A program made the position numbers and the translations under genes. A stretch of 64,000 nt of DNA from an uncultured Hoeflea sp. (GTDB lineage Bacteria > Pseudomonadota > Alphaproteobacteria > Rhizobiales > Rhizobiaceae), in the NCBI RefSeq assembly GCF_947501405.1, contig NZ_CANMVK010000004.1, forward strand, positions 1 through 64,000, given 5' to 3'. The notes beneath the pieces were generated by a model. It worked only from the letters and a program-made list of their open reading frames with translations, was not told where the DNA came from and searched no databases. Positions within the stretch are counted from its first letter, which is position 1. Each line of letters starts with the position of its first letter. Positions 1 through 64,000 of the stretch are shown here, piece after piece.

Positions 1-71
1 CGGCGCTCCTTGGATGAAAACAAGGGCAAAGTCGTTCGCGCCAGCGGCGCACCGCCCTCGTTCGTGAGCGG

Positions 72-101
72 TTTATAGGCGCGACCCCCGAGAAGAGTCA
101 A
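72..101 (-). promoter_or_regulatory. Sigma-70-like promoter firing out of the left edge
   Basis: On the minus strand there is TTGACT, an 18-base spacer and TATAAA. This is a near-consensus housekeeping promoter pointing to position 1, so its gene lies outside the window. No coding start is visible between it and the edge, so a stable RNA transcript is possible, but that is inference. The rest of 1-290 shows no gene I can support. Confidence 0.45.
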
Positions 102-290
102 CTAGGTTTTTTCCATTCAATCAATTTTTTTGCGCCGTCCTCCAGAACCGGCTCGGCCACCCGTTACCGCAGTGGATTTCCGCCTGGAAAGCCGGGCCTT
201 CGCAGCCTGCCGGTCGGCAGTGCGGATCTCGATTTCCGTCGGCAAAAACACCACCACGGTGGCGCTGGTCTGAGGATTGATCAGCTCCGG

Positions 291-1058
291 TCACCCGGCA
301 TCGTAGGTCCAGCGGTAGTGCGGCGGAGTTGGCCCCTTGTTGCGGCCACCCTGCTGCATCTGCTCCCAGGCATGGGCGAGAATACCGACCGACCGTGACA
401 GGCAGAAAAGCCCGCGCGCCAGGGGTGGCTCGAATCCCAGTTCGGCATAGATCACCGCCGTCGCGCCATCGATGTTCATCGGGAGCGGTCTTCCGAGCTG
501 CTGGCCCAACTCGGCCTCGATCGCTTCGCCGATATCCGCAAACCGGCCGTCCACCGTCCCCGACACGGCGGCCTCGCGCAACAGCGCCATCAGCCGGGGT
601 GCACGCGGATCGGTTGGCGTGTGAAACCGGTGTCCGAAACCCGGAACGATCTTGCCGCGGGCAGCCCGCCAGTCATCAAGCGCGGCGGACAGTCCGCCCG
701 AATGCAAGTCGACAAAATGAAACAGCTCGACGGCCTGTTCGCCGGCGCCGCCATGGACATCGCCCAGCATGTTGACCGCGCTGGCCATCGCATTGTTCAA
801 GCCAACCCCGCAGGTCACTGCCATGCGCGCAGCAGCAATCGAGGGGGCTTGCGGGCCGTGGTCCACCGCCGCAACGAGTGCCGCTTCCAAAAGTTTTGCC
901 TGGTCAGGCGTCGGCATGTCGCCACGCACCATCAGCCAGATCATCTGCGGGAAGGACACAGTGCCGATCAGCTCTTCAATCGGCCTGCCGCGAATGTCGA
1001 TCCGCCCCGGCTCCATATCGATGATGCCTGTGCGCCACCAGTCGCTGACATCACTCAT
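291..1058 (-). CDS. Citrate-synthase-like citryl-CoA lyase
   Basis: This 255-residue protein of the citrate synthase superfamily is much shorter than true citrate synthase (about 430 residues) and matches the short citryl-CoA lyase type, which cleaves citryl-CoA-like thioesters to acetyl-CoA and an oxoacid. The three catalytic residues of the fold are visible: His102 in VHGGAGE, His143 in GFGHRFH and Asp197 in MNIDGA. Its ATG overlaps the stop of the CoA-transferase gene by 4 bases (ATGA), so translation is probably coupled. The context (tctCBA, CoA-transferase) suggests that an imported polycarboxylate is activated to its CoA ester and then cleaved. The exact substrate cannot be read from the sequence. 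Confidence 0.8.
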   Translation of the reverse strand: MSDVSDWWRTGIIDMEPGRIDIRGRPIEELIGTVSFPQMIWLMVRGDMPTPDQAKLLEAALVAAVDHGPQAPSIAAARMAVTCGVGLNNAMASAVNMLGDVHGGAGEQAVELFHFVDLHSGGLSAALDDWRAARGKIVPGFGHRFHTPTDPRAPRLMALLREAAVSGTVDGRFADIGEAIEAELGQQLGRPLPMNIDGATAVIYAELGFEPPLARGLFCLSRSVGILAHAWEQMQQGGRNKGPTPPHYRWTYDAG

Positions 1059-2254
1059 GTCACACCCGCCTGTCTCAACTCCGCGATCTCCTGATCACCG
1101 TAACCCAGATCGCACAATATGCCATCGGTGTCGGCGCCCAGGTACGGGGGCGGTGATGCCGGCCCGGGCCGAACGCCATCAGCGACGATCGGCGAGGCCA
1201 GCAGGCGCAGCGTTTCACCATCAAGCTCGATCTTTCTGACCAGCCCGCGATCGGCGATTTGCGGTTCCGCCAGGATCTCAGGAACCGAGAGAACCGGTCC
1301 GCACGGCACGCCAAGGGCGTTGAGTTCATCGACCCAGGCCTGCGCATTGCGCTTAACAAGCGTTTGTTCCAGTTGCCCGCGCAAGGCTTCGCGATTGCGC
1401 TTGCGGTCTTCGCGCGTCCGGTAATCGGGATGGTCAAGCAGCTCAGTGCGGCCAAGATGCGCAACCAAGGCCTTCCACTGCTCGTCACGGTTTGCCGCAA
1501 TATTGATCGGCGCATCTGCGGTTGCGAACGTGCCGGACGGCGCCGAGGTCATGTTTTCATTGCCCAGCGCCGTGGGTTCAACTCCGCCGACCAGATGGTT
1601 TGAGACGACCCAGCCCATGGTCGAGATCACCGCTTCCGTCATGGAGATATCGAGAAAAGCGCCGCGCGGCTGTTCATTCAGCGCCGCGGCAATCGCGAAG
1701 GCAGCCGTCATGCCGCCAATCGTGTCGGCCATCGGATATCCCGCACGCAGCGGCGCACTGGCCGCGTCCCCGGTCACCGACATCACCCCGCTTATTCCCT
1801 GAATGATCTGGTCATAGGCCGGGTTGTCCTTCCACGGCCCGCTTTGGCCATAGCCGGAGATCGCACAATAGATGAGTGTTTCGTTCTCACGCTTGAGGAC
1901 ATCGTAATCCAGACCGAGCCGTTGCATCACGCCGGGCCGGTAGTTTTCCACCAGCACATCGGCACTTGCCACAAGGCGCTTGAGCACCTGCTTGCCGGCT
2001 GGTTGTTTCAAATCAAGCGTCAGCGAGCGTTTGCCGGCATTCTGGGCGAGAAAGCTTATGCCCATATTGGCCGCGTTGCGTGTCGGATCGGCGCCAAGCT
2101 GGCGTGCAAGATCGCCGCCGCCGGGACGCTCGACCTTGATCACCTCCGCACCCATGAGCGCCAGCTGATAACAGCAGAACGGACCAGCTAGCACATTCGT
2201 CAGATCGAGAACACGAATGCCGGCAAGCGCCCCTCCCCCGGGCTCAGTCGCCAT
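1055..2254 (-). CDS. CaiB/BaiF (class III) CoA-transferase
   Basis: This 399-residue family III CoA-transferase moves CoA between carboxylates through an aspartyl-CoA thioester. The N-terminal LAGIRVLDLTN and ENYRPGVM motifs are typical, and the likely catalytic aspartate is Asp177 in GYPMADTIGG. A longer reading (to 2293) has an atypical N-terminus, so the ATG at 2254 is preferred; it overlaps the end of tctA by 11 bases. The gene lies between the transporter and the citryl-CoA lyase and overlaps both, so it most likely makes the CoA ester that the lyase cleaves. The CoA donor and the acid substrate are unknown; citrate, methylcitrate, citramalate or itaconate-like acids are all possible. 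Confidence 0.85.
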   Translation of the reverse strand: MATEPGGGALAGIRVLDLTNVLAGPFCCYQLALMGAEVIKVERPGGGDLARQLGADPTRNAANMGISFLAQNAGKRSLTLDLKQPAGKQVLKRLVASADVLVENYRPGVMQRLGLDYDVLKRENETLIYCAISGYGQSGPWKDNPAYDQIIQGISGVMSVTGDAASAPLRAGYPMADTIGGMTAAFAIAAALNEQPRGAFLDISMTEAVISTMGWVVSNHLVGGVEPTALGNENMTSAPSGTFATADAPINIAANRDEQWKALVAHLGRTELLDHPDYRTREDRKRNREALRGQLEQTLVKRNAQAWVDELNALGVPCGPVLSVPEILAEPQIADRGLVRKIELDGETLRLLASPIVADGVRPGPASPPPYLGADTDGILCDLGYGDQEIAELRQAGVT

Positions 2255-3764
2255 CCGCCACACCTGCCTGCCGCGCCCTTGCGCGCCGTGCACGATAGCT
2301 CGGAACGATTACCAGGAGCGCTGCGATGACCAGCAGGCCAAGCGTCATCGGCCGGTCCAGGATGAAGCCCCAGCCATCGGCGAGCTGCATGGAACGCGAG
2401 AAATTGTCCTCCAGCATGGAGCCGAGAATGAAACCGATCAGCAGCGGCGCCAGCGGATAGTCGGCAAATCTCAGGATCGTCGCACAGATGCCGAAGCCCA
2501 CCAGAATGAGCAGTTCGGTGGCATTGTTCTGGCCGATATAGGACCCCATCAAGGTGAAGAACAGGATGAAGGGGATCAGGTAATTGCGCGGGATCTGAAG
2601 CACCTTGGCGATATAGGGGATCAGCGGCAGGTTGAGGATCAGCAGCACCAGATTGCCGATATACATCGAGATGATCACCGCCCAGAAGATGTCCGGCGAT
2701 TCCGTCATCAACCGCGGACCCGGGGTGACATTGAGCGCTATCAGCGCGCCAAGCAGGATTGCGGTGGTGCCCGAGCCCGGAATGCCGAGCGTCAGCAACG
2801 GCACGAATGAACCTGTACAGGCAGCATTGTTGGCGGTTTCCGGCGCGGCGAGGCCCTTTATCGAACCCTTGCCGAACTCGGCCTGTTCTTCCCCCTTGGC
2901 AATGTTGCGCTCGACGGCATAGCCGAGAAAGGATGCAATGGTCGCTCCGGCGCCAGGCAGCACCCCGATAAAGAAGCCTTGCACGGACTGCCGGCCGATC
3001 ACCGGCGCGATCGACTTGGCCTCGGATGCCGAGATGCGCAGATTTTCGATTTTGCCGGTTCCGCCATCTCCCGTCTTTGTCCGCCCTGGGTTCATCACCA
3101 GAAACAGGGCTTCCGGCAGCGCGAACATCGCCATTGCCAGGGTGATGAAGGAAAAGCCTGACTGCAGATCAAGCAGCCCCATCGTGAAGCGCGGCATGTT
3201 GAACAACGCACCTTCTCCGACCGTCGCCATCATCAATCCGATGAGCGTCATCATGACCGCTTTCGCCACATTGCCGGTTCCGGCGAAGGCCGCAATCGCC
3301 GACAGGCCGACAACCATCAGCGCAAAATATTCGGCCGAATGGAACAGCAGCGCCACCGAGGACAGGATCGGTGCGAAAATCATCAGCAGCACGGCGCCCA
3401 CCGTGCCGCCCATGAATGAAGAGATTGCGGCAATGGTCAGCGCTTTTCCGGCCTGTCCATTGCGGGCCATGGGATAGCCATCGAAGCTCGAGGCGACAGT
3501 GCCCGCAACTCCGGGTGCATTGAGCAGGATCGAGGATGTCGAGCCGCCGAATATCGCCCCGTAATACACGCCCGCAAGCAGGATCAGAGCCGCCGACGGA
3601 TCGCCCATCGAGATTGCCACGGGAATCATAATGGCGATGATCGACATCGGTCCGAGGCCCGGCAGCATGCCGATGAATGTGCCGATCAGACAGCCGCCGA
3701 TCACCATAAGCAGGTTCTGGATTGAAAAGGCCGTCGAAAGGCCGATGAGAAGTCCTTCGATCAT
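2244..3764 (-). CDS. tctA: Tripartite tricarboxylate transporter, large permease TctA
   Basis: This 506-residue integral membrane protein has the TctA family layout: about 12 hydrophobic segments, an N-terminal GLGPMSIIAIMIP stretch and a GIPGSGTTA motif in the middle. It is the large membrane subunit of a secondary, ion-driven uptake system that depends on the periplasmic protein TctC. The ATG at 3764 gives the canonical MIEGLLIG start; upstream in-frame codons read as non-membrane sequence and are rejected. It lies 4 bases after tctB. Confidence 0.93.
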   Translation of the reverse strand: MIEGLLIGLSTAFSIQNLLMVIGGCLIGTFIGMLPGLGPMSIIAIMIPVAISMGDPSAALILLAGVYYGAIFGGSTSSILLNAPGVAGTVASSFDGYPMARNGQAGKALTIAAISSFMGGTVGAVLLMIFAPILSSVALLFHSAEYFALMVVGLSAIAAFAGTGNVAKAVMMTLIGLMMATVGEGALFNMPRFTMGLLDLQSGFSFITLAMAMFALPEALFLVMNPGRTKTGDGGTGKIENLRISASEAKSIAPVIGRQSVQGFFIGVLPGAGATIASFLGYAVERNIAKGEEQAEFGKGSIKGLAAPETANNAACTGSFVPLLTLGIPGSGTTAILLGALIALNVTPGPRLMTESPDIFWAVIISMYIGNLVLLILNLPLIPYIAKVLQIPRNYLIPFILFFTLMGSYIGQNNATELLILVGFGICATILRFADYPLAPLLIGFILGSMLEDNFSRSMQLADGWGFILDRPMTLGLLVIAALLVIVPSYRARRARARQAGVADGD

Positions 3765-3768
3765 GACT

Positions 3769-4254
3769 TCACCCCACAAAGAACGGCCATGGCCGCAAAA
3801 AGATGCCGAGAACACCCTCGACGAGGTACCAGACGACACCGGCAGCAACGGCTGCGATCGGGATCAGGTAGTGGAATTTGCGTTCGCCCAGGATCACCGC
3901 GCCAATGGACAGGAAAGCCACGGTCGACAGCAGAAACCCCAAGGGGCGCAGCGCCAGCGCGTAAAGCGCCATCAACCCAAGCAGCAGCAGCGCCTTTCCG
4001 ATCTTGTAGTCGCCAAGCCGGCGATAATCGATATCAGGCGTCTTTTCCTCGCCGGAGGCTTTCTCCAGCCCCAGAAGCACCACCAGAGACGTGATCAGGG
4101 TCAAAACCGCGATCACCTTGGGAAAGGTGCTCGGCCAGATCGGATTTCGCTGCATGAATGGCGGCAGCAATTGATCCATCGTGAAAAAAGCTGAATATCC
4201 ATAGGCGCACGTGACGCCAAAAATGACCAGCGCGATCCAACGATCCAGTGCCAT
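3769..4254 (-). CDS. tctB: Tripartite tricarboxylate transporter, small permease TctB
   Basis: This 161-residue protein has about four hydrophobic segments and the TctB pattern, including a conserved RPLGFLLST stretch and an ERKFHYLIPI stretch before the last helices. It is the small membrane subunit that partners TctA in the inner membrane. The start at 4254 is chosen because a strong GGAGGGG ribosome site lies directly upstream; the in-frame extension to 4287 would cover that site. It sits between tctC (upstream, after a hairpin) and tctA. Confidence 0.88.
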   Translation of the reverse strand: MALDRWIALVIFGVTCAYGYSAFFTMDQLLPPFMQRNPIWPSTFPKVIAVLTLITSLVVLLGLEKASGEEKTPDIDYRRLGDYKIGKALLLLGLMALYALALRPLGFLLSTVAFLSIGAVILGERKFHYLIPIAAVAAGVVWYLVEGVLGIFLRPWPFFVG

Positions 4255-4283
4255 TGAAACATCCCCCTCCATAATGCATAGGC

Positions 4284-4313
4284 GCATCCGGCTGCGCTGT
4301 CACAGCCGGATGC
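4284..4313 (-). terminator. Attenuator-like hairpin between tctC and tctB
   Basis: GCATCCGGCTG and CAGCCGGATGC form a perfect 11-base stem with an 8-base loop, directly after the binding-protein gene and before tctB. There is no T tract, so it more likely stabilises the tctC end of the message or partly ends transcription than stops it fully. Confidence 0.6.
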
Positions 4314-4340
4314 CATTTCTTGCGTTATGTCATATCGGGA

Positions 4341-5318
4341 TCACAGGAAGCCGAGTTCCGTCATCAGGCCCTTGATGACCTCTTCCTGCCCTTCGAGGAA
4401 GGCTTTGAACTCGTCGCCGGGATTGTGGATGTTGACCCAGCCATTGCGGGCGCGGACCTCTTCCCACTCAGCCGTGTCGTACATCTTGGCGATGGCGTCC
4501 TGGTACATGGCCAGCTTGTCAGCCGGAAGGCCAGGAGCGGCAAAGAAACCGCGCCAGTTTATGAAGGTGGTGTCGATTCCCTGTTCCTTCATGGTCATCG
4601 CGGTATCGTAAGCACTTACGCGCTCGTCAGATGTCACGCCAAGGATTTTGACTTCGCCCTGTTCGGCCAGCGCAATCGCTTCGGAAAAACCGGTGGAAAG
4701 CGCCTTGATTTCGCCCGAAAGCAGCGCCGCCATGGCCTTGCCGCCCGCGTCATAGGGAATGTACTTCACCGCAGTGGGGTCTTCGCCAGCTGCCTTCATC
4801 ACCATTGCGGCGACCAGATGGTCCATTCCGCCCGGCACTGATCCGCCGCCAATGGCGGTATCGCCCGGATTGGCCTTGTAGGCATTCAGCAGATCTTCCA
4901 TCGAGTTCAGATCGCTGCTTGCCGGAACAACCATCGCCGCATAGTCGCCGATAGTGCCGGCCACCAGGGTCAGATCGCGGAAATTGTGCGGGAACACACC
5001 GGTCAGCGACCGGATCACGATCGGGGTCGAGTTGACCATCAGCGTGTCATGCAGGCTCTCGGCATTCTCGATCATGTAGCCGATGGCCTTTCCGCCACCG
5101 CCGCCGGACATGTTTTCATAGGAAGCTGTGCCAACCAGACCGGATTTGGTCAGGGCTTCACCGGTGCCGCGCGCCGTTCCGTCCCAGCCGCCGCCGGCGC
5201 CGCCCGGAATCACGAAGTGAACTTTGTCCATCACGGGTTCAGCAAAGCTGGGCGCCGCAAACGACATCGTTGCGACCGCGGCTGCCATTAAGGCGCGGCG
5301 GGTTATCTCAAGGTTCAT
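4341..5318 (-). CDS. tctC: TctC periplasmic solute-binding protein
   Basis: This 325-residue protein is of the Bug/TctC family. A Tat- or Sec-type leader (ITRRALMAAAVATMSFAAPSFA) is followed by the family hallmarks VIPGGAGGGWDGTAR near the ligand site, GGGSVPGGMDH and the YDAGGKA segment. It captures a carboxylate in the periplasm and passes it to TctAB. The ATG at 5318 follows a GGAGGAGG ribosome site, so the longer reading is rejected. It is the first gene of the minus-strand operon, divergent from the two-component genes 104 bases away. Confidence 0.92.
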   Translation of the reverse strand: MNLEITRRALMAAAVATMSFAAPSFAEPVMDKVHFVIPGGAGGGWDGTARGTGEALTKSGLVGTASYENMSGGGGGKAIGYMIENAESLHDTLMVNSTPIVIRSLTGVFPHNFRDLTLVAGTIGDYAAMVVPASSDLNSMEDLLNAYKANPGDTAIGGGSVPGGMDHLVAAMVMKAAGEDPTAVKYIPYDAGGKAMAALLSGEIKALSTGFSEAIALAEQGEVKILGVTSDERVSAYDTAMTMKEQGIDTTFINWRGFFAAPGLPADKLAMYQDAIAKMYDTAEWEEVRARNGWVNIHNPGDEFKAFLEGQEEVIKGLMTELGFL

Positions 5319-5422
5319 GTTTTCCTCCTCCACATTGACAGCGGCAGATATTGCCACTCTTCTTCTCTATGAGCCGATCAAGCTGACACTAACCTGACAC
5401 GGGGCGCAAAATCGCCGGATAG

Positions 5423-6088
5423 ATGAGATTTCTTTTGGTGGAGGACAATCAGGATTTGGCTTCGGCCACCGTGGACCGGCTTACGATGGACGGACACGTG
5501 GTTGACCATGCCTCAACCCTTAGGGCAGCCGAAGACTTCAAGGCCACAACGGATTATGACCTCATCTTCCTGGATATAATGTTGCCCGACGGTGACGGAC
5601 GCAGCTTTCTTTCAACCCACCGGCTGGCTGATGACCCGACACCGGTGATCGTCACGACCGCGCGCTCGGAAGTATCCGACCGGGTCGGTATTCTTGATCT
5701 CGGAGCCGACGACTACGTCACCAAGCCGTTTGATTTCTCCGAACTCGAAGCCCGCTGCCGGGCGGTTCTGCGCCGCAGGGGTGGTGCGGCCCGCAATGTC
5801 AAAATGCTTGGCGACATCGAATTCGATCCGCTGTCTGGAACCTTGAGGCTGGGCGAAAAACAGATCAAACTTCGCAATCGCGAATTGCGCCTGTTTGAAG
5901 TCTTTGCCAACGCTCCGGATCAGATTTTCCCCAAATCGAAATTACTCGACCGTCTGTTTTCCTATGGCGACGAGGTGTCCGAGAATGCCATTGAAGTCTA
6001 TGTCGGTCGCCTCCGCCGGCATCTTCAGGGCAGCAGCGTGGAAATCCAGACAGTTCGTGGTGTCGGCTATATGCTCAGTGTTCGATGA
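5423..6088 (+). CDS. tctD: OmpR-family response regulator (TctD-like)
   Basis: This 221-residue regulator has a receiver domain (acidic pocket Glu7/Asp8, phosphoacceptor Asp51 in LDIMLPD, Lys in VTKPF) followed by an OmpR/PhoB winged-helix domain ending in IQTVRGVGYML. It is divergent from tctC and overlaps the kinase gene by 4 bases, so it very probably switches on the tctCBA operon when the substrate is present. This follows the known TctDE control of tricarboxylate uptake in enterobacteria. The substrate here is inferred only from context. Confidence 0.88.
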   Translation: MRFLLVEDNQDLASATVDRLTMDGHVVDHASTLRAAEDFKATTDYDLIFLDIMLPDGDGRSFLSTHRLADDPTPVIVTTARSEVSDRVGILDLGADDYVTKPFDFSELEARCRAVLRRRGGAARNVKMLGDIEFDPLSGTLRLGEKQIKLRNRELRLFEVFANAPDQIFPKSKLLDRLFSYGDEVSENAIEVYVGRLRRHLQGSSVEIQTVRGVGYMLSVR

Positions 6089-7464
6089 ACAGCGCAATCA
6101 ACATCCAGGGTTCGATCCGGCGGCGACTGTTGCTCACGCTGCTCGGCGGCGCATTGGTTCTGGCAATCATCCTTTTCCTGGTGTTTCGCAGTCTCTCAAC
6201 CCAACTGGCGGAAGAAAGCCAGGACAATATTCTCAGGGCATCGGCAACCGCCATTCTTGACTCTGCGTCGGTGAACCAGGGCGAGCTGGATCTGGACTTG
6301 CCCTATTCGGCATTTTCGATGCTCAGCAATGTCACCAATGACAGCGTCTATTACGCCGTACATGCCAACGGGGAATTTCTGACCGGCTATGACGATCTGC
6401 CGATAGACACCGCACCCGCCCAGCCCGCACCATGGTTTCTAACCACGCAATATCGTGGGGACGCCATTCGCCTGGTCTCCATGAGCCGGGTTCTTTCGAT
6501 CGGGGACAATCCGGTGCGCCTAATCGTTGCCGTTGCCCAGACCCAGGGCGGCCAGAGCGAGGTGATGGCGCGTGTCCTGCGCATCGCTGCCCTGGTGGGC
6601 GCAGGCGTATTCCTGCTGGTGGTGATTTTGGCGATCCTTTCTGCGCGAACGGCAATCAGTCCCCTGACACGGCTTGCCGCATCCGTTGAGCGCCGGGGCC
6701 CGAAGGAATTGCGGCCGGTCGCAGCCCCCGTGCCTGTCGAAATGGCGCCGCTGGTCACCTCGCTCAATTCATTCATGGAGCGGCTCAACACCTCCCTGAC
6801 CCGAACCGAGGAATTCATCGCCGACGCGGCCCACCGCCTGCGCACTCCTCTTGCAATCGTGCGGACCCGTGCCGAAGCCACATTGCTGCGTGTCGACAAG
6901 GAAGAAAACCGCGCCGCCTTGAAGGACATGATCCGCGCGATCGACGAAAGCAGCCGGGCGGCAGGCCAGATGCTCGATCATGCAATGGTGACGCTTCGCA
7001 CAGACGATCTCGAGAGAACCGAGTTCGATCTCAGCCAACTGATCGACGACATGGTGGAGCGCATGTCTCCCATGGCCGAGCTCCGGGACATCAGCATCGA
7101 AACGGTATTACCGGAAAAGCTGGCATTGTCCGGCGACCCGGTTTTGTTTCAAAGCGCACTGAGAAACATTCTCGACAATGCACTCAAGTTCTCGCCCGTG
7201 GAAGGCACCATCACCGTCGAGGCCATCTCCGAAAACGGATATGCCGAGGTGCAGATCCGTGACAATGGCAAGGGATTTCCCGAAGGCGATGTCGAGAGAC
7301 TGAAAGGCCGCTACACCCGCGGCGACAACGCTGCCGGGATCGTCGGCTCCGGACTGGGGCTGACCATTGCAACCGATGTTGCACAGGCGCATGGCGGCAG
7401 CCTTGCATTCCCGGTCCGCGAAGGAGAAGGCGCATGCGTCGTTTTTTCAGTTCCCTTGTCCTGA
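6085..7464 (+). CDS. tctE: Sensor histidine kinase (TctE-like)
   Basis: This 459-residue inner-membrane kinase has an N-terminal membrane segment (about residues 13-35), a periplasmic sensor region, a second membrane segment near 160-185 and a HAMP-like linker. The HisKA domain has phosphorylatable His250 in the AAHRLRTPLA box, and the HATPase domain has N (LDNALKF), G1 (DNGKGF) and G2 (GSGLGL) boxes. It should phosphorylate the TctD-like regulator. The 3' end overlaps the next gene by 31 bases, which is a long overlap and argues that all three proteins are made together. Confidence 0.88.
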   Translation: MNSAINIQGSIRRRLLLTLLGGALVLAIILFLVFRSLSTQLAEESQDNILRASATAILDSASVNQGELDLDLPYSAFSMLSNVTNDSVYYAVHANGEFLTGYDDLPIDTAPAQPAPWFLTTQYRGDAIRLVSMSRVLSIGDNPVRLIVAVAQTQGGQSEVMARVLRIAALVGAGVFLLVVILAILSARTAISPLTRLAASVERRGPKELRPVAAPVPVEMAPLVTSLNSFMERLNTSLTRTEEFIADAAHRLRTPLAIVRTRAEATLLRVDKEENRAALKDMIRAIDESSRAAGQMLDHAMVTLRTDDLERTEFDLSQLIDDMVERMSPMAELRDISIETVLPEKLALSGDPVLFQSALRNILDNALKFSPVEGTITVEAISENGYAEVQIRDNGKGFPEGDVERLKGRYTRGDNAAGIVGSGLGLTIATDVAQAHGGSLAFPVREGEGACVVFSVPLS

Positions 7465-8456
7465 TCATGATGCCGTTCGCGGCGATGGCTTTCGAAATAG
7501 AAGACCGGCTGGAGCTCGGACCGGAGAATGCCGGGCCGTCGCTGCGCATTGTTTCGACAACGGACGTCAGCCAGTTCGAACCCGTCATTCGGGCATTTCT
7601 TGCAAAACACCCGGACCTGTCGGTGGAATATATCGTGACCAGCACCACCGAACTCATGGCTGCGATTGCCGAAGAAGGTGCGGAATTCGATGTGGCGATC
7701 TCCAGCGCCATGGATCTGCAAACCAAGCTGGCAAATGACAAACTCACGCTAACCCACATCTCGCCGGCCACCTCGGCCCTGCCTGATTGGGCGCGGTGGC
7801 GCGATGATGTGTTTGCCTTTACCCAGGAACCGGCCGCCTTCGTTGTCTCGCGCACGGCCTTTGACGGTTTGCAATTGCCGAAAACCCGCGATGAGTTGAT
7901 CGCCTTGCTGCGCAACAATCCAGAAAGGTTCCGCGGCAGGATTGGCACCTACGATTTGCGCCATTCCGGCCTTGGCTACCTGTTTGCGACCCAGGATTCA
8001 CGCACCTCGGAAATCTATTGGCGGCTAACGGAGGTGATGGGCGCGCTCGATACCAAACTCTACCGCAGCTCTTCTGCGATGATTGATGACGTGGCAAACG
8101 GCAAACTCGCCGTGGCCTACAATGTGCTGGGCAGCTACGCCGCATCCCGCCGGGATGATGAAGCGATCATGGTGCTGTTTCCCTCAGATTTCACCACTGT
8201 GATGATGCGCACCGTGCTGATCCCGGTCACGGCTGTCCAAAGGGATCAGGCCAAACGGTTCGTGGATTTTCTGCTGCAGCTGGCCTGGGCGGACAAAGGT
8301 GATTTGCCTGCACTGGAATCGCTCTTTGTCGACCTCGTTCAGGTTCAGGACTCGATCCGCCGCATCCCGCTGGGACCCGGCCTGCTGATCTTTCTCGACA
8401 AGTACAAAAAGCGACGATTCCTCTCCGCCTGGGAAAACTCGATCCTTCAAAAATAG
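7434..8456 (+). CDS. Periplasmic substrate-binding protein coupled to the sensor kinase
   Basis: This 340-residue protein has a short signal peptide (MRRFFSSLVLIMMPFAAMA) and the fold pattern of an ABC-type iron/sulfate-like binding protein, starting with LRIVSTTDVSQFEPV and continuing with YDLRHSGLGYLFATQ. No permease or ATPase is nearby. Because its start lies 31 bases inside the kinase gene, it is best read as an auxiliary ligand-sensing protein for the TctE-like kinase rather than a transport component. That role is inferred from gene arrangement. It could also serve a distant transporter. Confidence 0.7.
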   Translation: MRRFFSSLVLIMMPFAAMAFEIEDRLELGPENAGPSLRIVSTTDVSQFEPVIRAFLAKHPDLSVEYIVTSTTELMAAIAEEGAEFDVAISSAMDLQTKLANDKLTLTHISPATSALPDWARWRDDVFAFTQEPAAFVVSRTAFDGLQLPKTRDELIALLRNNPERFRGRIGTYDLRHSGLGYLFATQDSRTSEIYWRLTEVMGALDTKLYRSSSAMIDDVANGKLAVAYNVLGSYAASRRDDEAIMVLFPSDFTTVMMRTVLIPVTAVQRDQAKRFVDFLLQLAWADKGDLPALESLFVDLVQVQDSIRRIPLGPGLLIFLDKYKKRRFLSAWENSILQK

Positions 8457-8607
8457 CCGCTGGCCATCCCTCCAAAGGTTGGGTCGAGTACCTGATGGAT
8501 GGCCTTTCCGTGAGCAGAAATCCAAACCAGACATTGCCTTTTGTGGAGAAGCTCGCCGGGATGAAATCGGCGGACTGGGCAAGCTTTGGCGCCCGTCCCG
8601 CCCGCGC

Positions 8608-10092
8608 CTAGTGCCGTAAACCGTCAGCGACACGCTTTGCGGTCGGGAGGACCCCGTCGGCAAGGATTTCGTCGAGGGTCTGCGCCACCGCATCGACGAA
8701 CATGCGATGCGAAAACAGGCGCCCCGGCAGCAATCCTTCAACCGAGCCCAACGCCTCGATGATCGACCGTGCATCGGTCTGACCGGCGATTGCCCGGGAG
8801 ATCGACGGCCCCTTGGGATCGCGCAGATCGTAGCGGGCATTCTCTTCGGTAACCCCGAGCAGATATCGCATCCACGCCGCGGTCGCGAACACAAGGCTGT
8901 CGACAGGCATGTCCCGCTCAAGCGCCTCCATCGCCGGTTCAAAGATCCGCTGCGGCATCTTCTGGCTTCCATCCATCGCGATCTGGTAAGTCTCGTGCGA
9001 TATCCCGGGATTGCCAAAACGCTCGACCAGTTGCGAGGCATAATCCGCATAGTCCACTCCGGTGAGCAACGGCAGGCCGTCGCTCACCATCCTGAGATGG
9101 GCGGGCAGCAGCCGGCCCAGGACCGCATTGCCCACGCATTCGCCGATCGTCGCCAGGCCCGCCACGTGCCCCGCATAGGCGAGAAGCGAGTGCGAACCGT
9201 TCAGCATTCTCAGCTTCATTTCTTCATACGGCGTCACATCATCGACAAAGACCGCGCCTGCTTCCTCCCAGGCTGGCCGTCCATGAGCAAAACTGTCTTC
9301 GATGACCCACTGGCTAAACGCTTCGCACCCCACCGGCACGGCGTCCCGCAGACCCGTAAGGGCGCTGGCTTCGTCAATGTCGGCCGGGATCGATCTCGGC
9401 GTGATCCGATCCACCATGGTGGACGGAAACGCAACGTTGTTTGAAATCCAGTCAGCAAGCCCGGAATCTGCGCGCTCTGCGAAATCCAGAACAACGCGCC
9501 GGACAACCCGGCCATTGTCGGGCAGGTTGTCGCAGCAGAGAACCGAGAGCCCTTTGGTCCCGGCCCTGCGGCGCGCCCGCATCGCCTGCACAAGCAGACC
9601 GGGAACAGTGCGCGGCCGCTCCGGCGCTTCCAGATCCGCCCTCACCTCCGGATCTTCAAAGTCCAGCGATTGCCGTTGCGCGTCGAAAAAATAGGCCTTC
9701 TCCGTCACGGTTAGGCTGACAATCCTGGTGTTGGCGGATGCCAGACGGCTGAGAACCCGATCCCGGTCGCGCCCAAGCGACAGCGCCTCGCCGAGGCTTG
9801 CGATGAGCCGCGGTCGGACTGCAGATGGCCCCCGAACCAGCAAGGTGTAGAGACCATCCTGTTTGGATAGCGCATCGGCAATATCAGACGAGCGCATGCT
9901 CACACCGGCAATCCGCCAGTCTCCCCCGGCCCGGGCAAGAGCCGTGTCCGTGTAGACAGCCTGATGCGCGCGGTGAAACGCGCCGAGACCCAGATGAACG
10001 ATGCCGATACCATGATCACACGGCCTGTAGGCGGGCCGTTCCGCCTCCGGGTCCGCCGAGCCCAGACTGCGCCTATCCAGCAAATCAGCCAT
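8608..10092 (-). CDS. uxuB: Mannitol dehydrogenase family oxidoreductase, probable fructuronate reductase
   Basis: This 494-residue member of the long-chain mannitol dehydrogenase family has a nucleotide-binding N-terminus (GIVHLGLGAFHRAHQA) and the catalytic stretch around KLRMLNGSHSLLAYAG, with the lysine and asparagine/histidine expected for the family. The gene overlaps uxuA by 8 bases, so the most likely reaction is NADH-dependent interconversion of D-fructuronate and D-mannonate. Mannitol or altronate activity cannot be excluded from sequence alone. The start at 10092 (MADLLD) is preferred over 10104. Confidence 0.82.
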   Translation of the reverse strand: MADLLDRRSLGSADPEAERPAYRPCDHGIGIVHLGLGAFHRAHQAVYTDTALARAGGDWRIAGVSMRSSDIADALSKQDGLYTLLVRGPSAVRPRLIASLGEALSLGRDRDRVLSRLASANTRIVSLTVTEKAYFFDAQRQSLDFEDPEVRADLEAPERPRTVPGLLVQAMRARRRAGTKGLSVLCCDNLPDNGRVVRRVVLDFAERADSGLADWISNNVAFPSTMVDRITPRSIPADIDEASALTGLRDAVPVGCEAFSQWVIEDSFAHGRPAWEEAGAVFVDDVTPYEEMKLRMLNGSHSLLAYAGHVAGLATIGECVGNAVLGRLLPAHLRMVSDGLPLLTGVDYADYASQLVERFGNPGISHETYQIAMDGSQKMPQRIFEPAMEALERDMPVDSLVFATAAWMRYLLGVTEENARYDLRDPKGPSISRAIAGQTDARSIIEALGSVEGLLPGRLFSHRMFVDAVAQTLDEILADGVLPTAKRVADGLRH

Positions 10093-11296
10093 TGGCGGCC
10101 GCATGCTCCAGACCGCTGATCAATCCGCGCAATTCCGCCAGTCCCTTCAGGCGGCCAATCGCCGGATAACCGGGCTGGGCCTTTCGCGTCAAATCGTCGA
10201 GAATGTCCTGCCCGTGATCAGGCCTGAACGGGATCGAATGATCGTCACGGCCGGCTTCGCGCCGGCGCCGCTCTTCTTTCAGGATCGCCGCGACCAGTGC
10301 CGCCATGGGCAGGTCGCCATCAAGATGCTCGGATTCATGAAACGACCCGAACATGTCGTCATGCTCTCGCCGTACATTGCGCAGGTGCAGAAAGTGCACG
10401 CGATCGCCCAGTCGCTCCATCATCCCCGGCAGATCGTTGTCCGCCCTGGCGCCCAGCGAGCCGGAACACAATGTGATCCCGTTCGCCGGAAGATCGACCG
10501 CATCGATCAGGCGATGGAAATCCGGTTCGGTAGACATGATCCGCGGCAGACCCAGAAGCGCCACCGGTGGATCGTCGGGATGGCAGCACATCCTCAGACC
10601 GAGCCTCTCGGCATGCGGGATAACCTGTTCAAGAAAATCCGCCTGGTTTTGCACCATCTGCCGGTGATCACAGGATTTGTAGATCTCCAGATGCGCCTTG
10701 ATGTCATCCAGACTGAGATGGCTCGCCGCACCGGGCAGGCCGCAAATGACGTTGTCAATCAGCCGTGCCTTGAAGCCATCGTCCGTGTCCTTGAACCTCC
10801 GCTTCGCTTCCTCCACCAGCGCTTCGTCATACTCCGCCTCGGCGCCAGCGCGCTTGAGGATGAAACAGTCGAACATCACGAAATCAGGGAGATCGAAACG
10901 CATGCAGGTTGCGCCGGTATCGACGGTATGAGCCAGATCGGTGCGCGTCCAATCGAGAAGCGGCATGAAATTGTAGCAGATCACCTGAATGCCTGCGGCG
11001 GCGATGTTGTCCAGACTGGTCTTGTAATTTTCGACATGGGTGCGCCAGTCGCCACTCTGGCGCTTGATATCTTCGGAAACAGGCAGGCTCTCCACCACAG
11101 TCCACCGGATCGCAGGGTCTGTTTGCGGCGCGCCCGCCGAGATCAGGGCCTGTCGCCGCTCAATTTCGGCAAGCGGCCAAACCTCGCCGGGCGACCGGTG
11201 ATGGAGAGCGGTAACGATCCCTCTGGCGCCGGCCTGTGCGACGTCGGTCAGAGATACCAGATCCTCCGGTCCAAACCATCTCCAGCTTTCCTGCAT
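10085..11296 (-). CDS. uxuA: D-mannonate dehydratase
   Basis: This 403-residue UxuA-family protein dehydrates D-mannonate to 2-keto-3-deoxy-D-gluconate. Typical family segments are visible: WRWFGPEDLVSL at the start, CYNFMPLLDWTRTDL, MCCHPDDPP (metal-site region) and RNVRREHDDMFGSFHESEHLDGD near the end. The ATG at 11296 has GGAGG eight bases upstream; an alternative GTG at 11305 would sit on top of that site. It is divergent from the GntR gene across a 113-base region with a palindromic operator. Confidence 0.93.
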   Translation of the reverse strand: MQESWRWFGPEDLVSLTDVAQAGARGIVTALHHRSPGEVWPLAEIERRQALISAGAPQTDPAIRWTVVESLPVSEDIKRQSGDWRTHVENYKTSLDNIAAAGIQVICYNFMPLLDWTRTDLAHTVDTGATCMRFDLPDFVMFDCFILKRAGAEAEYDEALVEEAKRRFKDTDDGFKARLIDNVICGLPGAASHLSLDDIKAHLEIYKSCDHRQMVQNQADFLEQVIPHAERLGLRMCCHPDDPPVALLGLPRIMSTEPDFHRLIDAVDLPANGITLCSGSLGARADNDLPGMMERLGDRVHFLHLRNVRREHDDMFGSFHESEHLDGDLPMAALVAAILKEERRRREAGRDDHSIPFRPDHGQDILDDLTRKAQPGYPAIGRLKGLAELRGLISGLEHAAANG

Positions 11297-11350
11297 TGTG
11301 CCCACCTCCGAAGCCTTCTAGGTCGATATGTCGGCCATCACAAACGTCGT

Positions 11351-11368
11351 GTCAACAAACTTGTTGAC
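11351..11368. promoter_or_regulatory. Palindromic operator, probable GntR site
   Basis: GTCAACAA-AC-TTGTTGAC is an 18-base dyad with perfect 8-base arms in the divergent uxuA/gntR region. Position and size fit a FadR/UxuR-type GntR operator controlling both directions. A TTGACT at 11364-11369 overlaps the right arm, so bound repressor would cover a -35 box for the rightward promoter. Confidence 0.65.
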
Positions 11369-11409
11369 TTGTATGGAAGAATGTAAGAAACAGCAATTGG
11401 GAGAAAAAT

Positions 11410-12126
11410 GTGCTACATCGGCTTGTCATCAATGAGGAATTCGATCGGGACGCGGCCATCACGCCGCAGATTTACCGAATCCTGAAAGAGCGGATCATCA
11501 AGAACGATCTGCCGCCCGGCTCCAGATTGTCTGAGCCGGAGGTTGCCCAGCAGTACGATATCAGTCGACAGCCCGTCCGCGAGACATTCATCAAGCTCGC
11601 CGAGGAAGGCTTGGTCATCGTCCGGCCACAGCGCAAAACCCTGGTCACGAAAATCGATCTTCCCACCGTTTTGCAATCCCGCTTCATCCGCGAGGCGGTC
11701 GAGGCCGACATCGTTGCGCTGCTGGCCCAGGCCGGAGACCCGGCTCTTATAAGGGAACTTCGCCGGCAGCTCGCAAACCAGAGCGAGGTCGCTCAGGTCT
11801 CGCGCCCGGACTTCATCAATGAAGACCAGAGGTTCCACCGCACGCTTGCCGAGGCGGCCGGAAAGGATGTCGCCTGGAAATTCCTCGAGCGCATCAACAG
11901 CCAGATGGACCGGGTCCGGTTCCTCAGTCTCAGGCAGTTTCCGGCAGAGCAGCTTGTCGAGGAGCACAGCCGGGTCGTCGACCAGATCGAGCGCGGCGAC
12001 GCGTCCACTGCAGCCCTTGCCATGCGCGCACATCTCAAACGCCTGATCGGGGATCTTCCGCAGATCGCCGGCGAGCATGCCGATTTCTTCGACCGGTACG
12101 ATCAGAAACTAATCGACGACGCCTAA
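11410..12126 (+). CDS. GntR family regulator (FCD type)
   Basis: This 238-residue regulator has an N-terminal winged helix (PGSRLSEPEVAQQYDISRQPVRETFIKL, LVIVRPQRKT) and a C-terminal FCD helical ligand-binding domain with the metal-site residues expected in DRFHRTLAEA-like and HLKRL stretches. GTG at 11410 is used because GGGAG sits about 7 bases upstream. It is placed between divergent sugar-acid genes and most likely represses uxuBA and the dctPQM operon until a pathway intermediate such as fructuronate, mannonate or KDG appears. The ligand is inferred. Confidence 0.88.
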   Translation: MLHRLVINEEFDRDAAITPQIYRILKERIIKNDLPPGSRLSEPEVAQQYDISRQPVRETFIKLAEEGLVIVRPQRKTLVTKIDLPTVLQSRFIREAVEADIVALLAQAGDPALIRELRRQLANQSEVAQVSRPDFINEDQRFHRTLAEAAGKDVAWKFLERINSQMDRVRFLSLRQFPAEQLVEEHSRVVDQIERGDASTAALAMRAHLKRLIGDLPQIAGEHADFFDRYDQKLIDDA

Positions 12127-12146
12127 TCACCAACATGGAGGAAAAG

Positions 12147-13124
12147 ATGGTGTTTAAACTCAAAAGCCTGGTTATCGCGGGACTGTTTACCCAGCTTGTA
12201 GCTGGAGCGGCGGTTGCGCAGGAAATGACCCTCAAGCTCGGCCACCTGGCCAACGAGCAGAACGCTTGGCACCTCGCCTCCGTGAAATTCGGTGAGGAGC
12301 TCAGCGCACTAACCGACGGCCGTATCGCTGTGGAAATCTTTCCCAATGAATCGCTCGGCAAGGAAATCGATCTGATCAACGGCATGCAACTTGGCACCGT
12401 TGACATGACCATCACCGGCGAAAGCCTTCAGAACTGGGCGCCGATGGCCGCATTGCTGGCCGTGCCCTACGCTTATGCATCGACCGAACATATGGACGAA
12501 GTGGCGAGTGGCGAAATCGGTGAACAGATCAAGGCGCAGATCGTCGAAAAAGCCCAGATCCGACCGATCGCCTATTTTGCCCGCGGCCCGCGCAACCTGA
12601 CCTCGAACCGCGCGATCGGAAACCCGGATGAACTGGACGGGCTGAAGATGCGAGTCCCCAACGTTCCGCTGTTTGTCGACGTCTGGAAGGCGTTGGGCGC
12701 GAGCCCGACACCGATGGCGTTCTCTGAAGTCTTCACCTCGCTCCAGAACGGCACCATAGGTGCCCAGGAAAATCCACTGGCGCTGATCCGCTCCGCCAAC
12801 TTCAATGAAGTGCAGAGCCATGTGAACCTGACCCAGCACGTCCGGTCCTGGATCTATCTGACGATTGCCGAATCCACCTGGCAGAAGCTCAGCGAGGAAG
12901 ATCAGGGGCACGTGATGGAAGCCGCGGCCCGCGCCCAGGCTTTCGAACGCGGGCTTTTGGAAAAGAGCCTTGCCGACGACCGGGCCTATCTTGAGGAAAA
13001 GGGCATGACCTTCGCTGAAGTCGATGGCGCGGCCTATGCGGCCAAGGCAAAGGACGCCGTGCTCGCCAACGTCAACGACGAAATCAAGTCGATTGTCGAA
13101 GGGCTCTTTGACAGCCAGAATTAA
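12147..13124 (+). CDS. dctP: TRAP transporter solute-binding protein DctP
   Basis: This 325-residue protein has a signal peptide ending GAAVAQ and the DctP-family core: LKLGHLANEQNAWH, the LGKEIDLINGMQLGTVDMT motif and the conserved arginine region LDGLKMRVPNVPLF that binds the substrate carboxylate. It captures a sugar acid in the periplasm for DctQM. The start at 12147 is chosen because GGAGG lies just before it, and the ATG at 12135 would overlap that site. It follows the GntR gene closely. Confidence 0.93.
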   Translation: MVFKLKSLVIAGLFTQLVAGAAVAQEMTLKLGHLANEQNAWHLASVKFGEELSALTDGRIAVEIFPNESLGKEIDLINGMQLGTVDMTITGESLQNWAPMAALLAVPYAYASTEHMDEVASGEIGEQIKAQIVEKAQIRPIAYFARGPRNLTSNRAIGNPDELDGLKMRVPNVPLFVDVWKALGASPTPMAFSEVFTSLQNGTIGAQENPLALIRSANFNEVQSHVNLTQHVRSWIYLTIAESTWQKLSEEDQGHVMEAAARAQAFERGLLEKSLADDRAYLEEKGMTFAEVDGAAYAAKAKDAVLANVNDEIKSIVEGLFDSQN

Positions 13125-13138
13125 ACCCTGAACCAATG

Positions 13139-13169
13139 CACATGCCGCCGGCGCTGCTGGCGGCATGTG
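13139..13169 (+). terminator. Attenuator-like hairpin between dctP and dctQ
   Basis: CACATGCCGCC and GGCGGCATGTG form a perfect 11-base GC-rich stem with a 9-base loop, immediately after dctP and before the dctQ ribosome site. No T tract follows, so partial termination or 3'-end protection of dctP mRNA is more likely than full termination. Confidence 0.6.
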
Positions 13170-13187
13170 TGCATGGGGAGACAGATC

Positions 13188-13685
13188 ATGCTGGCGCGCA
13201 CTCTCAATTTCTTCACATCCCTGTGCAGGGCCGGCGCGCTTGCCGCGTTTGTGGTGCTCATCGCGGCAGTCCTCATCCAGGTGATTGGCCGTGGCACCGG
13301 CAACTCCCCGGTCTGGACCGAAGAGCTTACCCGGTTTGCACTCATCTATCTGGCCGCGTTTGGAGCGGGCGTCGCCTTGATGACCGGCGATCTGGTCAAT
13401 GTCGACGTGGTGTGTGACGCCCTTCCCGGCGATCTGCCCCGCAAATTCAGAATGATCGGGTCGTTTGCGACCGCGGTTCTCAGCATTTCCCTCATTCCGG
13501 GTGCGATGAAGTACGTCCAGATCGGGACGCTGCAAAACTCTCCCGCAATGGCCGTTCCAATGGAATTTGTTCACATGAGCGTATTGTTGCTTCTGGTTCT
13601 TCTTGCCGTGTTCGCGGCCCTGCGCTTCGTTCTGGATTGGAACCGCGCCGGGCATGACGCAACAGCACTCACGCAGGGCGATTGA
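13188..13685 (+). CDS. dctQ: TRAP transporter small permease DctQ
   Basis: This 165-residue protein has four predicted membrane segments and the DctQ hallmark WTEELTRFALIYLAAFGAG in the second helix region. It bridges the large permease in the inner membrane. ATG 13188 is preceded by GGGGAGA; the upstream in-frame start lacks such a site. It ends 2 bases before dctM starts. Confidence 0.9.
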   Translation: MLARTLNFFTSLCRAGALAAFVVLIAAVLIQVIGRGTGNSPVWTEELTRFALIYLAAFGAGVALMTGDLVNVDVVCDALPGDLPRKFRMIGSFATAVLSISLIPGAMKYVQIGTLQNSPAMAVPMEFVHMSVLLLLVLLAVFAALRFVLDWNRAGHDATALTQGD

Positions 13686-13687
13686 AA

Positions 13688-14965
13688 ATGGACGTCATCA
13701 TCCTGTTCGCAGTTTTTGTCACCGGCCTGGTCATCGGCATTCCGGTCGCCATCACCCTTGGCTTGTCCTCAGCCGCCTATCTTCTTATGGCCGATATACC
13801 GCTGGTGGTCATGCCGCAGAAGATCTACGCCGGCATGGATGTGTTCGTGCTCTTGAGCATTCCCGGCTTCATCCTCGCCGGCAACCTGATGAACAATGGC
13901 GGAATCACCGAACGGATCATCCGTTTCGCCAATGCGCTCGTCGGCTGGATTCGCGGCGGATTGGGCCTGACCAATATCGGCGCCTCGATGTTGTTCGGCG
14001 GCATCACCGGAACCGCGGTCGCCGACGCAGCCTCGATCGGCGGTGTGATGATTCCCGGCATGCGCAAGGCCGGCTATCCGGCCGATTTCTCCGCAGCCAT
14101 CACCGCGGCGTCGTCCACGGTCGGTCCGATCATCCCGCCAAGCGTCCCGATGATCATCGTCGGCGCGCTTTCCGGCATCTCCGTCGGCAAGATGTTTCTG
14201 GCCGGCGCGATTCCCGGCATTCTCATGGGACTGGGAATGATGGTGACCTGTTACATCATCTCGGTGCGCAAGAACTTTCCCCGGCAAAGCTGGCAGGGAT
14301 TTGGTGAAGTCGGGAAGGCCTTCGCCGGCGCTTTCTGGGCGTTGGCAATGACCGGCATCATCCTCTACGGGCTTCTGAGCGGCATCGCCACGCCCACTGA
14401 AACCGCCGTGGTGGCGAGTGTTTACGCCTTTGTGGTCGGCGCGTTCGTCTATCGCGAGCTGCCGCTTCGCTTGCTGCCAAAGATCATCGCCGACAGCGCC
14501 GTATCGGCCGCCGCCATCCTTGTTCTGGTTGGCTTTGCCAATGTTTTCGGCTGGATTCTGGTATCCGAGCGCATCCCCCAGGCCATTGCATCAGGCGTGC
14601 TGGCAATCACCGACAACCCGATCCTGGTCGTGCTGATCATCAACATTTTGTTGCTGTTTATCGGCATGTTCATGGAGACCATCGCAGCGCTGATCATCCT
14701 GTTCGTGCCACTGCTGTCACTTGCCACCGCTGTCGGAATCGATCCGCTGCACTTCGCCACTTTTGCTGTTTTGAACCTGATGATCGGCCTGACGACCCCG
14801 CCGGTCGGCGTCTGCCTCTTTGTCTGCGCAGGCATTGCCAAACTGCCGCTGACACCAGTGGTCAAGGCAGTCTTCCCGTTTCTGCTGAGCAACATCGTCG
14901 TCTTGTTGATGGTCTCCTATTTCCCGGCGCTCGCAACCTGGCTCCCCAATCAATTGCTGCCCTAG
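13688..14965 (+). CDS. dctM: TRAP transporter large permease DctM
   Basis: This 425-residue protein has about 12 membrane segments. Diagnostic DctM stretches are seen: FVLLSIPGFILAGNLMNNGGIT, SAAITAASSTVGPIIPPSVPMI and GLTTPPVGVCLF. It is the sodium-driven transport channel working with DctP and DctQ. ATG 13688 is used; a TTG two codons earlier overlaps the dctQ stop. The gene order P-Q-M followed by catabolic genes implies import of the acid that the dehydrogenase/uxu enzymes process. Confidence 0.93.
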   Translation: MDVIILFAVFVTGLVIGIPVAITLGLSSAAYLLMADIPLVVMPQKIYAGMDVFVLLSIPGFILAGNLMNNGGITERIIRFANALVGWIRGGLGLTNIGASMLFGGITGTAVADAASIGGVMIPGMRKAGYPADFSAAITAASSTVGPIIPPSVPMIIVGALSGISVGKMFLAGAIPGILMGLGMMVTCYIISVRKNFPRQSWQGFGEVGKAFAGAFWALAMTGIILYGLLSGIATPTETAVVASVYAFVVGAFVYRELPLRLLPKIIADSAVSAAAILVLVGFANVFGWILVSERIPQAIASGVLAITDNPILVVLIINILLLFIGMFMETIAALIILFVPLLSLATAVGIDPLHFATFAVLNLMIGLTTPPVGVCLFVCAGIAKLPLTPVVKAVFPFLLSNIVVLLMVSYFPALATWLPNQLLP

Positions 14966-14975
14966 GAATTCAATC

Positions 14976-16025
14976 ATGCAAGCACGTATCTGCCGGCTTC
15001 ATGCGGCTCATGACCTTCGCGTCGAAATCGAGGCCGTCGCTGGCCCCGGCGAAGCAGAAGTCCAGATCCGCATTGGCGCTGGCGGCATTTGCGGCTCGGA
15101 TCTGCACTATTTCCACGACGGGGGAATCGGGCAGATCCGGGTCCGGGAACCCATTATCGTCGGCCACGAAGCCGCTGGCCGCGTGGCAGCCCTTGGCGTC
15201 GGCGTCACCGACCTGGCAATCGGCGATCTGGTGGCGATCAATCCGAGCCTGCCGTGCCGGACCTGCGAATACTGCGCGCGTCACCAATTCAATCACTGCA
15301 ACCAGATGCGGTTCATGGGATCCGCGTACCGGTTCCCCCACGAACAGGGCATGTTCAGGGACGTGGTGAATGTGCCAGCCGTCAGAGTGCACCGTTTCGC
15401 CAATTCCGTCCCCGTCCAGCTGGCAGCCTGTGCCGAGCCCCTGGCCGTCTGCCTGCACGCATCCTCTCACGTACCGGATCTGAAGGGGGCACGGGTTCTC
15501 GTAACCGGCGCCGGCCCCATTGGAAGCCTGATGACGGCCGTGGCGGCCCGCCGGGGATCAGCCGAAACCATTGTCACCGATCTTCACGACCTGCCGCTTT
15601 CCGTCGCCAAAAAAATGGGCGCGTCAAAGACCGTCAATGTCGTGACGCAATCGGGCAGGCTTGATCCGTACCGGGCCGGCAAGGGCTGTTTTGACGTGGT
15701 GTTCGAGTGCACCGGCGCACCCGCGGCCATTCGTGATGCGCTTGAGATGATCCGGCCCGGCGGCACCATCGTGCTTGTCGGCGTTGCGGGTGAAATACCG
15801 CTGGCGCTCAACATGATTGTCAGCAAGGAAATCCGTATGATCGGAACACACCGGTTTCATCCGGAGTTCGCCGAGGCGGTTCACATGATCGACAGCGGTG
15901 AACTCGACGTTTCACCGATTGTCAGCCATTCATTCGACGTCGACGATGCCGTCGAGGCTTTCGAATTGGCCGGTGACCGCACGAAAGCCGTGAAGGTGCA
16001 TCTTACCTTCGAAGGAGACCGCTAG
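14976..16025 (+). CDS. Zinc alcohol dehydrogenase, probable L-idonate/L-gulonate 5-dehydrogenase
   Basis: This 349-residue medium-chain dehydrogenase has the catalytic zinc site CGSDLHYFHDGG and GHEAAGR, the structural zinc cysteines in LPCRTCEYCARHQFNHC, and the NAD site GAGPIGSLM. It resembles L-idonate 5-dehydrogenases. With uxuB, uxuA and kdgK in the same locus, oxidation of L-gulonate (or L-idonate) at C5 is the most coherent role; L-gulonate would give D-fructuronate, the substrate of UxuB. Which acid is used cannot be settled from sequence. Confidence 0.8.
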   Translation: MQARICRLHAAHDLRVEIEAVAGPGEAEVQIRIGAGGICGSDLHYFHDGGIGQIRVREPIIVGHEAAGRVAALGVGVTDLAIGDLVAINPSLPCRTCEYCARHQFNHCNQMRFMGSAYRFPHEQGMFRDVVNVPAVRVHRFANSVPVQLAACAEPLAVCLHASSHVPDLKGARVLVTGAGPIGSLMTAVAARRGSAETIVTDLHDLPLSVAKKMGASKTVNVVTQSGRLDPYRAGKGCFDVVFECTGAPAAIRDALEMIRPGGTIVLVGVAGEIPLALNMIVSKEIRMIGTHRFHPEFAEAVHMIDSGELDVSPIVSHSFDVDDAVEAFELAGDRTKAVKVHLTFEGDR

Positions 16026-16028
16026 ACC

Positions 16029-16940
16029 ATGGGTGAGCTGCGCATTGCGTGCATCGGCGAGGCAATGCTGGAACTGATCGTCGATGCCGTGCCGGGAGCG
16101 GCGCAGGTCGGCGTTGCTGGCGATGTCCTCAACACCGCCATCTATCTCCGTCGTCTGCTGCCGAGCTCCGCCAGCGTTTGCTTTGTCAGCAATCTTGGCA
16201 CAGACAATCTTTCCGAAGGCATGATCCGTTTCATCGCTGATCAGAACCTGGATACATCGCTGATCGGCCGGCTGGAGGACCGGTTGCCGGGTCTGTACTC
16301 AATCTCGACCGACAAAGCTGGCGAGCGCACGTTTGAGTATTGGCGCAAGAACTCCGCGGCCACACGCCTATTCCAGACCGGGCCCGGTGTACCCTTCGAC
16401 ATGCTCGAAGGTTTCGATGTTGTTTATCTCTCGGCAATCACACTGGCGATCCTCCAGCCCGAAATCCGCCATGGCTTGCTCGGTTGGCTGGATGGTTTCC
16501 GCGCGCGCGGCGGAAAACTTGCCTTCGATTCGAACTACCGGCCGCAGCTTTGGCAATCCCGGGATGTCGCGCGCGAGGTCATCGAAGCGGCCTGGCTGAT
16601 ATGTGACATCGCTCTGCCATCGGCCGATGACGAATTCGCCCTGTTCGGCGACATCTCCGACGCGGGAGTGCTTGAACGGTTCAGCGCCTACTCCCAGTGC
16701 GGTGGCGCTCTCAAGCGAGGCCGTCTCGGGCCTGCGTCGATCAATATTCCTGTCGAGCCAATGACATTCGAGCCCGCCCCGGCCGTTGTCGACACCACAG
16801 CGGCAGGCGACGGCTTCAATGCCGGCTATCTGGCGGCGCGGCTGACCGGCAAGTCGCAATCCGATGCCCTCGCCTCGGGCCATCGGCTCGCATCAAAAAT
16901 CATCGGCCACCGCGGCGCAATCATGCCCGCCGGAGCATGA
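16029..16940 (+). CDS. kdgK: 2-keto-3-deoxygluconate kinase (PfkB family)
   Basis: This 303-residue ribokinase-fold sugar kinase has the KdgK-like opening GEAMLELI, the central FDSNYRPQLW stretch typical of KDG kinases and the PfkB signature DTTAAGDGFNAGYL with the catalytic aspartate. It phosphorylates KDG, the product of UxuA, to KDPG for the Entner-Doudoroff aldolase. It starts 3 bases after the dehydrogenase stop and is the last gene of the operon. No terminator is evident in the 290 bases that follow. Confidence 0.88.
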   Translation: MGELRIACIGEAMLELIVDAVPGAAQVGVAGDVLNTAIYLRRLLPSSASVCFVSNLGTDNLSEGMIRFIADQNLDTSLIGRLEDRLPGLYSISTDKAGERTFEYWRKNSAATRLFQTGPGVPFDMLEGFDVVYLSAITLAILQPEIRHGLLGWLDGFRARGGKLAFDSNYRPQLWQSRDVAREVIEAAWLICDIALPSADDEFALFGDISDAGVLERFSAYSQCGGALKRGRLGPASINIPVEPMTFEPAPAVVDTTAAGDGFNAGYLAARLTGKSQSDALASGHRLASKIIGHRGAIMPAGA

Positions 16941-17230
16941 GCCCTCGGTGAAACTAGCCCCAAACTGGCGGGAAACACACACTCTGCCACCCGGTATCGA
17001 AACAAACGCGGCGGTCACGCCCAACGGTCGACACGGAATCGCCCGCAATGCCGATCCGCGCTGCTCCCGAATCCCGGATCGAAGCCCTGCACCGCCGGAC
17101 GTCGGATTCTCTCCGGTCTTCCACACGCACCGAAGCGTCCCAAAAGCACCAAACACGAGATTAAGATTTTCCGAAAATGTCGCAACGTTGCCTCCGACGG
17201 AACAGCCGCGCAGCAAGCAATCCGCATCCG

Positions 17231-17821
17231 TCAAATGGTTCGAACAATTTTCCTGAACGTCAATGAAATCCTGCGCGACCTATCGACCTTTGTGCCGTCG
17301 ACAAGATCGCTTTTGCGCGCAGGGATTTCATGGGTCCATTGATAGCGCGCCGCGCCCGTCATGACGAGCGCTGAACAGGGCTCAAGCATGACCGCCAATC
17401 TCGCACCGCTCGGCTTTTCCCTGAAAACCATCTCACACCGAGAAAGCAGGCTCAGGGAAACGATTGTATCGTCAAAGCATGGCACACAATCAATATGCGC
17501 GCTGATCCCCTGCCCGGGCAGATATTCATTTGCAATCACTTGATCAGGCGCCCCGTCAAAAAGGCGCATGGCCACCAGCCGTTCAGACATATCCTGAAGC
17601 CATTCGGGCAGAGGTCCCGGATATGCATCTGATGTGACTGTCCGAGCCTTGTAGTCGTAGCGGTAACCGAAATGCTGCACCCGGCGCCTGAGTTCGGCAT
17701 TCCAATCGCCGGCGTCGAGATGGCCGACAAACCCCGCTTCCTCTTCAGGGGAAATAAACGAGGGCAGATAGAACGCACCGGGCGGCAAATCCGCAGATGT
17801 GTTGCTCAACGAAGATGCCAT
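17231..17821 (-). CDS. alkB: AlkB-like 2-oxoglutarate/Fe(II) dioxygenase
   Basis: This 196-residue member of the AlkB superfamily has the iron-binding HxD in AHIDCVPCFDD, a distal His in YQWTHEIPAR, and the 2-oxoglutarate arginines in SRRISLTFRK. The sequence type is closer to the AlkB-like proteins related to eukaryotic ALKBH8/ABH-type than to E. coli AlkB, so repair of alkylated nucleic acid is likely but the substrate (DNA or RNA) is open. Its start overlaps the end of a truncated reading frame by 16 bases, suggesting it was once the second gene of an operon. Confidence 0.8.
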   Translation of the reverse strand: MASSLSNTSADLPPGAFYLPSFISPEEEAGFVGHLDAGDWNAELRRRVQHFGYRYDYKARTVTSDAYPGPLPEWLQDMSERLVAMRLFDGAPDQVIANEYLPGQGISAHIDCVPCFDDTIVSLSLLSRCEMVFREKPSGARLAVMLEPCSALVMTGAARYQWTHEIPARKSDLVDGTKVDRSRRISLTFRKIVRTI

Positions 17822-18030
17822 TTCCTGACGACCCGCTTCTTGTTGTGAAACACATAGGTCACAGATTCATCCCCCTCGCCAACAGCACTTGAGCCATCGT
17901 CTTTCGTTTTGACGTGGGAATAGCCCGGATAGTCGGAAAAGCAGAACCGATAAGCAACGGGAATCGCGTATTCGCTGTGCTGGGCCGCGCCGTCGACATC
18001 AAACGCACCATCGCGTTCAAGCTGGCCTCC
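17806..18030 (-). pseudogene. 3' remnant of an unidentified gene truncated by an IS element
   Basis: The frame upstream of alkB reads as plausible protein (AIPVAYRFCFSDYPGY ... TYVFHNKKRVV) but has no start of its own: it runs out of IS3 transposase sequence. It looks like the C-terminal 65 or so residues of a gene that was cut by the insertion and that used to be translationally coupled to alkB. The family is not recognised and the left boundary is approximate. Confidence 0.4.
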
Positions 18031-18431
18031 TCCCCATAGAGTCCGCGTCTGTAAGCTGGCCCTGTTCAGGTTTTGGTCTTCCTTTGACCTATTTGCATAT
18101 TCCCGTGGTGTCAGACCGGCTGGACTTGAGTGCAGGCGATTTTGGCTAAAATCGTCGCGCCATTCCGCCACCAGATTGCGGGCACGGCGTAGGTTATCGA
18201 ACCGGTGCTCGTTCAGAAGCAGTCCAATTCGCGTGCGACCCGAATGCCTGACAGGGAGGTGTCGACAACAGCGGCCAGTCAGCCCCGGCTGAAGTCATCA
18301 ATCACGTTCAGGATGCAGGACCGGCGACCACACGACAGGTTGTCTGATACGAAGTCCGGACTCCACCAATGGTTCGGCCCCTGCGGGATTTCCATCGGTG
18401 CTCTGGTGCCCAAGGCACGCATCCCGCCACC

Positions 18432-18472
18432 CATTGCCCGGCAGGCGATTGCAAAGCAATTTGCCGAGAGGG
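18432..18472 (+). repeat. 41-base palindromic element, copy 1 (in dead orfB)
   Basis: The element begins CATTGCCCGG and ends TGCCGAGAGGG, with an inner dyad ATTGC-AAA-GCAAT. It interrupts the orfB frame between the codons for LTVRN and the GGMRALGTRAP segment. It matches 18902-18942 in inverted orientation at 36 of 41 positions. Confidence 0.65.
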
Positions 18473-18901
18473 GTGGTTGCGCACGGTCAGCCCTTCCTCC
18501 TTGCAGAGGCGATATAGCTTTTTCCAGTTCATTTGCCAGCCCTCACGCCGCAGCAGGCCATGCAGATGCCGATGAACGCGGGGCGATCCCAGCCAAAGCG
18601 CAGGCCCTCCGCTGTCGATGTCCCTTCTGTGTCATCACCCAATCCGCTGCACGCCGCCGCGCACCAGGCCTCAGAAGTTCTTTCCCCGCATTTCCTTGAG
18701 CGTCGACACGTCCATCATCTGCTCGGCCAGCAGCTTTTTCAGATTGGCTTTCTCAGCCTCCAGCGCCTTCAGCTTCTTGGTATCCAATACTTCCATGCCA
18801 CCAGACTTCGCGCGTCACTTGTAGAAGATCGCGTCGCTGACGCCGTGTTTTCGGAATAGCTTCTTCGCACCCAGCCCTGCTTGGTGCACCTTCAGAATGC
18901 A

Positions 18902-18942
18902 CCCTCTCGGCAGATTGTTGTGAAATCGCCTACCGGGCAATG
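18902..18942 (-). repeat. 41-base palindromic element, copy 2 (in dead orfA)
   Basis: This is an inverted copy of the element at 18432-18472, 36/41 identical. It separates the start of orfA (MKPSRFTEK) from its ILKVHQAG continuation. The two copies lie in opposite orientation in the same dead element. Confidence 0.65.
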
Positions 18943-18978
18943 AACGATCTATTTCTCGGTAAACCTTGATGGCTTCAT

Positions 18979-19487
18979 CGTCTGTCTCCTTCAGTAGGAA
19001 CAGACTAGCCTCAATTCGAGGATGCTTCAGTGGAGAAGGCAGAACTCAATATCGAAGATTGGGCTGAGCATCCAACCGAGGTGATATTGCGGTCCACGCG
19101 AACTGGCTATGAACCATAAGTAAGGCTTACTGTCGGTTTGGACCGGATTTGACCATTTCGGTCTATAGCCTGTAGCTCACGGCGCCCTGCTTACGTTCAT
19201 GCAACGAACTCCTATCGCAACGCCGGATCCCAAGGGCCAGGCATTCACATCCGTTCGAAAAAGCCGGGTCCGGTTTTCTACACTGCGATTGCTTGTGGCA
19301 TTCACCTTCTGGTCTCGAATTCGAGGGCGGCACGGCGAGCAAATCCTTGATGTGTTGGTGGAAAAGATGCCGTGAAGGCCGAAACATAGATCTTCGGTTT
19401 CTGCACAGATTAAGCGGGTCAGAGTTCGCAATCGTCGGATATCTCCCCATCGCTTGCGCATTCCCGGTGCCGCAATATCATGCCCGC
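18979..19487. other. Intergenic stretch, no gene supported
   Basis: This stretch lies between the IS remnant and the LysR gene. Reading frames here have no recognisable protein content. The long frame that enters the LysR gene from 19293 reads as random sequence before residue 66. Confidence 0.5.
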
Positions 19488-20420
19488 ATGAAACACCGCC
19501 AACTTGAAGCGTTTCGCGCGACAATGCGCTCAGGCTCGATCACCGAGGCCGCTGCGATGATGCATATCTCCCAGCCCAGTGTCAGCCGGCTGATTGCGGA
19601 TCTGGAGCGCGTGGTCGGCTTCAGCCTGTTTCTCAGATCCGGGCGAGGATTGACGCCAACGGTTGAGGCAAGGGCCTTCTACAAGGGTGTTGAAGGCATG
19701 TTCGTGGGGGTGGATCGATTGGAGGAGCTGGCCAGGGCCATTGGCACCACCCGATCAGGCGTTATCAGAATCGGGACAATTCAGTCGATAGCGACCATAG
19801 AACTGCCAAAGGCGGTCAACACGATTTACCGGCGTCTTCCGGAGATCGGATTCATGATCCAGTCCCGCAATACGCCGGCCATTCTGGATGCGGTGCAGAT
19901 GCATCAACTGGATATCGGCGTCGTCGGTCGCCAGCCGCCCTATGATGGTGTTGAAGTGCTGTTTGAGATCACGGCGCCCTATGTCTGCCTCATGCCTGAA
20001 GCGCATGAGTTGGCGGACGGAAGCGGCCTTGTTGATTTGGAAATCCTGGCTGAAACAGAAGAGTTTGCGGCCTATGGCGGCGCATTTCCTGACAGTATGA
20101 TGTCGATGGAGAGCTCCCTTGCTCAGAAAATCCGAAACCGTTCGCGATTGTCGGCGACAAACATGCCGGTCGCGGCGGCCCTTGTTCGTGAAACGGGAGT
20201 GCTTGCAATTGCCGATCCCTTCTCCGCTGAACAGGCGGTGTTGATGGGCGGTGTCGTCTTTCGGCCGATCAAGCAAGATCTCAGATACCATGTATCGATC
20301 ATTGCGCCCGGTCGGGATCGGTTATCCCGGGCAGCGCTTGAATTTGTTGATGTCCTTTCCGGGCAACTGAGCAAACGCGTTCGTGACATCCAGCGTTACG
20401 GACCTCCTCGTCATTCATAG
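19488..20420 (+). CDS. LysR-family regulator
   Basis: This 310-residue LTTR has an N-terminal helix-turn-helix (MKHRQLEAFRATMRSGSITEAAAMMHISQPSVSRLIADLE) and a type 2 periplasmic-binding-like effector domain. The start at 19488 gives the canonical LTTR N-terminus; no clear ribosome site precedes it. It lies 101 bases upstream of, and in the same direction as, the oxidase/ThDP/DmdA-like operon, unlike the common divergent layout, and most likely controls that operon. The inducer is unknown. Confidence 0.88.
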   Translation: MKHRQLEAFRATMRSGSITEAAAMMHISQPSVSRLIADLERVVGFSLFLRSGRGLTPTVEARAFYKGVEGMFVGVDRLEELARAIGTTRSGVIRIGTIQSIATIELPKAVNTIYRRLPEIGFMIQSRNTPAILDAVQMHQLDIGVVGRQPPYDGVEVLFEITAPYVCLMPEAHELADGSGLVDLEILAETEEFAAYGGAFPDSMMSMESSLAQKIRNRSRLSATNMPVAAALVRETGVLAIADPFSAEQAVLMGGVVFRPIKQDLRYHVSIIAPGRDRLSRAALEFVDVLSGQLSKRVRDIQRYGPPRHS

Positions 20421-20521
20421 CATTTACGTATAGGTTACTTTAATTTTTGTATTTTCCCGTATGCCTTGGACAAGCGTATGGTGTTGATCCGGAATGCCGC
20501 TAAGGCGATGAGGATTTCGAA

Positions 20522-21721
20522 ATGACTGCCCCGAAAAGCATAGGTCCAAGTCGCAAGGTCTTTTCCACGGAAGACGCCTGGCGCATTGCAGCGCGGCGGC
20601 TGCCCAGGCTGATTTTTGATTTCATCGAGGGATCGGCGGGGCGCGAGGTTTCAGCGGGCCGAAACGTCAGGCGGTTTGACGAGATCATGCTGCAACCCCG
20701 CGTTATGGCCGATGTCGCGGTTCGTTCGGTCGCCACCAGGCTGATGGGCCGCACCTACGGCCTGCCGTTCGGGATTGCTCCCATGGGCATGTGCAACCTG
20801 TCATGGCCGGGGGCGGACAAGTATCTTGCGCAAGCCGCAAAACACTATGACGTGCCCGTCTGCCTGTCCTCGGCGGCCTCCAGTTCGATCGAAGAAATGT
20901 ATCGATGGGCGGGCGAAAATACCTGGTTCCAGCTCTATGTCGGCCAATCCATGGAGCACTCCCTGTCGCTCGTGGATCGCGCCCAGGCGGCCGGATATGA
21001 AACGCTGATCCTGACTGTTGACGTGCCCCAGGTGTCGCGGCGTGTTCGCGATCTGCGCAATGGCTTTCAGGTGCCGTTTTCCATTGGCCCAAGACAGTTC
21101 ATCGACTTCGCGTTGCACCCAAGATGGTCATTGACGACGCTGATCAACGGCCCGCCCTCTGCAAAGAATTTTAACGCTGGCAACGGGGTAAGATTTAACC
21201 GGAACGGCAGCCGCGCAGGCGCAGACTGGGCTTTCCTCGACAGGCTCCGCAACCATTGGAAAGGCAAGCTTGTCGTCAAGGGTGTGACCTCTGCCGATGA
21301 TGCGAGGCGTATTCGAAACAGTGGCGCCGATGCTGTCTATGTCTCCAATCACGGGGGGCGGCAACTCGACAGCGCGCCGCCGGCGATTGACCTTCTGCCG
21401 ATCATCCGAAGCGCGGTTGGCCCGGACTATCCGCTGATCTTCGACAGTGGGATCCGCAGCGGGGAAGACGTGGTCAAGGCTCTGGCGCTGGGCGCTGATT
21501 TCGTGATGATCGGGCGGCCAATGCTCTTTGCCCTTGCGGCCGAGGCCGAGGCCGGGCTGAACGCGCTTTTCTCTGCCTTCGCCGGCGACATCAGTACAGC
21601 CATGGCGCAACTGGGCATCACAACAACAGACCAGATAACGCGACAGGTGCTTTTTCCGCCACCGGATCAGGCCCTGACCATGCAGGATTCCAAACTCAAG
21701 ATGACAAGCACAAGCACTTAA
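20522..21721 (+). CDS. FMN-dependent alpha-hydroxy-acid oxidase/dehydrogenase
   Basis: This 399-residue member of the lactate/glycolate/mandelate dehydrogenase family oxidises a 2-hydroxy acid to a 2-oxo acid with FMN. The N-terminal DFIEGSAG motif, GIAPMGMCNL FMN loop, FQLYV, the active-site histidine/arginine in YVSNHGGRQLD, and the C-terminal FDSGIRSGEDVVKALALGADFVMIGRP phosphate site are all present. GAGGA precedes the ATG. It is the first gene of a four-gene set with a ThDP enzyme 21 bases downstream, so its oxoacid product is probably the ThDP enzyme substrate. Lactate is not specially indicated. Confidence 0.88.
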   Translation: MTAPKSIGPSRKVFSTEDAWRIAARRLPRLIFDFIEGSAGREVSAGRNVRRFDEIMLQPRVMADVAVRSVATRLMGRTYGLPFGIAPMGMCNLSWPGADKYLAQAAKHYDVPVCLSSAASSSIEEMYRWAGENTWFQLYVGQSMEHSLSLVDRAQAAGYETLILTVDVPQVSRRVRDLRNGFQVPFSIGPRQFIDFALHPRWSLTTLINGPPSAKNFNAGNGVRFNRNGSRAGADWAFLDRLRNHWKGKLVVKGVTSADDARRIRNSGADAVYVSNHGGRQLDSAPPAIDLLPIIRSAVGPDYPLIFDSGIRSGEDVVKALALGADFVMIGRPMLFALAAEAEAGLNALFSAFAGDISTAMAQLGITTTDQITRQVLFPPPDQALTMQDSKLKMTSTST

Positions 21722-21742
21722 ACATCAGGGAGCATGGTCCTC

Positions 21743-23461
21743 ATGACCGAGACCAGTAAAATTCGTGGCGGCGCCTTGCTGGCACGTGCATTGAAACAAA
21801 AGGGTGTCGACCACGCCTTCACCCTGGCCGGAGGTTTCTGCAACCCCGCGCTTGAGGGCTTCATGGAATGCCAGATGCCGGTCATCAACTGCCCGCATGA
21901 GCAGATTGCCGGCCATTTGGCCGATGGCCATGCCCGGATTACCCGCAAACCCGCCGTATGTTTGGTGGGGCCGGAAGGATTTGCAAACGCGGTGCCCGCG
22001 ATGCTGGAAGCCGGCGGCGAGCGCAGCCCGGTGATTTTCATCACCGGTTCCTCGACCCTCAAACGCCAGGGAGCGGGCGGCTTCAAGGAAATCGACGATG
22101 TGGCCATCGCCGCGCCGTTGGTCAAATATTCGGTCCAGATCACCGATGGCGAGCGGATCAGCGAATTCGTGAACCGCGCCTGGACGGCAGCCACCACCGG
22201 GTACCCGGGTCCGGTGCATATTTCGCTGCCGGTTGACATCATGTTTTCGTCTTTCGCTCCCGATGCCGGGCTCAATGAGCGTCCCTATAACCGCACTGAC
22301 CGTCCGGTGCCCCGTGCATGGCCCGATCCGTCAGCATTGGCCGCAATCTTGGACAGGGTGGAAAAGGCCGAACGTCCGGTAATCATTGGCGGGCATGGTG
22401 TCTGGTGGTCGCGTTCGGAATCCAGACTTGAAGCCGCAGGCCGCGCCTTACGGATACCGATCTTCAACGTACCCTATCATTCCAAGCTTCTGGGTGAGGA
22501 TTGCGAAGCCTATATGGGGCTTGCCGATTTTCATCAGTATCATCCCAGCAAGCAGGCCATCCACGAAGCCGATCTGGTTCTCATGGTAGGCGGGCGTCTG
22601 GACAATCAGATGAACTTCGGCAATCCGCCATTCTTCCCCTCCGGTCAGACCCTGGTTTGCGTCAACGGAAGCCATGAGGAACTTGAACATAATCAGGCCG
22701 CCGACGAAGTGCTGCTGTCTGACCCGGGCGCCTTTCTCGATGCCCTGGCGAAGATTGGCAAAACATGGCCGGCATGGTTCGATCTTCAACGGCAGCGGCG
22801 CGCTGAATGGGTGGACGAGTGGTACGCCCATATTGCACAGGAATCCGCCAAACCCGGGAAGATGCATCCCCTGCAGCTCTCACTGGATGTGCAGGAACAG
22901 ATGGGCGATGACGACTGGCTGGTCTTTGATGGCGGCAACACCCATTTCTGGTCCGAGATCGCGGTCAATATGGCCGGCTGGCGCGGGCAGAAGCTCGGCG
23001 GCATCATGCATCCGGGCAATTACTCGCTGCTGGGTGTCGGGGTGTCTTTCGGCATCTCCGCCAAGGCGCTGCATCCGGACCGCAATGTCGTCGTAATATC
23101 TGGAGATGGTGCCTTTCTGTCCGGCGGACTGTCTATCGAGGCCGCGTTTCAGGAAGGCCTTCCGATCACCATCATCATCGACAACAATGGCGGGCTTGAT
23201 TGCATCAGCCAGCAACAGGAACGGCTGTTTAAGACCGGCAAGCACTTTGCGACGGATTTCCGGGATATTCCCTTTCATTCCATGTGTGAGGGCATGGGGG
23301 GCCATGGCGAACTGGTCGAAACCCGCGATCAGCTGGCGCCCGCCCTGGAACGGGCCATGGCCTCCGGCAAGGTCGCTGTCGTCAACGTCAAATGCCGCGG
23401 CGTGATCAGTCCGATTGTGGCGGCAACGTCCGACAAGCGCGACAAGGCTTCGATTGAATAA
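21743..23461 (+). CDS. Thiamine diphosphate-dependent enzyme, acetolactate-synthase/decarboxylase type
   Basis: This 572-residue protein has the three-domain ThDP layout. The N-terminal PYR domain carries the catalytic glutamate in NCPHEQIAGHLADGHAR, the middle domain is of the TPP_enzyme_M type, and the C-terminal PP domain has the cofactor motif GDGAFLS with IIIDNNGG. It decarboxylates or ligates a 2-oxo acid. The Cys in LDCISQQQ and other pocket residues do not match a family I can name. ATG 21743 is used because AGGGAG lies about 10 bases upstream, while an ATG at 21734 is too close. Its stop codon overlaps the next start (TAATG). Confidence 0.85.
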   Translation: MTETSKIRGGALLARALKQKGVDHAFTLAGGFCNPALEGFMECQMPVINCPHEQIAGHLADGHARITRKPAVCLVGPEGFANAVPAMLEAGGERSPVIFITGSSTLKRQGAGGFKEIDDVAIAAPLVKYSVQITDGERISEFVNRAWTAATTGYPGPVHISLPVDIMFSSFAPDAGLNERPYNRTDRPVPRAWPDPSALAAILDRVEKAERPVIIGGHGVWWSRSESRLEAAGRALRIPIFNVPYHSKLLGEDCEAYMGLADFHQYHPSKQAIHEADLVLMVGGRLDNQMNFGNPPFFPSGQTLVCVNGSHEELEHNQAADEVLLSDPGAFLDALAKIGKTWPAWFDLQRQRRAEWVDEWYAHIAQESAKPGKMHPLQLSLDVQEQMGDDDWLVFDGGNTHFWSEIAVNMAGWRGQKLGGIMHPGNYSLLGVGVSFGISAKALHPDRNVVVISGDGAFLSGGLSIEAAFQEGLPITIIIDNNGGLDCISQQQERLFKTGKHFATDFRDIPFHSMCEGMGGHGELVETRDQLAPALERAMASGKVAVVNVKCRGVISPIVAATSDKRDKASIE

Positions 23462-23796
23462 TGGCCACTATCACCTCCCATACGCTGAACGGAAGCGACG
23501 GCACCCACGCCGGCGGCATTCCCGTCACCCTGACCAATCTCACAACCCGAACACTGCTCTTCCGTGCCGTCATGGATGATGGCGGGCGGCTGTCGCAGTC
23601 CGTCGCCCCGTCGCTTGTCGAGCCTTCCGCGACCTATGAGCTTGTGTTCGATCTTGCCGCCTACTGGGCCGCGCGCGGCAGCCCTGCCTCGGTTGCCCAA
23701 ATCGTGTTGCGATTTACGATGCGGGATCCGGAGGGCGCCTATCACATGCCGGTCATCTTCAATCCCAATTCCTACTCAATGTGGTGCTCCTCGTGA
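23461..23796 (+). CDS. Transthyretin-like / 5-hydroxyisourate-hydrolase-like protein
   Basis: This 111-residue protein follows the pattern of 5-hydroxyisourate hydrolase: SHTLNGSDGTHAGGIPVTL at the N-terminus, DDGGRL, FDLAAYWAARG and the late AYHMPVIFNPNSYS block with the second histidine. In true HIU hydrolases the chain ends in Tyr-Arg-Gly-Ser, which forms part of the active site; here it ends MWCSS. So the fold is probably kept while the reaction may have changed. Start and stop both overlap their neighbours by one base, so translation is coupled to the ThDP enzyme and the DmdA-like protein. Confidence 0.65.
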   Translation: MATITSHTLNGSDGTHAGGIPVTLTNLTTRTLLFRAVMDDGGRLSQSVAPSLVEPSATYELVFDLAAYWAARGSPASVAQIVLRFTMRDPEGAYHMPVIFNPNSYSMWCSS

Positions 23797-24905
23797 TGGA
23801 CGGCCTGAACATGTCGCGACGCATCCGCCGCACCCCCTATACCGACCGGGTCGAGCAAGCCGGGGTGCGCGGTTTTTCCGTCGTCAATCACATGCTGCTT
23901 CCCAAAGCCTACCGGCGAACGGTCGAGGAAGACTACTGGCACTTGCGCGAGCATGTGCAAATCTGGGATGTGTCATGTCAGCGGCAGGTCCAGATCAGCG
24001 GACCGGATGCGGCCGAACTGATGCAGCTGATGACCCCGCGCGATATCCGCAAGGCCAGGATCGGAGACTGCTTTTACCTCCCGATCATCGATGCGAACGC
24101 TGGATTGATCAATGATCCGGTCATGCTCAAGCTGGCCGACGACCGCTTCTGGCTGTCGATCGCCGACAGTGACGTTCTGCTTTATGCCATGGGCCTGGCC
24201 CTGGGGCGCGGCATGGATGTGGATGTTCGTGAACCCGATGTTTCGCCGCTGGCGATCCAGGGCCCGAAGGCCGAAGACCTGGTGGCGGAGCTGTTTGGGG
24301 TGCACATCCGCGATATCGGCTTTTTCAAATATGGCTGGATCGAGTTTCAGGGCACCCGCCAACTCATCGCGCGCTCGGGCTATTCCCGGCAGGGCGGGTT
24401 CGAGATCTACCTGGAAGGCGGTCATCTCGGCACGGCTCTGTGGGACGCTGTGTGGGAGGCCGGCCAGCCTTACAACCTCACGCCCGGCTGCCCCAATGTC
24501 ATCGAACGGATCGAGGGTGGGCTGTTCTCCTACGGCAATGAAATGACACGCGAAAACAATCCGCTGGAAATTGGCCTCGGCAGATATTGTGTCCTGGATG
24601 GCTCCATCGACTATCTCGGCCGCGCAGCACTCCAGAAGATAGCGGCCGAAGGCGTTACAAGAAAAATGCGGGGGCTGGTCTTTGACGGCCCGCCGTGCCC
24701 GATCTGCTCCAAACCATGGCCCGTAATGGTCGGAGACCAGCAGGTCGGTCAAATCACATCCGGCACCTGGTCACCGCGTCTTGAACGCAACATAGGTCTG
24801 TCGCTGATCGATCGCGGGAGCTGGGATGTGGGTCAGGTGGTGACGGTGCATATGCAAAACGGCGCTGTGGCCGATGGTCAACTGTCCGCCCTCCCGATTC
24901 CCTAA
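23796..24905 (+). CDS. DmdA/GcvT-like tetrahydrofolate-dependent demethylase
   Basis: This 369-residue aminomethyltransferase-fold protein is close to the DMSP demethylase DmdA type by eye. It has RRTPYTDRVEQAG, YNHMLLP-like VVNHMLLPKAY, WDVSCQRQVQISGPDA, QLMTPRDI, the LSIADSDVLL block and a GCPN-IERIEGGL-SYGNEMTRENNP segment. It would move a one-carbon unit from substrate to tetrahydrofolate. ATG 23796 shares a base with the previous stop; a second candidate is 23811. In this operon the natural substrate may be a methylated 2-hydroxy acid rather than DMSP, since no DMSP gene is seen nearby. Confidence 0.78.
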   Translation: MDGLNMSRRIRRTPYTDRVEQAGVRGFSVVNHMLLPKAYRRTVEEDYWHLREHVQIWDVSCQRQVQISGPDAAELMQLMTPRDIRKARIGDCFYLPIIDANAGLINDPVMLKLADDRFWLSIADSDVLLYAMGLALGRGMDVDVREPDVSPLAIQGPKAEDLVAELFGVHIRDIGFFKYGWIEFQGTRQLIARSGYSRQGGFEIYLEGGHLGTALWDAVWEAGQPYNLTPGCPNVIERIEGGLFSYGNEMTRENNPLEIGLGRYCVLDGSIDYLGRAALQKIAAEGVTRKMRGLVFDGPPCPICSKPWPVMVGDQQVGQITSGTWSPRLERNIGLSLIDRGSWDVGQVVTVHMQNGAVADGQLSALPIP

Positions 24906-24984
24906 GTGCGGCAATCGCAAACCGGCACTTTTGCATTTCTCAGGCCCGCAGGAGGGTTCCCGACGAGGCCAAGCCGGCCAGCCC

Positions 24985-25137
24985 GATGCAGTGCAGGGCG
25001 GCGGCGTCGAGGAAGCCGGCTCGGCAATCGTCGTCATGGGCGCCTATGGCCACTCCCGCATCCGCAGCTTCGTCATCCGCTGCATCACCTCTGGAATGCT
25101 CAGATCCTGCAAGGCCCAGGTGCCGTTGATGCGGTGA
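24985..25137 (+). pseudogene. C-terminal remnant of a universal stress protein
   Basis: The frame reads GSAIVVMGAYGHSRIRSFVI followed by MLRSCKAQVPLM, matching the C-terminal ATP-binding GxxGHSR block of UspA proteins (VMGAYGHSR). The N-terminal two thirds are missing. Only a gene end survives, so it is inactive. Confidence 0.65.
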
Positions 25138-25139
25138 TG

Positions 25140-26009
25140 GGGGCTGTAGTTGGGCTAGGCAGGATCTAGAGGTCAGAACCGATTTCAACAAAACTCCATC
25201 CGGAGGACCACTCTTCGAACTTTTTGGAAATCTGGACGGAAACCGGGAGAAGTTCGAGGAGTCGCTCTTGGAGATCTCGCTTATTCCACCCGGTTTTGAT
25301 CCGGCAGATGCATCGACTGGAACAAAATTTCCGGTTTCGCTCGGGGCCGACAGACATTTCCAGCAGCTTGACGGATATGCACGCATATATTGCGAAAACA
25401 TCAATGGACGTTATCCCTACGCATTGTGCTTGGCTCCGACCTACTTCTCCTGTCTTGCTGTCCCAGCGGCTCCGGCAGGAGCCTGGACCATCAGACTGCG
25501 CAATCGTTCGCCAAATCGCATTCAATGCCAGCTGGAGGCCCAAACAGATCAGCAGGTGTCTCTCGGAAGCCGCAACCATCGCCGCTGGTATTTTGTTGAT
25601 CAACACTAAAGGGAATTTGACGATGCCGGTCGACAGATGGGCAGCTACTGGCTGAGCGGTAAGGGGCTTGAGAACCTGGATGCAACTCCCTTTGCCGCGA
25701 TCCGGCGGCACGGAACCATGAACGGCTCTGCGGCCCCTAAAAAGGTGGCCCGCGTTGGAGGGTACCGCCACAGCGATGGTCAACCGGCCCCTATTCGGCA
25801 ACTGGCGTGGCCAGGAAAACGGTCGGGGTGACCGAACAGACTTGGGTTACAGCAAGAATCCCGATGCATCGGCCGCCCCGACGGCCTCGTTTCCCACGCA
25901 CGACGGCCCGGCCCATTTCGGCATTTTGAAGGCCGTTGAACTGGCCGGACAGGAGCCCAAGGTGCGCTTGGAGCCAGGACTTCAGCTTCTGGATCAGTAT
26001 AAACGATGA
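25140..26009 (+). pseudogene. Broken remnant of a large secreted protein, possibly subtilase-like
   Basis: One frame reads DLEVRTDFNKTPSGG, FELFGNLDGNREKFEESL, SLIPPGFDPADASTG and AGAWTIRLRNRSPNRIQC, up to a stop at 25609. The same frame resumes with REFDDAGRQMGSYW and RRHGTMNGSAAP, VGGYRHSDGQPAP, ending at 25831. The sense then continues in another frame to 26009 (THDGPAHFGILKAVELAGQEP). The GTxNG and VGGYRxSDG stretches recall the domains found in subtilisin-like peptidases, but the catalytic triad is not visible. It lacks a start and has at least one stop and one frameshift. Confidence 0.45.
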
Positions 26010-26285
26010 TGCCTTCGCCAGCGACATATGCTTGGTGCTAGGCGACTCAGGAAAGCCCGGAGGGGAGTTTGTCTCAGTCAGGGTGTGGGACCATGCAAGC
26101 AGCGCAAAACACCCCGAAACAACTTGGCCAGGCAGCTTGCCAGCGATTTGGGAAGCTCACGGACAAATATCTCGTCTCAAACAAAACGCCTCAAAATCTC
26201 AAACAAACCGCCGCGCCATACACATCCGCCCGCCAAATAGCCCGCGATGTCCGAGACTAAGCCAACTGAAATCAAACGAAGTTTG

Positions 26286-26362
26286 TGGTAGCGGGAGAGG
26301 GACTTGAACCCCCGACACGCGGATTATGATTCCGCTGCTCTAACCACCTGAGCTACCCCGCC
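26286..26362 (-). tRNA. tRNA-Met (CAU), elongator
   Basis: On the minus strand the cloverleaf reads GGCGGGG acceptor, GCTC D-stem, anticodon stem GCGGA/TCCGC with loop ATCATAA (anticodon CAT), T-stem with TTCAAGT loop, and 3' TCCCGCT-A-CCA with the CCA encoded. The anticodon stem lacks the GGG/CCC pairs of the initiator, so it is the elongator; a lysidine-modified tRNA-Ile2 is less likely from the acceptor and stem sequences. Confidence 0.93.
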
Positions 26363-26863
26363 GCCGGCCGCCGGTTACAAACTGGCTGGACGGGCGGGAT
26401 ATAAGGGGCGGCTCCCGCTGCTGTCAAGCATCGATTGGCCTTTTCCGGCGCACGGTGGCTTGCCTGATCAATGCGGTTGCGCGGACCGCTTCCTGCCTAG
26501 CTGCGCTGGGTGGGCAAACGCATGCGACAAGCCTTGTGGCAGCGGCTTCTCCTCGGCTTTTTGAAAGGATGTCGCGGCCCGGAGCGAGCGGCGCGGCCGA
26601 ATGCGGGTGTGGCGCTGCAAACCGCGCCCACTGCTATCGCCGGCCAACGCTGAACAGCTCATTTGCGGCCCCTTGTGGTGAGGCGTGGCGGATCATTGAG
26701 CGGATAGCCGTTCTTGCAGCCAATTGGTTCTCTCCAGTCACGAGCCGTAGATTGCCGCCGCTCCGGCCGCGCCATTGCCTTCGCCGCGCTTGCCATCCAC
26801 CGCCATCGGGTCTAATCCCTCGGCCAAACGGTCGATCTGCCCAAAATCAGGACACCCAAGCGC
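26363..26863. other. Intergenic stretch, no gene supported
   Basis: These 501 bases lie between tRNA-Met and the Gfo/Idh/MocA gene. The stretch is GC-rich with an open frame from 26455, but its translation (many Ala, Arg and Pro, no motifs) does not look like a real protein. It presumably contains the tRNA promoter near its left end. Confidence 0.5.
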
Positions 26864-27868
26864 ATGCACACCACGCCCTCCTCCACCCCGGTGCCCGGCG
26901 GCGACCGGTCCCGAGCCCCGCGGATCGCCGTGGTCGGCTGCGGCTATTGGGGCGGCAATCACGCCCGCACACTGTCCGAACTCGGCGCGCTCCATGCCGT
27001 TGCAGACCGGCATGACGATCGTGCCGCGGCGCTGGCCGGCCGCCATGGCGCAAAGCCGGTCTCGATGGAGGCGCTAATCACCGATCCCGAAATCGAAGCG
27101 CTGGTGCTGGCATTGCCGCCGCAATATCACGCCGATATGGCCATCGCGGCGCTCGAGGCGGGCAAACATGTGCTGGTGGAAAAGCCTATCGCCCTGTCGG
27201 TCGCCGATGCCCGGAGAGTGACCGAGGCCGCATCCCGGCACCCCGACCTTACCGCCATGACCGGGCATGTGCTCCGGTTCCACCCGGCTTTCGAAGCACT
27301 CGAAGCGCTGATCGCCGGGGGCGAGCTCGGTGCGGTGCGCTATATCCACTCCCATCGGGTGGGGCTCGGCAAATTCCACGCCGAAAACGATGCCCTGTGG
27401 GACATCGCGCCGCATGATCTATCACTGATTCTGGCGATCACCGGCGAAAAGCCCGTCAATGTCCGCGGCGTCGGCTCGGCAATGCTCAACCGCCTGTCGG
27501 ATTTCGCGCATCTGCATTTGCAGTTTCCCTCCGGTGTGCGCAGCCACGTCTTCGCCTCCCGGCTCAATCCCTACCGCGAGCGCAAACTCACGGTCATCGG
27601 GTCGACGGCCATGGCGGTGTTCGACGATGTTGCACCCTGGAACGAAAAGCTCGCCGTCTTCCGGCATAAATTGTGGGAGGATGAGCGCGGTTGGCAGTCG
27701 GAGATGGTCGATCCAGACTATATCGACATCCCTGACGGCATGCCGCTGACGCGCGAATGCGCCCATTTCATTGAGTGCATCCAGACAGGATGCGCCCCGC
27801 GCACCCCGGTCGCCGATGGCCTGTCGGTGATCGAGATCCTGTCGGAAGGCACCGTGCGTCACGATTGA
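26864..27868 (+). CDS. Gfo/Idh/MocA family NAD(P)-dependent oxidoreductase
   Basis: This 334-residue protein has the N-terminal Rossmann fold (VVGCGYWGGNHARTL), the EKP motif (VLVEKPIALSVADAR) with the catalytic lysine, and the C-terminal domain with the active-site histidine in WDIAPHDLSLIL. The WDIAPHD block is typical of the sugar-nucleotide branch (WlbA/UDP-sugar 3-dehydrogenases), so a nucleotide-sugar substrate is plausible. It stands alone: the downstream mnmA gene is convergent, and no glycan genes are adjacent. Confidence 0.82.
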   Translation: MHTTPSSTPVPGGDRSRAPRIAVVGCGYWGGNHARTLSELGALHAVADRHDDRAAALAGRHGAKPVSMEALITDPEIEALVLALPPQYHADMAIAALEAGKHVLVEKPIALSVADARRVTEAASRHPDLTAMTGHVLRFHPAFEALEALIAGGELGAVRYIHSHRVGLGKFHAENDALWDIAPHDLSLILAITGEKPVNVRGVGSAMLNRLSDFAHLHLQFPSGVRSHVFASRLNPYRERKLTVIGSTAMAVFDDVAPWNEKLAVFRHKLWEDERGWQSEMVDPDYIDIPDGMPLTRECAHFIECIQTGCAPRTPVADGLSVIEILSEGTVRHD

Positions 27869-27916
27869 CCGCCGGCCTGGGCCAACGCGGCCTGACTAAT
27901 CACCGTGTAATCCGCG

Positions 27917-29107
27917 TCAGGCCGCCGGCTGCAACAGATCGGCGAGCATGGCTTCCGCGTCCGGCGAGCGTTCCGAGCGGTCGATGAAGCCGCCGCCATA
28001 GACCCGGGCGTCGTCACCGGGGGTGGAATAGAGCACGCAGGCCTGGCCCGGGGCCACGCCGGCCTCACCCTCAGTCAGTTCGACTGACACCTGGTGTCCT
28101 TCAATGCGCAGGGTCGCCGGGCGCGGCGGCCGCGTTGAGCGCACCTTGGCAAAACAATTAAGTCCCTCCGGCCCCAAATCCGCGATCGGCGCATCGCCCA
28201 GCCAGTTGACATCGCGCAGGATCACCCGGCGCGTGTCGAGCGCCTCGCGCGGGCCAACGATCACCCGGCGCGACCGCGCATCCAGATGCACCACGAACAA
28301 GGGGTCGCCAATGGCCACGCCGATGCCGCGCCGCTGTCCGATGGTGAAATGCACGATTCCCGGATGCTCGCCCAGCACGCGCCCATCGATATGGACGATC
28401 TCGCCGGCCAACGCCGCGTCGGGGCGCAGCTTGGTGATCACATTGGCGTATTTGCCCTGCGGCACGAAGCAGATGTCCTGGCTGTCGGCCTTCTGCGCCA
28501 CGTTGAGCCCCATTTCCCGGGCCAGCTCGCGGGTGCGGATCTTCGGCAGCTCGCCCAGCGGAAAGCGGACATAGTCGAGCTGATCCTGGGTGGTGGCAAA
28601 CAGGAAATAGCTCTGGTCGCGCTCCGAATCGACCGGTCGGTAAAGCGCCCGGCGGCCGGGATTGTCCGGCGAGGGATTGGCGCGCGAACGGATATAATGC
28701 CCCGTCGCCAGCGCATCGGCGCCCAGATCGCGGGCCGTGGTCAGCAGATCCGCGAATTTGACGGTCTGGTTGCAGGCCACGCAGGGAATCGGGGTTTCGC
28801 CGGCCACATAGCTCTCGGCGAAGGGATTGATCACCGCTTCGCGAAACCGCTTTTCATAATCGAGCACATAGTGGGCAATGCCCAGCGTTTCGCAGACCTG
28901 GCGGGCGTCATCAATGTCCTGACCGGCGCAACAGGCACCGGCGCGGTGCACGGCGGCGCCATGATCGTAAAGCTGCAGCGTGACGCCCAGCACATCATAG
29001 CCTTCGCGGGCGAGCAATCCCGCCACCACCGAGCTGTCGACGCCGCCGGACATGGCGACCACCACCCGCGTATCGCGCGGGTCCTTGTCAATATCGAGAC
29101 TGTTCAC
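27917..29107 (-). CDS. mnmA: tRNA-specific 2-thiouridylase MnmA
   Basis: This 396-residue enzyme thiolates uridine-34 of tRNAs for Lys, Glu and Gln using ATP and persulfide sulfur. It shows the PP-loop [13 protein letters not shown], the catalytic cysteine in [13 protein letters not shown], the DQSYFL block and the second cysteine in [11 protein letters not shown], then the C-terminal beta-barrel domain ([13 protein letters not shown]). GTG 29107 is chosen because GGGGA lies 5 bases upstream and it gives the N-terminus MNSLDIDK typical of rhizobial MnmA; an ATG at 29122 is less well placed. Confidence 0.93.
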
Positions 29108-29477
29108 TTTAATCCCCGGCATTCAACAGCGTTAAAGGCGCTGATCAAGCGGTTTCACAAATATCCTGTCGGATGCTCTCTTTATAGTGCGTCGCACGAC
29201 CGTCAACAAGACCGGGCACTCAGCACGCCAATTCTTGGTCGAAATCCGGGCCGCACGCCGTGTGCCGCCCTTGTTCGGTTGCCGCGCGCCATGGCGGGCC
29301 GACTCAACGGCAGCGCACCAGGCAATCCTTGCTCAGCCAGCCGCCCGATCGCGCATTTGTTCCGCTTTGGAACGGGCGGCGGCAAAGCTTACCGAAACCT
29401 TGTCGACCCCTTAGGCAATTTTTAAACCCGCGCCTGTAAGGTCAGTTCCATAGGTCTTGAGTGTGTAAGAGAGTCCA
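29108..29477. promoter_or_regulatory. Divergent upstream region of mnmA and sciP
   Basis: No gene is supported in these 370 bases; they must hold the promoters of mnmA (leftward) and sciP (rightward). An AT-rich patch near 29415-29425 (AATTTTTAAA) precedes sciP by about 55 bases and could hold its -10 region. Confidence 0.4.
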
Positions 29478-29753
29478 ATGACCGATATGGTACGACCCCG
29501 TGTCAAATATGTGATCGGCCCCGACGGGAGCCCGTTGACGATTGCCGACCTGCCGCCCGCCAACACCCGCAGATGGGTGATCCGGCGCAAGGCTGAAGTG
29601 GTTGCCGCTGTGCGCGGCGGCTTGCTCAGCCTTGAGGAGGCCTGTGAACGCTACACCCTGACAGTCGAGGAGTTCCTCTCCTGGCAGTCATCGATCAGCG
29701 ATCATGGTCTGGCTGGCCTGCGCACCACCCGCATCCAGCAATACCGGCACTGA
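29478..29753 (+). CDS. sciP: SciP (DUF1153), CtrA inhibitor
   Basis: This 91-residue DUF1153 helix-turn-helix protein has the conserved core VIGPDGSPLTIADLPP, TRRWVIRRKAEVVAAVRGGLLSLEEACERY and TVEEFLSWQ. In Caulobacter, SciP binds CtrA at its promoters and blocks transcription in G1 swarmer cells. Length and sequence match the alphaproteobacterial family. It is about 4.3 kb from ctrA, in the same region as the other CtrA-pathway genes. Confidence 0.9.
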   Translation: MTDMVRPRVKYVIGPDGSPLTIADLPPANTRRWVIRRKAEVVAAVRGGLLSLEEACERYTLTVEEFLSWQSSISDHGLAGLRTTRIQQYRH

Positions 29754-29860
29754 CCGGTCTTTCCTGAAGCCCACCAGCCGCTTAGGCTCATTGGCCACCA
29801 AGGCTCATTGGCAAGCCAACCGGTAGCCGGTGCGCCGATTAAGGCATCATGGATTCTGTC

Positions 29861-30358
29861 TCACCGGGTGTCCCGCGCGGGGCCGGTGGTTTCCTGCATC
29901 GCCGCTTGAGACTGCAAGCCGTGCCGTCCGGCAAGCCCATGCGCCAGCGCCGCCATCAGCGCCGATCCCGCATAAAACCATAACCCCGGTTGTGAAAAGG
30001 CTTCGGCGATGCCGCCGGTCTTGGCGGCGACGATCACCAACGCCACCAGCACCACATCCATCAGCGACCAGCGGCTCAACTGTGGTAACACCGCCTGCAC
30101 CAGCACCGGGCGCGCCCCGCCGCCCAGTGCTTCGGCAGTGATCGCCAGCATCTTGATCACCGGAAACACCAGCGAAACCAGCGCCACCACAACGGCCAAA
30201 ACCGCATCTTCTCCCGTCCACAAGGCCTCGACCACGCCCAGCAGCGATGGCGAGCGGTCGAAAAAATACAGGGTTTCAAACCGCACCAGCGGCAGCACCA
30301 CGCCCAGGCCGAAAAACATCGGGGCCAAAACCAGCGCTACCACGAGCACAAAGCGCAT
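29861..30358 (-). CDS. Paraquat-inducible protein A-like membrane protein
   Basis: This 165-residue integral membrane protein has four hydrophobic segments and PqiA-family features: LPLVRFETLYFF after the first helix, a FPVIKMLAI motif and RWSLMDVVLVALVIV. It lacks the cysteine motif of full PqiA and has one rather than two PqiA units. PqiA proteins are linked to envelope lipid transport, but no MCE-domain (PqiB) gene is adjacent, so the role here is unclear. Confidence 0.72.
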   Translation of the reverse strand: MRFVLVVALVLAPMFFGLGVVLPLVRFETLYFFDRSPSLLGVVEALWTGEDAVLAVVVALVSLVFPVIKMLAITAEALGGGARPVLVQAVLPQLSRWSLMDVVLVALVIVAAKTGGIAEAFSQPGLWFYAGSALMAALAHGLAGRHGLQSQAAMQETTGPARDTR

Positions 30359-30556
30359 CCAGTTACTCCTTCAGCCCGCACACAAACGGCGGACACAACA
30401 CCGCCCGATGGTCACAGTACCATTCGGAACCGGTTCGCGGCCCGCCCGGCGATAGATCCGCCAGATTGACTGTTCCGCCATAAAACCGGAAGCTTGACCC
30501 GGCGCGGCAGTTCTCCATATCCGAGAGTGCAACCCCAACGCAAACCGGAGGTCCGG

Positions 30557-30835
30557 ATGGACATCGAAGATGAAGCAAGCGCCACGGGCGGCCGATATAT
30601 CGCACGGCTTGAAGGCGCCGAGGCGGAGATGACCTATTCCAGGACATCGTCAAAACTGATCATCATCGATCACACCGGTGTGCCCGACAGCCTGCGCGGC
30701 AAAGGGGTTGGCCAGGCGCTGGCGCAGCACGCGGTCGAGGCCGCCCGTGCCGGCGGATGGAAAATCATTGCGCTGTGCCCGTTTTTCAAGGCCCAGGCGC
30801 AAAGTCACCCGCAATGGCGGGATGTGGTGAACTAG
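30557..30835 (+). CDS. GNAT-like acetyltransferase (YjdJ family)
   Basis: This 92-residue short GNAT-fold protein of the YjdJ/COG2388 type has the acetyl-CoA loop as HTGVPDSLRGKGVGQALAQHAV and the late IIALCPFFKAQ block with the conserved cysteine. ATG 30557 follows CCGGAGG; the longer frame from 30494 is rejected. Its TAG stop codon is supplied by the left end of the inverted-repeat element that follows. The substrate is unknown. Confidence 0.82.
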   Translation: MDIEDEASATGGRYIARLEGAEAEMTYSRTSSKLIIIDHTGVPDSLRGKGVGQALAQHAVEAARAGGWKIIALCPFFKAQAQSHPQWRDVVN

Positions 30836-30949
30836 AGCATTTCCTGCGTTTGCCGGGTTACAAATCGCTGCTTTTCAAACAGCAAGTAGCTGTTTTCAAA
30901 CGCGTTTTGTGACGTATATGTAATTCAACGTTTGCAGGAATTGCTCTAG
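30832..30949. repeat. CTAG-bounded inverted-repeat element, 118 bases
   Basis: CTAGAGCATTTCCTGCGTTTG at the left is matched by CAACGTTTGCAGGAATTGCTCTAG at the right as near-perfect terminal inverted repeats. The inside contains a second dyad (GCTG...CAGC with TTTTCAAA). The element resembles 38591-38696 and the AGAGCA-TTCC repeats common in rhizobial genomes. It begins on the stop codon of the GNAT gene. The first 20-base arm is quoted only in part to mark the ends. Confidence 0.75.
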
Positions 30950-31098
30950 TGGATTGGCCCCTACGGAAGGGTTCAACTTGGGCTGCCTGACACGCCTTGT
31001 TCAAGGCCGGCTTCGAGCTCAAATTACCGGATTGGGCGGTGCGAGTGAATAGTTGATTGCGAACCAGGTCAAAGCTCCAGCATAGAACAGAAAACCGT

Positions 31099-31839
31099 TC
31101 AAAGCCGTTCGGCCATTTGCTGCGCAGCATGCGTAATCAGAGCTTGATCCGTTCCGCCTATAAAGAGAAACGCGAAACCGTCCTTTTCCCAATATGCGGC
31201 TGCCATGCCTTCCAACCTGGCAACGGAAACGTCGGATCTGCTCCCGCCTTCGCTTTTTATGACGCACAGCGCCACGGGGTCGCCTGTTGGGCTGAGATAC
31301 GCCAACTGGACAAGCGGCCTCCCATTGTAGCCAAGAATTTGGCCGCGTTTGAAATCAAGATTGCTGACGTGTTCTGCTTTGGAAACGTCGTACCCAAGCG
31401 TCGCGCTGAGGGCTGAAAGGTCGGCGGCGGTGGCATCGGGATCGGCGACCTCATCTGAGAGCGTCCCGTTAACGTAAAGCGCCTGGTAGGCCGCGACATA
31501 GTCCATCCAGCCAGATGGTTGTGATGTGCGCAATGACATCAAGCCAGCGCCCAAGATCAGGCCCAAAACGAGACTTGCCGCCAGAGCGAGACCTTGCCTG
31601 CCCCGACTTGTCTTCGCAGGTTTGCTCGCGGGCAGCTCAGGCATGGCCGGCGCAACATCAAGCAGGCTGTCGAAAGCCTCATTCAGGCCATTGGTGGCCA
31701 AGTGCAACGACGCCAGCCTTTCGGCCAGGACAGCATCTGAGCGCAGAGCATGTTCAATTGCCCCCTTGGTAGACGGGTCTACCTCCTTGTCGATGTAGGC
31801 AGTCAAGACCTCATCACTGAAACAATGTGGCTCGGTCAT
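31099..31839 (-). CDS. Membrane anti-sigma factor
   Basis: This 246-residue protein has an N-terminal cytoplasmic anti-sigma-like domain (SDEVLTAYIDKEVDPSTKGAIEHAL), a single membrane helix near residues 83-104 (LALAASLVLGLILGAGLM) and a periplasmic C-terminal domain. Its ATG overlaps the stop of the ECF sigma gene by 4 bases, the normal arrangement for a sigma/anti-sigma pair. No HxxxCxxC zinc motif is seen, so control by a zinc-thiol switch is unlikely. The periplasmic signal is unknown. Confidence 0.8.
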   Translation of the reverse strand: MTEPHCFSDEVLTAYIDKEVDPSTKGAIEHALRSDAVLAERLASLHLATNGLNEAFDSLLDVAPAMPELPASKPAKTSRGRQGLALAASLVLGLILGAGLMSLRTSQPSGWMDYVAAYQALYVNGTLSDEVADPDATAADLSALSATLGYDVSKAEHVSNLDFKRGQILGYNGRPLVQLAYLSPTGDPVALCVIKSEGGSRSDVSVARLEGMAAAYWEKDGFAFLFIGGTDQALITHAAQQMAERL

Positions 31840-32363
31840 CCTGTCCTTACGTCCTCATCTTTCATACGACTGCTCACGGTTTTGCGCGCTGCTGCCAACC
31901 TGCTCATGACGGTTCCGACCGGTATATCCAGGATTTCGGCAACTTCCGCGTATTTGAAGCCTTCTACATAAGCCAGAAGAACACATGTTCGCTGCGCTTC
32001 AGGCAGCTCGTTTACCGTCTGTAACACCTCGCCGAAGAATATATTCGTTTCCGCCGACATGTTTGTGTCTGGAATGTCAATGTCCTCGATGGGCTGCAGC
32101 CCACCGCCACGTCGCACTGCGGTGGCGCGCAGTTCATTGAGCCAGATCCGATGAGCCATGCGGAACAGCCAGCGATCCAGAGCGGTTCCGGCTTCGAATT
32201 TTTCGTGGTTTTCCAAGGCGCGGAGGCAAGTGGCCTGTGCCAGATCGAAGGCCGCATCACGGTTCGACGTTAGGACAAGCGCGCAACGCCAGAGGCGCGG
32301 AAAAATCGTCGGTAGACCTTCGCGAACCTCCCGTTCGGAACTTTTTTTGTCGAAGATGCGAAT
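31836..32363 (-). CDS. ECF sigma factor lacking a canonical start codon
   Basis: The frame shows sigma region 2 (IFPRLWRCALVLTSNRDAAFDLAQATC, then LDRWLFRMAHRIWLNELR) and region 4 (LPEAQRTCVLLAYVEGFKYAEVAEILDIPVGTVMSRL), so an ECF sigma of normal length (about 175 residues) is expected. Homology-like coding extends well upstream of the first TTG (32216), but there is no ATG, GTG or TTG before the frame's upstream stop. I place the start at ATT 32363, which has AAAGG nine bases upstream; CTG 32369 is an alternative. A sequencing error or a decayed start cannot be excluded. Confidence 0.7.
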   Translation of the reverse strand: MRIFDKKSSEREVREGLPTIFPRLWRCALVLTSNRDAAFDLAQATCLRALENHEKFEAGTALDRWLFRMAHRIWLNELRATAVRRGGGLQPIEDIDIPDTNMSAETNIFFGEVLQTVNELPEAQRTCVLLAYVEGFKYAEVAEILDIPVGTVMSRLAAARKTVSSRMKDEDVRTG

Positions 32364-32440
32364 ATTCAGGGGCCTTTGGGTGTTCTCACGATGCAGTGCC
32401 GCTACTGGAGCGCGGCCTCGTGCAACTTAGGGAGAGAATG

Positions 32441-32887
32441 ATGAAAAGAAAACTGTTTTCAATGATCGCAACGGTCGGTCTGACAGTTAGCGGGCCTGTG
32501 CTCGGACAGGGATTGCCTTCGGCGGAGGGTGCCAGTGTCTACTTCGTGAATCTCGAGGATGGCGCGACCGTGTCAGGTCCGGTCAAGGTGGTGTTTGGCT
32601 TATCCGGTATGGGCGTTGCGCCCGCCGGAACGGAGAAGGAAAATACAGGGCACCACCATCTGTTGATCAACCGTCCGCCGTTGGGTGAAGGTGAAGATGG
32701 CACCGACGAGCTTCTCTACGGTCTGCCTGCAGACGACAACCATATGCACTTTGGGGCCGGTCAGACGGAGGTATCACTCGATTTGGCACCCGGCACACAC
32801 ACCCTTCAACTGGTTCTGGGGGACATGAACCACGTTCCACACTTAAAGCCCATCATGTCCGAGGTCATTACGATTACCGTGGAGTAG
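32441..32887 (+). CDS. Exported DUF4399 protein
   Basis: This 148-residue protein has a signal peptide (MKRKLFSMIATVGLTVSGPVLG) and a DUF4399 domain with ASVYFVNLEDGATVSGPVKVVFGL, the histidine cluster GHHHLLIN and DNHMHFGAGQTEV, and a late GDMNHVPHLKP block. The histidines suggest metal binding, but no activity is established to my knowledge. It starts 77 bases from the ECF sigma gene, divergently, and is a likely target of that sigma factor. ATG 32441 or the ATG directly before it may be used; GGGAGAG lies upstream. Confidence 0.75.
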   Translation: MKRKLFSMIATVGLTVSGPVLGQGLPSAEGASVYFVNLEDGATVSGPVKVVFGLSGMGVAPAGTEKENTGHHHLLINRPPLGEGEDGTDELLYGLPADDNHMHFGAGQTEVSLDLAPGTHTLQLVLGDMNHVPHLKPIMSEVITITVE

Positions 32888-33157
32888 CGGAACCTCTTAA
32901 AGGATGATCATCTTAAGCAATGCTGCCGTTGACGGGAAACACGCCAACGGCAGCAAAGTCCGGATAGTTTTGATAAGCTCCATTTTCACTGGAAAACAGT
33001 GAAAGACTTCGCCGCAAAGCCCCAGTTGGAGATCTTGGCCAGGTGCCGGTCACATCACGGCCGGAGCGGTGCGCCGGCGGTTACCGCTATTCGGTTTTCC
33101 CGATCAGAATTGAAGCGCGTTGCTGATCCGCGCCGGCAGGTAGCGCCAAACGCGAAA

Positions 33158-33194
33158 AGCCGGATGCGCGGGTTTTGATCCCGCGTATCCGGCT
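33158..33194 (-). terminator. Rho-independent terminator after the fliJ-like gene
   Basis: A 15-base stem (AGCCGGATGCGCGGG paired with CCCGCGTATCCGGCT, one G-T wobble) has a 7-base loop. On the minus strand it is followed by TTTTCG, fitting the end of the FliJ-like transcript, and it may also stop read-through from the convergent DUF4399 gene. The rest of 32888-33232 shows no gene. Confidence 0.75.
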
Positions 33195-33232
33195 GTTCGC
33201 AGGCGCTTGAAATTCACGCCGGCTGGCTTGTC

Positions 33233-33589
33233 TCAAACCGCGCGGTTTGAGCGATGCCCTGCGTCGCGCTCTTCAAGCGCGGCGGCCTTGTCATATTCGG
33301 CCTGCGCCTCTTCGAGCGCCAGTTCGGCCGCGTCAAGCTGCACCTTCAATTCACGGATTGAAGTCTGCAGATTGTCCGATCGCTGGCGCGCCGCCTTGGC
33401 GAAGGTAGGATAGGCGAAATGGGAGGGGTCGGTGTTGCCGGCCTTTTTCTCCTCGGCGGCGATCTGATACTCCAGCTCCGCCGCCATTTTTTCCATTTCC
33501 GCCATCATCAGCTGGATCTGCCCAAGCTGACGGGTTTTTTCGTTAACCTGAAATTGCTTCAGGCGAACATGGCTCTCACGTGACTTCAT
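33233..33589 (-). CDS. fliJ: FliJ-like coiled-coil protein
   Basis: This 118-residue, almost entirely alpha-helical, charged coiled-coil protein (MKSRESHVRLKQFQVNEKTRQ..., then AEMEKMAAELEYQIAAEEKK, ELKVQLDAAELALEEAQ) matches the rhizobial protein usually annotated FliJ, a flagellar export chaperone component, found next to ctrA in that order. ATG 33589 has GGGAG about 8 bases upstream. No other flagellar gene is in the window, so a flagellar role is inferred from family and neighbour. Confidence 0.72.
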   Translation of the reverse strand: MKSRESHVRLKQFQVNEKTRQLGQIQLMMAEMEKMAAELEYQIAAEEKKAGNTDPSHFAYPTFAKAARQRSDNLQTSIRELKVQLDAAELALEEAQAEYDKAAALEERDAGHRSNRAV

Positions 33590-33649
33590 ACGCAATACTC
33601 CCGTGATGCGAGATCCCGGTTACTGAAACTCATTACTCCGGCATATTCG

Positions 33650-34026
33650 CCAGTCCCGATGTACAAAAATGACCGCGACGTTAACTTTTTGACCGCCACG
33701 GTAACCATTCATTTACGGGCATCATTAATACTACCGGTCATGGTTTAAGGCGGGGTAAACGGAAAACATGATTTTTTCGTCCGCTTTTCCGGAGTCGTTT
33801 GAATCAGTTGAGCGTGTTTCCTCGTGTGATACATCAGCTTTTTCAAAGTGAATTTTCGGATAAAAATCAGGAGTCTGTCGGTGAAAATTAACAGTTCGAT
33901 ATCGGTTGCGTAACTTGATCAGAATTTGTTAACCATTCCATGGCAGCCTCCAAATCAGGCAACGACTGGATCCGTATCGCGTAAGTGGATCATCATGACC
34001 TTGCGGCGGCGGAAAAGGGGAAAAAT
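33650..34026 (+). promoter_or_regulatory. ctrA promoter region with GANTC and CtrA-box-like sites
   Basis: The 437 bases between fliJ and ctrA contain three GANTC sites (33792-33796, 33801-33805, 33871-33875), the recognition sequence of the cell-cycle methylase CcrM. They also contain CtrA-box-like words: GTTAAC at 33681, GGTAACCAT at 33701, TTAAC at 33888 and TTAACCAT at 33929-33936. This is the layout known for methylation-sensitive, autoregulated ctrA promoters in Caulobacter and Brucella. Individual start sites are not assigned. Confidence 0.65.
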
Positions 34027-34728
34027 ATGCGGGTTCTACTGATTGAGGACGACAGCGCCACAGCGCAGAGCATCGAACTGATGCTGAAGTCCGAAAGCTT
34101 CAACGTCTACACCACAGACTTGGGCGAAGAGGGCGTCGACCTCGGCAAACTCTACGATTACGACATTATCCTGCTGGATCTCAACTTGCCGGACATGTCC
34201 GGTTATGAGGTGTTGCGGACATTGCGGTTGTCCAAGGTTAAGACGCCCATTCTCATCCTCTCCGGCATGGCCGGCATTGAGGACAAAGTGCGCGGGCTCG
34301 GATTTGGTGCCGATGACTACATGACCAAGCCGTTCCACAAGGACGAACTGGTCGCACGCATTCACGCCATTGTCCGGCGCTCCAAGGGTCACGCCCAGTC
34401 GGTCATCACCACCGGTGATCTGGTTGTCAATCTCGACGCCAAAACCGTGGAAGTGGGCTCCCAGCGGGTTCATCTGACCGGCAAAGAATACCAGATGCTC
34501 GAGCTGCTTTCGCTGAGAAAGGGCACGACGCTGACCAAGGAGATGTTCCTAAACCATCTTTATGGCGGCATGGACGAGCCCGAACTGAAAATCATCGATG
34601 TTTTCATCTGCAAGCTGCGCAAGAAACTTGCGACCTCCGCGGGCGGCAAGAACTACATCGAAACAGTCTGGGGCCGCGGCTACGTGCTGCGCGAGCCCGA
34701 CGAAAGCGAAGTTTTGGAAAGCGCCTGA
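34027..34728 (+). CDS. ctrA: Cell-cycle master regulator CtrA
   Basis: This 233-residue OmpR-type response regulator has a receiver with Glu7/Asp8/Asp9, phosphoacceptor Asp51 ([11 protein letters not shown]) and Lys in YMTKPF, followed by a winged helix with [28 protein letters not shown] and [14 protein letters not shown]. These stretches are nearly invariant in alphaproteobacterial CtrA. ATG 34027 follows GGGG. CtrA is phosphorylated through ChpT and controls replication, division and motility genes. The chain ends Glu-Ser-Ala, not the Ala-Ala that marks Caulobacter CtrA for ClpXP. Confidence 0.97.
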
Positions 34729-34751
34729 TCTCCCCTTTTCAGGCGAATTGC

Positions 34752-34781
34752 AAAAAACCCGCCGGATCCGGCGGGTTTTTT
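34752..34781 (+). terminator. Strong rho-independent terminator after ctrA
   Basis: A perfect 30-base palindrome has six A, the stem CCCGCCGG/CCGGCGGG around AT, and six T. It has a tract on both sides, so it can stop ctrA and the convergent receiver gene. Confidence 0.93.
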
Positions 34782-34903
34782 CATGTTCCGATCCTGATTT
34801 CAGGCAAGCCCCGGTCCGATCGCAAGGCTCAAGGAGCGAGTGCGGCCCAGGCCGCTTTCATGAACCACCCTTAAACGGAGGGTTTGGGCGGCAAACGTCC
34901 GGG

Positions 34904-35266
34904 TCAGGCCGCCACCGCATAGGGAGCAAAGGCCTCGGTCAGGCTGCGCCTGTCGAACGGCTTGAGCAGGAACTCGTCCGCGCCAGCGCGTTTGCCCGCC
35001 ATCATCTGCTTGAATTCCTTCTCGATCATCAGATAGTGGATGCGCACATCCTTGCCGCCTTCCATCTGACGAACAGCGGAGATCAGTTCAAGCGCGCCTG
35101 TCATGCCGGCGTCGACCAGCAGCACGTCGGGCAATTGCGCATCGCACATGATCATGGCCTCGCCCGAGTTCGATGCCTCGATCACAAGGTAGTCCAGCCC
35201 GGTCAAGATGCGCTTGGCAACCTTGCAGATTACGGCGGAATCATCGGCGATCATCAAGCGGCGCAT
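34904..35266 (-). CDS. Single-domain response regulator near ctrA/chpT
   Basis: This 120-residue stand-alone receiver has the acidic pair Asp8/Asp9 (IADDSAV), the phosphoacceptor aspartate in VLLVDAGM and the conserved lysine in FLLKPFD. It has no output domain. Its sequence is not that of DivK or CpdR as I know them. Its position, one gene from chpT and convergent with ctrA, suggests a role in the CtrA phosphorelay, for example as a phosphate sink or alternative ChpT partner, but that is inference. Confidence 0.85.
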   Translation of the reverse strand: MRRLMIADDSAVICKVAKRILTGLDYLVIEASNSGEAMIMCDAQLPDVLLVDAGMTGALELISAVRQMEGGKDVRIHYLMIEKEFKQMMAGKRAGADEFLLKPFDRRSLTEAFAPYAVAA

Positions 35267-35642
35267 GGCGGCTCTCCTCTTCTTGTCTTCGGCTGAGCGC
35301 CTGCGGGCGCCACCTCTTATGAAGTGCAGACTACCCGCCGAGAGCGAAGATTCCGTAATCAGACACGCTTAACGGAGCGTTGCCACGCCAAACCGGCCCG
35401 TGGACCGGAGCAGCCGCGGGGGCCACGCCACAGGATGCGAGGCAGTTGCCTTGGGGTAAGCGTCAAGAAAATCGAGCCGGTATGTAACGACACACCAATG
35501 CGGGCGCAATCCGCCTGGTTACTCTGCCAGAGCCGGTCGCAGGGCCACAGCATGATCCGGCACGCATCCAATCGTGCTGCCTATCCAATTATCCTGGAAA
35601 TATCCCAAAAAGGGACAGGAAGCTGACCAGACAGGCCCTCGC
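35267..35642. other. Intergenic stretch between receiver and chpT
   Basis: These 376 bases show no supported gene. They must contain the receiver gene promoter on the minus strand; a CGTTAAG word at about 35368-35374 (minus) is a possible CtrA half-site. Confidence 0.4.
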
Positions 35643-36299
35643 CTACCCGGCGTCTGGCCCGGCCCGTTCGGCGGTGAAAACCACCTCGTCGGCATTGGCC
35701 GAACAGGCCAGTTTCATGCCCGACTCATCGGCCAAAAGCACGGTGTAATAGGGCTGGATCGAATGCGCATCGATCGCCTCTTCGATATCGCCCGAATGGA
35801 TTTCGAGGAATTTCGGCGGCACCCGCACCATCTTGCCCTTGCAGGTCAGGCGGAAGCGTGGATCGCTGTCCGGCGTTTCCAGCGTCACATCGATTTCACC
35901 GCCCCGCGGGATCGCGCCATAGGCCACCAGAAACAGATTGAGCAGCAGCTTGACCTGGTTCTTGGGAATAATCGCCCGCGGCCCGTTCCACCGCACCTGG
36001 GTCTTGTTGTCGGCGGAGACGTAATCGACCACAGCCTTTTCAGCTTCTCCGGTGTCGATCGACGCGCCGACCGATCCCGATGCGCCAAAGGCCAGCCGGG
36101 CGAATTTCAGCCGTACCGATGCGTTGAGCGCACTGGTGCGGATCAGATCCATTGCATCGGCGTCGGCGCCGCCTTCATCCAGCAATTCCAGCCCGTTGTT
36201 GATCGCACCGACCGGTGAGATGATGTCGTGGCACACCCGGCTGCACAACAGCGCCGCCAGATCAGGGCCGGCCAAGGTCAGATTGTGGTTCTTCGCCAT
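35643..36299 (-). CDS. chpT: Histidine phosphotransferase ChpT
   Basis: This 218-residue protein resembles a histidine kinase core without ATP binding. It has the phosphorylatable His24 in CSRVCHDIISPVGAINNGLELL, and a C-terminal degenerate HATPase-like domain (KNQVKLLLNLFLVAYGAIPRGG). ChpT passes phosphate from CckA to CtrA and CpdR. ATG 36299 has GAGGAG upstream; the longer frame to 36485 is not protein-like. Confidence 0.92.
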   Translation of the reverse strand: MAKNHNLTLAGPDLAALLCSRVCHDIISPVGAINNGLELLDEGGADADAMDLIRTSALNASVRLKFARLAFGASGSVGASIDTGEAEKAVVDYVSADNKTQVRWNGPRAIIPKNQVKLLLNLFLVAYGAIPRGGEIDVTLETPDSDPRFRLTCKGKMVRVPPKFLEIHSGDIEEAIDAHSIQPYYTVLLADESGMKLACSANADEVVFTAERAGPDAG

Positions 36300-36544
36300 C
36301 GCATTCTCCTCTTTGCGCCCGGTGCGCCGAATCAATGTGGACGCAAAATCGCACCCGGCGGCCCATATCGCAAGCTGGTCGCGCTCACACACGCGCAAGC
36401 AACCGCCCGGCCGCAACGCCAACGGCTGCGCGCCGCATCGCCCAAAAGACACCACATTTGGTAAACCGCTTATTAAGATCGGCACGCCACAATGTGATCA
36501 CTGTTATCTGCGGTATTCGCCGCCACGCCAACGGAGAGGCTCCC

Positions 36545-37129
36545 ATGATCGCGCCCGGTCTTCGCATTCTCGCTTCGCTTGTCCTGCCGTTTGTATTTGC
36601 ACTTGGCCTGACATCTGCGGCTTCGGCCCAGTCTGCGGCCAATTCATCGCAATACACCTCACAGGAGATCGTCGACGCCGGTCACGGATTTTTCGGGGCC
36701 GCTTCCGGTGGTCTCGCCAAGGTGGTCGAGAAGGCGTTCCAGTCCTACGGCCTGCCCAATGGCTATATTCTCGGCCAGGAGGCCTCCGGAGCCTTTATCG
36801 GCGGCCTGACCTATGGCGAAGGTGAGCTGTTCACCAAGAACGCCGGCCAGCACAATGTCTTCTGGCAGGGCCCGTCGCTGGGATGGGACTATGGCGGCAG
36901 TGGCAACCGCACCATGATGCTGGTCTACAATCTGCCCAGCATCGAGGGCGTCTATGGCCGCTTTGGCGGCGTGTCCGGCTCGGCTTTCGCCGTCGCCGGC
37001 CTTGGAATGACGGTGCTCAAGCGCGAAAACGTTCTTGTGGTGCCGATCCGCACCGGTGTCGGCGCCCGCCTCGGCCTCAATGTCGGCTATCTCAAGCTGA
37101 CCCAGGCACCCACCTGGAACCCTTTCTAG
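36545..37129 (+). CDS. eipA: EipA / DUF1134 envelope protein
   Basis: This 194-residue exported protein has a signal peptide ending SAASAQS and a DUF1134 domain (SQEIVDAGHGFFGAASGGLAKVVEKAF, GYILGQEASGAFIGGLTYGEG, GWDYGGSGNRTMMLVYNL, RTGVGARLGLNVGYLK). In Brucella, EipA is a periplasmic small beta-barrel needed for envelope integrity and is controlled by CtrA. It is divergent from chpT across 245 bases. GGAGAGG precedes ATG 36545. Confidence 0.92.
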   Translation: MIAPGLRILASLVLPFVFALGLTSAASAQSAANSSQYTSQEIVDAGHGFFGAASGGLAKVVEKAFQSYGLPNGYILGQEASGAFIGGLTYGEGELFTKNAGQHNVFWQGPSLGWDYGGSGNRTMMLVYNLPSIEGVYGRFGGVSGSAFAVAGLGMTVLKRENVLVVPIRTGVGARLGLNVGYLKLTQAPTWNPF

Positions 37130-37151
37130 GCCTATTGCCCATCACAATTTG

Positions 37152-37180
37152 AAAGGCGGCCCTCAAACGGCCGCCTTTTG
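37152..37180 (+). terminator. Rho-independent terminator after eipA
   Basis: AAAGGCGGCC pairs with GGCCGCCTTT around a 7-base loop and is followed by TTG, giving a T-rich end 23 bases after the eipA stop. Confidence 0.85.
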
Positions 37181-37292
37181 TTTGGGCAGACCGCCCGGCT
37201 CCGCCGCCCTTGCTCCCGTGGTCCGGTCATGCTTAAAGCTTTGCGGATCGTCAGGGGCGTTTGCGGCCCCGCACCGAAGATGTGGGTTCGCC

Positions 37293-38594
37293 GTGATCGA
37301 ATTCGTCCTGTTGTTTGCGTTGGGGTTTCTGGCCGCTGCTCTTGTCGGCCTGATCGTCGCCCCCATCATCCAGCGCCGCATTGTCACCCTGACCGAGCGC
37401 CGCATTCGCGCCAGCGTGCCGCTCTCGGCCACGGAAATCCGCGCCGAAAAGGACATGGCCCGCGCCGCCTATGCCGCCGATAACGCCAGGCTTTCGGTGG
37501 ATCTGAAGAAGAAAGGCGACGATCTGGCCGAGGTCAGCGCCCGCGCCACTCTGCTCAGCAACCATCTTGTCGACGTTCGCGCCGAGAAACTGGCGGCCGA
37601 ACAGAGCATCGAAGAGCGCGAGGCCGATCTTCGCGACCTTAGCGCCAAGATGCATGTGCGCGAGGAAGAGATCACCGACCTGACCGGAAATCTCGGCGCC
37701 GCCAACCGGCTGGCGGAAGCGCGCAAGCGCGAAATTGCCGAGCGCGACGACAGGATCAACCGCCTCGGCGCCGAGATCGAGGAAATGCGCATCGACATCG
37801 CCACGCTCGACACCGAGACCGAGAATTTCAAGGCGCAGATTCGCGAGTTGCGTGACGAACGCCGGTCGCTGCGCGAGACGATCAAGCAAACCGAGACCGA
37901 GAACCAGGACCTCGCCTTCCGGCTCAAGCGCGAGGAGGCCCGTCTTGTCGAAACCGAGCAGAAACTGGCGAAAGCAATCTCGACGCTGACTGATCGCGAA
38001 AACGCGCTGGAACGGCGCATCGCCGAGGTGGAGCGGTACAAGCAAAAGAATGCGGGGCTGACCAGCGATCTCAGGGCTGCACGCCGGGACCTCACTGCAT
38101 CCCAGCGCGAAGCCCAACGTGCCGCTCGTGCCACATCCAGCGTTCGCAAATCCAACACGGTGAGATCGAATGGCGCCAAGCCTGCAGATCCACCGCCGCT
38201 CAAGGCCGTGGAGACCGGACCGGCACCCAAAGCCGCGCCCCCTGCTCCCAGATCGCAATCACCGCAAAAAGTCTCTGCAGCCGCTGCGCAGCCGCAACAT
38301 GACGATGCCATCCGCGACGATCTGAGTGAAAGCGAAAAGATCGATCGTTTGCGCGCCCGCCAGGCAGCCCTGAGCGAACGGCTGCTCAAGGCCAACAAGA
38401 GCGGCAATGATGCCGTCCTGCGGCGCGAGATCGCCACTGTCGCCGCGATGATGGTGGAACTGACCGCCAATCGTGACCCCGACGGTTCGCCGATCCACAA
38501 AATCCTGCAGGGCAATGAAGACGCGCGGGACGCCGAAACTGACAGCCCCAGCCTCGCCGCCCGCGCCCGCGAAATGATCGCCGCGGCGAACTAG
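37293..38594 (+). CDS. Membrane-anchored long coiled-coil protein
   Basis: This 433-residue protein of unknown function has one N-terminal membrane helix (IEFVLLFALGFLAAALVGLIV), then about 260 residues of charged coiled coil rich in Glu/Arg (for example EEREADLRDLSAK, EIEEMRIDIATLDTETE), a Pro/Ala-rich linker near 300-350 and a conserved C-terminal helical tail (SEKIDRLRARQAALSERLL). GTG 37293 is chosen because upstream codons are not protein-like. It follows eipA and its terminator. A structural or envelope-linked role is a guess. Its TAG stop lies in a repeat element. Confidence 0.7.
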   Translation: MIEFVLLFALGFLAAALVGLIVAPIIQRRIVTLTERRIRASVPLSATEIRAEKDMARAAYAADNARLSVDLKKKGDDLAEVSARATLLSNHLVDVRAEKLAAEQSIEEREADLRDLSAKMHVREEEITDLTGNLGAANRLAEARKREIAERDDRINRLGAEIEEMRIDIATLDTETENFKAQIRELRDERRSLRETIKQTETENQDLAFRLKREEARLVETEQKLAKAISTLTDRENALERRIAEVERYKQKNAGLTSDLRAARRDLTASQREAQRAARATSSVRKSNTVRSNGAKPADPPPLKAVETGPAPKAAPPAPRSQSPQKVSAAAAQPQHDDAIRDDLSESEKIDRLRARQAALSERLLKANKSGNDAVLRREIATVAAMMVELTANRDPDGSPIHKILQGNEDARDAETDSPSLAARAREMIAAAN

Positions 38595-38696
38595 CGCAAT
38601 TCCACTTCAGCTTGAATCAATAGCGTGTCAGAAAATGCGGGCGAGCATCGCGAGCGGCAGCAATTTCTGACCCAACTTCGAGTGGAAATGCGCTAG
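38591..38696. repeat. CTAG-bounded inverted-repeat element, 106 bases
   Basis: The ends CTAGCGCAATTCCACTTC and GAGTGGAAATGCGCTAG form terminal inverted repeats, and an inner dyad pairs GTCAGAAAATGC with GCAATTTCTGAC, so the whole element can fold into a long cruciform. It is related to 30832-30949 and likewise begins on the stop codon of the preceding gene. Confidence 0.75.
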
Positions 38697-38757
38697 GCCT
38701 ACCTGACCGCCAACAAGCCGTGCCCGAACCGGCAAGATTGCGGGAATACCGCTCAGT

Positions 38758-39609
38758 TCAGTCGCCAGTGCGGCCCATCTTTGAAGCCACCTGCCACAGC
38801 GCAATTCCGCTGGCTGTCGCCACATTGAGACTATCGAGCCCGGGCGCCTGTTCGATGCGCAGCGTCGTGACACGGTCCAGCACCTCCGCCGGCAATCCCT
38901 CGCCTTCCGTGCCCAGCAACAGCGCCTGCCGTTTGGCGGGGCTGAAGCTCTGCAGCCGGTTCGCGCCGCGCGGCGACAAGCCGACAACCTCAAAACCGTT
39001 CGTCATCAGCTTGCCGATCAGATCGTCAGTCCCCCCGCCCCGGCAGAACGGAACCCGGAGCGCCGCCCCCACCGACACCCGGATCGCCTTACGGTACAGC
39101 GGATCGCAGCAACTTGCGTCGAGCACGACGCCGTCGGCGCCGAACACGCCGGCATTGCGGAAGATGCCGCCGATATTGTCGTGATTGGCGATGCCGCAGG
39201 CAACCACCAGCAGCGCCTCGCCGGGCAACGTGGCCAGAAACGCATCCAGCGACTGTGGCGGCAAATGCCGGCCCAGCGCCAGAACGCCCCGATGCATGGC
39301 AAAACCAACCACCGCATCAAGCACCTCGCGCCCGGCCACATAGACCGGACAATCCGGCTCCAGGCGGTCGATAAGATCGCCCAGTCCCGACACCCGGTTT
39401 TCCAGGATCAGGACCTTTTCGATCACGAAACGGGCGCTGCCTGACCCCGCAGCCCCGGCGCTGGCGTCAGCGAGCGCCTGCAGCACCACCCGTCCCTCGG
39501 CGATGAAGCGGTCACCGCGGCCCGCAAGATCGCGGTCACGCATGGCGGTGAACTCGGCAATCCGCGGATCGGCGGGGTCTTCAATCCGGATCAGGCGCTC
39601 CGGCGGCAT
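38758..39609 (-). CDS. TrmH/SpoU-family RNA 2'-O-methyltransferase
   Basis: This 283-residue protein has an N-terminal RNA-binding domain (RFIAEGRVVLQAL) and the SPOUT knot motifs: VACGIANHDNIGGIFRNAGVFGADG (motif 1), LLLGTEGEGLPAEVLD (motif 2) and the C-terminal LNVATASGIALW (motif 3), which bind SAM. It methylates a ribose in rRNA or tRNA; the target is not evident. ATG 39609 or GTG 39612 may start it. It follows the small membrane-protein gene by a few bases in the same direction. Confidence 0.88.
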   Translation of the reverse strand: MPPERLIRIEDPADPRIAEFTAMRDRDLAGRGDRFIAEGRVVLQALADASAGAAGSGSARFVIEKVLILENRVSGLGDLIDRLEPDCPVYVAGREVLDAVVGFAMHRGVLALGRHLPPQSLDAFLATLPGEALLVVACGIANHDNIGGIFRNAGVFGADGVVLDASCCDPLYRKAIRVSVGAALRVPFCRGGGTDDLIGKLMTNGFEVVGLSPRGANRLQSFSPAKRQALLLGTEGEGLPAEVLDRVTTLRIEQAPGLDSLNVATASGIALWQVASKMGRTGD

Positions 39610-39614
39610 CACGG

Positions 39615-40010
39615 TCAGCGGGCGATTACGACGATATCGCTGACCATGCGGCCTACCGACACATCATAAACCATCAGCCGCCGCGACCCGTCGGCGGCGC
39701 GGCCGAAAAAGCCGACGCGATTGCCATCAAGCGCCACGCTTTCCACTTCAAACCCTTGCGGCAGCGTCGCAACGGCTTCGACTGGCGCATCCCCCGGCAA
39801 CGCCATCGGGGAACCGGCAGTGAGCTGATCGCCCCCGCTTGCCGCGTCGTCCTGTGTGAATTTGTAGACAATCGCGCCCAGCACCGTCATAAGGCCGATG
39901 AACATGATGCCAATCGACACAGCCAGCAGCCGCACCATCTTGCGCCGCACCTTTTCCATCTCCGGATCGAGCGGCTTTTCGTCGGGGTCGTCCTGGTTGA
40001 CTTGCGACAT
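39615..40010 (-). CDS. Small single-pass membrane protein
   Basis: This 131-residue protein has an acidic N-terminus (MSQVNQDDPDEKPLDPEME), a basic stretch and one membrane helix (LLAVSIGIMFIGLMTVLGAIVY), then a periplasmic C-terminal domain with beta-like content (GFEVESVALDGNRVGFFGRAAD). It probably belongs to a conserved rhizobial hypothetical family, but I cannot name a function. It is divergent from rluD and close upstream of the TrmH-family gene. AGGAA precedes ATG 40010. Confidence 0.65.
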   Translation of the reverse strand: MSQVNQDDPDEKPLDPEMEKVRRKMVRLLAVSIGIMFIGLMTVLGAIVYKFTQDDAASGGDQLTAGSPMALPGDAPVEAVATLPQGFEVESVALDGNRVGFFGRAADGSRRLMVYDVSVGRMVSDIVVIAR

Positions 40011-40039
40011 TTGTATTCCTTGCCGGGCGGGCCTGAAAG

Positions 40040-41089
40040 TTGAAGAACGCGACATCGTTTAACGAAGCCGGACCCGATAGCCAAGCCCAACCCGACAGCG
40101 TTGCTCTGGTGGTCGGCGAAGACGAGGGCGGCAGGCTCGACGCCTGGCTTGCAGGCGCGCTGGGGCCCGAGCTGTCGCGCAGCCGCATCAAGGCGCTGAT
40201 CGAGGCCGGTACGGTGGCGGTCAACGGCACGGCCGCGCGTCAGGCCAAGCAGAAAATCCAGCCTGGTGACGAGATCCACCTGGTTGTGCCCGAACCCGAA
40301 GACGCCGAACCGGCGGGCGAAGACATCCCGCTCGACATTCTTTATGAAGACGACAGCCTTGTCGTGCTCAACAAGCAGGCGGGACTGGTGGTTCACCCCG
40401 GCGCCGGAAACTGGACCGGCACACTGGTCAACGCTCTGATCCACCATTGCGGCGACAGTCTGTCGGGTATCGGCGGGGTGCGCCGCCCGGGCATCGTCCA
40501 CCGGCTTGACCGCGACACCACCGGTGTGATGGTGGTGGCCAAGACCGACCAGGCGCACCGCCATCTCGCCGATCAATTCGCCGATCACGGGCTCACCGGC
40601 CCGCTCGAACGCGCCTATCAGGCAATTGTCTGGGGCAAGCCGCAAGGGCTGAAGGGCACCATCGACGCGAAGCTTGGCCGTAGCCGCGACCGCACTCGCC
40701 GCGCGGTACGCGACGATGACGGCCCGGATGTCCGCCACGCCGTAACGCTTTATCTGGTGCGTGAACGCTATGCCGAAAAGCCCGACGGCTCCGCCGCAGC
40801 CTCGCTGGTGGAATGCCGGCTCGAGACAGGCCGCACCCACCAGATCAGGGTGCATATGGCCCATATCGGCCATCCTCTGGTGGGCGACAACGAGTATGGC
40901 GCGGCCTTTCGCACCAAGGTCAACCGCCTGCCCGAACCGGCCCGTGACACGGTGGCCGGCTTCTCCCGCCAGGCCCTGCACGCTTTCCTTCTGGTCATCG
41001 AACATCCGCTGAGCGGTGAAACCCTGCGCTTTGAAGCACCGCTTCCCGCCGATATGCAGCATTTGCGCGAGGCTTTTGCCGCGTTGTGA
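40040..41089 (+). CDS. rluD: RluA/RluD-family 23S rRNA pseudouridine synthase
   Basis: This 349-residue protein has an N-terminal S4 domain (RLDAWLAGALGPELSRSRIKALIEAGTVAVNG) and the catalytic RluA domain with the aspartate in GIVHRLDRDTTGVMVVAKT, then LETGRTHQIRVHMAHIGHPLVGD. It isomerises uridines of 23S rRNA helix 69 in the RluD type. The TTG at 40040 has no obvious ribosome site, so the exact start is uncertain by some codons. The order rluD-rpoH is common in rhizobia. Confidence 0.88.
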   Translation: MKNATSFNEAGPDSQAQPDSVALVVGEDEGGRLDAWLAGALGPELSRSRIKALIEAGTVAVNGTAARQAKQKIQPGDEIHLVVPEPEDAEPAGEDIPLDILYEDDSLVVLNKQAGLVVHPGAGNWTGTLVNALIHHCGDSLSGIGGVRRPGIVHRLDRDTTGVMVVAKTDQAHRHLADQFADHGLTGPLERAYQAIVWGKPQGLKGTIDAKLGRSRDRTRRAVRDDDGPDVRHAVTLYLVRERYAEKPDGSAAASLVECRLETGRTHQIRVHMAHIGHPLVGDNEYGAAFRTKVNRLPEPARDTVAGFSRQALHAFLLVIEHPLSGETLRFEAPLPADMQHLREAFAAL

Positions 41090-41183
41090 GCACTACCTGC
41101 CGGAATCCCGCATCGAAGCGATCCCACATCGAAGCGGCTTCGTGCCCATAAATCCGGCCACACCGGCGGCGCAATCGTATCAA

Positions 41184-41278
41184 TGTGGGTGTCCCCACAC
41201 AGATCAAGCCTTGATACCGGCTTTCGCCACAATTAAATGCCATAGGGGTGGTTCGGATGCGACACTCGGTCCGAACCA
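41184..41278 (+). promoter_or_regulatory. rpoH promoter-like sequence and structured leader
   Basis: TTGATA (41211-41216), 16 bases and TTAAAT (41233-41238) make a plausible promoter. Upstream, TGTGGG-TGTC-CCCACA (41184-41199) is a small dyad; downstream, TGGTTCGGA (41249-41257) pairs perfectly with TCCGAACCA (41270-41278) around a 12-base loop in the expected 5' leader, 49 bases before the rpoH start. The hairpin lacks a T tract, so it is not a clear terminator. A role in heat control is only a possibility. Confidence 0.4.
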
Positions 41279-41327
41279 AAAGGCTTGCCGTCAGGAAGCC
41301 TCAAGATACGGGAGAAAGGGTGCTGTC

Positions 41328-42230
41328 ATGGCCCAAACAAGCTTGCCAACCATTTCCGCGGGCGAAAACGGTCTCAACCGTTATCTCGCCGAGATCCGGC
41401 GGTTTCCGATGCTGGAGCCGCAGGAGGAATATATGCTGGCCAAACGGTTTCTCGAGCATGAGGACACCAAGGCCGCCCACCGCCTCGTCACCAGCCATCT
41501 GCGCCTGGTCGCCAAGATCGCCATGGGCTATCGCGGCTATGGCCTGCCGATCGGCGAAGTCATTTCCGAAGGCAATGTCGGACTGATGCAGGCGGTCAAG
41601 AAATTCGATCCCGAGCGCGGCTTCCGCCTCGCCACCTACGCCATGTGGTGGATCAAGGCCTCCATCCAGGAATACATCCTGCGCTCCTGGTCGCTGGTCA
41701 AGATGGGCACCACCGCCAACCAGAAACGCCTGTTCTTCAACCTGCGCAAGGTCAAGAGCCGCATCCAGGCCGTCGAGGACGGCGATCTTCGCCCCGATCA
41801 GGTGGCCGAAATCGCCACCAAGCTCAACGTCTCGGAGGAAGAGGTGATCTCGATGAACCGCCGGCTTGCCGGCGACGCCTCGCTCAACGCGCCGATCAAG
41901 GCCAGTGAGGGCGAATCTGGACAGTGGCAGGACTGGCTGGTCGACGAATCCGAAAGCCCCGAGCAAACCCTGGTCGAACAGGACCAGCTCGAAAGCCGCC
42001 GCGCCATGCTGCAGGGCGCGCTCGATGTGCTCAACGACCGTGAACGGCGGATTTTCGAGGCGCGGCGTCTGCGCGAGGACCCGATCACGCTCGAAGATCT
42101 GTCGACGGAATTCGAAATCAGCCGCGAACGGGTGCGCCAGATCGAGGTTCGCGCCTTCGAAAAGGTGCAGGACGCAGTCCAGAAAGCCGCCACTGCCCGC
42201 GACAAGGCGCTGGTGACGGTCGAGGACTGA
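41328..42230 (+). CDS. rpoH: RNA polymerase sigma-32 factor RpoH
   Basis: This 300-residue protein has regions 2.1-2.4 (HRLVTSHLRLVAKIAMGYRGYGLPIGEVISEGNVGLMQAVKKFDPERGFRLATYAMWWIKASIQEYILRSW), the RpoH box (ANQKRLFFNLRK) and region 4.2 (LEDLSTEFEISRERVRQIEVRAFEKVQ). It directs RNA polymerase to heat-shock genes. Rhizobia often carry two rpoH genes; the neighbour rluD suggests this is the RpoH1 type. GGGAG lies upstream of ATG 41328. A terminator follows 34 bases after the stop. Only short parts of these regions are needed to identify it. Confidence 0.96.
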   Translation: MAQTSLPTISAGENGLNRYLAEIRRFPMLEPQEEYMLAKRFLEHEDTKAAHRLVTSHLRLVAKIAMGYRGYGLPIGEVISEGNVGLMQAVKKFDPERGFRLATYAMWWIKASIQEYILRSWSLVKMGTTANQKRLFFNLRKVKSRIQAVEDGDLRPDQVAEIATKLNVSEEEVISMNRRLAGDASLNAPIKASEGESGQWQDWLVDESESPEQTLVEQDQLESRRAMLQGALDVLNDRERRIFEARRLREDPITLEDLSTEFEISRERVRQIEVRAFEKVQDAVQKAATARDKALVTVED

Positions 42231-42263
42231 TCATCCGCGAACCCGGCGTAAACCGTCTATCGT

Positions 42264-42300
42264 AACACCCCGGAAGCGACGCCCGCTTTCGGGGTGTTTT
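42264..42300 (+). terminator. Rho-independent terminator after rpoH
   Basis: AACACCCCGGAAGCG pairs with CGCTTTCGGGGTGTT around a 5-base loop and ends in TTTT, directly downstream of rpoH. Confidence 0.9.
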
Positions 42301-42479
42301 GTATCAGGCTTCCAAGAGGAAATCAGGGCTGCCCCAGCGCCTTGTCGCGAGCGCTGGCCATCCACGTAACGGAAGGGCGAGACGCGGTCATTTGCTGCCC
42401 GTTCAACGCTCCACCGCTCAGCGGTTCCTGCTGATACCGCCATAGCCCGGTCACCGGCCGCCAGGAGCCGAGTTCGAGA

Positions 42480-43502
42480 TCAGACGGCCCATTCGAAGGC
42501 ATAACCCGCGCCCAGCGACCCCAGAACGGCGAGGCAGATATAGAGCAGAAACGGCTTGAGTTTCAGCACTGGAGCAATCGCCATGGCGCCCCAGATGCTG
42601 ACAACACCGCCAGACACTAAAAACGCCATGGCCGCGCCTTGCGACATACCGTTCTCGATCAAAGCTCTTGTCAAAGGCAGGGCCGCGTAGCCGTCAATAT
42701 AGGCCGGCGCGCCAACGAAGACGGCCGCAGGGATCGCCCACCATTGGTCCTCCCCGACATAGGCTGCAAGCGAGCCAGGTGTGAGCATGGCGTTTAGCGC
42801 ATATTCAGCAGCAAATGCCGGGATCAGGCAAATCAGGATCAACCGGGTCGTTGCCCGCGCTTGATTGGCAAAGACGTGCCGCCGGTCAGGTCTTTTCCAA
42901 ACGTAAGGGTCGAAGCTCTGCGCCTCGCCGCACCTTGTCGCGCTTAACCGGCGCGCCAGCCCGTTTTCACGCAGCGCATTGCGCGCCCAGGCTCGCCGCG
43001 CGAATAAGACTGTCGCACCCCCTCCAAAAACCCCCAGTCCGAATGCGGCGACCGTCTTTCCGACAGCAAACGACAGCCCAAGGGTTGCGGCCGTTGTGGC
43101 CAGCATGGCGGGATCTGTGATGGGAGATGACAGCCAGAATGCCATGATCGGCGCCAGCGGCACTCCGGCCACCAGAAGCCCCGTCATCAGGGGCAAAACC
43201 GTCACTCCGCAGACAGGTGTGATGGCGCCAATCAATGACGCCGCAAACACCGCCCGGGCTGTGCGGCCTTCAAAGGCGCGCGATATGTGGCTGTCGGCAC
43301 CGCTGGCCATGATCCAGGCGGCAATCAGGATGCCGGGCACCACAATTGGCGCCACGCTCACCATGGCCCAAACCACGGACAATGCCGCCGGGATGATGTG
43401 GTGCGGCCAAATCAGCACAACCGCCAGAAGCAGGACAGCGCTCAGGCCCATGAACACCATGGGCCGGTAAGAGCGGGATTCGATGGTTGTGTGATCAGTC
43501 AT
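42480..43502 (-). CDS. DUF318/YraQ-like permease
   Basis: This 340-residue membrane protein has about eight to ten hydrophobic segments. The conserved PVCGVTVLPLMTGLLVAGVPLAPIMAFWLSSPITDPAM block is the hallmark of the DUF318 (YraQ/ArsP-like) permease family, whose members include organoarsenical and thiol-dependent exporters. A central cytoplasmic loop is basic. ATG 43502 has GGGG upstream. It is divergent from a LysR gene 84 bases away, which probably controls it. The substrate is not evident. Confidence 0.72.
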   Translation of the reverse strand: MTDHTTIESRSYRPMVFMGLSAVLLLAVVLIWPHHIIPAALSVVWAMVSVAPIVVPGILIAAWIMASGADSHISRAFEGRTARAVFAASLIGAITPVCGVTVLPLMTGLLVAGVPLAPIMAFWLSSPITDPAMLATTAATLGLSFAVGKTVAAFGLGVFGGGATVLFARRAWARNALRENGLARRLSATRCGEAQSFDPYVWKRPDRRHVFANQARATTRLILICLIPAFAAEYALNAMLTPGSLAAYVGEDQWWAIPAAVFVGAPAYIDGYAALPLTRALIENGMSQGAAMAFLVSGGVVSIWGAMAIAPVLKLKPFLLYICLAVLGSLGAGYAFEWAV

Positions 43503-43586
43503 GCTGGCCCCCTGTTCATTGCAGAATAGGGCCGATTGTGGCATAGGAAAATCAAATATCTTCAATATCAGGCATCGGAAAATTCA

Positions 43587-44432
43587 ATGGAATGCCTCGA
43601 CAGCGAACTCCTGCGGACCTTCATTGCCGTGACAAATGCCGGCAGTGTTACGGAGGGAGCAGCACAAATCCACCGGTCACAATCAGCCACCAGCCTTCAG
43701 ATCAAACGTTTGGAATCAATCATCGGACGAGCTGTTTTCGAACGGCATGGCCGTGGTGTGGTCCTGACCGAAGCGGGACGGCAGCTACTTCCTGTTGCGC
43801 ATGAGGTAACCGACAGGCTTGATGGCGCGCTTCGCGACCTTTCCCAACGTCCGGTCAGCGGCAAGCTGAGACTGGGTGTACCGGATGATCACGGGCGCTC
43901 GAATTTGACCCGGATTATCGCCACCTTCATGCGTGCCCATCCACAAGTCGAACTGGATGTGACCTGCGCCCTAAGCGCCGGCTTCCCCGAAGCGCTCAGT
44001 AAGGGGCGTCTGGATATGGCTGTCTATGAGGTCGAGCATCCGGCAGCAAAGGAGGAGGTGATTTACGAAGACCCGACCTGCTGGGTCGCCTCGGATCATG
44101 CCGATTTTTCCAGCGCCGATCCGCTGCCGGTGGCCCTGTTTGACCATGCCTGCTGGTGGCGCGATGCGGCGATTGAATCCTTGAAGGCAAGCAGCAAGGC
44201 TCACCGGGTGGTCTTCTCAAGTCAAAGCGTGGCCGGGGTGGTTGCGGCGGTCGAGGCCGGCGTTGCGGTGGGCCTCATGGGACGATCATCCCTTCGACCG
44301 GGCCTTTCGGTCGCTCCCGCAAGCTTCGGTTTCGGCCGAACACCGACGTCCAAGATCGTGCTTGCCACGGGGACCGTGCAAAACCCGGAGCTTACAGATG
44401 CCATGAAGCTGGCAATCCGTGCGGCTTTCTAG
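43587..44432 (+). CDS. LysR-family regulator
   Basis: This 281-residue LTTR has an N-terminal helix-turn-helix (MECLDSELLRTFIAVTNAGSVTEGAAQIHRSQSATSLQIKRLE) and an effector domain starting GKLRLGVPDD. ATG 43587 gives the canonical length. It is divergent from the DUF318-like permease gene, which is its likeliest target. The intergenic region has an AATC/GATT pair but no clear T-N11-A box. Confidence 0.86.
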   Translation: MECLDSELLRTFIAVTNAGSVTEGAAQIHRSQSATSLQIKRLESIIGRAVFERHGRGVVLTEAGRQLLPVAHEVTDRLDGALRDLSQRPVSGKLRLGVPDDHGRSNLTRIIATFMRAHPQVELDVTCALSAGFPEALSKGRLDMAVYEVEHPAAKEEVIYEDPTCWVASDHADFSSADPLPVALFDHACWWRDAAIESLKASSKAHRVVFSSQSVAGVVAAVEAGVAVGLMGRSSLRPGLSVAPASFGFGRTPTSKIVLATGTVQNPELTDAMKLAIRAAF

Positions 44433-44624
44433 ACAGCGAAGAAGAACGGGCCCTTGCCGCAACACAAAGTCAGCAGAATTCAGGCTCGATACCGCTATGC
44501 GCAGCAAACCCGCCCGCTCCCCAAACTTGCCCAAATCCGCGCACCGCTTTACCACTCTCGCATCGTCGCAAAACCCATCTCGCCACGGGCGCCGGGGACA
44601 AGTGAGCAACCCTATGGGCACACC

Positions 44625-45686
44625 GTGAAGCGTATAGTCTTTCGAACCCTCCTGCTAATGGGCCTGACTTCCGCGCTGAGCGGCTGCATCGCGCCATCCT
44701 ATTATGCCGAATCGCTGGGTGGCCATCTGAAGATCATGGCGGCGCGTCAGCCTGTCGCCAAACTCATCGACGATCCTTCGACATCAGACCCGCTGCGGGC
44801 GCGGATGACATCGGCGAGCGCCATCAGGCAATTTGCCATCGACGAACTGGCCCTGCCCGACAACAAAAGCTACCGCTCTTACGTCGATATCGGCCGGGAT
44901 TACGTCACATTGGCGGTGTTTGCCGCACCCGAATTCTCGCTGACGCCCAGGGTCTGGTGCTTTCCGGTTTTCGGTTGCGTTCCCTACCGGGGATTTTTCT
45001 CCCGAGAGTCCGCGACCAAATCCGCCGAAAAACTCAATCGGCAAGGCCTCGACGTCCACATCACGGGCGTCACCGCCTATTCGACACTGGGCTGGTCCAG
45101 CGATCCGCTGCTGTCGACCATGTTCCGCAGCGACGAGACCCATCTTGCGGCGCTGGTGTTTCACGAACTGGCGCATCAGCGTGTCTATGTGGATGACGAC
45201 AGCGCCTTCAACGAGGCTTTCGCTGTTGTCGTGGAGAGGACAGGCGTGAGGGCATGGCTACGCGCAACCGGCAATGCCGCCGCATTGCGCCGCTATGAAG
45301 CCAATCTCAAGCGTCACGCCGAATTCCTTGATCTGTTGTCACAAACCCGGATGGAGCTGCGCGATCTTTACAGCGGAACCAAAACCACCGCGCAGAAACG
45401 GGCCGCGAAATCCGGCGCCATCGACCGGTTGCGCAAGCGTCACCGGCAGGTTCGCGACACACGCTGGAACGGATATCGAGGCTACGATGCCTGGATCGAC
45501 GCGCCGATCAATAACGCCAAGCTCGCCGCGACCGCCGTCTACAATGACCAGGTCCCGGCGTTCATGCGCCTGTTTGAGCTCTGCTCGGGCGACTATGAGC
45601 GATTTTACGCAGCGGTACGCAGCATTGGCGCGCTCGACCGGGCCGACAGGCCGGGAGCGCTCGCGGCGGACAATGCCTGTAATTGA
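44625..45686 (+). CDS. Lipoprotein aminopeptidase-like protein (PF10023 type)
   Basis: This 353-residue protein has a lipoprotein signal (LLLMGLTSALSGC, lipobox ALSGC) and a zinc-peptidase HExxH motif in VFHELAHQRVYVDDD, with a downstream FNEAFA glutamate. The later segments (RLRKRHRQVRDTRWNGYRGYDAWIDAPINNAKLA) match the putative aminopeptidase family of proteobacteria. It would act anchored in the periplasm. GTG 44625 is chosen because it starts the signal peptide exactly; the longer upstream frame is not protein-like. Confidence 0.82.
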   Translation: MKRIVFRTLLLMGLTSALSGCIAPSYYAESLGGHLKIMAARQPVAKLIDDPSTSDPLRARMTSASAIRQFAIDELALPDNKSYRSYVDIGRDYVTLAVFAAPEFSLTPRVWCFPVFGCVPYRGFFSRESATKSAEKLNRQGLDVHITGVTAYSTLGWSSDPLLSTMFRSDETHLAALVFHELAHQRVYVDDDSAFNEAFAVVVERTGVRAWLRATGNAAALRRYEANLKRHAEFLDLLSQTRMELRDLYSGTKTTAQKRAAKSGAIDRLRKRHRQVRDTRWNGYRGYDAWIDAPINNAKLAATAVYNDQVPAFMRLFELCSGDYERFYAAVRSIGALDRADRPGALAADNACN

Positions 45687-45807
45687 TAGACAGGGCACGA
45701 AAGTGCCGTGGATGCCGGACGGCCTCTGGCACCATGTGCGGCCACTGCCCAAGGATCAAAAATCTGCGCGGCCTCGACCGGCAAGGGATCGGTTACGGCA
45801 ATAAGTT

Positions 45808-47409
45808 CTACTGCGTCGCCCGCGACCAGGCATCGAGCGCCTGGTTGAACACTTCGGTGCCGCTGGCGCCTTTTTCGAGCGTGATCAGCGCCTGCCGGCC
45901 GTTGGAGTAGACCACCGGGATATCGATCCAGTTGCGCTGGCGCATCAGTTCGATATTGGTCTGGCGCGCCTCGTCAAGGTCGTTGAGCGCCACCATGTAA
46001 AAATCCTGGGTGATCTTGGCCGGAACGGCGATCAGCGGGTTGCCCTGGTCGGCCTCGGTCTGCTTGAAGGCGATGCGCTGCAACTGGTCGATCGAGCCAC
46101 CCTCGAACTCGGGCGGTAAGGCGAAAACCACCTCCACCAGATGGCTGGCGGGCAACGAAGGATCGGTGTTGCGCTTGATGGTCAGCAGCGCCGAAAGCCC
46201 CTTGTCGGGATTGTTGATCTCGCCGCGGATCACCTGCTCATCGGGACCGTCGCCGCTGGGTTCGCTGACCAGCGTCCAAACCACCGTACCGGGCTTGACC
46301 TCAAGCGACTGCTGGCCGAGCCGCTCCTCATAGAGGATCATTTTCTGCGCCACGCCGAGGGGCTGCGAGTCCGGCACGGACGCCTCCTCCGGCGCCACCG
46401 GGGTATCGGCGGAGTTTTCCTCCGCTATCGCCTCATCGGCCGGGGTGGTGTCAGTCAATTCCGCAACCGAGCGGCCCTCAACACCATCAACAATCGCTGG
46501 CCCGGGCGCGGGACCCGGGTCGGTCTCGCTGCCATCGGCATTGAGCCGCTGGGTGAACTTGTCGCTCCCCGGCTCGCCGGTCTCCGGCACTTCGATCTCA
46601 GGCGTTGCCTCGGGTGCGGGCTCATCCGGTGTGGAGGTTTCAGGCGTTGCTGCCGCGGTCTCGGTGGCCGGATCCGTCGCCGTCTCCGATGCAGGTTCGG
46701 CGGTCTCGGTCGCCGGACCCGTCGCGCCGCCAACCATGGCGATCAGCGCGTCCTTGTACATCCAGCCGGCCAGGGCGACACCGGCCAGAAACAACACCAG
46801 CACAATCGCCATCACTCCGCCGCCGCCGCGGGATTTGTCGCGTCGCGAACCAGAAGACGGTTTGGGTTCGGGGGCCGGATCAATCCCGAACGCCTCATCA
46901 TGTTCCGGACCGACCAACTCATCCGGCCGCACTGGCGCCGCAGCCGGCGGCGCATCCACTGTCGCAGCGTCGTCCACCACCGGTTCGGCTGGTTCCACCT
47001 GCAGCGGCGCCGGGCTGAGGACAGGGCTTGCCACAGCAGCAGGCGCCGCGGCCGGGGGTGGCGGCGGTGCCGGGGTCGCAGCGGGTGCAGGTGCGGGCGG
47101 CGTCTCGGGAGCCAGATCGGCGACAACCGGGCTCTTCTCGACCATCGATTCGAGCTCGGCCATCAGCGCATCGGTCTCATCGATATCGGCGGGCAAGGCT
47201 TCCGTATGCTCCGCCTCGACCTCGCTGATCGCAAAATCGAGCTTGTCCAACTGCTTGGCGATCACCTCGTCCGTGGGCGGCGGATTGATGGCTTCGAGCT
47301 GGCGGCGAATGGCCTGGCGCGCCTTGTCGTAGACCTTGCTCCGGTTCTCCGGCGTGTTCTCCGAAAGGTTGTCTACCGCCTTGCGGATGACTGCTACAAA
47401 ATCGGCCAT
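45808..47409 (-). CDS. Large Pro/Ala-rich single-pass membrane protein
   Basis: This 533-residue protein has a helical N-terminal domain (residues 1-95, starting MADFVAVIRKAVDNLSEN), a long Pro/Ala-rich low-complexity stretch, a membrane helix near residue 200 (VMAIVLVLFLAGVALAGWMY), a Glu/Thr/Pro-rich spacer and a compact C-terminal periplasmic domain (QKMILYEERLGQQSLEVKPGTVVWTLVSE to the end). The layout resembles conserved rhizobial hypothetical proteins next to purA. The function is unknown. It may be co-transcribed with purA, which lies 42 bases upstream. Confidence 0.75.
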   Translation of the reverse strand: MADFVAVIRKAVDNLSENTPENRSKVYDKARQAIRRQLEAINPPPTDEVIAKQLDKLDFAISEVEAEHTEALPADIDETDALMAELESMVEKSPVVADLAPETPPAPAPAATPAPPPPPAAAPAAVASPVLSPAPLQVEPAEPVVDDAATVDAPPAAAPVRPDELVGPEHDEAFGIDPAPEPKPSSGSRRDKSRGGGGVMAIVLVLFLAGVALAGWMYKDALIAMVGGATGPATETAEPASETATDPATETAAATPETSTPDEPAPEATPEIEVPETGEPGSDKFTQRLNADGSETDPGPAPGPAIVDGVEGRSVAELTDTTPADEAIAEENSADTPVAPEEASVPDSQPLGVAQKMILYEERLGQQSLEVKPGTVVWTLVSEPSGDGPDEQVIRGEINNPDKGLSALLTIKRNTDPSLPASHLVEVVFALPPEFEGGSIDQLQRIAFKQTEADQGNPLIAVPAKITQDFYMVALNDLDEARQTNIELMRQRNWIDIPVVYSNGRQALITLEKGASGTEVFNQALDAWSRATQ

Positions 47410-47451
47410 GTCTTACCCTGGTATGATGCCACTGCGCGCATTTGCGCTAAC

Positions 47452-48750
47452 CTAGTCCTCAAACGGGTCGGTCACAAGTATGGTGTCGTCGCGCTCAGGG
47501 CTTGTGGACAACAGCGCCACCGGCGCGCCGATCAGTTCTTCGATGCGGCGCACATATTTGATTGCCTGGGCCGGCAGATCGGCCCAGCTGCGCGCGCCCA
47601 CGGTGGTGTCCTGCCATCCCTCGATGGTCTCGTAGACCGGCGTCACCCGGGCCTGCGCGCCCTGGCTTGCGGGCAGATAATCGATACGCGCGCCGTCAAG
47701 CTCGTAGCCCACGCAGATCTTCAGCTCCTTGAGTCCGTCGAGCACATCAAGCTTGGTCAGCGCAATGCCGGTGGTGCCGTTGACGGCGACGGACTGGCGT
47801 ACCAGCGCTGCGTCAAACCAGCCGCAGCGGCGCTGGCGGCCGGTGACCGTGCCGAATTCATGGCCGCGTTCGCCCAGGAACTGGCCGATATCATCGTCGA
47901 GTTCGGTTGGAAACGGCCCCTCGCCCACCCGTGTCGTGTAAGCCTTGGTGATGCCCAGCACATAATCGAGCGAACCCGGCCCCAGACCCGATCCCGCGGC
48001 GGCCTGTCCCGCGACTGTGTTCGACGAGGTGACGAACGGATAGGTGCCGTGATCAACATCGAGCAGCGAGCCCTGCGCGCCCTCGAACAGAATGCGCGCG
48101 CCGCGCCGCCGCTCCTTGTCCAAGAGCAGCCACACGGTTTCGCGGAACGGCAGGATCCGCTCGGCCACCGTGGTGAGTTCTTCAAGGATCGTCGCCACCG
48201 GGATTTCGGGCTGACCGAGCCCGCGCCTGAGCGCGTTGTGGTGGGTGAGCAGCCGGTCGACCTTGGCCGGCAGCGTGTCCAGATTGGCCAGATCCATCAC
48301 CCGGATCGCGCGGCGGCCGACCTTGTCCTCATAGGCCGGCCCGATGCCGCGGCGGGTGGTGCCGATCTTGGTGCCGGAATTCGAGGCCGCGTCCTCGCGT
48401 AGCGCGTCGAGCTCGCGGTGCAGCGACAGGATCAGCGTCGCATTGTCGGCGATCCTCAAATTGTCGGCATTGACCGTCACATCCTGCTTGGCCAGCCGGT
48501 CGATCTCGCTGACCAGCGCATGCGGGTCGATCACCACGCCATTGCCTATCACCGCCAGCTTGCCCGGCCGGGCCACGCCCGAAGGCAGCAGCGATAGCTT
48601 GTAGCTCACACCGTCGATGACCAGCGTGTGGCCGGCATTGTGGCCGCCCTGGAACCGCACCACCACATCGGCGCGCTCGGAAAGCCAGTCGACAATCTTG
48701 CCCTTACCTTCGTCACCCCATTGCGACCCGACGACAACTACGTTGGCCAT
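47452..48750 (-). CDS. purA: Adenylosuccinate synthetase PurA
   Basis: This 432-residue enzyme catalyses GTP-dependent joining of IMP and aspartate, the first committed step to AMP. The GTP/IMP loop [17 protein letters not shown], the catalytic histidine in [10 protein letters not shown], the [14 protein letters not shown] switch and the [19 protein letters not shown] block are all present. Length is normal. Confidence 0.97.
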
Positions 48751-48979
48751 GAAACCCTCATATCAAGCGATCCCCTACAGGATCGGGAAAACCAAAACCC
48801 GCGGCATGCATAGCGATTGCCATCGCCAAAATCGACCCTTGCGCAGTGCAATGCCCTTTTTTTGCGTGACAATTTTGCTGCCGCCCGCCAAACAGGAGAC
48901 GTAAGGGCAAGGAATATGCGCCCCGAAGCTTCTCGTGCAGGCCACAACCCGGACCGGCGGCGCGTCACATCTCCCACTC

Positions 48980-49876
48980 ATGCCTCTGGAAACCCGGTTG
49001 ATGCTGCGCGCCTATCTGTTCCTGACCATCACCGCCCTGTCCTGGGGCGGCAACGCGGTGGCGGGCAAGCTTGCGGTCGGCCACATCTCGCCAATGTTGC
49101 TGACATCGCTGCGTTGGGGGCTGGCGCTGATCATCCTGCTCGCTTTCACCCTGCCAAGGGTGCGGCGCGACATGGCGGTCATCCGTGCCAACCTGCCGCT
49201 GCTGATCGGCTATGGCGCGATCGGCTTTGCCTGTTTCAACAATCTGCTCTATTCGGCGCTCAACCACACCACGGCTATCAATGTGGCGATCGAGCAAGCC
49301 GGCATGCCGATGGTGATCTTCCTCGCCAATTTCATCCTGTTCCGCATCAAGGTGACCTCGGCACAGATCGTGGGTTTTATGTTGACGCTGACCGGCGTGG
49401 CGCTCACCGCCTCGGGCGGCAGCTTCATCCGCCTGATCGGGCTCGAGCTCAATCGCGGCGACGCGCTGATGCTGTTGGCAGTCCTGTGCTATGGCGGCTA
49501 CACCGTGGCGCTGCGCTACAAGCCCGAGATCCACTGGCAATCGATGATCACGGTGATGGCGGCCGCGGCCTTCGTAACCTCGCTGCCGTTCGCCGCCTTT
49601 GAGGTAGCGCGCGAAACCGCGATCTGGCCCGATACCCGCGGCTGGATCGTCGCGGCGTTTACCGCCATCTTCCCCTCGCTCGTCGCCCAGGTGATGTTCA
49701 TCAAGGGCAACGAAATCATCGGCTCCAACCGCGCCGGCATCTTCATCAACCTGGTGCCGATCTTCGGCACCCTGCTCTCGGTGATGATTTTGGGCGAGAT
49801 GCTGCATCTCTACCACGTGGTGGCGCTGGCCCTGGTGCTCGGCGGCATCTGGCTGTCGGAGCGGGGGAAGCGGTAG
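48980..49876 (+). CDS. EamA/DMT-family exporter
   Basis: This 298-residue protein has ten hydrophobic segments in two EamA repeats (ITALSWGGNAVAGKLAV ... and LAVLCYGGYTVALRYK ...), the usual layout of drug/metabolite transporters. The substrate cannot be read. ATG 48980 is used; ATG 49001 is a possible shorter start. It is divergent from purA. Confidence 0.85.
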   Translation: MPLETRLMLRAYLFLTITALSWGGNAVAGKLAVGHISPMLLTSLRWGLALIILLAFTLPRVRRDMAVIRANLPLLIGYGAIGFACFNNLLYSALNHTTAINVAIEQAGMPMVIFLANFILFRIKVTSAQIVGFMLTLTGVALTASGGSFIRLIGLELNRGDALMLLAVLCYGGYTVALRYKPEIHWQSMITVMAAAAFVTSLPFAAFEVARETAIWPDTRGWIVAAFTAIFPSLVAQVMFIKGNEIIGSNRAGIFINLVPIFGTLLSVMILGEMLHLYHVVALALVLGGIWLSERGKR

Positions 49877-50104
49877 GGGGTGAAGGAACACAACCCAATC
49901 TTCATTGGCGGCAGGTCAGTACCCAAGCGCGACCGCTTTGCGCCCTCATCTCCACTATTCGCGATTTAACTTCAAATGCCCGAAAGCGGCCATTCCAGGC
50001 AGCTGATCCAAAATCCGAGCAGGTCGGTTTGCCTTACCTTTGCAGCGCCAGCGAAGAAGAATTCACAGCTGACGAAAGCCAGGATACGTCACATGCAAAA
50101 AAAC

Positions 50105-50173
50105 CGGTGCGCACCGTCGCGGCAGCGGTCCGGAACGATCCTTCATAATTGGCCTTGCCGAAACCGGTTTCGG
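50105..50173 (+). promoter_or_regulatory. Two palindromes upstream of the LacI gene
   Basis: CCGAAACCGGTTTCGG (50158-50173) is a perfect 16-base palindrome of the LacI/GalR operator kind, 28 bases before the lacI-type gene. CGGTGCGCACCG (50105-50116) is a second perfect palindrome about 50 bases further up. They would suit autorepression of the whole sugar operon, with DNA looping possible. Nothing else is supported between 49877 and 50201. Confidence 0.6.
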
Positions 50174-50201
50174 TGATCAAGGTGAGTGGTGGGAGGACAT
50201 T

Positions 50202-51272
50202 GTGAACAACGCATTCACTACAATTTCGGGAGCCAAACGCCACAATCGCGTTACGATTTCCGACATGGCAGCCGCGCTTGGCCTGACAAAGTCCACAGTC
50301 TCGCGCGCGATGAACGGATATCCTGATATCTCGGAGACAACCCAACTGCGTGTCAAACGCATGGCGGAGAAGCTGAGCTATCAGCCGCTCAGTCACGCTC
50401 AAGCCATCAAGACCGGCCGCACGCGTTCGCTCGGTCTCATTCTGCAACTGTCTGACCACGATGCGCAGCGCCCGTTCCTGGCTGAATTCCTTGCTGGAGT
50501 TTCAGCAGGGGCTCACAATGAGGGCTGGACGCTGACGATTGCGGCGTCCGAAAACCATGAAGACATGATCGAGACGTTCCGGGTGCTTCTGCGTGATGGA
50601 AAGGCCGACGGTTTCATTCTGCCCCGAGCCATGCGGGACGATCCGCGCGTTCGTTTGCTGCGCGAGGCGGAGGTTCCCTTTGTTCTTTTCGGCAGACAGG
50701 ACGACGACACGGATTGTGCCTGGTTCGACATTTTGGGTGAAGACGCGATGCGCAATGCCGTGATGCATCTTGTAGCACTTGGCCACACGCGTATCGGATA
50801 TATCAATGGCGGAACACAGTACGCCTACGCGGGATTGCGAAAACAAGGGTTCCTCCAAGGGATGGCCGACGCAGGTCTGCCGATCGATCCTGATCTGATT
50901 GCCGAGGATGCCGTGACAATCAAGGACGGTGCGGAGGCAGCGTCTGGTCTGTTGGACAGTATGCATCCGCCAACAGCGATTGTCTGTGCAGTCGATTTCG
51001 CGGCCCTTGGGGTGTATCGGGCGGCGGCTGAACGAGGCCTTACAATTGGTCGCGACCTTTCAGTTGTCGGATATGACGGCATTCCCGAGGGCGCACATAC
51101 ACAACCGCCGCTGACCACGTTCTCGGTCGATAACAAATCGGCCGGCGAGCGATTGTCCAACATCCTGATCCGCCGCATCCGCGGTGAAGACCTGACCAAT
51201 TTGCGCGAAACGGACATGGCCACCTTTCTGGACAGAGGATCGACAGGCCCGGCGCCAAGTTCAAAAAACTGA
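50202..51272 (+). CDS. LacI-family repressor
   Basis: This 356-residue regulator has an N-terminal LacI helix-turn-helix and hinge (VTISDMAAALGLTKSTVSRAMNGYPDISETTQLRVKRMAEKLSYQP) and a periplasmic-binding-like ligand domain with GYINGG and VVGYDGIPEG. It starts at GTG 50202 with GGGAGG upstream. It is the first gene of the ABC sugar/GH63 operon and 26 bases from the binding-protein gene, so it should sense the imported glycoside or its product. Confidence 0.9.
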   Translation: MNNAFTTISGAKRHNRVTISDMAAALGLTKSTVSRAMNGYPDISETTQLRVKRMAEKLSYQPLSHAQAIKTGRTRSLGLILQLSDHDAQRPFLAEFLAGVSAGAHNEGWTLTIAASENHEDMIETFRVLLRDGKADGFILPRAMRDDPRVRLLREAEVPFVLFGRQDDDTDCAWFDILGEDAMRNAVMHLVALGHTRIGYINGGTQYAYAGLRKQGFLQGMADAGLPIDPDLIAEDAVTIKDGAEAASGLLDSMHPPTAIVCAVDFAALGVYRAAAERGLTIGRDLSVVGYDGIPEGAHTQPPLTTFSVDNKSAGERLSNILIRRIRGEDLTNLRETDMATFLDRGSTGPAPSSKN

Positions 51273-51298
51273 CCCAATAACGTCAAGTGGAGGAAAAA

Positions 51299-52651
51299 AT
51301 GCTACTGAAAACCAAATCAATGCTGCGAATTGGCGCTGCAAGCGCGCTGATTTTGTCCGCGATGGCCGCAAATGCAGAAGAACTGCGTTTCTGGACAACT
51401 GAGGAACAGCCCGAGCGTCTGGCTCGTCAGGAGGCCATGGCCGCGGCCTTTGCGGAGGCCTCAGGGCACAGCGTCCAGGTTATTCCGGTTTCCGAAAACG
51501 ACCTCGGCACGCGCGCGACGGCGGCATTTGCTGCTGGCGATCTGCCGGATGTGATCTACCACACCCTGCAATATGCCGCACCCTGGGCTGAGGCTGGCAT
51601 CCTGGACACGGATGCTGCGACGGACGTCATTGAATCTCTGGGGGCAGATACGTTTGCGCCGGGAGCTTTGACGATGGCAGCGACAGCCGACGGATTTGCC
51701 TCGGTGCCTGTCGACGGCTGGACGCAGATGCTGGTCTACCGTGCTGATCTCTTCAAGGAGAAGGGTTTGGAGCCGCCCAACAGCTACGCCAATGTGTTGG
51801 CCGCGGTTGAGGCTTTGCACAACCCGCCTGAGATGTACGGCTTTGTGGCGGCGACAAAGATTGACGAGAACTTCATGAGCCAGGTGCTCGAGCATGTGTT
51901 CCTGGCCAATGGTGTTTCGCCGGTTGGTTCGGGAGGGGTGCAGGAGCTGGATGAAACGGCCACCATTGAAGTGCTCGAATTCTACAAGGCAATCGCAGAA
52001 GCGTCTCCTCCGGGCGACCTTTACTGGGATCAGTCGCGCTCGCTCTATTTCAGCGGCAACGCAGCGATGATCATCTGGTCGCCGTTCATTCTGGATGAAC
52101 TGGCGGGTCTGCGCGACAGTGCTCCTCCGACCATCAATGACGACCCGACCAGCCGTGATCTGGCTGCGGCAACCGGCATCGTCACCACGTTCTCGGGACC
52201 GTCCAACCCCGATGGTGCTGCCTGGGGCGATGTCCGCTATTTCGGCATCACATCAGATGCGTCGACCGATGCGGCCATGGAGTTTGTCGAGTACTCGATG
52301 AACCAGGGTTACGGCTCGACACTGGCGATTGCGCCTGAGGGGAAATTCCCCGTGCGTCGCGGTACGGCTGACAATCCAACAGAGTTTGCCGACCTTTGGG
52401 CAACGCTGGATGTCGGTGTCGACCGGAAAGCGCCGCTGGGCGAGCTTTACGATGCGGCGATGATTGAAGAGATCGTCGGCGGCCTTGATGTGGCCCAACG
52501 CTGGGGCGTGGCCGATGGCCAGTTGTCAGCGGCATCCAAGATCATCAACAGCCAGGTGATCAACCGTTTTGTGCGCGAGTACATCGACGGCGAGCGCGAT
52601 GCGGCCGCAACCGTGACGGCTCTGAACGAGGCGATTGCCGCTGTAGAGTAG
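51299..52651 (+). CDS. ABC sugar transporter, substrate-binding protein
   Basis: This 450-residue protein has a signal peptide (MLLKTKSMLRIGAASALILSAMAANA) and the family 1 extracellular solute-binding pattern (LRFWTTEEQPERLARQEAMAAAFAEAS, VPVDGWTQMLVYRADLFKEKGLEPPNSY). It binds an oligosaccharide or glycoside in the periplasm for the two permeases downstream. GGAGG lies directly before ATG 51299. A hairpin follows its stop codon. Confidence 0.92.
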   Translation: MLLKTKSMLRIGAASALILSAMAANAEELRFWTTEEQPERLARQEAMAAAFAEASGHSVQVIPVSENDLGTRATAAFAAGDLPDVIYHTLQYAAPWAEAGILDTDAATDVIESLGADTFAPGALTMAATADGFASVPVDGWTQMLVYRADLFKEKGLEPPNSYANVLAAVEALHNPPEMYGFVAATKIDENFMSQVLEHVFLANGVSPVGSGGVQELDETATIEVLEFYKAIAEASPPGDLYWDQSRSLYFSGNAAMIIWSPFILDELAGLRDSAPPTINDDPTSRDLAAATGIVTTFSGPSNPDGAAWGDVRYFGITSDASTDAAMEFVEYSMNQGYGSTLAIAPEGKFPVRRGTADNPTEFADLWATLDVGVDRKAPLGELYDAAMIEEIVGGLDVAQRWGVADGQLSAASKIINSQVINRFVREYIDGERDAAATVTALNEAIAAVE

Positions 52652-52663
52652 GCGCACCTCACC

Positions 52664-52691
52664 GCTGGGGCGCGCGCTCGTGCGTCCCAGC
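52664..52691 (+). terminator. Attenuator-like hairpin after the binding-protein gene
   Basis: GCTGGGGCGC pairs with GCGTCCCAGC (9 of 10 pairs plus a G-T) around an 8-base loop, 12 bases after the binding-protein stop and before the first permease gene. No T tract follows. Confidence 0.5.
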
Positions 52692-52726
52692 TTCACACAC
52701 CACGCCCAACAAGTTGGTGATTCCTG

Positions 52727-53971
52727 ATGGCGGATGTATCTCCTCCCATTAGCACAGGTCCTCTCGCCAAGCGAGAAGCACGGCTGGCGTGGGGCCTCTT
52801 GTTCCCCACCATTGCAGCCGTCGCGTTGGTTGTTGTTCTGCCGCTGCTGGCGATTTTCTGGATTTCGGTCAAACCCGTTGAACTTGGCGATCTGCGCGCG
52901 CCCGAAGTTGTGCTGCGCGAAGACATCCGGGGCGACTACGAGGCCGTGGGAGACAAGGCGAATATTCGATATCGCCTTCGCAATTCCTCTCAGGAACAAC
53001 CGATCAAAGGTGTAACCCTGACCGATACGCTGCCCGAAGGGCTGCGGGTCACCGGGTTGGACGAGCGTTGTGTGCTCGATGGGCGTTCCCTGAACTGCGA
53101 TCTGGGTGACTGGGAGCCCGGCTTTCGCGAAAATCTGATGATCCCGGTGGTCGTCGAGCAAGCCTATGTCGACCTTGGACTGCGCCCTCAAGACAGTCCT
53201 GCCAGCACAACCGGGCAGTCTTCCAATGTCCTGACCAACACCACATTCACGCTGGATAATTTTGCACGCATCTTCAACGGCGATGAATTTGTCGAAGTGC
53301 TTCTGGTGACGCTCTTTTACACGGTCTTTGGCACAATTGGCGCGCTGCTTGTGGGGTTGTTTGCAGCACTTCTGCTGAACAAGTCCTTCAAGGGCCAGGG
53401 CATTTTGCGCGGTCTTTATCTGTTCCCCTATGTTGCACCGGTGATCGCGGTGGCTTTCGCATGGCTGATCTTGTTTGATCCGTTTTCCGGCTCTGCCAAT
53501 GCGCTGCTCCTGCAAATGGGCGTGACATCCGAGGCGATCAACTTCTTCGGCGAACGGCCACTGGCGCTGATCATGGTCACGGTGTTCGAAATCTGGCGCT
53601 ATTTTCCGCTCTCCTTCCTGTTCATTCTGGCTCGAATGCAGAGCATCGACAGCGATATGTATGAGGCGGCAGACATGGACGGCGCCAGCCCGTTCCAGCA
53701 ATTCTGGTATCTCAGCGTGCCGCAGCTTTTGGGAATTCTCAGTGTTCTTTTCCTGCTGCGCTTCATATGGACGTTCAACAAGTTCGACGACATCTTCCTG
53801 CTCACAGGCGGCAACGCCGGAACCCGTACTCTGACAGTAAACGTCTATGAGCAGGCCTTTGCGATCTCGAACATTGGCGCAGGGGCTGCGGTCGCGGTGG
53901 TGATCTTTGGTTGCCTGCTAGCTTTCTCGATCTTCTTCCTGAAATACATCAGCCGGGAGGAGGGCCTATGA
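52727..53971 (+). CDS. ABC sugar permease (MalF type) with DUF11-like periplasmic insert
   Basis: This 414-residue inner-membrane protein has a first helix near residues 21-45 (LLFPTIAAVALVVVLPLLAIF), then about 95 residues of soluble sequence before the second helix. That insert contains RYRLRNSSQEQPIKGVTLTDTLPEGLRV, CVLDGRSLNCDLGDW and ENLMIPVVV, the pattern of the DUF11 beta-sandwich repeat found in surface proteins. The rest is a standard permease with the EAADMDGASPFQQFWYLSVPQL coupling loop. It forms the channel with the next gene, which it overlaps by 4 bases. Confidence 0.88.
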   Translation: MADVSPPISTGPLAKREARLAWGLLFPTIAAVALVVVLPLLAIFWISVKPVELGDLRAPEVVLREDIRGDYEAVGDKANIRYRLRNSSQEQPIKGVTLTDTLPEGLRVTGLDERCVLDGRSLNCDLGDWEPGFRENLMIPVVVEQAYVDLGLRPQDSPASTTGQSSNVLTNTTFTLDNFARIFNGDEFVEVLLVTLFYTVFGTIGALLVGLFAALLLNKSFKGQGILRGLYLFPYVAPVIAVAFAWLILFDPFSGSANALLLQMGVTSEAINFFGERPLALIMVTVFEIWRYFPLSFLFILARMQSIDSDMYEAADMDGASPFQQFWYLSVPQLLGILSVLFLLRFIWTFNKFDDIFLLTGGNAGTRTLTVNVYEQAFAISNIGAGAAVAVVIFGCLLAFSIFFLKYISREEGL

Positions 53972-55182
53972 GCAAGTTGCGTTTCGGATATGTAACCGGC
54001 CCGATTCTGGGGGCGCTGTGGATGGTGATCCTCGCCGTAACGGTCGCCATCGCGATGTCTTTCGCCACGGGCCAGGCGTTCCGTCCCGGCATCTTATGGT
54101 CGCTTGTGTGGGGGGCGATGGCAGGAGCCGGTTTGGTTGCCTTGGGACGAGGACGCCCCGTTCAACTGGGTCTCTCCGTCGCCATCATAGCCCTGATGCT
54201 TATCGGATTTGGACCGGTTCTCGTTGGGCCAGAGACCAGTTTCAGCGCTCGTTTTGTCGGTGCGCTTCTGCTGGGTATCAGCTTCGGAGCATCGATCGTC
54301 CCAATTCTCGACGAGATCACGCCGGGTGCATTGACACGGCATGAATTCGAGGGCGCGGTGATCCGCTTTCTCACAGGGTTTGGCTACATTTTCTTCACAG
54401 CCATCGTCTTGATCCCCTTCTACGTCATGGTGATGACGAGCCTGAAAAACCAGTCCGAGCTGATTCAGAACCCGTTGGATTTCTCAATCGATCTGTCCAA
54501 AGGCACCGAACTCTTCCGCTCCTATGATGAGCTGTTCACCCAGTTCAATTTCGGCACGTATCTGTTCAACTCGTTTTCTATCTCGGTGCTGACGGTCTTC
54601 ATCACCCTGGCGTTCGCGATCCCGGGAGCTTACGCGGTGGCGCGCCTGCGGTTCCGGGGGCAGGCCGCATTCTCGCGCTCCATCCTGCTGATCTACATGG
54701 TCCCGATGATCGTGCTGGCCTTGCCAATCTACATCGCCTTTTCAATGACGGGTTTGCGCAATTCCTTCTGGGGCATTGTGATGATTTACCCGGTCACAAC
54801 GATCCCCGTCGCGCTGTACATGCTGCAAGGATACTTCCGTGGCCTGCCTGCGGAGATCGAAGAAGCGGGCCTGATGGATGGGCTTTCGCGCCTGAAGGTG
54901 ATCTGGCAAATCACCCTGCCCTTATCGTTGCCAGCATTGGCGTCGGTGTCACTTTACGTCTTCATGATCGCCTGGAACGAGTTCCTGCTGGCCTTCATGC
55001 TGCTGGATGACCCGACCAAGTTCACCCTGACGCGCGGCATTGCTTCGCTCAACTCATCGGAAATTCCCCGACAGCACCTTATGGCCGGTTCCGTCATCGC
55101 GACTGTACCGATCATGGCGATCTTCCTGGGGTTGGAGAAATTCATGACCAAAGGGCTGACTGCCGGGTCAGTAAAGGGATAG
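53968..55182 (+). CDS. ABC sugar permease (MalG type) with extra N-terminal membrane segments
   Basis: This 404-residue protein ends in a typical MalG-like permease (SIAFVLIPFYVMVMTSLKNQSEL region, EIEEAGLMDGLSRLKVIWQITLPLSLPAL coupling loop). Normal MalG proteins are about 280-300 residues; here about 130 extra residues with four hydrophobic stretches (for example GAMAGAGLVALGRG, LLGISFGASIVPILDEI) come first. Its ATG overlaps the previous stop (ATGA). The extension is probably a bundle of additional membrane helices of unknown role. Confidence 0.85.
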   Translation: MSKLRFGYVTGPILGALWMVILAVTVAIAMSFATGQAFRPGILWSLVWGAMAGAGLVALGRGRPVQLGLSVAIIALMLIGFGPVLVGPETSFSARFVGALLLGISFGASIVPILDEITPGALTRHEFEGAVIRFLTGFGYIFFTAIVLIPFYVMVMTSLKNQSELIQNPLDFSIDLSKGTELFRSYDELFTQFNFGTYLFNSFSISVLTVFITLAFAIPGAYAVARLRFRGQAAFSRSILLIYMVPMIVLALPIYIAFSMTGLRNSFWGIVMIYPVTTIPVALYMLQGYFRGLPAEIEEAGLMDGLSRLKVIWQITLPLSLPALASVSLYVFMIAWNEFLLAFMLLDDPTKFTLTRGIASLNSSEIPRQHLMAGSVIATVPIMAIFLGLEKFMTKGLTAGSVKG

Positions 55183-55186
55183 TGCA

Positions 55187-56446
55187 ATGACATTATTTGA
55201 CAGTGAAGCCCGTGCAATCCTTCGCGAGAATGATCGAGGCGGGTATACAATTCCGACAGACGGACTCTATCCCTACCAGTGGAACTGGGACAGCGCCTTC
55301 GCGGCTTGGGGCTATTCCACTTTCGATCTTCCGAGAGCCTGGCAGGAGCTGGAAACGCTCATGGCCGCTCAGTGGAAAGACGGGATGGTGCCGCACATCA
55401 TCTTCCACCAATCGGACCCGGGCTATTTCCCGGGCCCGGATGTCTGGGCAACCGGGCAGACGCCTCCGACGTCCGGTATCTCTCAACCACCGGTCGCTGC
55501 CATTATCGCGCGCCTCATTTGGGAAGTGGACAAAGAGGCCGGACATGAACACCTGAAGCACCTATTTCCCCGCCTGGTCCGCTGGCATCGGTGGTGGCAC
55601 GAATGCCGTTGCACCGCGGGTCCTGCTACCATCACCCACCCTTGGGAAAGCGGACGTGACAATTGCCCGGATTGGGACAGCGGAATGGCAGGTGTCGACG
55701 GCTCTGGTGTGGGCGAATATGAGCGACGCGACACTGGTCATGTTGACGCATCGATGCGCCCGGGCAAAGAGGATTACGATCGCTATATCGCCATGGTGCA
55801 GTTCGGCGTCAAAACCGGATGGGATCAGGCGCGGATCGTGGCTGAGGGCCCTTTCCTGATGGCCGATCCGGGTATTACCTTCATCCTTTTGCGGGCGCAT
55901 CAGGACCTGGCCGTCATCGGGCGCGCACTTGGCGAAGACGTGTCCGAAATCGAAGGCTGGTCCCTGGCGCTGCGCAATGCGTTACCATTGATCTGGAACC
56001 CGGACCTGCAGGCCTATGACGCCAAAAACCTGCGTACCGGGGAGTTCGCGGGTGTACTCGGATCAGGTGCTTTCCTGGCCTATCTGGCCGAGGCTGGAAA
56101 TCCTGAGCTGGACAAGCAATTGATGCGCGTCTGGGATGCCGTGACCTACGGCATACCGTCTGCCGATCCCGAAGCTGAAATATTTGATCCACGCCGCTAC
56201 TGGCGCGGCCCGGCCTGGCCTGTGATCAATGCGCTCATTGCAATCGGTTTGCGGGATGCGGGCCGCTTTGACCTTGAATGGCGGCTGCGCTCCGAAACCG
56301 CATCGCTGATCAAGCAACACGGTTTTTACGAGTATTTCGACCCAAGAGATGCCACACCATGCGGCGGCAGCAACTTCACATGGACGGCCGCCATCTGGCT
56401 GACATGGGCGGGCGATGATCGCGAAGCTGCAGAGGCGGCCGCATAA
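55187..56446 (+). CDS. GH63-type glycoside hydrolase, gluco/mannosylglycerate hydrolase-like
   Basis: This 419-residue protein has the (alpha/alpha)6 barrel pattern of MgH-like GH63 enzymes: YPYQWNWDSAFAAWGY, then HPWESGRDNCPDWDSGMAGVD (catalytic Asp region) and RYWRGPAWPVINALIAIGL with the glutamate-rich C-terminal block. No signal peptide is present, so it acts in the cytoplasm on the imported glycoside, as expected after the transporter. The substrate may be glucosyl- or mannosylglycerate, glucosylglycerol or a related compatible solute. It starts 4 bases after the permease stop and its stop overlaps the ATPase start. Confidence 0.78.
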   Translation: MTLFDSEARAILRENDRGGYTIPTDGLYPYQWNWDSAFAAWGYSTFDLPRAWQELETLMAAQWKDGMVPHIIFHQSDPGYFPGPDVWATGQTPPTSGISQPPVAAIIARLIWEVDKEAGHEHLKHLFPRLVRWHRWWHECRCTAGPATITHPWESGRDNCPDWDSGMAGVDGSGVGEYERRDTGHVDASMRPGKEDYDRYIAMVQFGVKTGWDQARIVAEGPFLMADPGITFILLRAHQDLAVIGRALGEDVSEIEGWSLALRNALPLIWNPDLQAYDAKNLRTGEFAGVLGSGAFLAYLAEAGNPELDKQLMRVWDAVTYGIPSADPEAEIFDPRRYWRGPAWPVINALIAIGLRDAGRFDLEWRLRSETASLIKQHGFYEYFDPRDATPCGGSNFTWTAAIWLTWAGDDREAAEAAA

Positions 56447-57468
56447 TGTCATCAATCCAGTTAAAAGCCGTCGAAAAGTGGTTTGGCAACGTGCAGGTTG
56501 TCAAAGGCGTGGATCTGACCGTCGAAGAGGGTGAGTTCATCATCTTCGTCGGGCCATCGGGATGCGGGAAATCCACGCTCCTGCGCATGATAGCAGGGTT
56601 GGAGGAAACCTCTCGCGGGCAGATCATGATTGGAGACCGCGATGCCACGGCAGAACCGCCCAACAAGCGCGGCCTTGCAATGGTGTTTCAGAGCTACGCG
56701 CTTTATCCGCATATGTCGGTGCGCGACAATGTGGGCTTTCCCCTTAAATCCGCCGGTCTGCCCAAGGCCGAGATTGACGCCAAGGTGAACGAAGCTGCGC
56801 GCGTTCTCAAGCTCGACGATTACATGGACCGGCGTCCAAAGGACCTGTCGGGAGGGCAGCGCCAGCGTGTTGCCATTGGCCGCTCGATCGTGCGTGATCC
56901 GACCGCATTTTTGTTTGACGAGCCGCTGTCAAACCTTGATGCCGCCTTGCGTGTCGAGATGCGCTACGAAATCGCCAAACTGCACCAGTCACTCAAATCA
57001 ACGATGATCTACGTCACTCACGATCAGGTCGAGGCGATGACCCTCGCGGACCGCATCGTCGTGCTGGAATTCGGAAAAATTGCCCAGGTTGGCAGCCCGC
57101 GCGAGCTTTACGAGAAACCGGCAAATCTGTTCGTTGCACAATTCATCGGCTCACCGCGCATGAACGTTTTTCCAGCGAGCGCGGTAACGTCTTTCTCATT
57201 GCCTGAAAACGTGGTTTCGCTCGGCATTCGACCTGAGCATATCTCCGTGGTCGCGCCCGGCTCTGGTAAGTTGAGCGGAACCGTAGACGTTCTCGAATAT
57301 CTGGGTGCGGACACATTCGTGATCATGTCCTGCGGCGAGGCAGGACAAATCACGTTGCGGGTGAACGGCAGTACGCCGTTGAAACCAGGCGATTCTGCAG
57401 ATCTGGAATTCACCGCAGACAATGTGCATGCATTCGATGAAGCGGGCACCGCGCTGAATATCCCTTGA
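56446..57468 (+). CDS. ABC sugar transporter ATPase (UgpC/MalK type)
   Basis: This 340-residue ATPase has Walker A GPSGCGKST, signature LSGGQRQRVAIGRS, Walker B FLFDEPLSNLD and the switch histidine in VTHDQVEAMTLAD, followed by the C-terminal TOBE domain (LGIRPEHISVV). It powers the MalFG-like permeases encoded just upstream. The start codon overlaps the GH63 stop (TAATG). It is the last gene of the operon; no terminator is evident before the IS remnant. Confidence 0.95.
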   Translation: MSSIQLKAVEKWFGNVQVVKGVDLTVEEGEFIIFVGPSGCGKSTLLRMIAGLEETSRGQIMIGDRDATAEPPNKRGLAMVFQSYALYPHMSVRDNVGFPLKSAGLPKAEIDAKVNEAARVLKLDDYMDRRPKDLSGGQRQRVAIGRSIVRDPTAFLFDEPLSNLDAALRVEMRYEIAKLHQSLKSTMIYVTHDQVEAMTLADRIVVLEFGKIAQVGSPRELYEKPANLFVAQFIGSPRMNVFPASAVTSFSLPENVVSLGIRPEHISVVAPGSGKLSGTVDVLEYLGADTFVIMSCGEAGQITLRVNGSTPLKPGDSADLEFTADNVHAFDEAGTALNIP

Positions 57469-57493
57469 GCGTTTTTGGAAGAGAATTGAGTTT

Positions 57494-57713
57494 AATTCCA
57501 GCGTCTCCGACTGACCACGCGTTCATCGAGAGCTATAACCGCAAGTTCCGTGCGGAATGCCTGAACACGCATTGATTCATGAGCCGTGACGACGCCCGGT
57601 CAAGAATGGAGGAGTGGCGAAAGGACTACAACACGGTCCGCCCGCACAGCGCGATCGGCAACAAGCTGCCGATATCGCTGATGAATGGTTCAGACGCCGG
57701 CCAACTTCACTGA
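57494..57713 (+). pseudogene. IS3-family transposase remnant (C-terminal end)
   Basis: The frame reads HAFIESYNRKFRAECLNTH, then a TGA in place of a residue, then FMSRDDARSRMEEWRKDYNTVRPHSAIGNKLPISLMNG before the terminal stop at 57711. This is the conserved C-terminus of IS3-type orfB (FIESFNGxxRxECL, ADAR, RPHSxIG). No start, core or inverted repeats survive. Confidence 0.8.
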
Positions 57714-57879
57714 ACCCTGACCCCCGGAAAATCTCCAGCCGGATGGTCCAATCAAGGGATGCAGCTCATCACTTAACTGGGGCAGGTCATTTCTCTTAGC
57801 AACCGCCCTCGTTGCAATTGCCATCCACTGGCTATGTGTTCGGAGCCCGGGATACTCAAAACAGTTACGGCCCTGATAA

Positions 57880-58764
57880 TCAAAATGTTTGAATGGCGAG
57901 ATCCACAAAGGCTCTGACTTTGGGTGCCATATAGCGGCTTGAAGGGAAAACGGCGTGGACAGGTGCTGGTATTTTACCCCAACCGTCCAAGACGGTAAGC
58001 AGGCGTCCCGCGTCAATGTTTGGCCCTGCCACAAATCTGGGAAGTAAGGCGACGCCAAGGCCGCGCAACGTCGCCTCCAAAGCTGCCTGGTTGTTGTTGA
58101 CGAGGTAACGCGGTGCACTCTCGATTTCAGCCGTTTGTCTACCCTTAACAATTTTCCAGCTTGGGCGCCCGCGGGGAGCAAACATGACGAGGTCATGATG
58201 AGCAAGGTCTTCGGGGGTTCGAACAGGTCCGCTCAGCTTTAGGTATTCCGGGCTTGCGTAAAGCCCGTAGGAAACCTCACCAAGCTTTCGGACCGATAAC
58301 TCGGAGTCAGGCAAAGCGCCGATGCGGATCGCCACATCAAATCCTTCATGGATGATATCTGTGACACGGTTGGTAAACTCGGCCTCAATGCGTACGTCGC
58401 CATGTAATTTGAGATAAGCGGTGATCCATTGGTTGACGACAAGGCTTCCATATTCCGTGCCTGCGGTAACTTTCAAAACTCCCGTTGGCCGGCCCATGGA
58501 TTGTGCGACAGAGGCTTCGGTTTCCTCCAGAGCTAGGATTATGCCAGCAGCGCGTTCATAAAATTCACGCCCGACCTCGGTGAGGCTGAGCTGCCGTGTG
58601 GAACGCTGGAGCAATTGCGCGCCCAGCTTTTTTTCCAACCGGGAGACGATCCGGCTCACGTGAGCTTTGTCCGTTTTCATCGCCTCGGCCGCAGCTGTGA
58701 ACGTGCCACGCTCCACGACGATCGTCAGAGCCCGCAATTCGATGATTTCCATCGTTGTATTCAT
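57880..58764 (-). CDS. LysR-family regulator
   Basis: This 294-residue LTTR has an N-terminal helix-turn-helix (IIELRALTIVVERGTFTAAAEAMKTDKAHVSRIVSRLEKKLG) and an effector domain of the DsdC/CrgA-like group (FDVAIRIGALPDSELSVRKLGE). ATG 58764 or ATG 58752 may start it; neither has a strong ribosome site. A 16-base dyad (TTGTA-N6-TACAA) covers the start at 58755-58770. It is divergent from the SnoaL-like and hydrolase genes, which it probably controls. Confidence 0.85.
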   Translation of the reverse strand: MNTTMEIIELRALTIVVERGTFTAAAEAMKTDKAHVSRIVSRLEKKLGAQLLQRSTRQLSLTEVGREFYERAAGIILALEETEASVAQSMGRPTGVLKVTAGTEYGSLVVNQWITAYLKLHGDVRIEAEFTNRVTDIIHEGFDVAIRIGALPDSELSVRKLGEVSYGLYASPEYLKLSGPVRTPEDLAHHDLVMFAPRGRPSWKIVKGRQTAEIESAPRYLVNNNQAALEATLRGLGVALLPRFVAGPNIDAGRLLTVLDGWGKIPAPVHAVFPSSRYMAPKVRAFVDLAIQTF

Positions 58765-58853
58765 GTACAACACTCTGTCCTATTTGGGCGTATTTTTCAA
58801 GTTCGCGCTCTCAGGCATGTTGAGTGGATCGGAAGAAACACAGGAATACGACG

Positions 58854-59282
58854 ATGACAGACACAGCAAACATCAAAGCCGTCCGGGGCTTTCTCGAAGC
58901 GCAATATGCGGGGGATCTTGACACAGCTTTTGGCAAGTTCGCCCAAGCCGATTTTACATGGGTCGTGAGCACAGCGGCAAATGACGCTTTGCGTGCCTCG
59001 ATCCCCTGGGCAGGTTACGCGCATAAAGGCAAAGAGGGCTACATCCGCCTCACCACGCTCCTTTTCTCTGAGTTTCAAGCTCTCGAATTCACGCCCACCA
59101 AATTCACAGACGCTGGAGACAGTGTTTTCGTAGAGGGCCGCTTCGTCTTCCGTCACCGCGAGACGACAAAATTGGCCGTCAGTGATTTCATCTCGCGATT
59201 TGATATGCGCGATGGACGTATCTCGGGCGGCCAGTTCTATGAGAATACCGCCGCCGTCGCCCAGGCCCGTGCGGCTGAATAA
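58854..59282 (+). CDS. SnoaL/NTF2-like protein
   Basis: This 142-residue protein has a cone-shaped alpha+beta barrel pattern (NIKAVRGFLEAQYAGDLDTAFGKF ... FVEGRFVFRHRETTKLAVSDFISRFDMRDGRI). Members are small-molecule isomerases/hydrolases or ligand binders. AGGAA precedes ATG 58854. The alpha/beta hydrolase frame starts 65 bases downstream in the same direction. Confidence 0.75.
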   Translation: MTDTANIKAVRGFLEAQYAGDLDTAFGKFAQADFTWVVSTAANDALRASIPWAGYAHKGKEGYIRLTTLLFSEFQALEFTPTKFTDAGDSVFVEGRFVFRHRETTKLAVSDFISRFDMRDGRISGGQFYENTAAVAQARAAE

Positions 59283-59346
59283 CCTTCATGCCTCTCCAAA
59301 CCCGGTACACCATCGTTCCGCCGAAGCTTGCTTTCAGGAGACCAAA

Positions 59347-60240
59347 ATGATCCCGCAAGACGACATAAAACTGAATTCTAAATTCTTCAAAACGCTTAAG
59401 ATCCAAGGGAACATTATGCGTGTCTATGATGAAGGCGATAAAGGTCAGCCGACCTTACTTCTGCTGCACGGTGCACCGCATTCATCGGAGGAATTTCGGT
59501 ACAATGTGCCTGCGCTAAGAGAGGCCGGGTACCGTATTGTCATCCCGGATCATCTCGGCCTTGGGGAATCCGACCGCCCGGAAGATGTAAGCCTCTACAC
59601 GGGATATGCTGATTATGAGCGTACGCTGGCAATCATAGACACGCTCGGCATCGACAAATTCTACGTCGAGGGCGGTGATCGTGGGTCGATACCGCTTTGG
59701 ATGCTGGCCGCTTTCCACCCGGACCGCGTACTTGCGATGATTAGCGAGAATGTCAGCCATCTAAACGGCTTCTTCTCTGCGGGCCTCGATCAAAAGCGCC
59801 GTTCTTGATACATGTATTTCTTCCAGTTTGACGCAGCGAAGGATGCATTGCGTGAAGATAACTGGGCCCTGCTGAAAGCTTTTTTTGACTATCATCCAGA
59901 CCTGAATGATATCATCCGTGACTTTGAACGGCCCAACGGTCTCGAAGCAGGTTTCCTGAATTGGTACCGAGCCAATATTCATCCTGACAATGCTCCAAAG
60001 GGTGAACCACTGCCAAACACAAGCCAGCCGATCTTGCAGCTGTATTCCAACAACGACCTTTACATCGGACCAGAACAGCTCGCCACGGGGCCGCAATTCA
60101 TAGACGGCCCGATTACCATGAAGCGAATCGATGGTGCGGGACACTTCATTGCTCGCAATGCGCCAGATGAGTTCAACGCTGCTGTAATTGCCTTCCTGGA
60201 TGGTCAAGAAGCTGCTCGAAACAGCTCAGCTCCGGACTGA
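59347..60240 (+). pseudogene. Alpha/beta hydrolase interrupted by one in-frame TGA
   Basis: Two frames in the same phase (59347-59808 and 59809-60240) together give a 297-residue epoxide hydrolase/dehalogenase-like enzyme. The oxyanion LLLHGAPHSS and nucleophile-elbow EGGDRGSIP come before the break, the YMYFFQFDAAK lid follows it, and the catalytic histidine lies in DGAGHFIARNAPDEF. The only fault is TGA at 59806-59808, where homologues as I know them have Trp (RRSWYMYFF); a single G-to-A change explains it. No selenocysteine-specific feature is seen. AGGAG precedes ATG 59347. Confidence 0.85.
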
Positions 60241-60281
60241 TAGCCAATAGATGACAATTGCGGCGAGCGCGATTGCTAAGA

Positions 60282-60330
60282 GAAAGACGGGCGGCGGTCG
60301 TATCGCGTTGCGACACGTCGCCCGTCTTTC
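60282..60330. terminator. Inverted repeat after the hydrolase remnant
   Basis: GAAAGACGGGCG and CGCCCGTCTTTC form a perfect 12-base stem with a 25-base loop that itself holds a weak dyad. It ends in TTTC, so it may act as a terminator for the rightward genes; a large loop makes this uncertain. Confidence 0.45.
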
Positions 60331-60422
60331 AAGCGGTCGAACAAAACTTCGATGAAGTTTGGACCTATCGCACTTTGATGCGTCTCCTTTGACAGCATTC
60401 GTTGCAACAAAGGAGACGAACC

Positions 60423-60638
60423 ATGGGACAGAAACGGACAGGCGGGTTCCGCAAAGCCGACATCCGTCTCCATCATCATCGCTGCTATGCAGCTTCCTCC
60501 AAGCAGACACTGACTATCCGCGACATCGTCAGTGCGGGGCGGGCTCTTCAAGCACGCTGTCAAATGATCATCGAGGTGGTGGAGACCTTCCTCGATGTCC
60601 GTATTCCAATAATCAAGCGCCAGATCACCTTGACCTAG
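60423..60638 (+). CDS. Small unidentified ORF
   Basis: This 71-residue frame starts at an ATG after a good AAGGAG ribosome site, so it may be expressed. The sequence (MGQKRTGGFRKADIRL, then FLDVRIPIIKRQI) contains basic residues and two histidines but matches no family I recognise. It lies in decayed accessory DNA and could be chance. Confidence 0.25.
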   Translation: MGQKRTGGFRKADIRLHHHRCYAASSKQTLTIRDIVSAGRALQARCQMIIEVVETFLDVRIPIIKRQITLT

Positions 60639-60656
60639 CGCAAGCTAGTGTAGTCA

Positions 60657-61949
60657 TCACTCGGCGATAGAGTCGATGAGCGTCCGTCGAAAAGCGCGAA
60701 GGTCCTCCACGTAGAGATCCGGCACTTCGACCATCGGAAAATGGCCGCCGCGTTCCGGCGTCCTGTAGTGGATCAGGTTGGGCCGGCTTCGTTCGACGTA
60801 CTCGCGCGGAGGAAGCGGGAAGACCGGATCCGGCCACGCGGTGATGCCGGCGGGATTGGCGATGACCTCGCCTTCTGGCAGCGTGGCGTTGTTTTCCACG
60901 GCGAGCATCAGATACGGCCAGAGGGACGTCCGAAAGCTGTCTGTAACAATGTAGTACATGACTTCGTCGATCAGCCGCTCACGGGTGTAGACCCCCTCAA
61001 AGGGAACTGAGCGCTTGTCTGTCCAGTAGTACCACTTGTCCCAGATCCAGGCAGCCTGACCGACGGGGTTGTCGGCCAGCGCTGCCGCAAGCGTTTCACC
61101 CCGCGCAACATGCGTGAGGATGTAGGCAAGTTGACCGAATGGCGACGCCGCCTCGGCTTCGACCCACGCGCGCTCGGCTTCCGTCGCATCCGGACCAGCC
61201 TGGCCCGAGAGCCACGGCGAACTGGCGTGACGCGGGTAGTGCATGTGGGTATGATGTCCCATGACAGCGTCGGGAAAATCATAAGCCATCCAGGCGGCAC
61301 TGAGCGCTCCCTGGTCGCCGCCATGCGTGATGTAGCGCTCATATCCGAGCACCTCGGTCATCAGCTTGTGGTAGCGCGCGCCCGAAGCGCGCAGACTCTC
61401 GGGCTCCTCCGGCGCCTCGGAGAAGCCGACACCAGGGATCGAAACGACGACGACAACGAACGCGTCCTCAGGGTCGCCGCCGAAGCGTTCCGGGTGCGCC
61501 AGCCGCTCGATCACGTCGATGAAACTGTAGACCGAATAGGGCCATCCATGCAGAAGCAGGAGCGGCGTCGGATCTTCACCGCTGCCCGGCTCGTGGATGA
61601 AGTGCAGTTTCTTGCCGTCGATGTCGGCGCGGAAGTTTTCGAAGGCGTTGAGCCTTTCCTCCGCCTCGCGCCAGTCGTAGTCCGCCGCCCAGGTCGCCCC
61701 CATCTCGGCGAGCCAGGCCTGCGGTATGCCGAATTGCCAGGGCTCGATGCCGGCGTTAGGCAGAAAACGATGGTCGCGCACCTGTGCCATCACGCGATCG
61801 AGACGCTCTTGCGGCACCTCGATGACAAAAGGTTCGGCGGAGCCACCGGCTGGAGTGTCTGTTTGGGCTGTGCTCGTCACCGGTGTGAGGGCCGCGGACA
61901 TCATGATCGCGAGAGCCGCGATCTGTCGGTTGATGGCTAGCATTGTCAT
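60657..61949 (-). CDS. Exported epoxide-hydrolase-like protein (EHN domain)
   Basis: This 430-residue protein has a signal peptide (IAALAIMMSAALTPVTSTAQ), the N-terminal epoxide hydrolase EHN domain (FVIEVPQERLDRVMAQVRDHRFLP ... WREAEERLNAFENF) and the catalytic alpha/beta hydrolase fold: oxyanion LLLHGWPYSVYSF, nucleophile Asp in THGGDQGALSAAW and histidine in ERGGHFPMVEVPDLY. The family opens epoxides and includes eukaryotic microsomal and juvenile-hormone epoxide hydrolases. AAAGGACA precedes ATG 61949; the longer frame to 62240 is not protein-like. The NmrA-like gene ends 26 bases upstream. Confidence 0.85.
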   Translation of the reverse strand: MTMLAINRQIAALAIMMSAALTPVTSTAQTDTPAGGSAEPFVIEVPQERLDRVMAQVRDHRFLPNAGIEPWQFGIPQAWLAEMGATWAADYDWREAEERLNAFENFRADIDGKKLHFIHEPGSGEDPTPLLLLHGWPYSVYSFIDVIERLAHPERFGGDPEDAFVVVVVSIPGVGFSEAPEEPESLRASGARYHKLMTEVLGYERYITHGGDQGALSAAWMAYDFPDAVMGHHTHMHYPRHASSPWLSGQAGPDATEAERAWVEAEAASPFGQLAYILTHVARGETLAAALADNPVGQAAWIWDKWYYWTDKRSVPFEGVYTRERLIDEVMYYIVTDSFRTSLWPYLMLAVENNATLPEGEVIANPAGITAWPDPVFPLPPREYVERSRPNLIHYRTPERGGHFPMVEVPDLYVEDLRAFRRTLIDSIAE

Positions 61950-61974
61950 TGTCCTTTCAAGGGGGGTTGCAAAG

Positions 61975-62850
61975 TCAGGCTGCCGGCGAGGCGCGCCATG
62001 CGTCGACGTGATCCTGCGCGAATTGGCGGAACGGCGTTGGGGCCCTGCCCAGAAGACGCTCGGCATCCGGCAGGGGATCTGAATATGCGCCCGTCGCAAA
62101 CAACGCCTGGATCTCGGCCAGCGCGTGAGCGGACCATGCCGGCAGACCCATCTTTCGCAGGGCTGCCTCCATCTGCTCGGGCGTGACGGGTATGTATTCG
62201 ACGGCGTCGCCGCGCACGTCGCCGATAATCCGAGCGACATCGTGGAAGTTCAGGCTTTCGGGTCCCGTAAGGTCATAGGTCCGGCCCGCATGGCCTTCCG
62301 TCGTCAGAATCGTTGCGGTGATTTCGGCGAGATCGCGCACGTCAATCGTGCTTTGCCGTGCATCGGCGAGCGGAAGATGGAACCGCCCCGACCTTGCGAT
62401 CTCGTCCGCCTGACCAAGCATGTTCTGGTGAAACGAGTTCGGTCGCAGGATGGTGAAGGGCAAGCCGCTGGCACGCAAAGCATCGTCAGAGGCCGCATGC
62501 TGGCGGATGATCTCGGATGGGCTGTGATGAGAGGCTCCCAGCCCTGAAAACTTCACAACATGCCTGACATTCGCAGCCTGCGCCGCGTCGAAGAAATTCT
62601 GGAAGAGAGCCACCGTATCGGGTTGCACTGCAGTGACCACGTAGGCCTTCTCAATGTCCTGAAATGCGCTCGCCAGGCTCGCGGGGTCGGCGAGATCACC
62701 CACTGCGGTCTCTATGCCTGCGCCGAGGTCACTCTTGCTGTCGGTCCGGACGAGCGCGCGTATGGCGATGTCGCTTCGTTGACGAAGAGCTTCGATGAGG
62801 GCGCGTCCGTTGGTTCCGGTAGCGCCGGCGACAAGTACGGTTTCAACCAT
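61975..62850 (-). CDS. NmrA-like NAD(P)-binding protein
   Basis: This 291-residue atypical SDR has the nucleotide loop VLVAGATGTNGRALIEAL, ENAYVVTAV-like spacing and VVKFSGLGASHH, followed by LRPNSFHQNML. The family includes NmrA regulators, quinone reductases and NAD(P)H-sensing proteins; an active-site Tyr-x-x-x-Lys is not obvious. It is in line with the EHN hydrolase gene and probably co-transcribed. Confidence 0.75.
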   Translation of the reverse strand: MVETVLVAGATGTNGRALIEALRQRSDIAIRALVRTDSKSDLGAGIETAVGDLADPASLASAFQDIEKAYVVTAVQPDTVALFQNFFDAAQAANVRHVVKFSGLGASHHSPSEIIRQHAASDDALRASGLPFTILRPNSFHQNMLGQADEIARSGRFHLPLADARQSTIDVRDLAEITATILTTEGHAGRTYDLTGPESLNFHDVARIIGDVRGDAVEYIPVTPEQMEAALRKMGLPAWSAHALAEIQALFATGAYSDPLPDAERLLGRAPTPFRQFAQDHVDAWRASPAA

Positions 62851-63012
62851 TGCATGTTCCTTTCCGACATCTGGTGATCGTCGGCTTGCAGCTTTCCTAG
62901 CTTGGGGTTTCGCTCATGCGCGCTGTGTTTTGATCGCCTCCGCGATGTCCGACGCTTGCGCAGTCGAGCGTGACTAAAGCGCATCTCATCTCGTTGGAGT
63001 TTGATAGCGTGG

Positions 63013-63654
63013 CTAGTCAGAGCCCTTTGCTCTGAAGTCGGCGACTCGCTCTCGAAACTCGTCGGGCGTCAGGACGACGTTCCAAACCGGGCTCGGCGGA
63101 TCGAGCGGGCGCGACGCGGCGAGCGGGCCGAGGTCGACCGGGATAAGACCGGCGTCGCGCACCAGCTGTGCGACAACGACCCGATCCTCGGAATCGTCGG
63201 CGGCCAGAGGCATCGCAACCTTCGGATCGGCGCGGTTAGTGTGCGCCGAGACGTGACCCGTCCAGAGCGACGTAAAGGCTTTCGCCACGCGGGCTTGGGG
63301 CAGCCGCACCGCCATGATCTCGCCGGCGATCGCATCTTCGGTGATCACGCGCTCCACGCTGCCGCCGTCGGCATATTGCAGCGGGTTGGTCGCGTCGATC
63401 ACCAGCTTGCCGTTGAGATGTGGGCCCAGCGTGTGGAGTGCTTCGTTTATCGTCCAATAGTTGATCGCGAGCAGGATGACGTCGCCGAAGATCGCGGCCT
63501 CCGCGGGCGTGCCTGACGCAGCTCCTGCCGATGCGGCCGCCGCGGCGGCCTTGCTGGGCGTGCGGGCGCTGATCATGACCTCATGGCCGGCTTCGACCCA
63601 GAGCTTTGCGTAGAGAGAGCCGATATCGCCCGCGCCGATGATGCCGATTTTCAT
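63013..63654 (-). CDS. F420/NADP-dependent oxidoreductase-like protein
   Basis: This 213-residue protein of the NADP-reductase coenzyme-F420 family has a Rossmann fold with GIIGAGDIGSLYAKLWVEAGHEV and DATNPLQYADGG. Bacteria of this group do not make F420, so it most likely uses NADP(H). It is divergent from the LysR gene at the window end, which probably controls it together with the NmrA-like and EHN genes. Confidence 0.72.
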   Translation of the reverse strand: MKIGIIGAGDIGSLYAKLWVEAGHEVMISARTPSKAAAAAASAGAASGTPAEAAIFGDVILLAINYWTINEALHTLGPHLNGKLVIDATNPLQYADGGSVERVITEDAIAGEIMAVRLPQARVAKAFTSLWTGHVSAHTNRADPKVAMPLAADDSEDRVVVAQLVRDAGLIPVDLGPLAASRPLDPPSPVWNVVLTPDEFRERVADFRAKGSD

Positions 63655-63808
63655 GTCTAATCTCCGTGTCTAAGAGGGGTGTCTGTGGATTCAGGATTGC
63701 TTGGCGTGTGCTCTTTGGATTGCATTGCCGTTTCGTTGGGATTGATTATAAATATTCACGTCTCGACGAAAAAGACCGCCATGTACCATTCAGAATGTCG
63801 CAACGCTC

Positions 63809-64000
63809 ATGAATAGACTGCCTCAGCTCTCTGGAATCGCCATCTTCGTGCAAGTCGCGGAGACGGGGGCTTTCAACGAGGCCGCCCGCCGTATGAACCT
63901 GACGCCGTCGGCAGCATCGAAGGCGGTGACTCGGCTTGAAGAAGATCTCGGTGTGCGCCTGTTGCGCCGCACTACCCGCAGCGTGAGCCTGACGCCTGAA
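63809..64000 (+). CDS. LysR-family regulator, cut by the window end
   Basis: 64 codons are visible: MNRLPQLSGIAIFVQVAETGAFNEAARRMNLTPSAASKAVTRLEEDLGVRLLRRTTRS, the N-terminal helix-turn-helix of an LTTR. The gene is divergent from the F420-like gene across about 154 bases, the usual arrangement for control of that operon. The effector domain is outside the window. The quoted run is broken here only to show the domain. Confidence 0.85.
   Translation, partial: MNRLPQLSGIAIFVQVAETGAFNEAARRMNLTPSAASKAVTRLEEDLGVRLLRRTTRSVSLTPE

Follow-up and report, generated by a model that had tools for sequence, protein, structure and literature searches.

The minus-strand frame at 31836-32426 of the window, the 64,000-nucleotide stretch of uncultured Hoeflea sp. 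DNA analysed here, is predicted to be an intact ECF sigma factor gene of the stress type that is the first of a sigma/anti-sigma pair and starts at a non-AUG isoleucine codon. We give this reading a probability of about 0.75 on the basis of sequence comparison. The codon itself is probably AUU 32363, with AUC 32357 as a distinctly less likely second choice (Table 1).

The frame is open from stop to stop over 196 codons. The original prediction had described sigma-region sequence lying upstream of the first usual start in a frame devoid of any earlier one, and this description was borne out. The first ATG, GTG or TTG is TTG 32216 (residue 51 of the queried protein), while region 2 begins at about residue 23, and homology with the best relatives sets in at about the ATC codon 32357. 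The stretch from the upstream stop to the conserved N terminus lacks a canonical start. Pfam models for sigma regions 2 and 4 (PF04542, PF08281 and PF04545) and the NCBIfam model TIGR02937 all score above their cut-offs, and the presence of both regions identifies the product as an ECF (group 4) sigma factor.

Table 1. Coordinates of features at the sigma factor locus (SD, Shine-Dalgarno; codons counted from the Arg of the RLW core)
Feature	Position	Strand	Remarks
ECF sigma factor CDS if AUU 32363 is used	31836..32363	-	175 codons + stop; regions 2 and 4; AAAGG
AUU, most likely start, codon -22	32361..32363	-	SD dG -7.2; relative L190 has ATG there
AUC, second candidate start, codon -20	32355..32357	-	GTG in sister L032; SD dG -2.35 at standard spacing
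AAAGG, Shine-Dalgarno-like site for AUU 32363	32373..32377	-	nine bases ahead of ATT; dG -7.2
TTG, first canonical start in frame	32214..32216	-	inside region 2; SD dG 0 at standard spacing; not favoured
Putative anti-sigma factor	31099..31839	-	ATG overlaps sigma stop (ATGA)
DUF4399 protein gene, divergent	32438..32887	+	PF14347, E 1.2e-34
CGAATA, putative -35 box of divergent ECF26-like promoter	32359..32364	+	overlaps sigma start
GTGTT, putative -10 box of divergent promoter	32380..32384	+	N15 spacing; orientation inferred

Recurrence of start-less loci among relatives

The host genome comprises 4.45 Mb in 11 contigs; other genomes of its family have sigma rows that cluster with named Rhizobium rows, which makes Rhizobiaceae its probable family. 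Relatives were gathered by alignment-based searches, which provided at least 80 named loci together with loci of further genomes; the order-level search matched 202 of 397 genomes at E 1e-30, and at E 1e-50 matches were found in 10 of 385 genomes for the class-level search and in 13 of 23 for one family. Once duplicates among the matches listed had been removed, the family comprised 115 rows by score, and 80 rows formed the set of other ECF loci. Analysis with the same script found the frame between the upstream stop and codon -11 to be free of NTG in 12 of the 115 family loci as compared to 0 of the 80 other ECF loci, the 12 rows including close kin (four Kiloniella-type and four Pseudomonas/Serratia) and one broken copy, L193. 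When only codons -27 to -11 are considered, loci without NTG number 30/115 and 1/80, the former count taking in Rhizobium-type rows with an ATG further upstream. A maximum-likelihood tree of the 115 rows places the window beside Jannaschia marina with 100/95 support. The start-less label requires seven changes on this tree, indicating that the trait recurs. In the clade to which the window belongs most rows are not start-less, and a non-canonical codon is conserved there only partly. The broken sigma copy L193 comes from an alphaproteobacterial genome and carries an in-frame TGA.

The gammaproteobacterial sample consisted of 68 distinct loci, counted from 73 identifiers after dropping duplicates and L275 (in-frame stops, score 32); two further loci with broken frames, L227 and L306, were kept out of these counts. 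In one gammaproteobacterial family the gene was present in 61 of 392 genomes and 27 of 154 genera. It also occurs on plasmid records from Pantoea, Cronobacter and Klebsiella aerogenes. The searched family appears to include Serratia sp. Ag1, for which L299 and the named locus L070 are the same row. The start position is occupied by ATC in 53 loci, ATT in 13, ATA in one and GTG in one, and never by ATG; a non-canonical codon is thus conserved across species in 67 of the 68. SD sites precede the position, with a mean dG of -10.1 over the sample. No NTG lies between the upstream stop and the ATC/ATT position in 39 of these loci, or between the stop and the core in 32, and an in-frame stop stands 0-2 codons 5' of the start position in ten (as examples of such bracketing, TAA-ATT in L242 and TGA-AAA-ATC in L233). 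An NTG occurs within eight codons upstream in 12 loci, among them L238 (ATG at -17) and L263 (ATG at -21), and in several of the 12 this NTG is within the GGAGG site. Support is stronger for the predicted family-wide AUC or AUU start of the gammaproteobacterial genes than for any particular codon in the window. In L227, a sigma copy with frame breaks on a Pseudomonas silvicola plasmid, ATT is found where relatives have ATC.

Choice between AUU 32363 and AUC 32357

The AAAGG that had been noted nine bases 5' of ATT 32363 is placed exactly as described. Its aligned spacing of 5, combined with a dG of -7.2, makes this codon the best start in the window by SD spacing. A ribosome-binding site ahead of the non-canonical codon, a feature of sigR-like control, is seen in sequence both here and in the gammaproteobacterial loci (mean -10.1). 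Candidate CTG codons have little SD support (dG about -2.3). The proposal that ATT serves as the start is further supported by its being in frame in all ten start-less rows with the motif described below, and by L190 of the same clade, in which codon -22 is ATG and codon -20 is ATC.

Comparison of start classes points in the same direction. The SD match at aligned spacing 3-8 of the ATT has a mean of -7.67 in start-less rows (n=10) and is weaker in rows with NTG at -20 (mean -4.74, n=22, p=0.0026) or at -18 (mean -5.16, n=33, p=0.035), p values that ignore kinship. The ATT is in frame in 10/10 start-less motif rows versus 15/22 and 18/33 in these two classes, and a second count gave 11/11 start-less rows versus 34/57 (p=0.012, again ignoring kinship). 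The ten start-less rows of the SD comparison include five of Kiloniella type, two with an NTG further upstream (L057 and L156) and the broken L193; L044 and L046 lie outside its motif window and were not counted. In L046 the motif ATT is out of frame and an ATA is in frame, and in L154 and L155 a stronger SD-like match sits at spacing 11-16.

Five Kiloniella-type species have a 1-nt indel between AAAGG and ATT, with GAAAGGCC unchanged and the upstream sequence diverging, and across codons -19 to -1 their variable columns number 0, 4 and 9 at codon positions 1, 2 and 3. The combination of an indel with coding-like variation from -19 suggests that the Kiloniella-type frame opens somewhere from the indel to about codon -19, an interval in which the near-cognate codons are ATT and ATC.

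AUC 32357 would be one base from the ATG of relatives, with ATT 32363 present merely as part of a divergent -35 box. This is an unlikely, but not negligible, alternative. Codon -20 is ATG, GTG or TTG in 18 of the 33 rows of the clade that contains the window (ATC in 8, another codon in 7) and is GTG in the sister locus L032 (Jannaschia marina, support 100/95); on this point AUC is favoured over AUU. The ATC is also kept in the five Kiloniella-type rows. Its SD match is weak at standard spacing, however, and the -7.2 site sits at an aligned spacing of 11 from it. Moreover, codon -20 is TGG, TTT or CGC in start-less relatives, and L132 and L190 also have ATC at -20 yet carry an ATG elsewhere. 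AUU 32363 is therefore retained as the probable start.

In a Rhizobium-type clade, all 17 rows have GGAGG followed by ATC or ATA at the corresponding place and also carry upstream NTG codons, mostly an ATG near -50. Codons -50 to -16 of six Rhizobium-type rows (L043, L045, L048, L052, L128 and L137) contain a conserved ATG (MxVA...FPAYSR) and then a TATAGT stretch and an apparent hairpin, judged by eye, ahead of GGAGG-N5-ATC/ATA; the -50 codon and AUC/AUA are both candidate starts in these rows.

A putative divergent promoter motif over the sigma start

A slightly loosened AACACC-N14-TATTCG motif lies over the start in 58 of the 115 loci as compared to 0.02 expected from single-base shuffles. 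Its plus-strand reading is CGAATA-N15-GTGTT, which occupies 32359-32384 (+) in the window and matches the ECF26 promoter at 5/6 of the -35 bases: the S. meliloti rpoE1 operon promoter is listed as GGAATA-N15-GTGTC (PMC6180224 Table 1), and the cross-species ECF26 consensus as -35 GGAATA and -10 GT (PMC6180224). Of 63 loci with the motif, 45 have a divergent ORF of 100 aa or more whose start falls within the 30-90 nt range set for the distance to the motif (37-78 nt in these loci); without the motif, a loosely comparable ORF was counted in 16 of 52 loci. The promoter match and these divergent ORFs indicate that transcription of the divergent gene is the most likely role of the motif, and the DUF4399 gene is a probable target of the sigma factor. 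Conservation of ATT-CG is explained by its location in the putative divergent -35 box. Thus, conservation of the ATT alone is no evidence for translation, because it is shared with a conserved promoter motif, but the SD and frame differences between start classes do count as sequence-level indications of translation.

The same motif could instead be the sigma gene's own promoter and give rise to a very short or leaderless mRNA, as might be suggested by one group of relatives with ATG 6-8 nt after TATTCG and often little SD. This is improbable, since the opposite-strand reading matches a mapped ECF26 promoter (PMC6180224) and a divergent ORF is near the motif in the 45 loci cited above; in the window, a start site set by such spacing would also fall 3' of both ATT and ATC. 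It was this reverse-strand match that told against a leaderless sigma mRNA made from AACACC-N14-TATTCG. For the -18 group itself (L006, L117, L138, L139, L067 and others, with ATG about 6-8 nt past TATTCG), leaderless translation is possible, the ATG position tracking the motif to within about a base.

A scan of the window's own genome with AACACN-N13-15-WATTCG gave 16 matches versus 2 for a backward control pattern. Five of the 16 have TATTCG and two fall in the sigma gene. A second motif copy within this gene, AACACC-N13-TATTCG on the opposite strand at 32023-32047 (+), may be due to chance.

Gene decay, sequence error or a shortened protein

Decay of the gene, or an erroneous sequence that hides a true gene with a canonical start, is highly improbable. 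Single-base changes would be enough to make a canonical start, and no close relative of the window copy was found in 17 other genomes of the genus (best E 1.7e-28). Against this, the conserved frame is full-length and the start-less condition is found in several lineages. A specific form of this explanation, raised alongside the original prediction, was an indel error in the A/T run at 32342-32348, which is seven A on the minus strand. One shifted frame reaches a TGA upstream and contains no NTG past that stop, and the other yields only GTG AGA ACA CCC AAA GGC CCC TGA; the earlier observation that other frames also lack a start was therefore upheld, whereas the indel was excluded as the source of the missing start, the run being kept as Lys-Lys codons in relatives such as L136 and L040. 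An isolated sequence error is unlikely given both the absence of rescue by a frame shift and the distribution of start-less loci (12/115 versus 0/80).

That translation yields nothing but a shortened protein begun at TTG 32216, where the frame has its first canonical start, is the least likely explanation of all. Such a protein would lack an N-terminal part of region 2 that is conserved in relatives, the TTG is not preceded by an SD site at standard spacing (dG 0), and this explanation is at odds with the stop just 5' of AUC/AUU that closely brackets the start in ten gammaproteobacterial relatives.

Proposed mechanism and comparison with known systems

The location of 31099-31839, together with annotated neighbours (VDZ69055.1, for example), leads us to infer that it encodes the anti-sigma factor; it has one hydrophobic stretch, judged by eye, and gave no match in Pfam or NCBIfam. 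An NTGA overlap of sigma and anti-sigma genes is found in 152 of 193 loci (not deduplicated), with an SD ahead of the overlap (mean -9.1).

The initiator tRNA would read the isoleucine codon, AUU or AUC, with the help of AAAGG. As a weak start disfavoured by IF3, this codon could keep the sigma factor below its anti-sigma factor, by analogy with sigR, while the anti-sigma factor, having its own ATG and SD, would be made at least as well. Released sigma factor may then fire the divergent ECF26-like promoter ahead of the DUF4399 gene. With the same trait occurring in many enterobacterial relatives, the weak start codon would seem to act as a brake built into this sigma factor. We tentatively suggest, at slightly less than even odds, that this alpha- and gammaproteobacterial sigma/anti-sigma family retains AUC, AUU or AUA as a regulatory start, and that the codon, under IF3, sets the sigma to anti-sigma ratio and couples a stress response to the state of initiation, in convergence with Streptomyces sigR.

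The nearest precedent is the Streptomyces sigR-rsrA pair (PMC5472188). The GTC start of sigR is repressed by IF3, and a canonical start leads to overproduction of SigR relative to RsrA, which is normally in excess (PMC5472188). The window locus, as read here, resembles this pair in joining an ECF sigma factor to an anti-sigma factor that can be made on its own, in a non-canonical start maintained in different species and in a ribosome-binding site that is conserved (PMC5472188). They differ in sigma family, phylum and codon (GTC/GTT for sigR, AUC/AUU/AUA here), and IF3 repression and anti-sigma excess are experimental for sigR (PMC5472188) and would apply here by analogy. A second likeness is to infC, whose start is ATT in E. 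coli and ATC in Streptomyces and is discriminated against by IF3; unlike the window gene, which encodes a sigma factor, infC encodes IF3 and is autoregulated (PMC5472188). The S. meliloti ECF26 factors RpoE1, RpoE3, RpoE4 and RpoE6 have a downstream anti-sigma gene, a GGAATA-N15-GT promoter and a divergent or adjacent target (PMC6180224, PMC3511301); the window has a putative anti-sigma gene, a putative promoter and a probable target in the like arrangement, its ECF26 likeness being one of promoter and gene layout. In contrast to the window gene, the starts given for these factors in the cited sections are only ATG or GTG (PMC6180224, PMC3511301), with rpoE6 and rpoE7 natively starting at GTG (PMC6180224).

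Significance and gammaproteobacterial gene neighbourhoods

Starts outside ATG, GTG and TTG are uncommon; infC is called a rare well-characterized case, to which sigR was added (PMC5472188). Among open-licence PMC papers, searches turned up no AUC or AUU start for a sigma factor from proteobacteria. The predicted start of the window gene would extend non-canonical-start sigma factors to an AUC/AUU variant. If true, a further sigma family would use a start of this kind, outside the phylum of Streptomyces and in genera related to E. coli, which would suggest that weak start codons are a repeated solution for holding sigma below anti-sigma and would make this testable in laboratory strains. There is also a practical side. 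Among eight annotated plasmid records, the start is placed at AUC in one (WP_032805196.1), five codons upstream in one and 5-34 codons downstream in six; sigma proteins with AUC or AUU starts thus probably carry wrong annotated starts elsewhere.

Gammaproteobacterial copies are often located behind a tetratricopeptide or cytochrome b gene. In Cronobacter a cytochrome b gene lies ahead of the sigma/anti-sigma pair, and in L230, L232, L233 and L235 (Cronobacter and Pantoea plasmids) a YceI-family gene follows the pair, hinting at a shared membrane-redox function.
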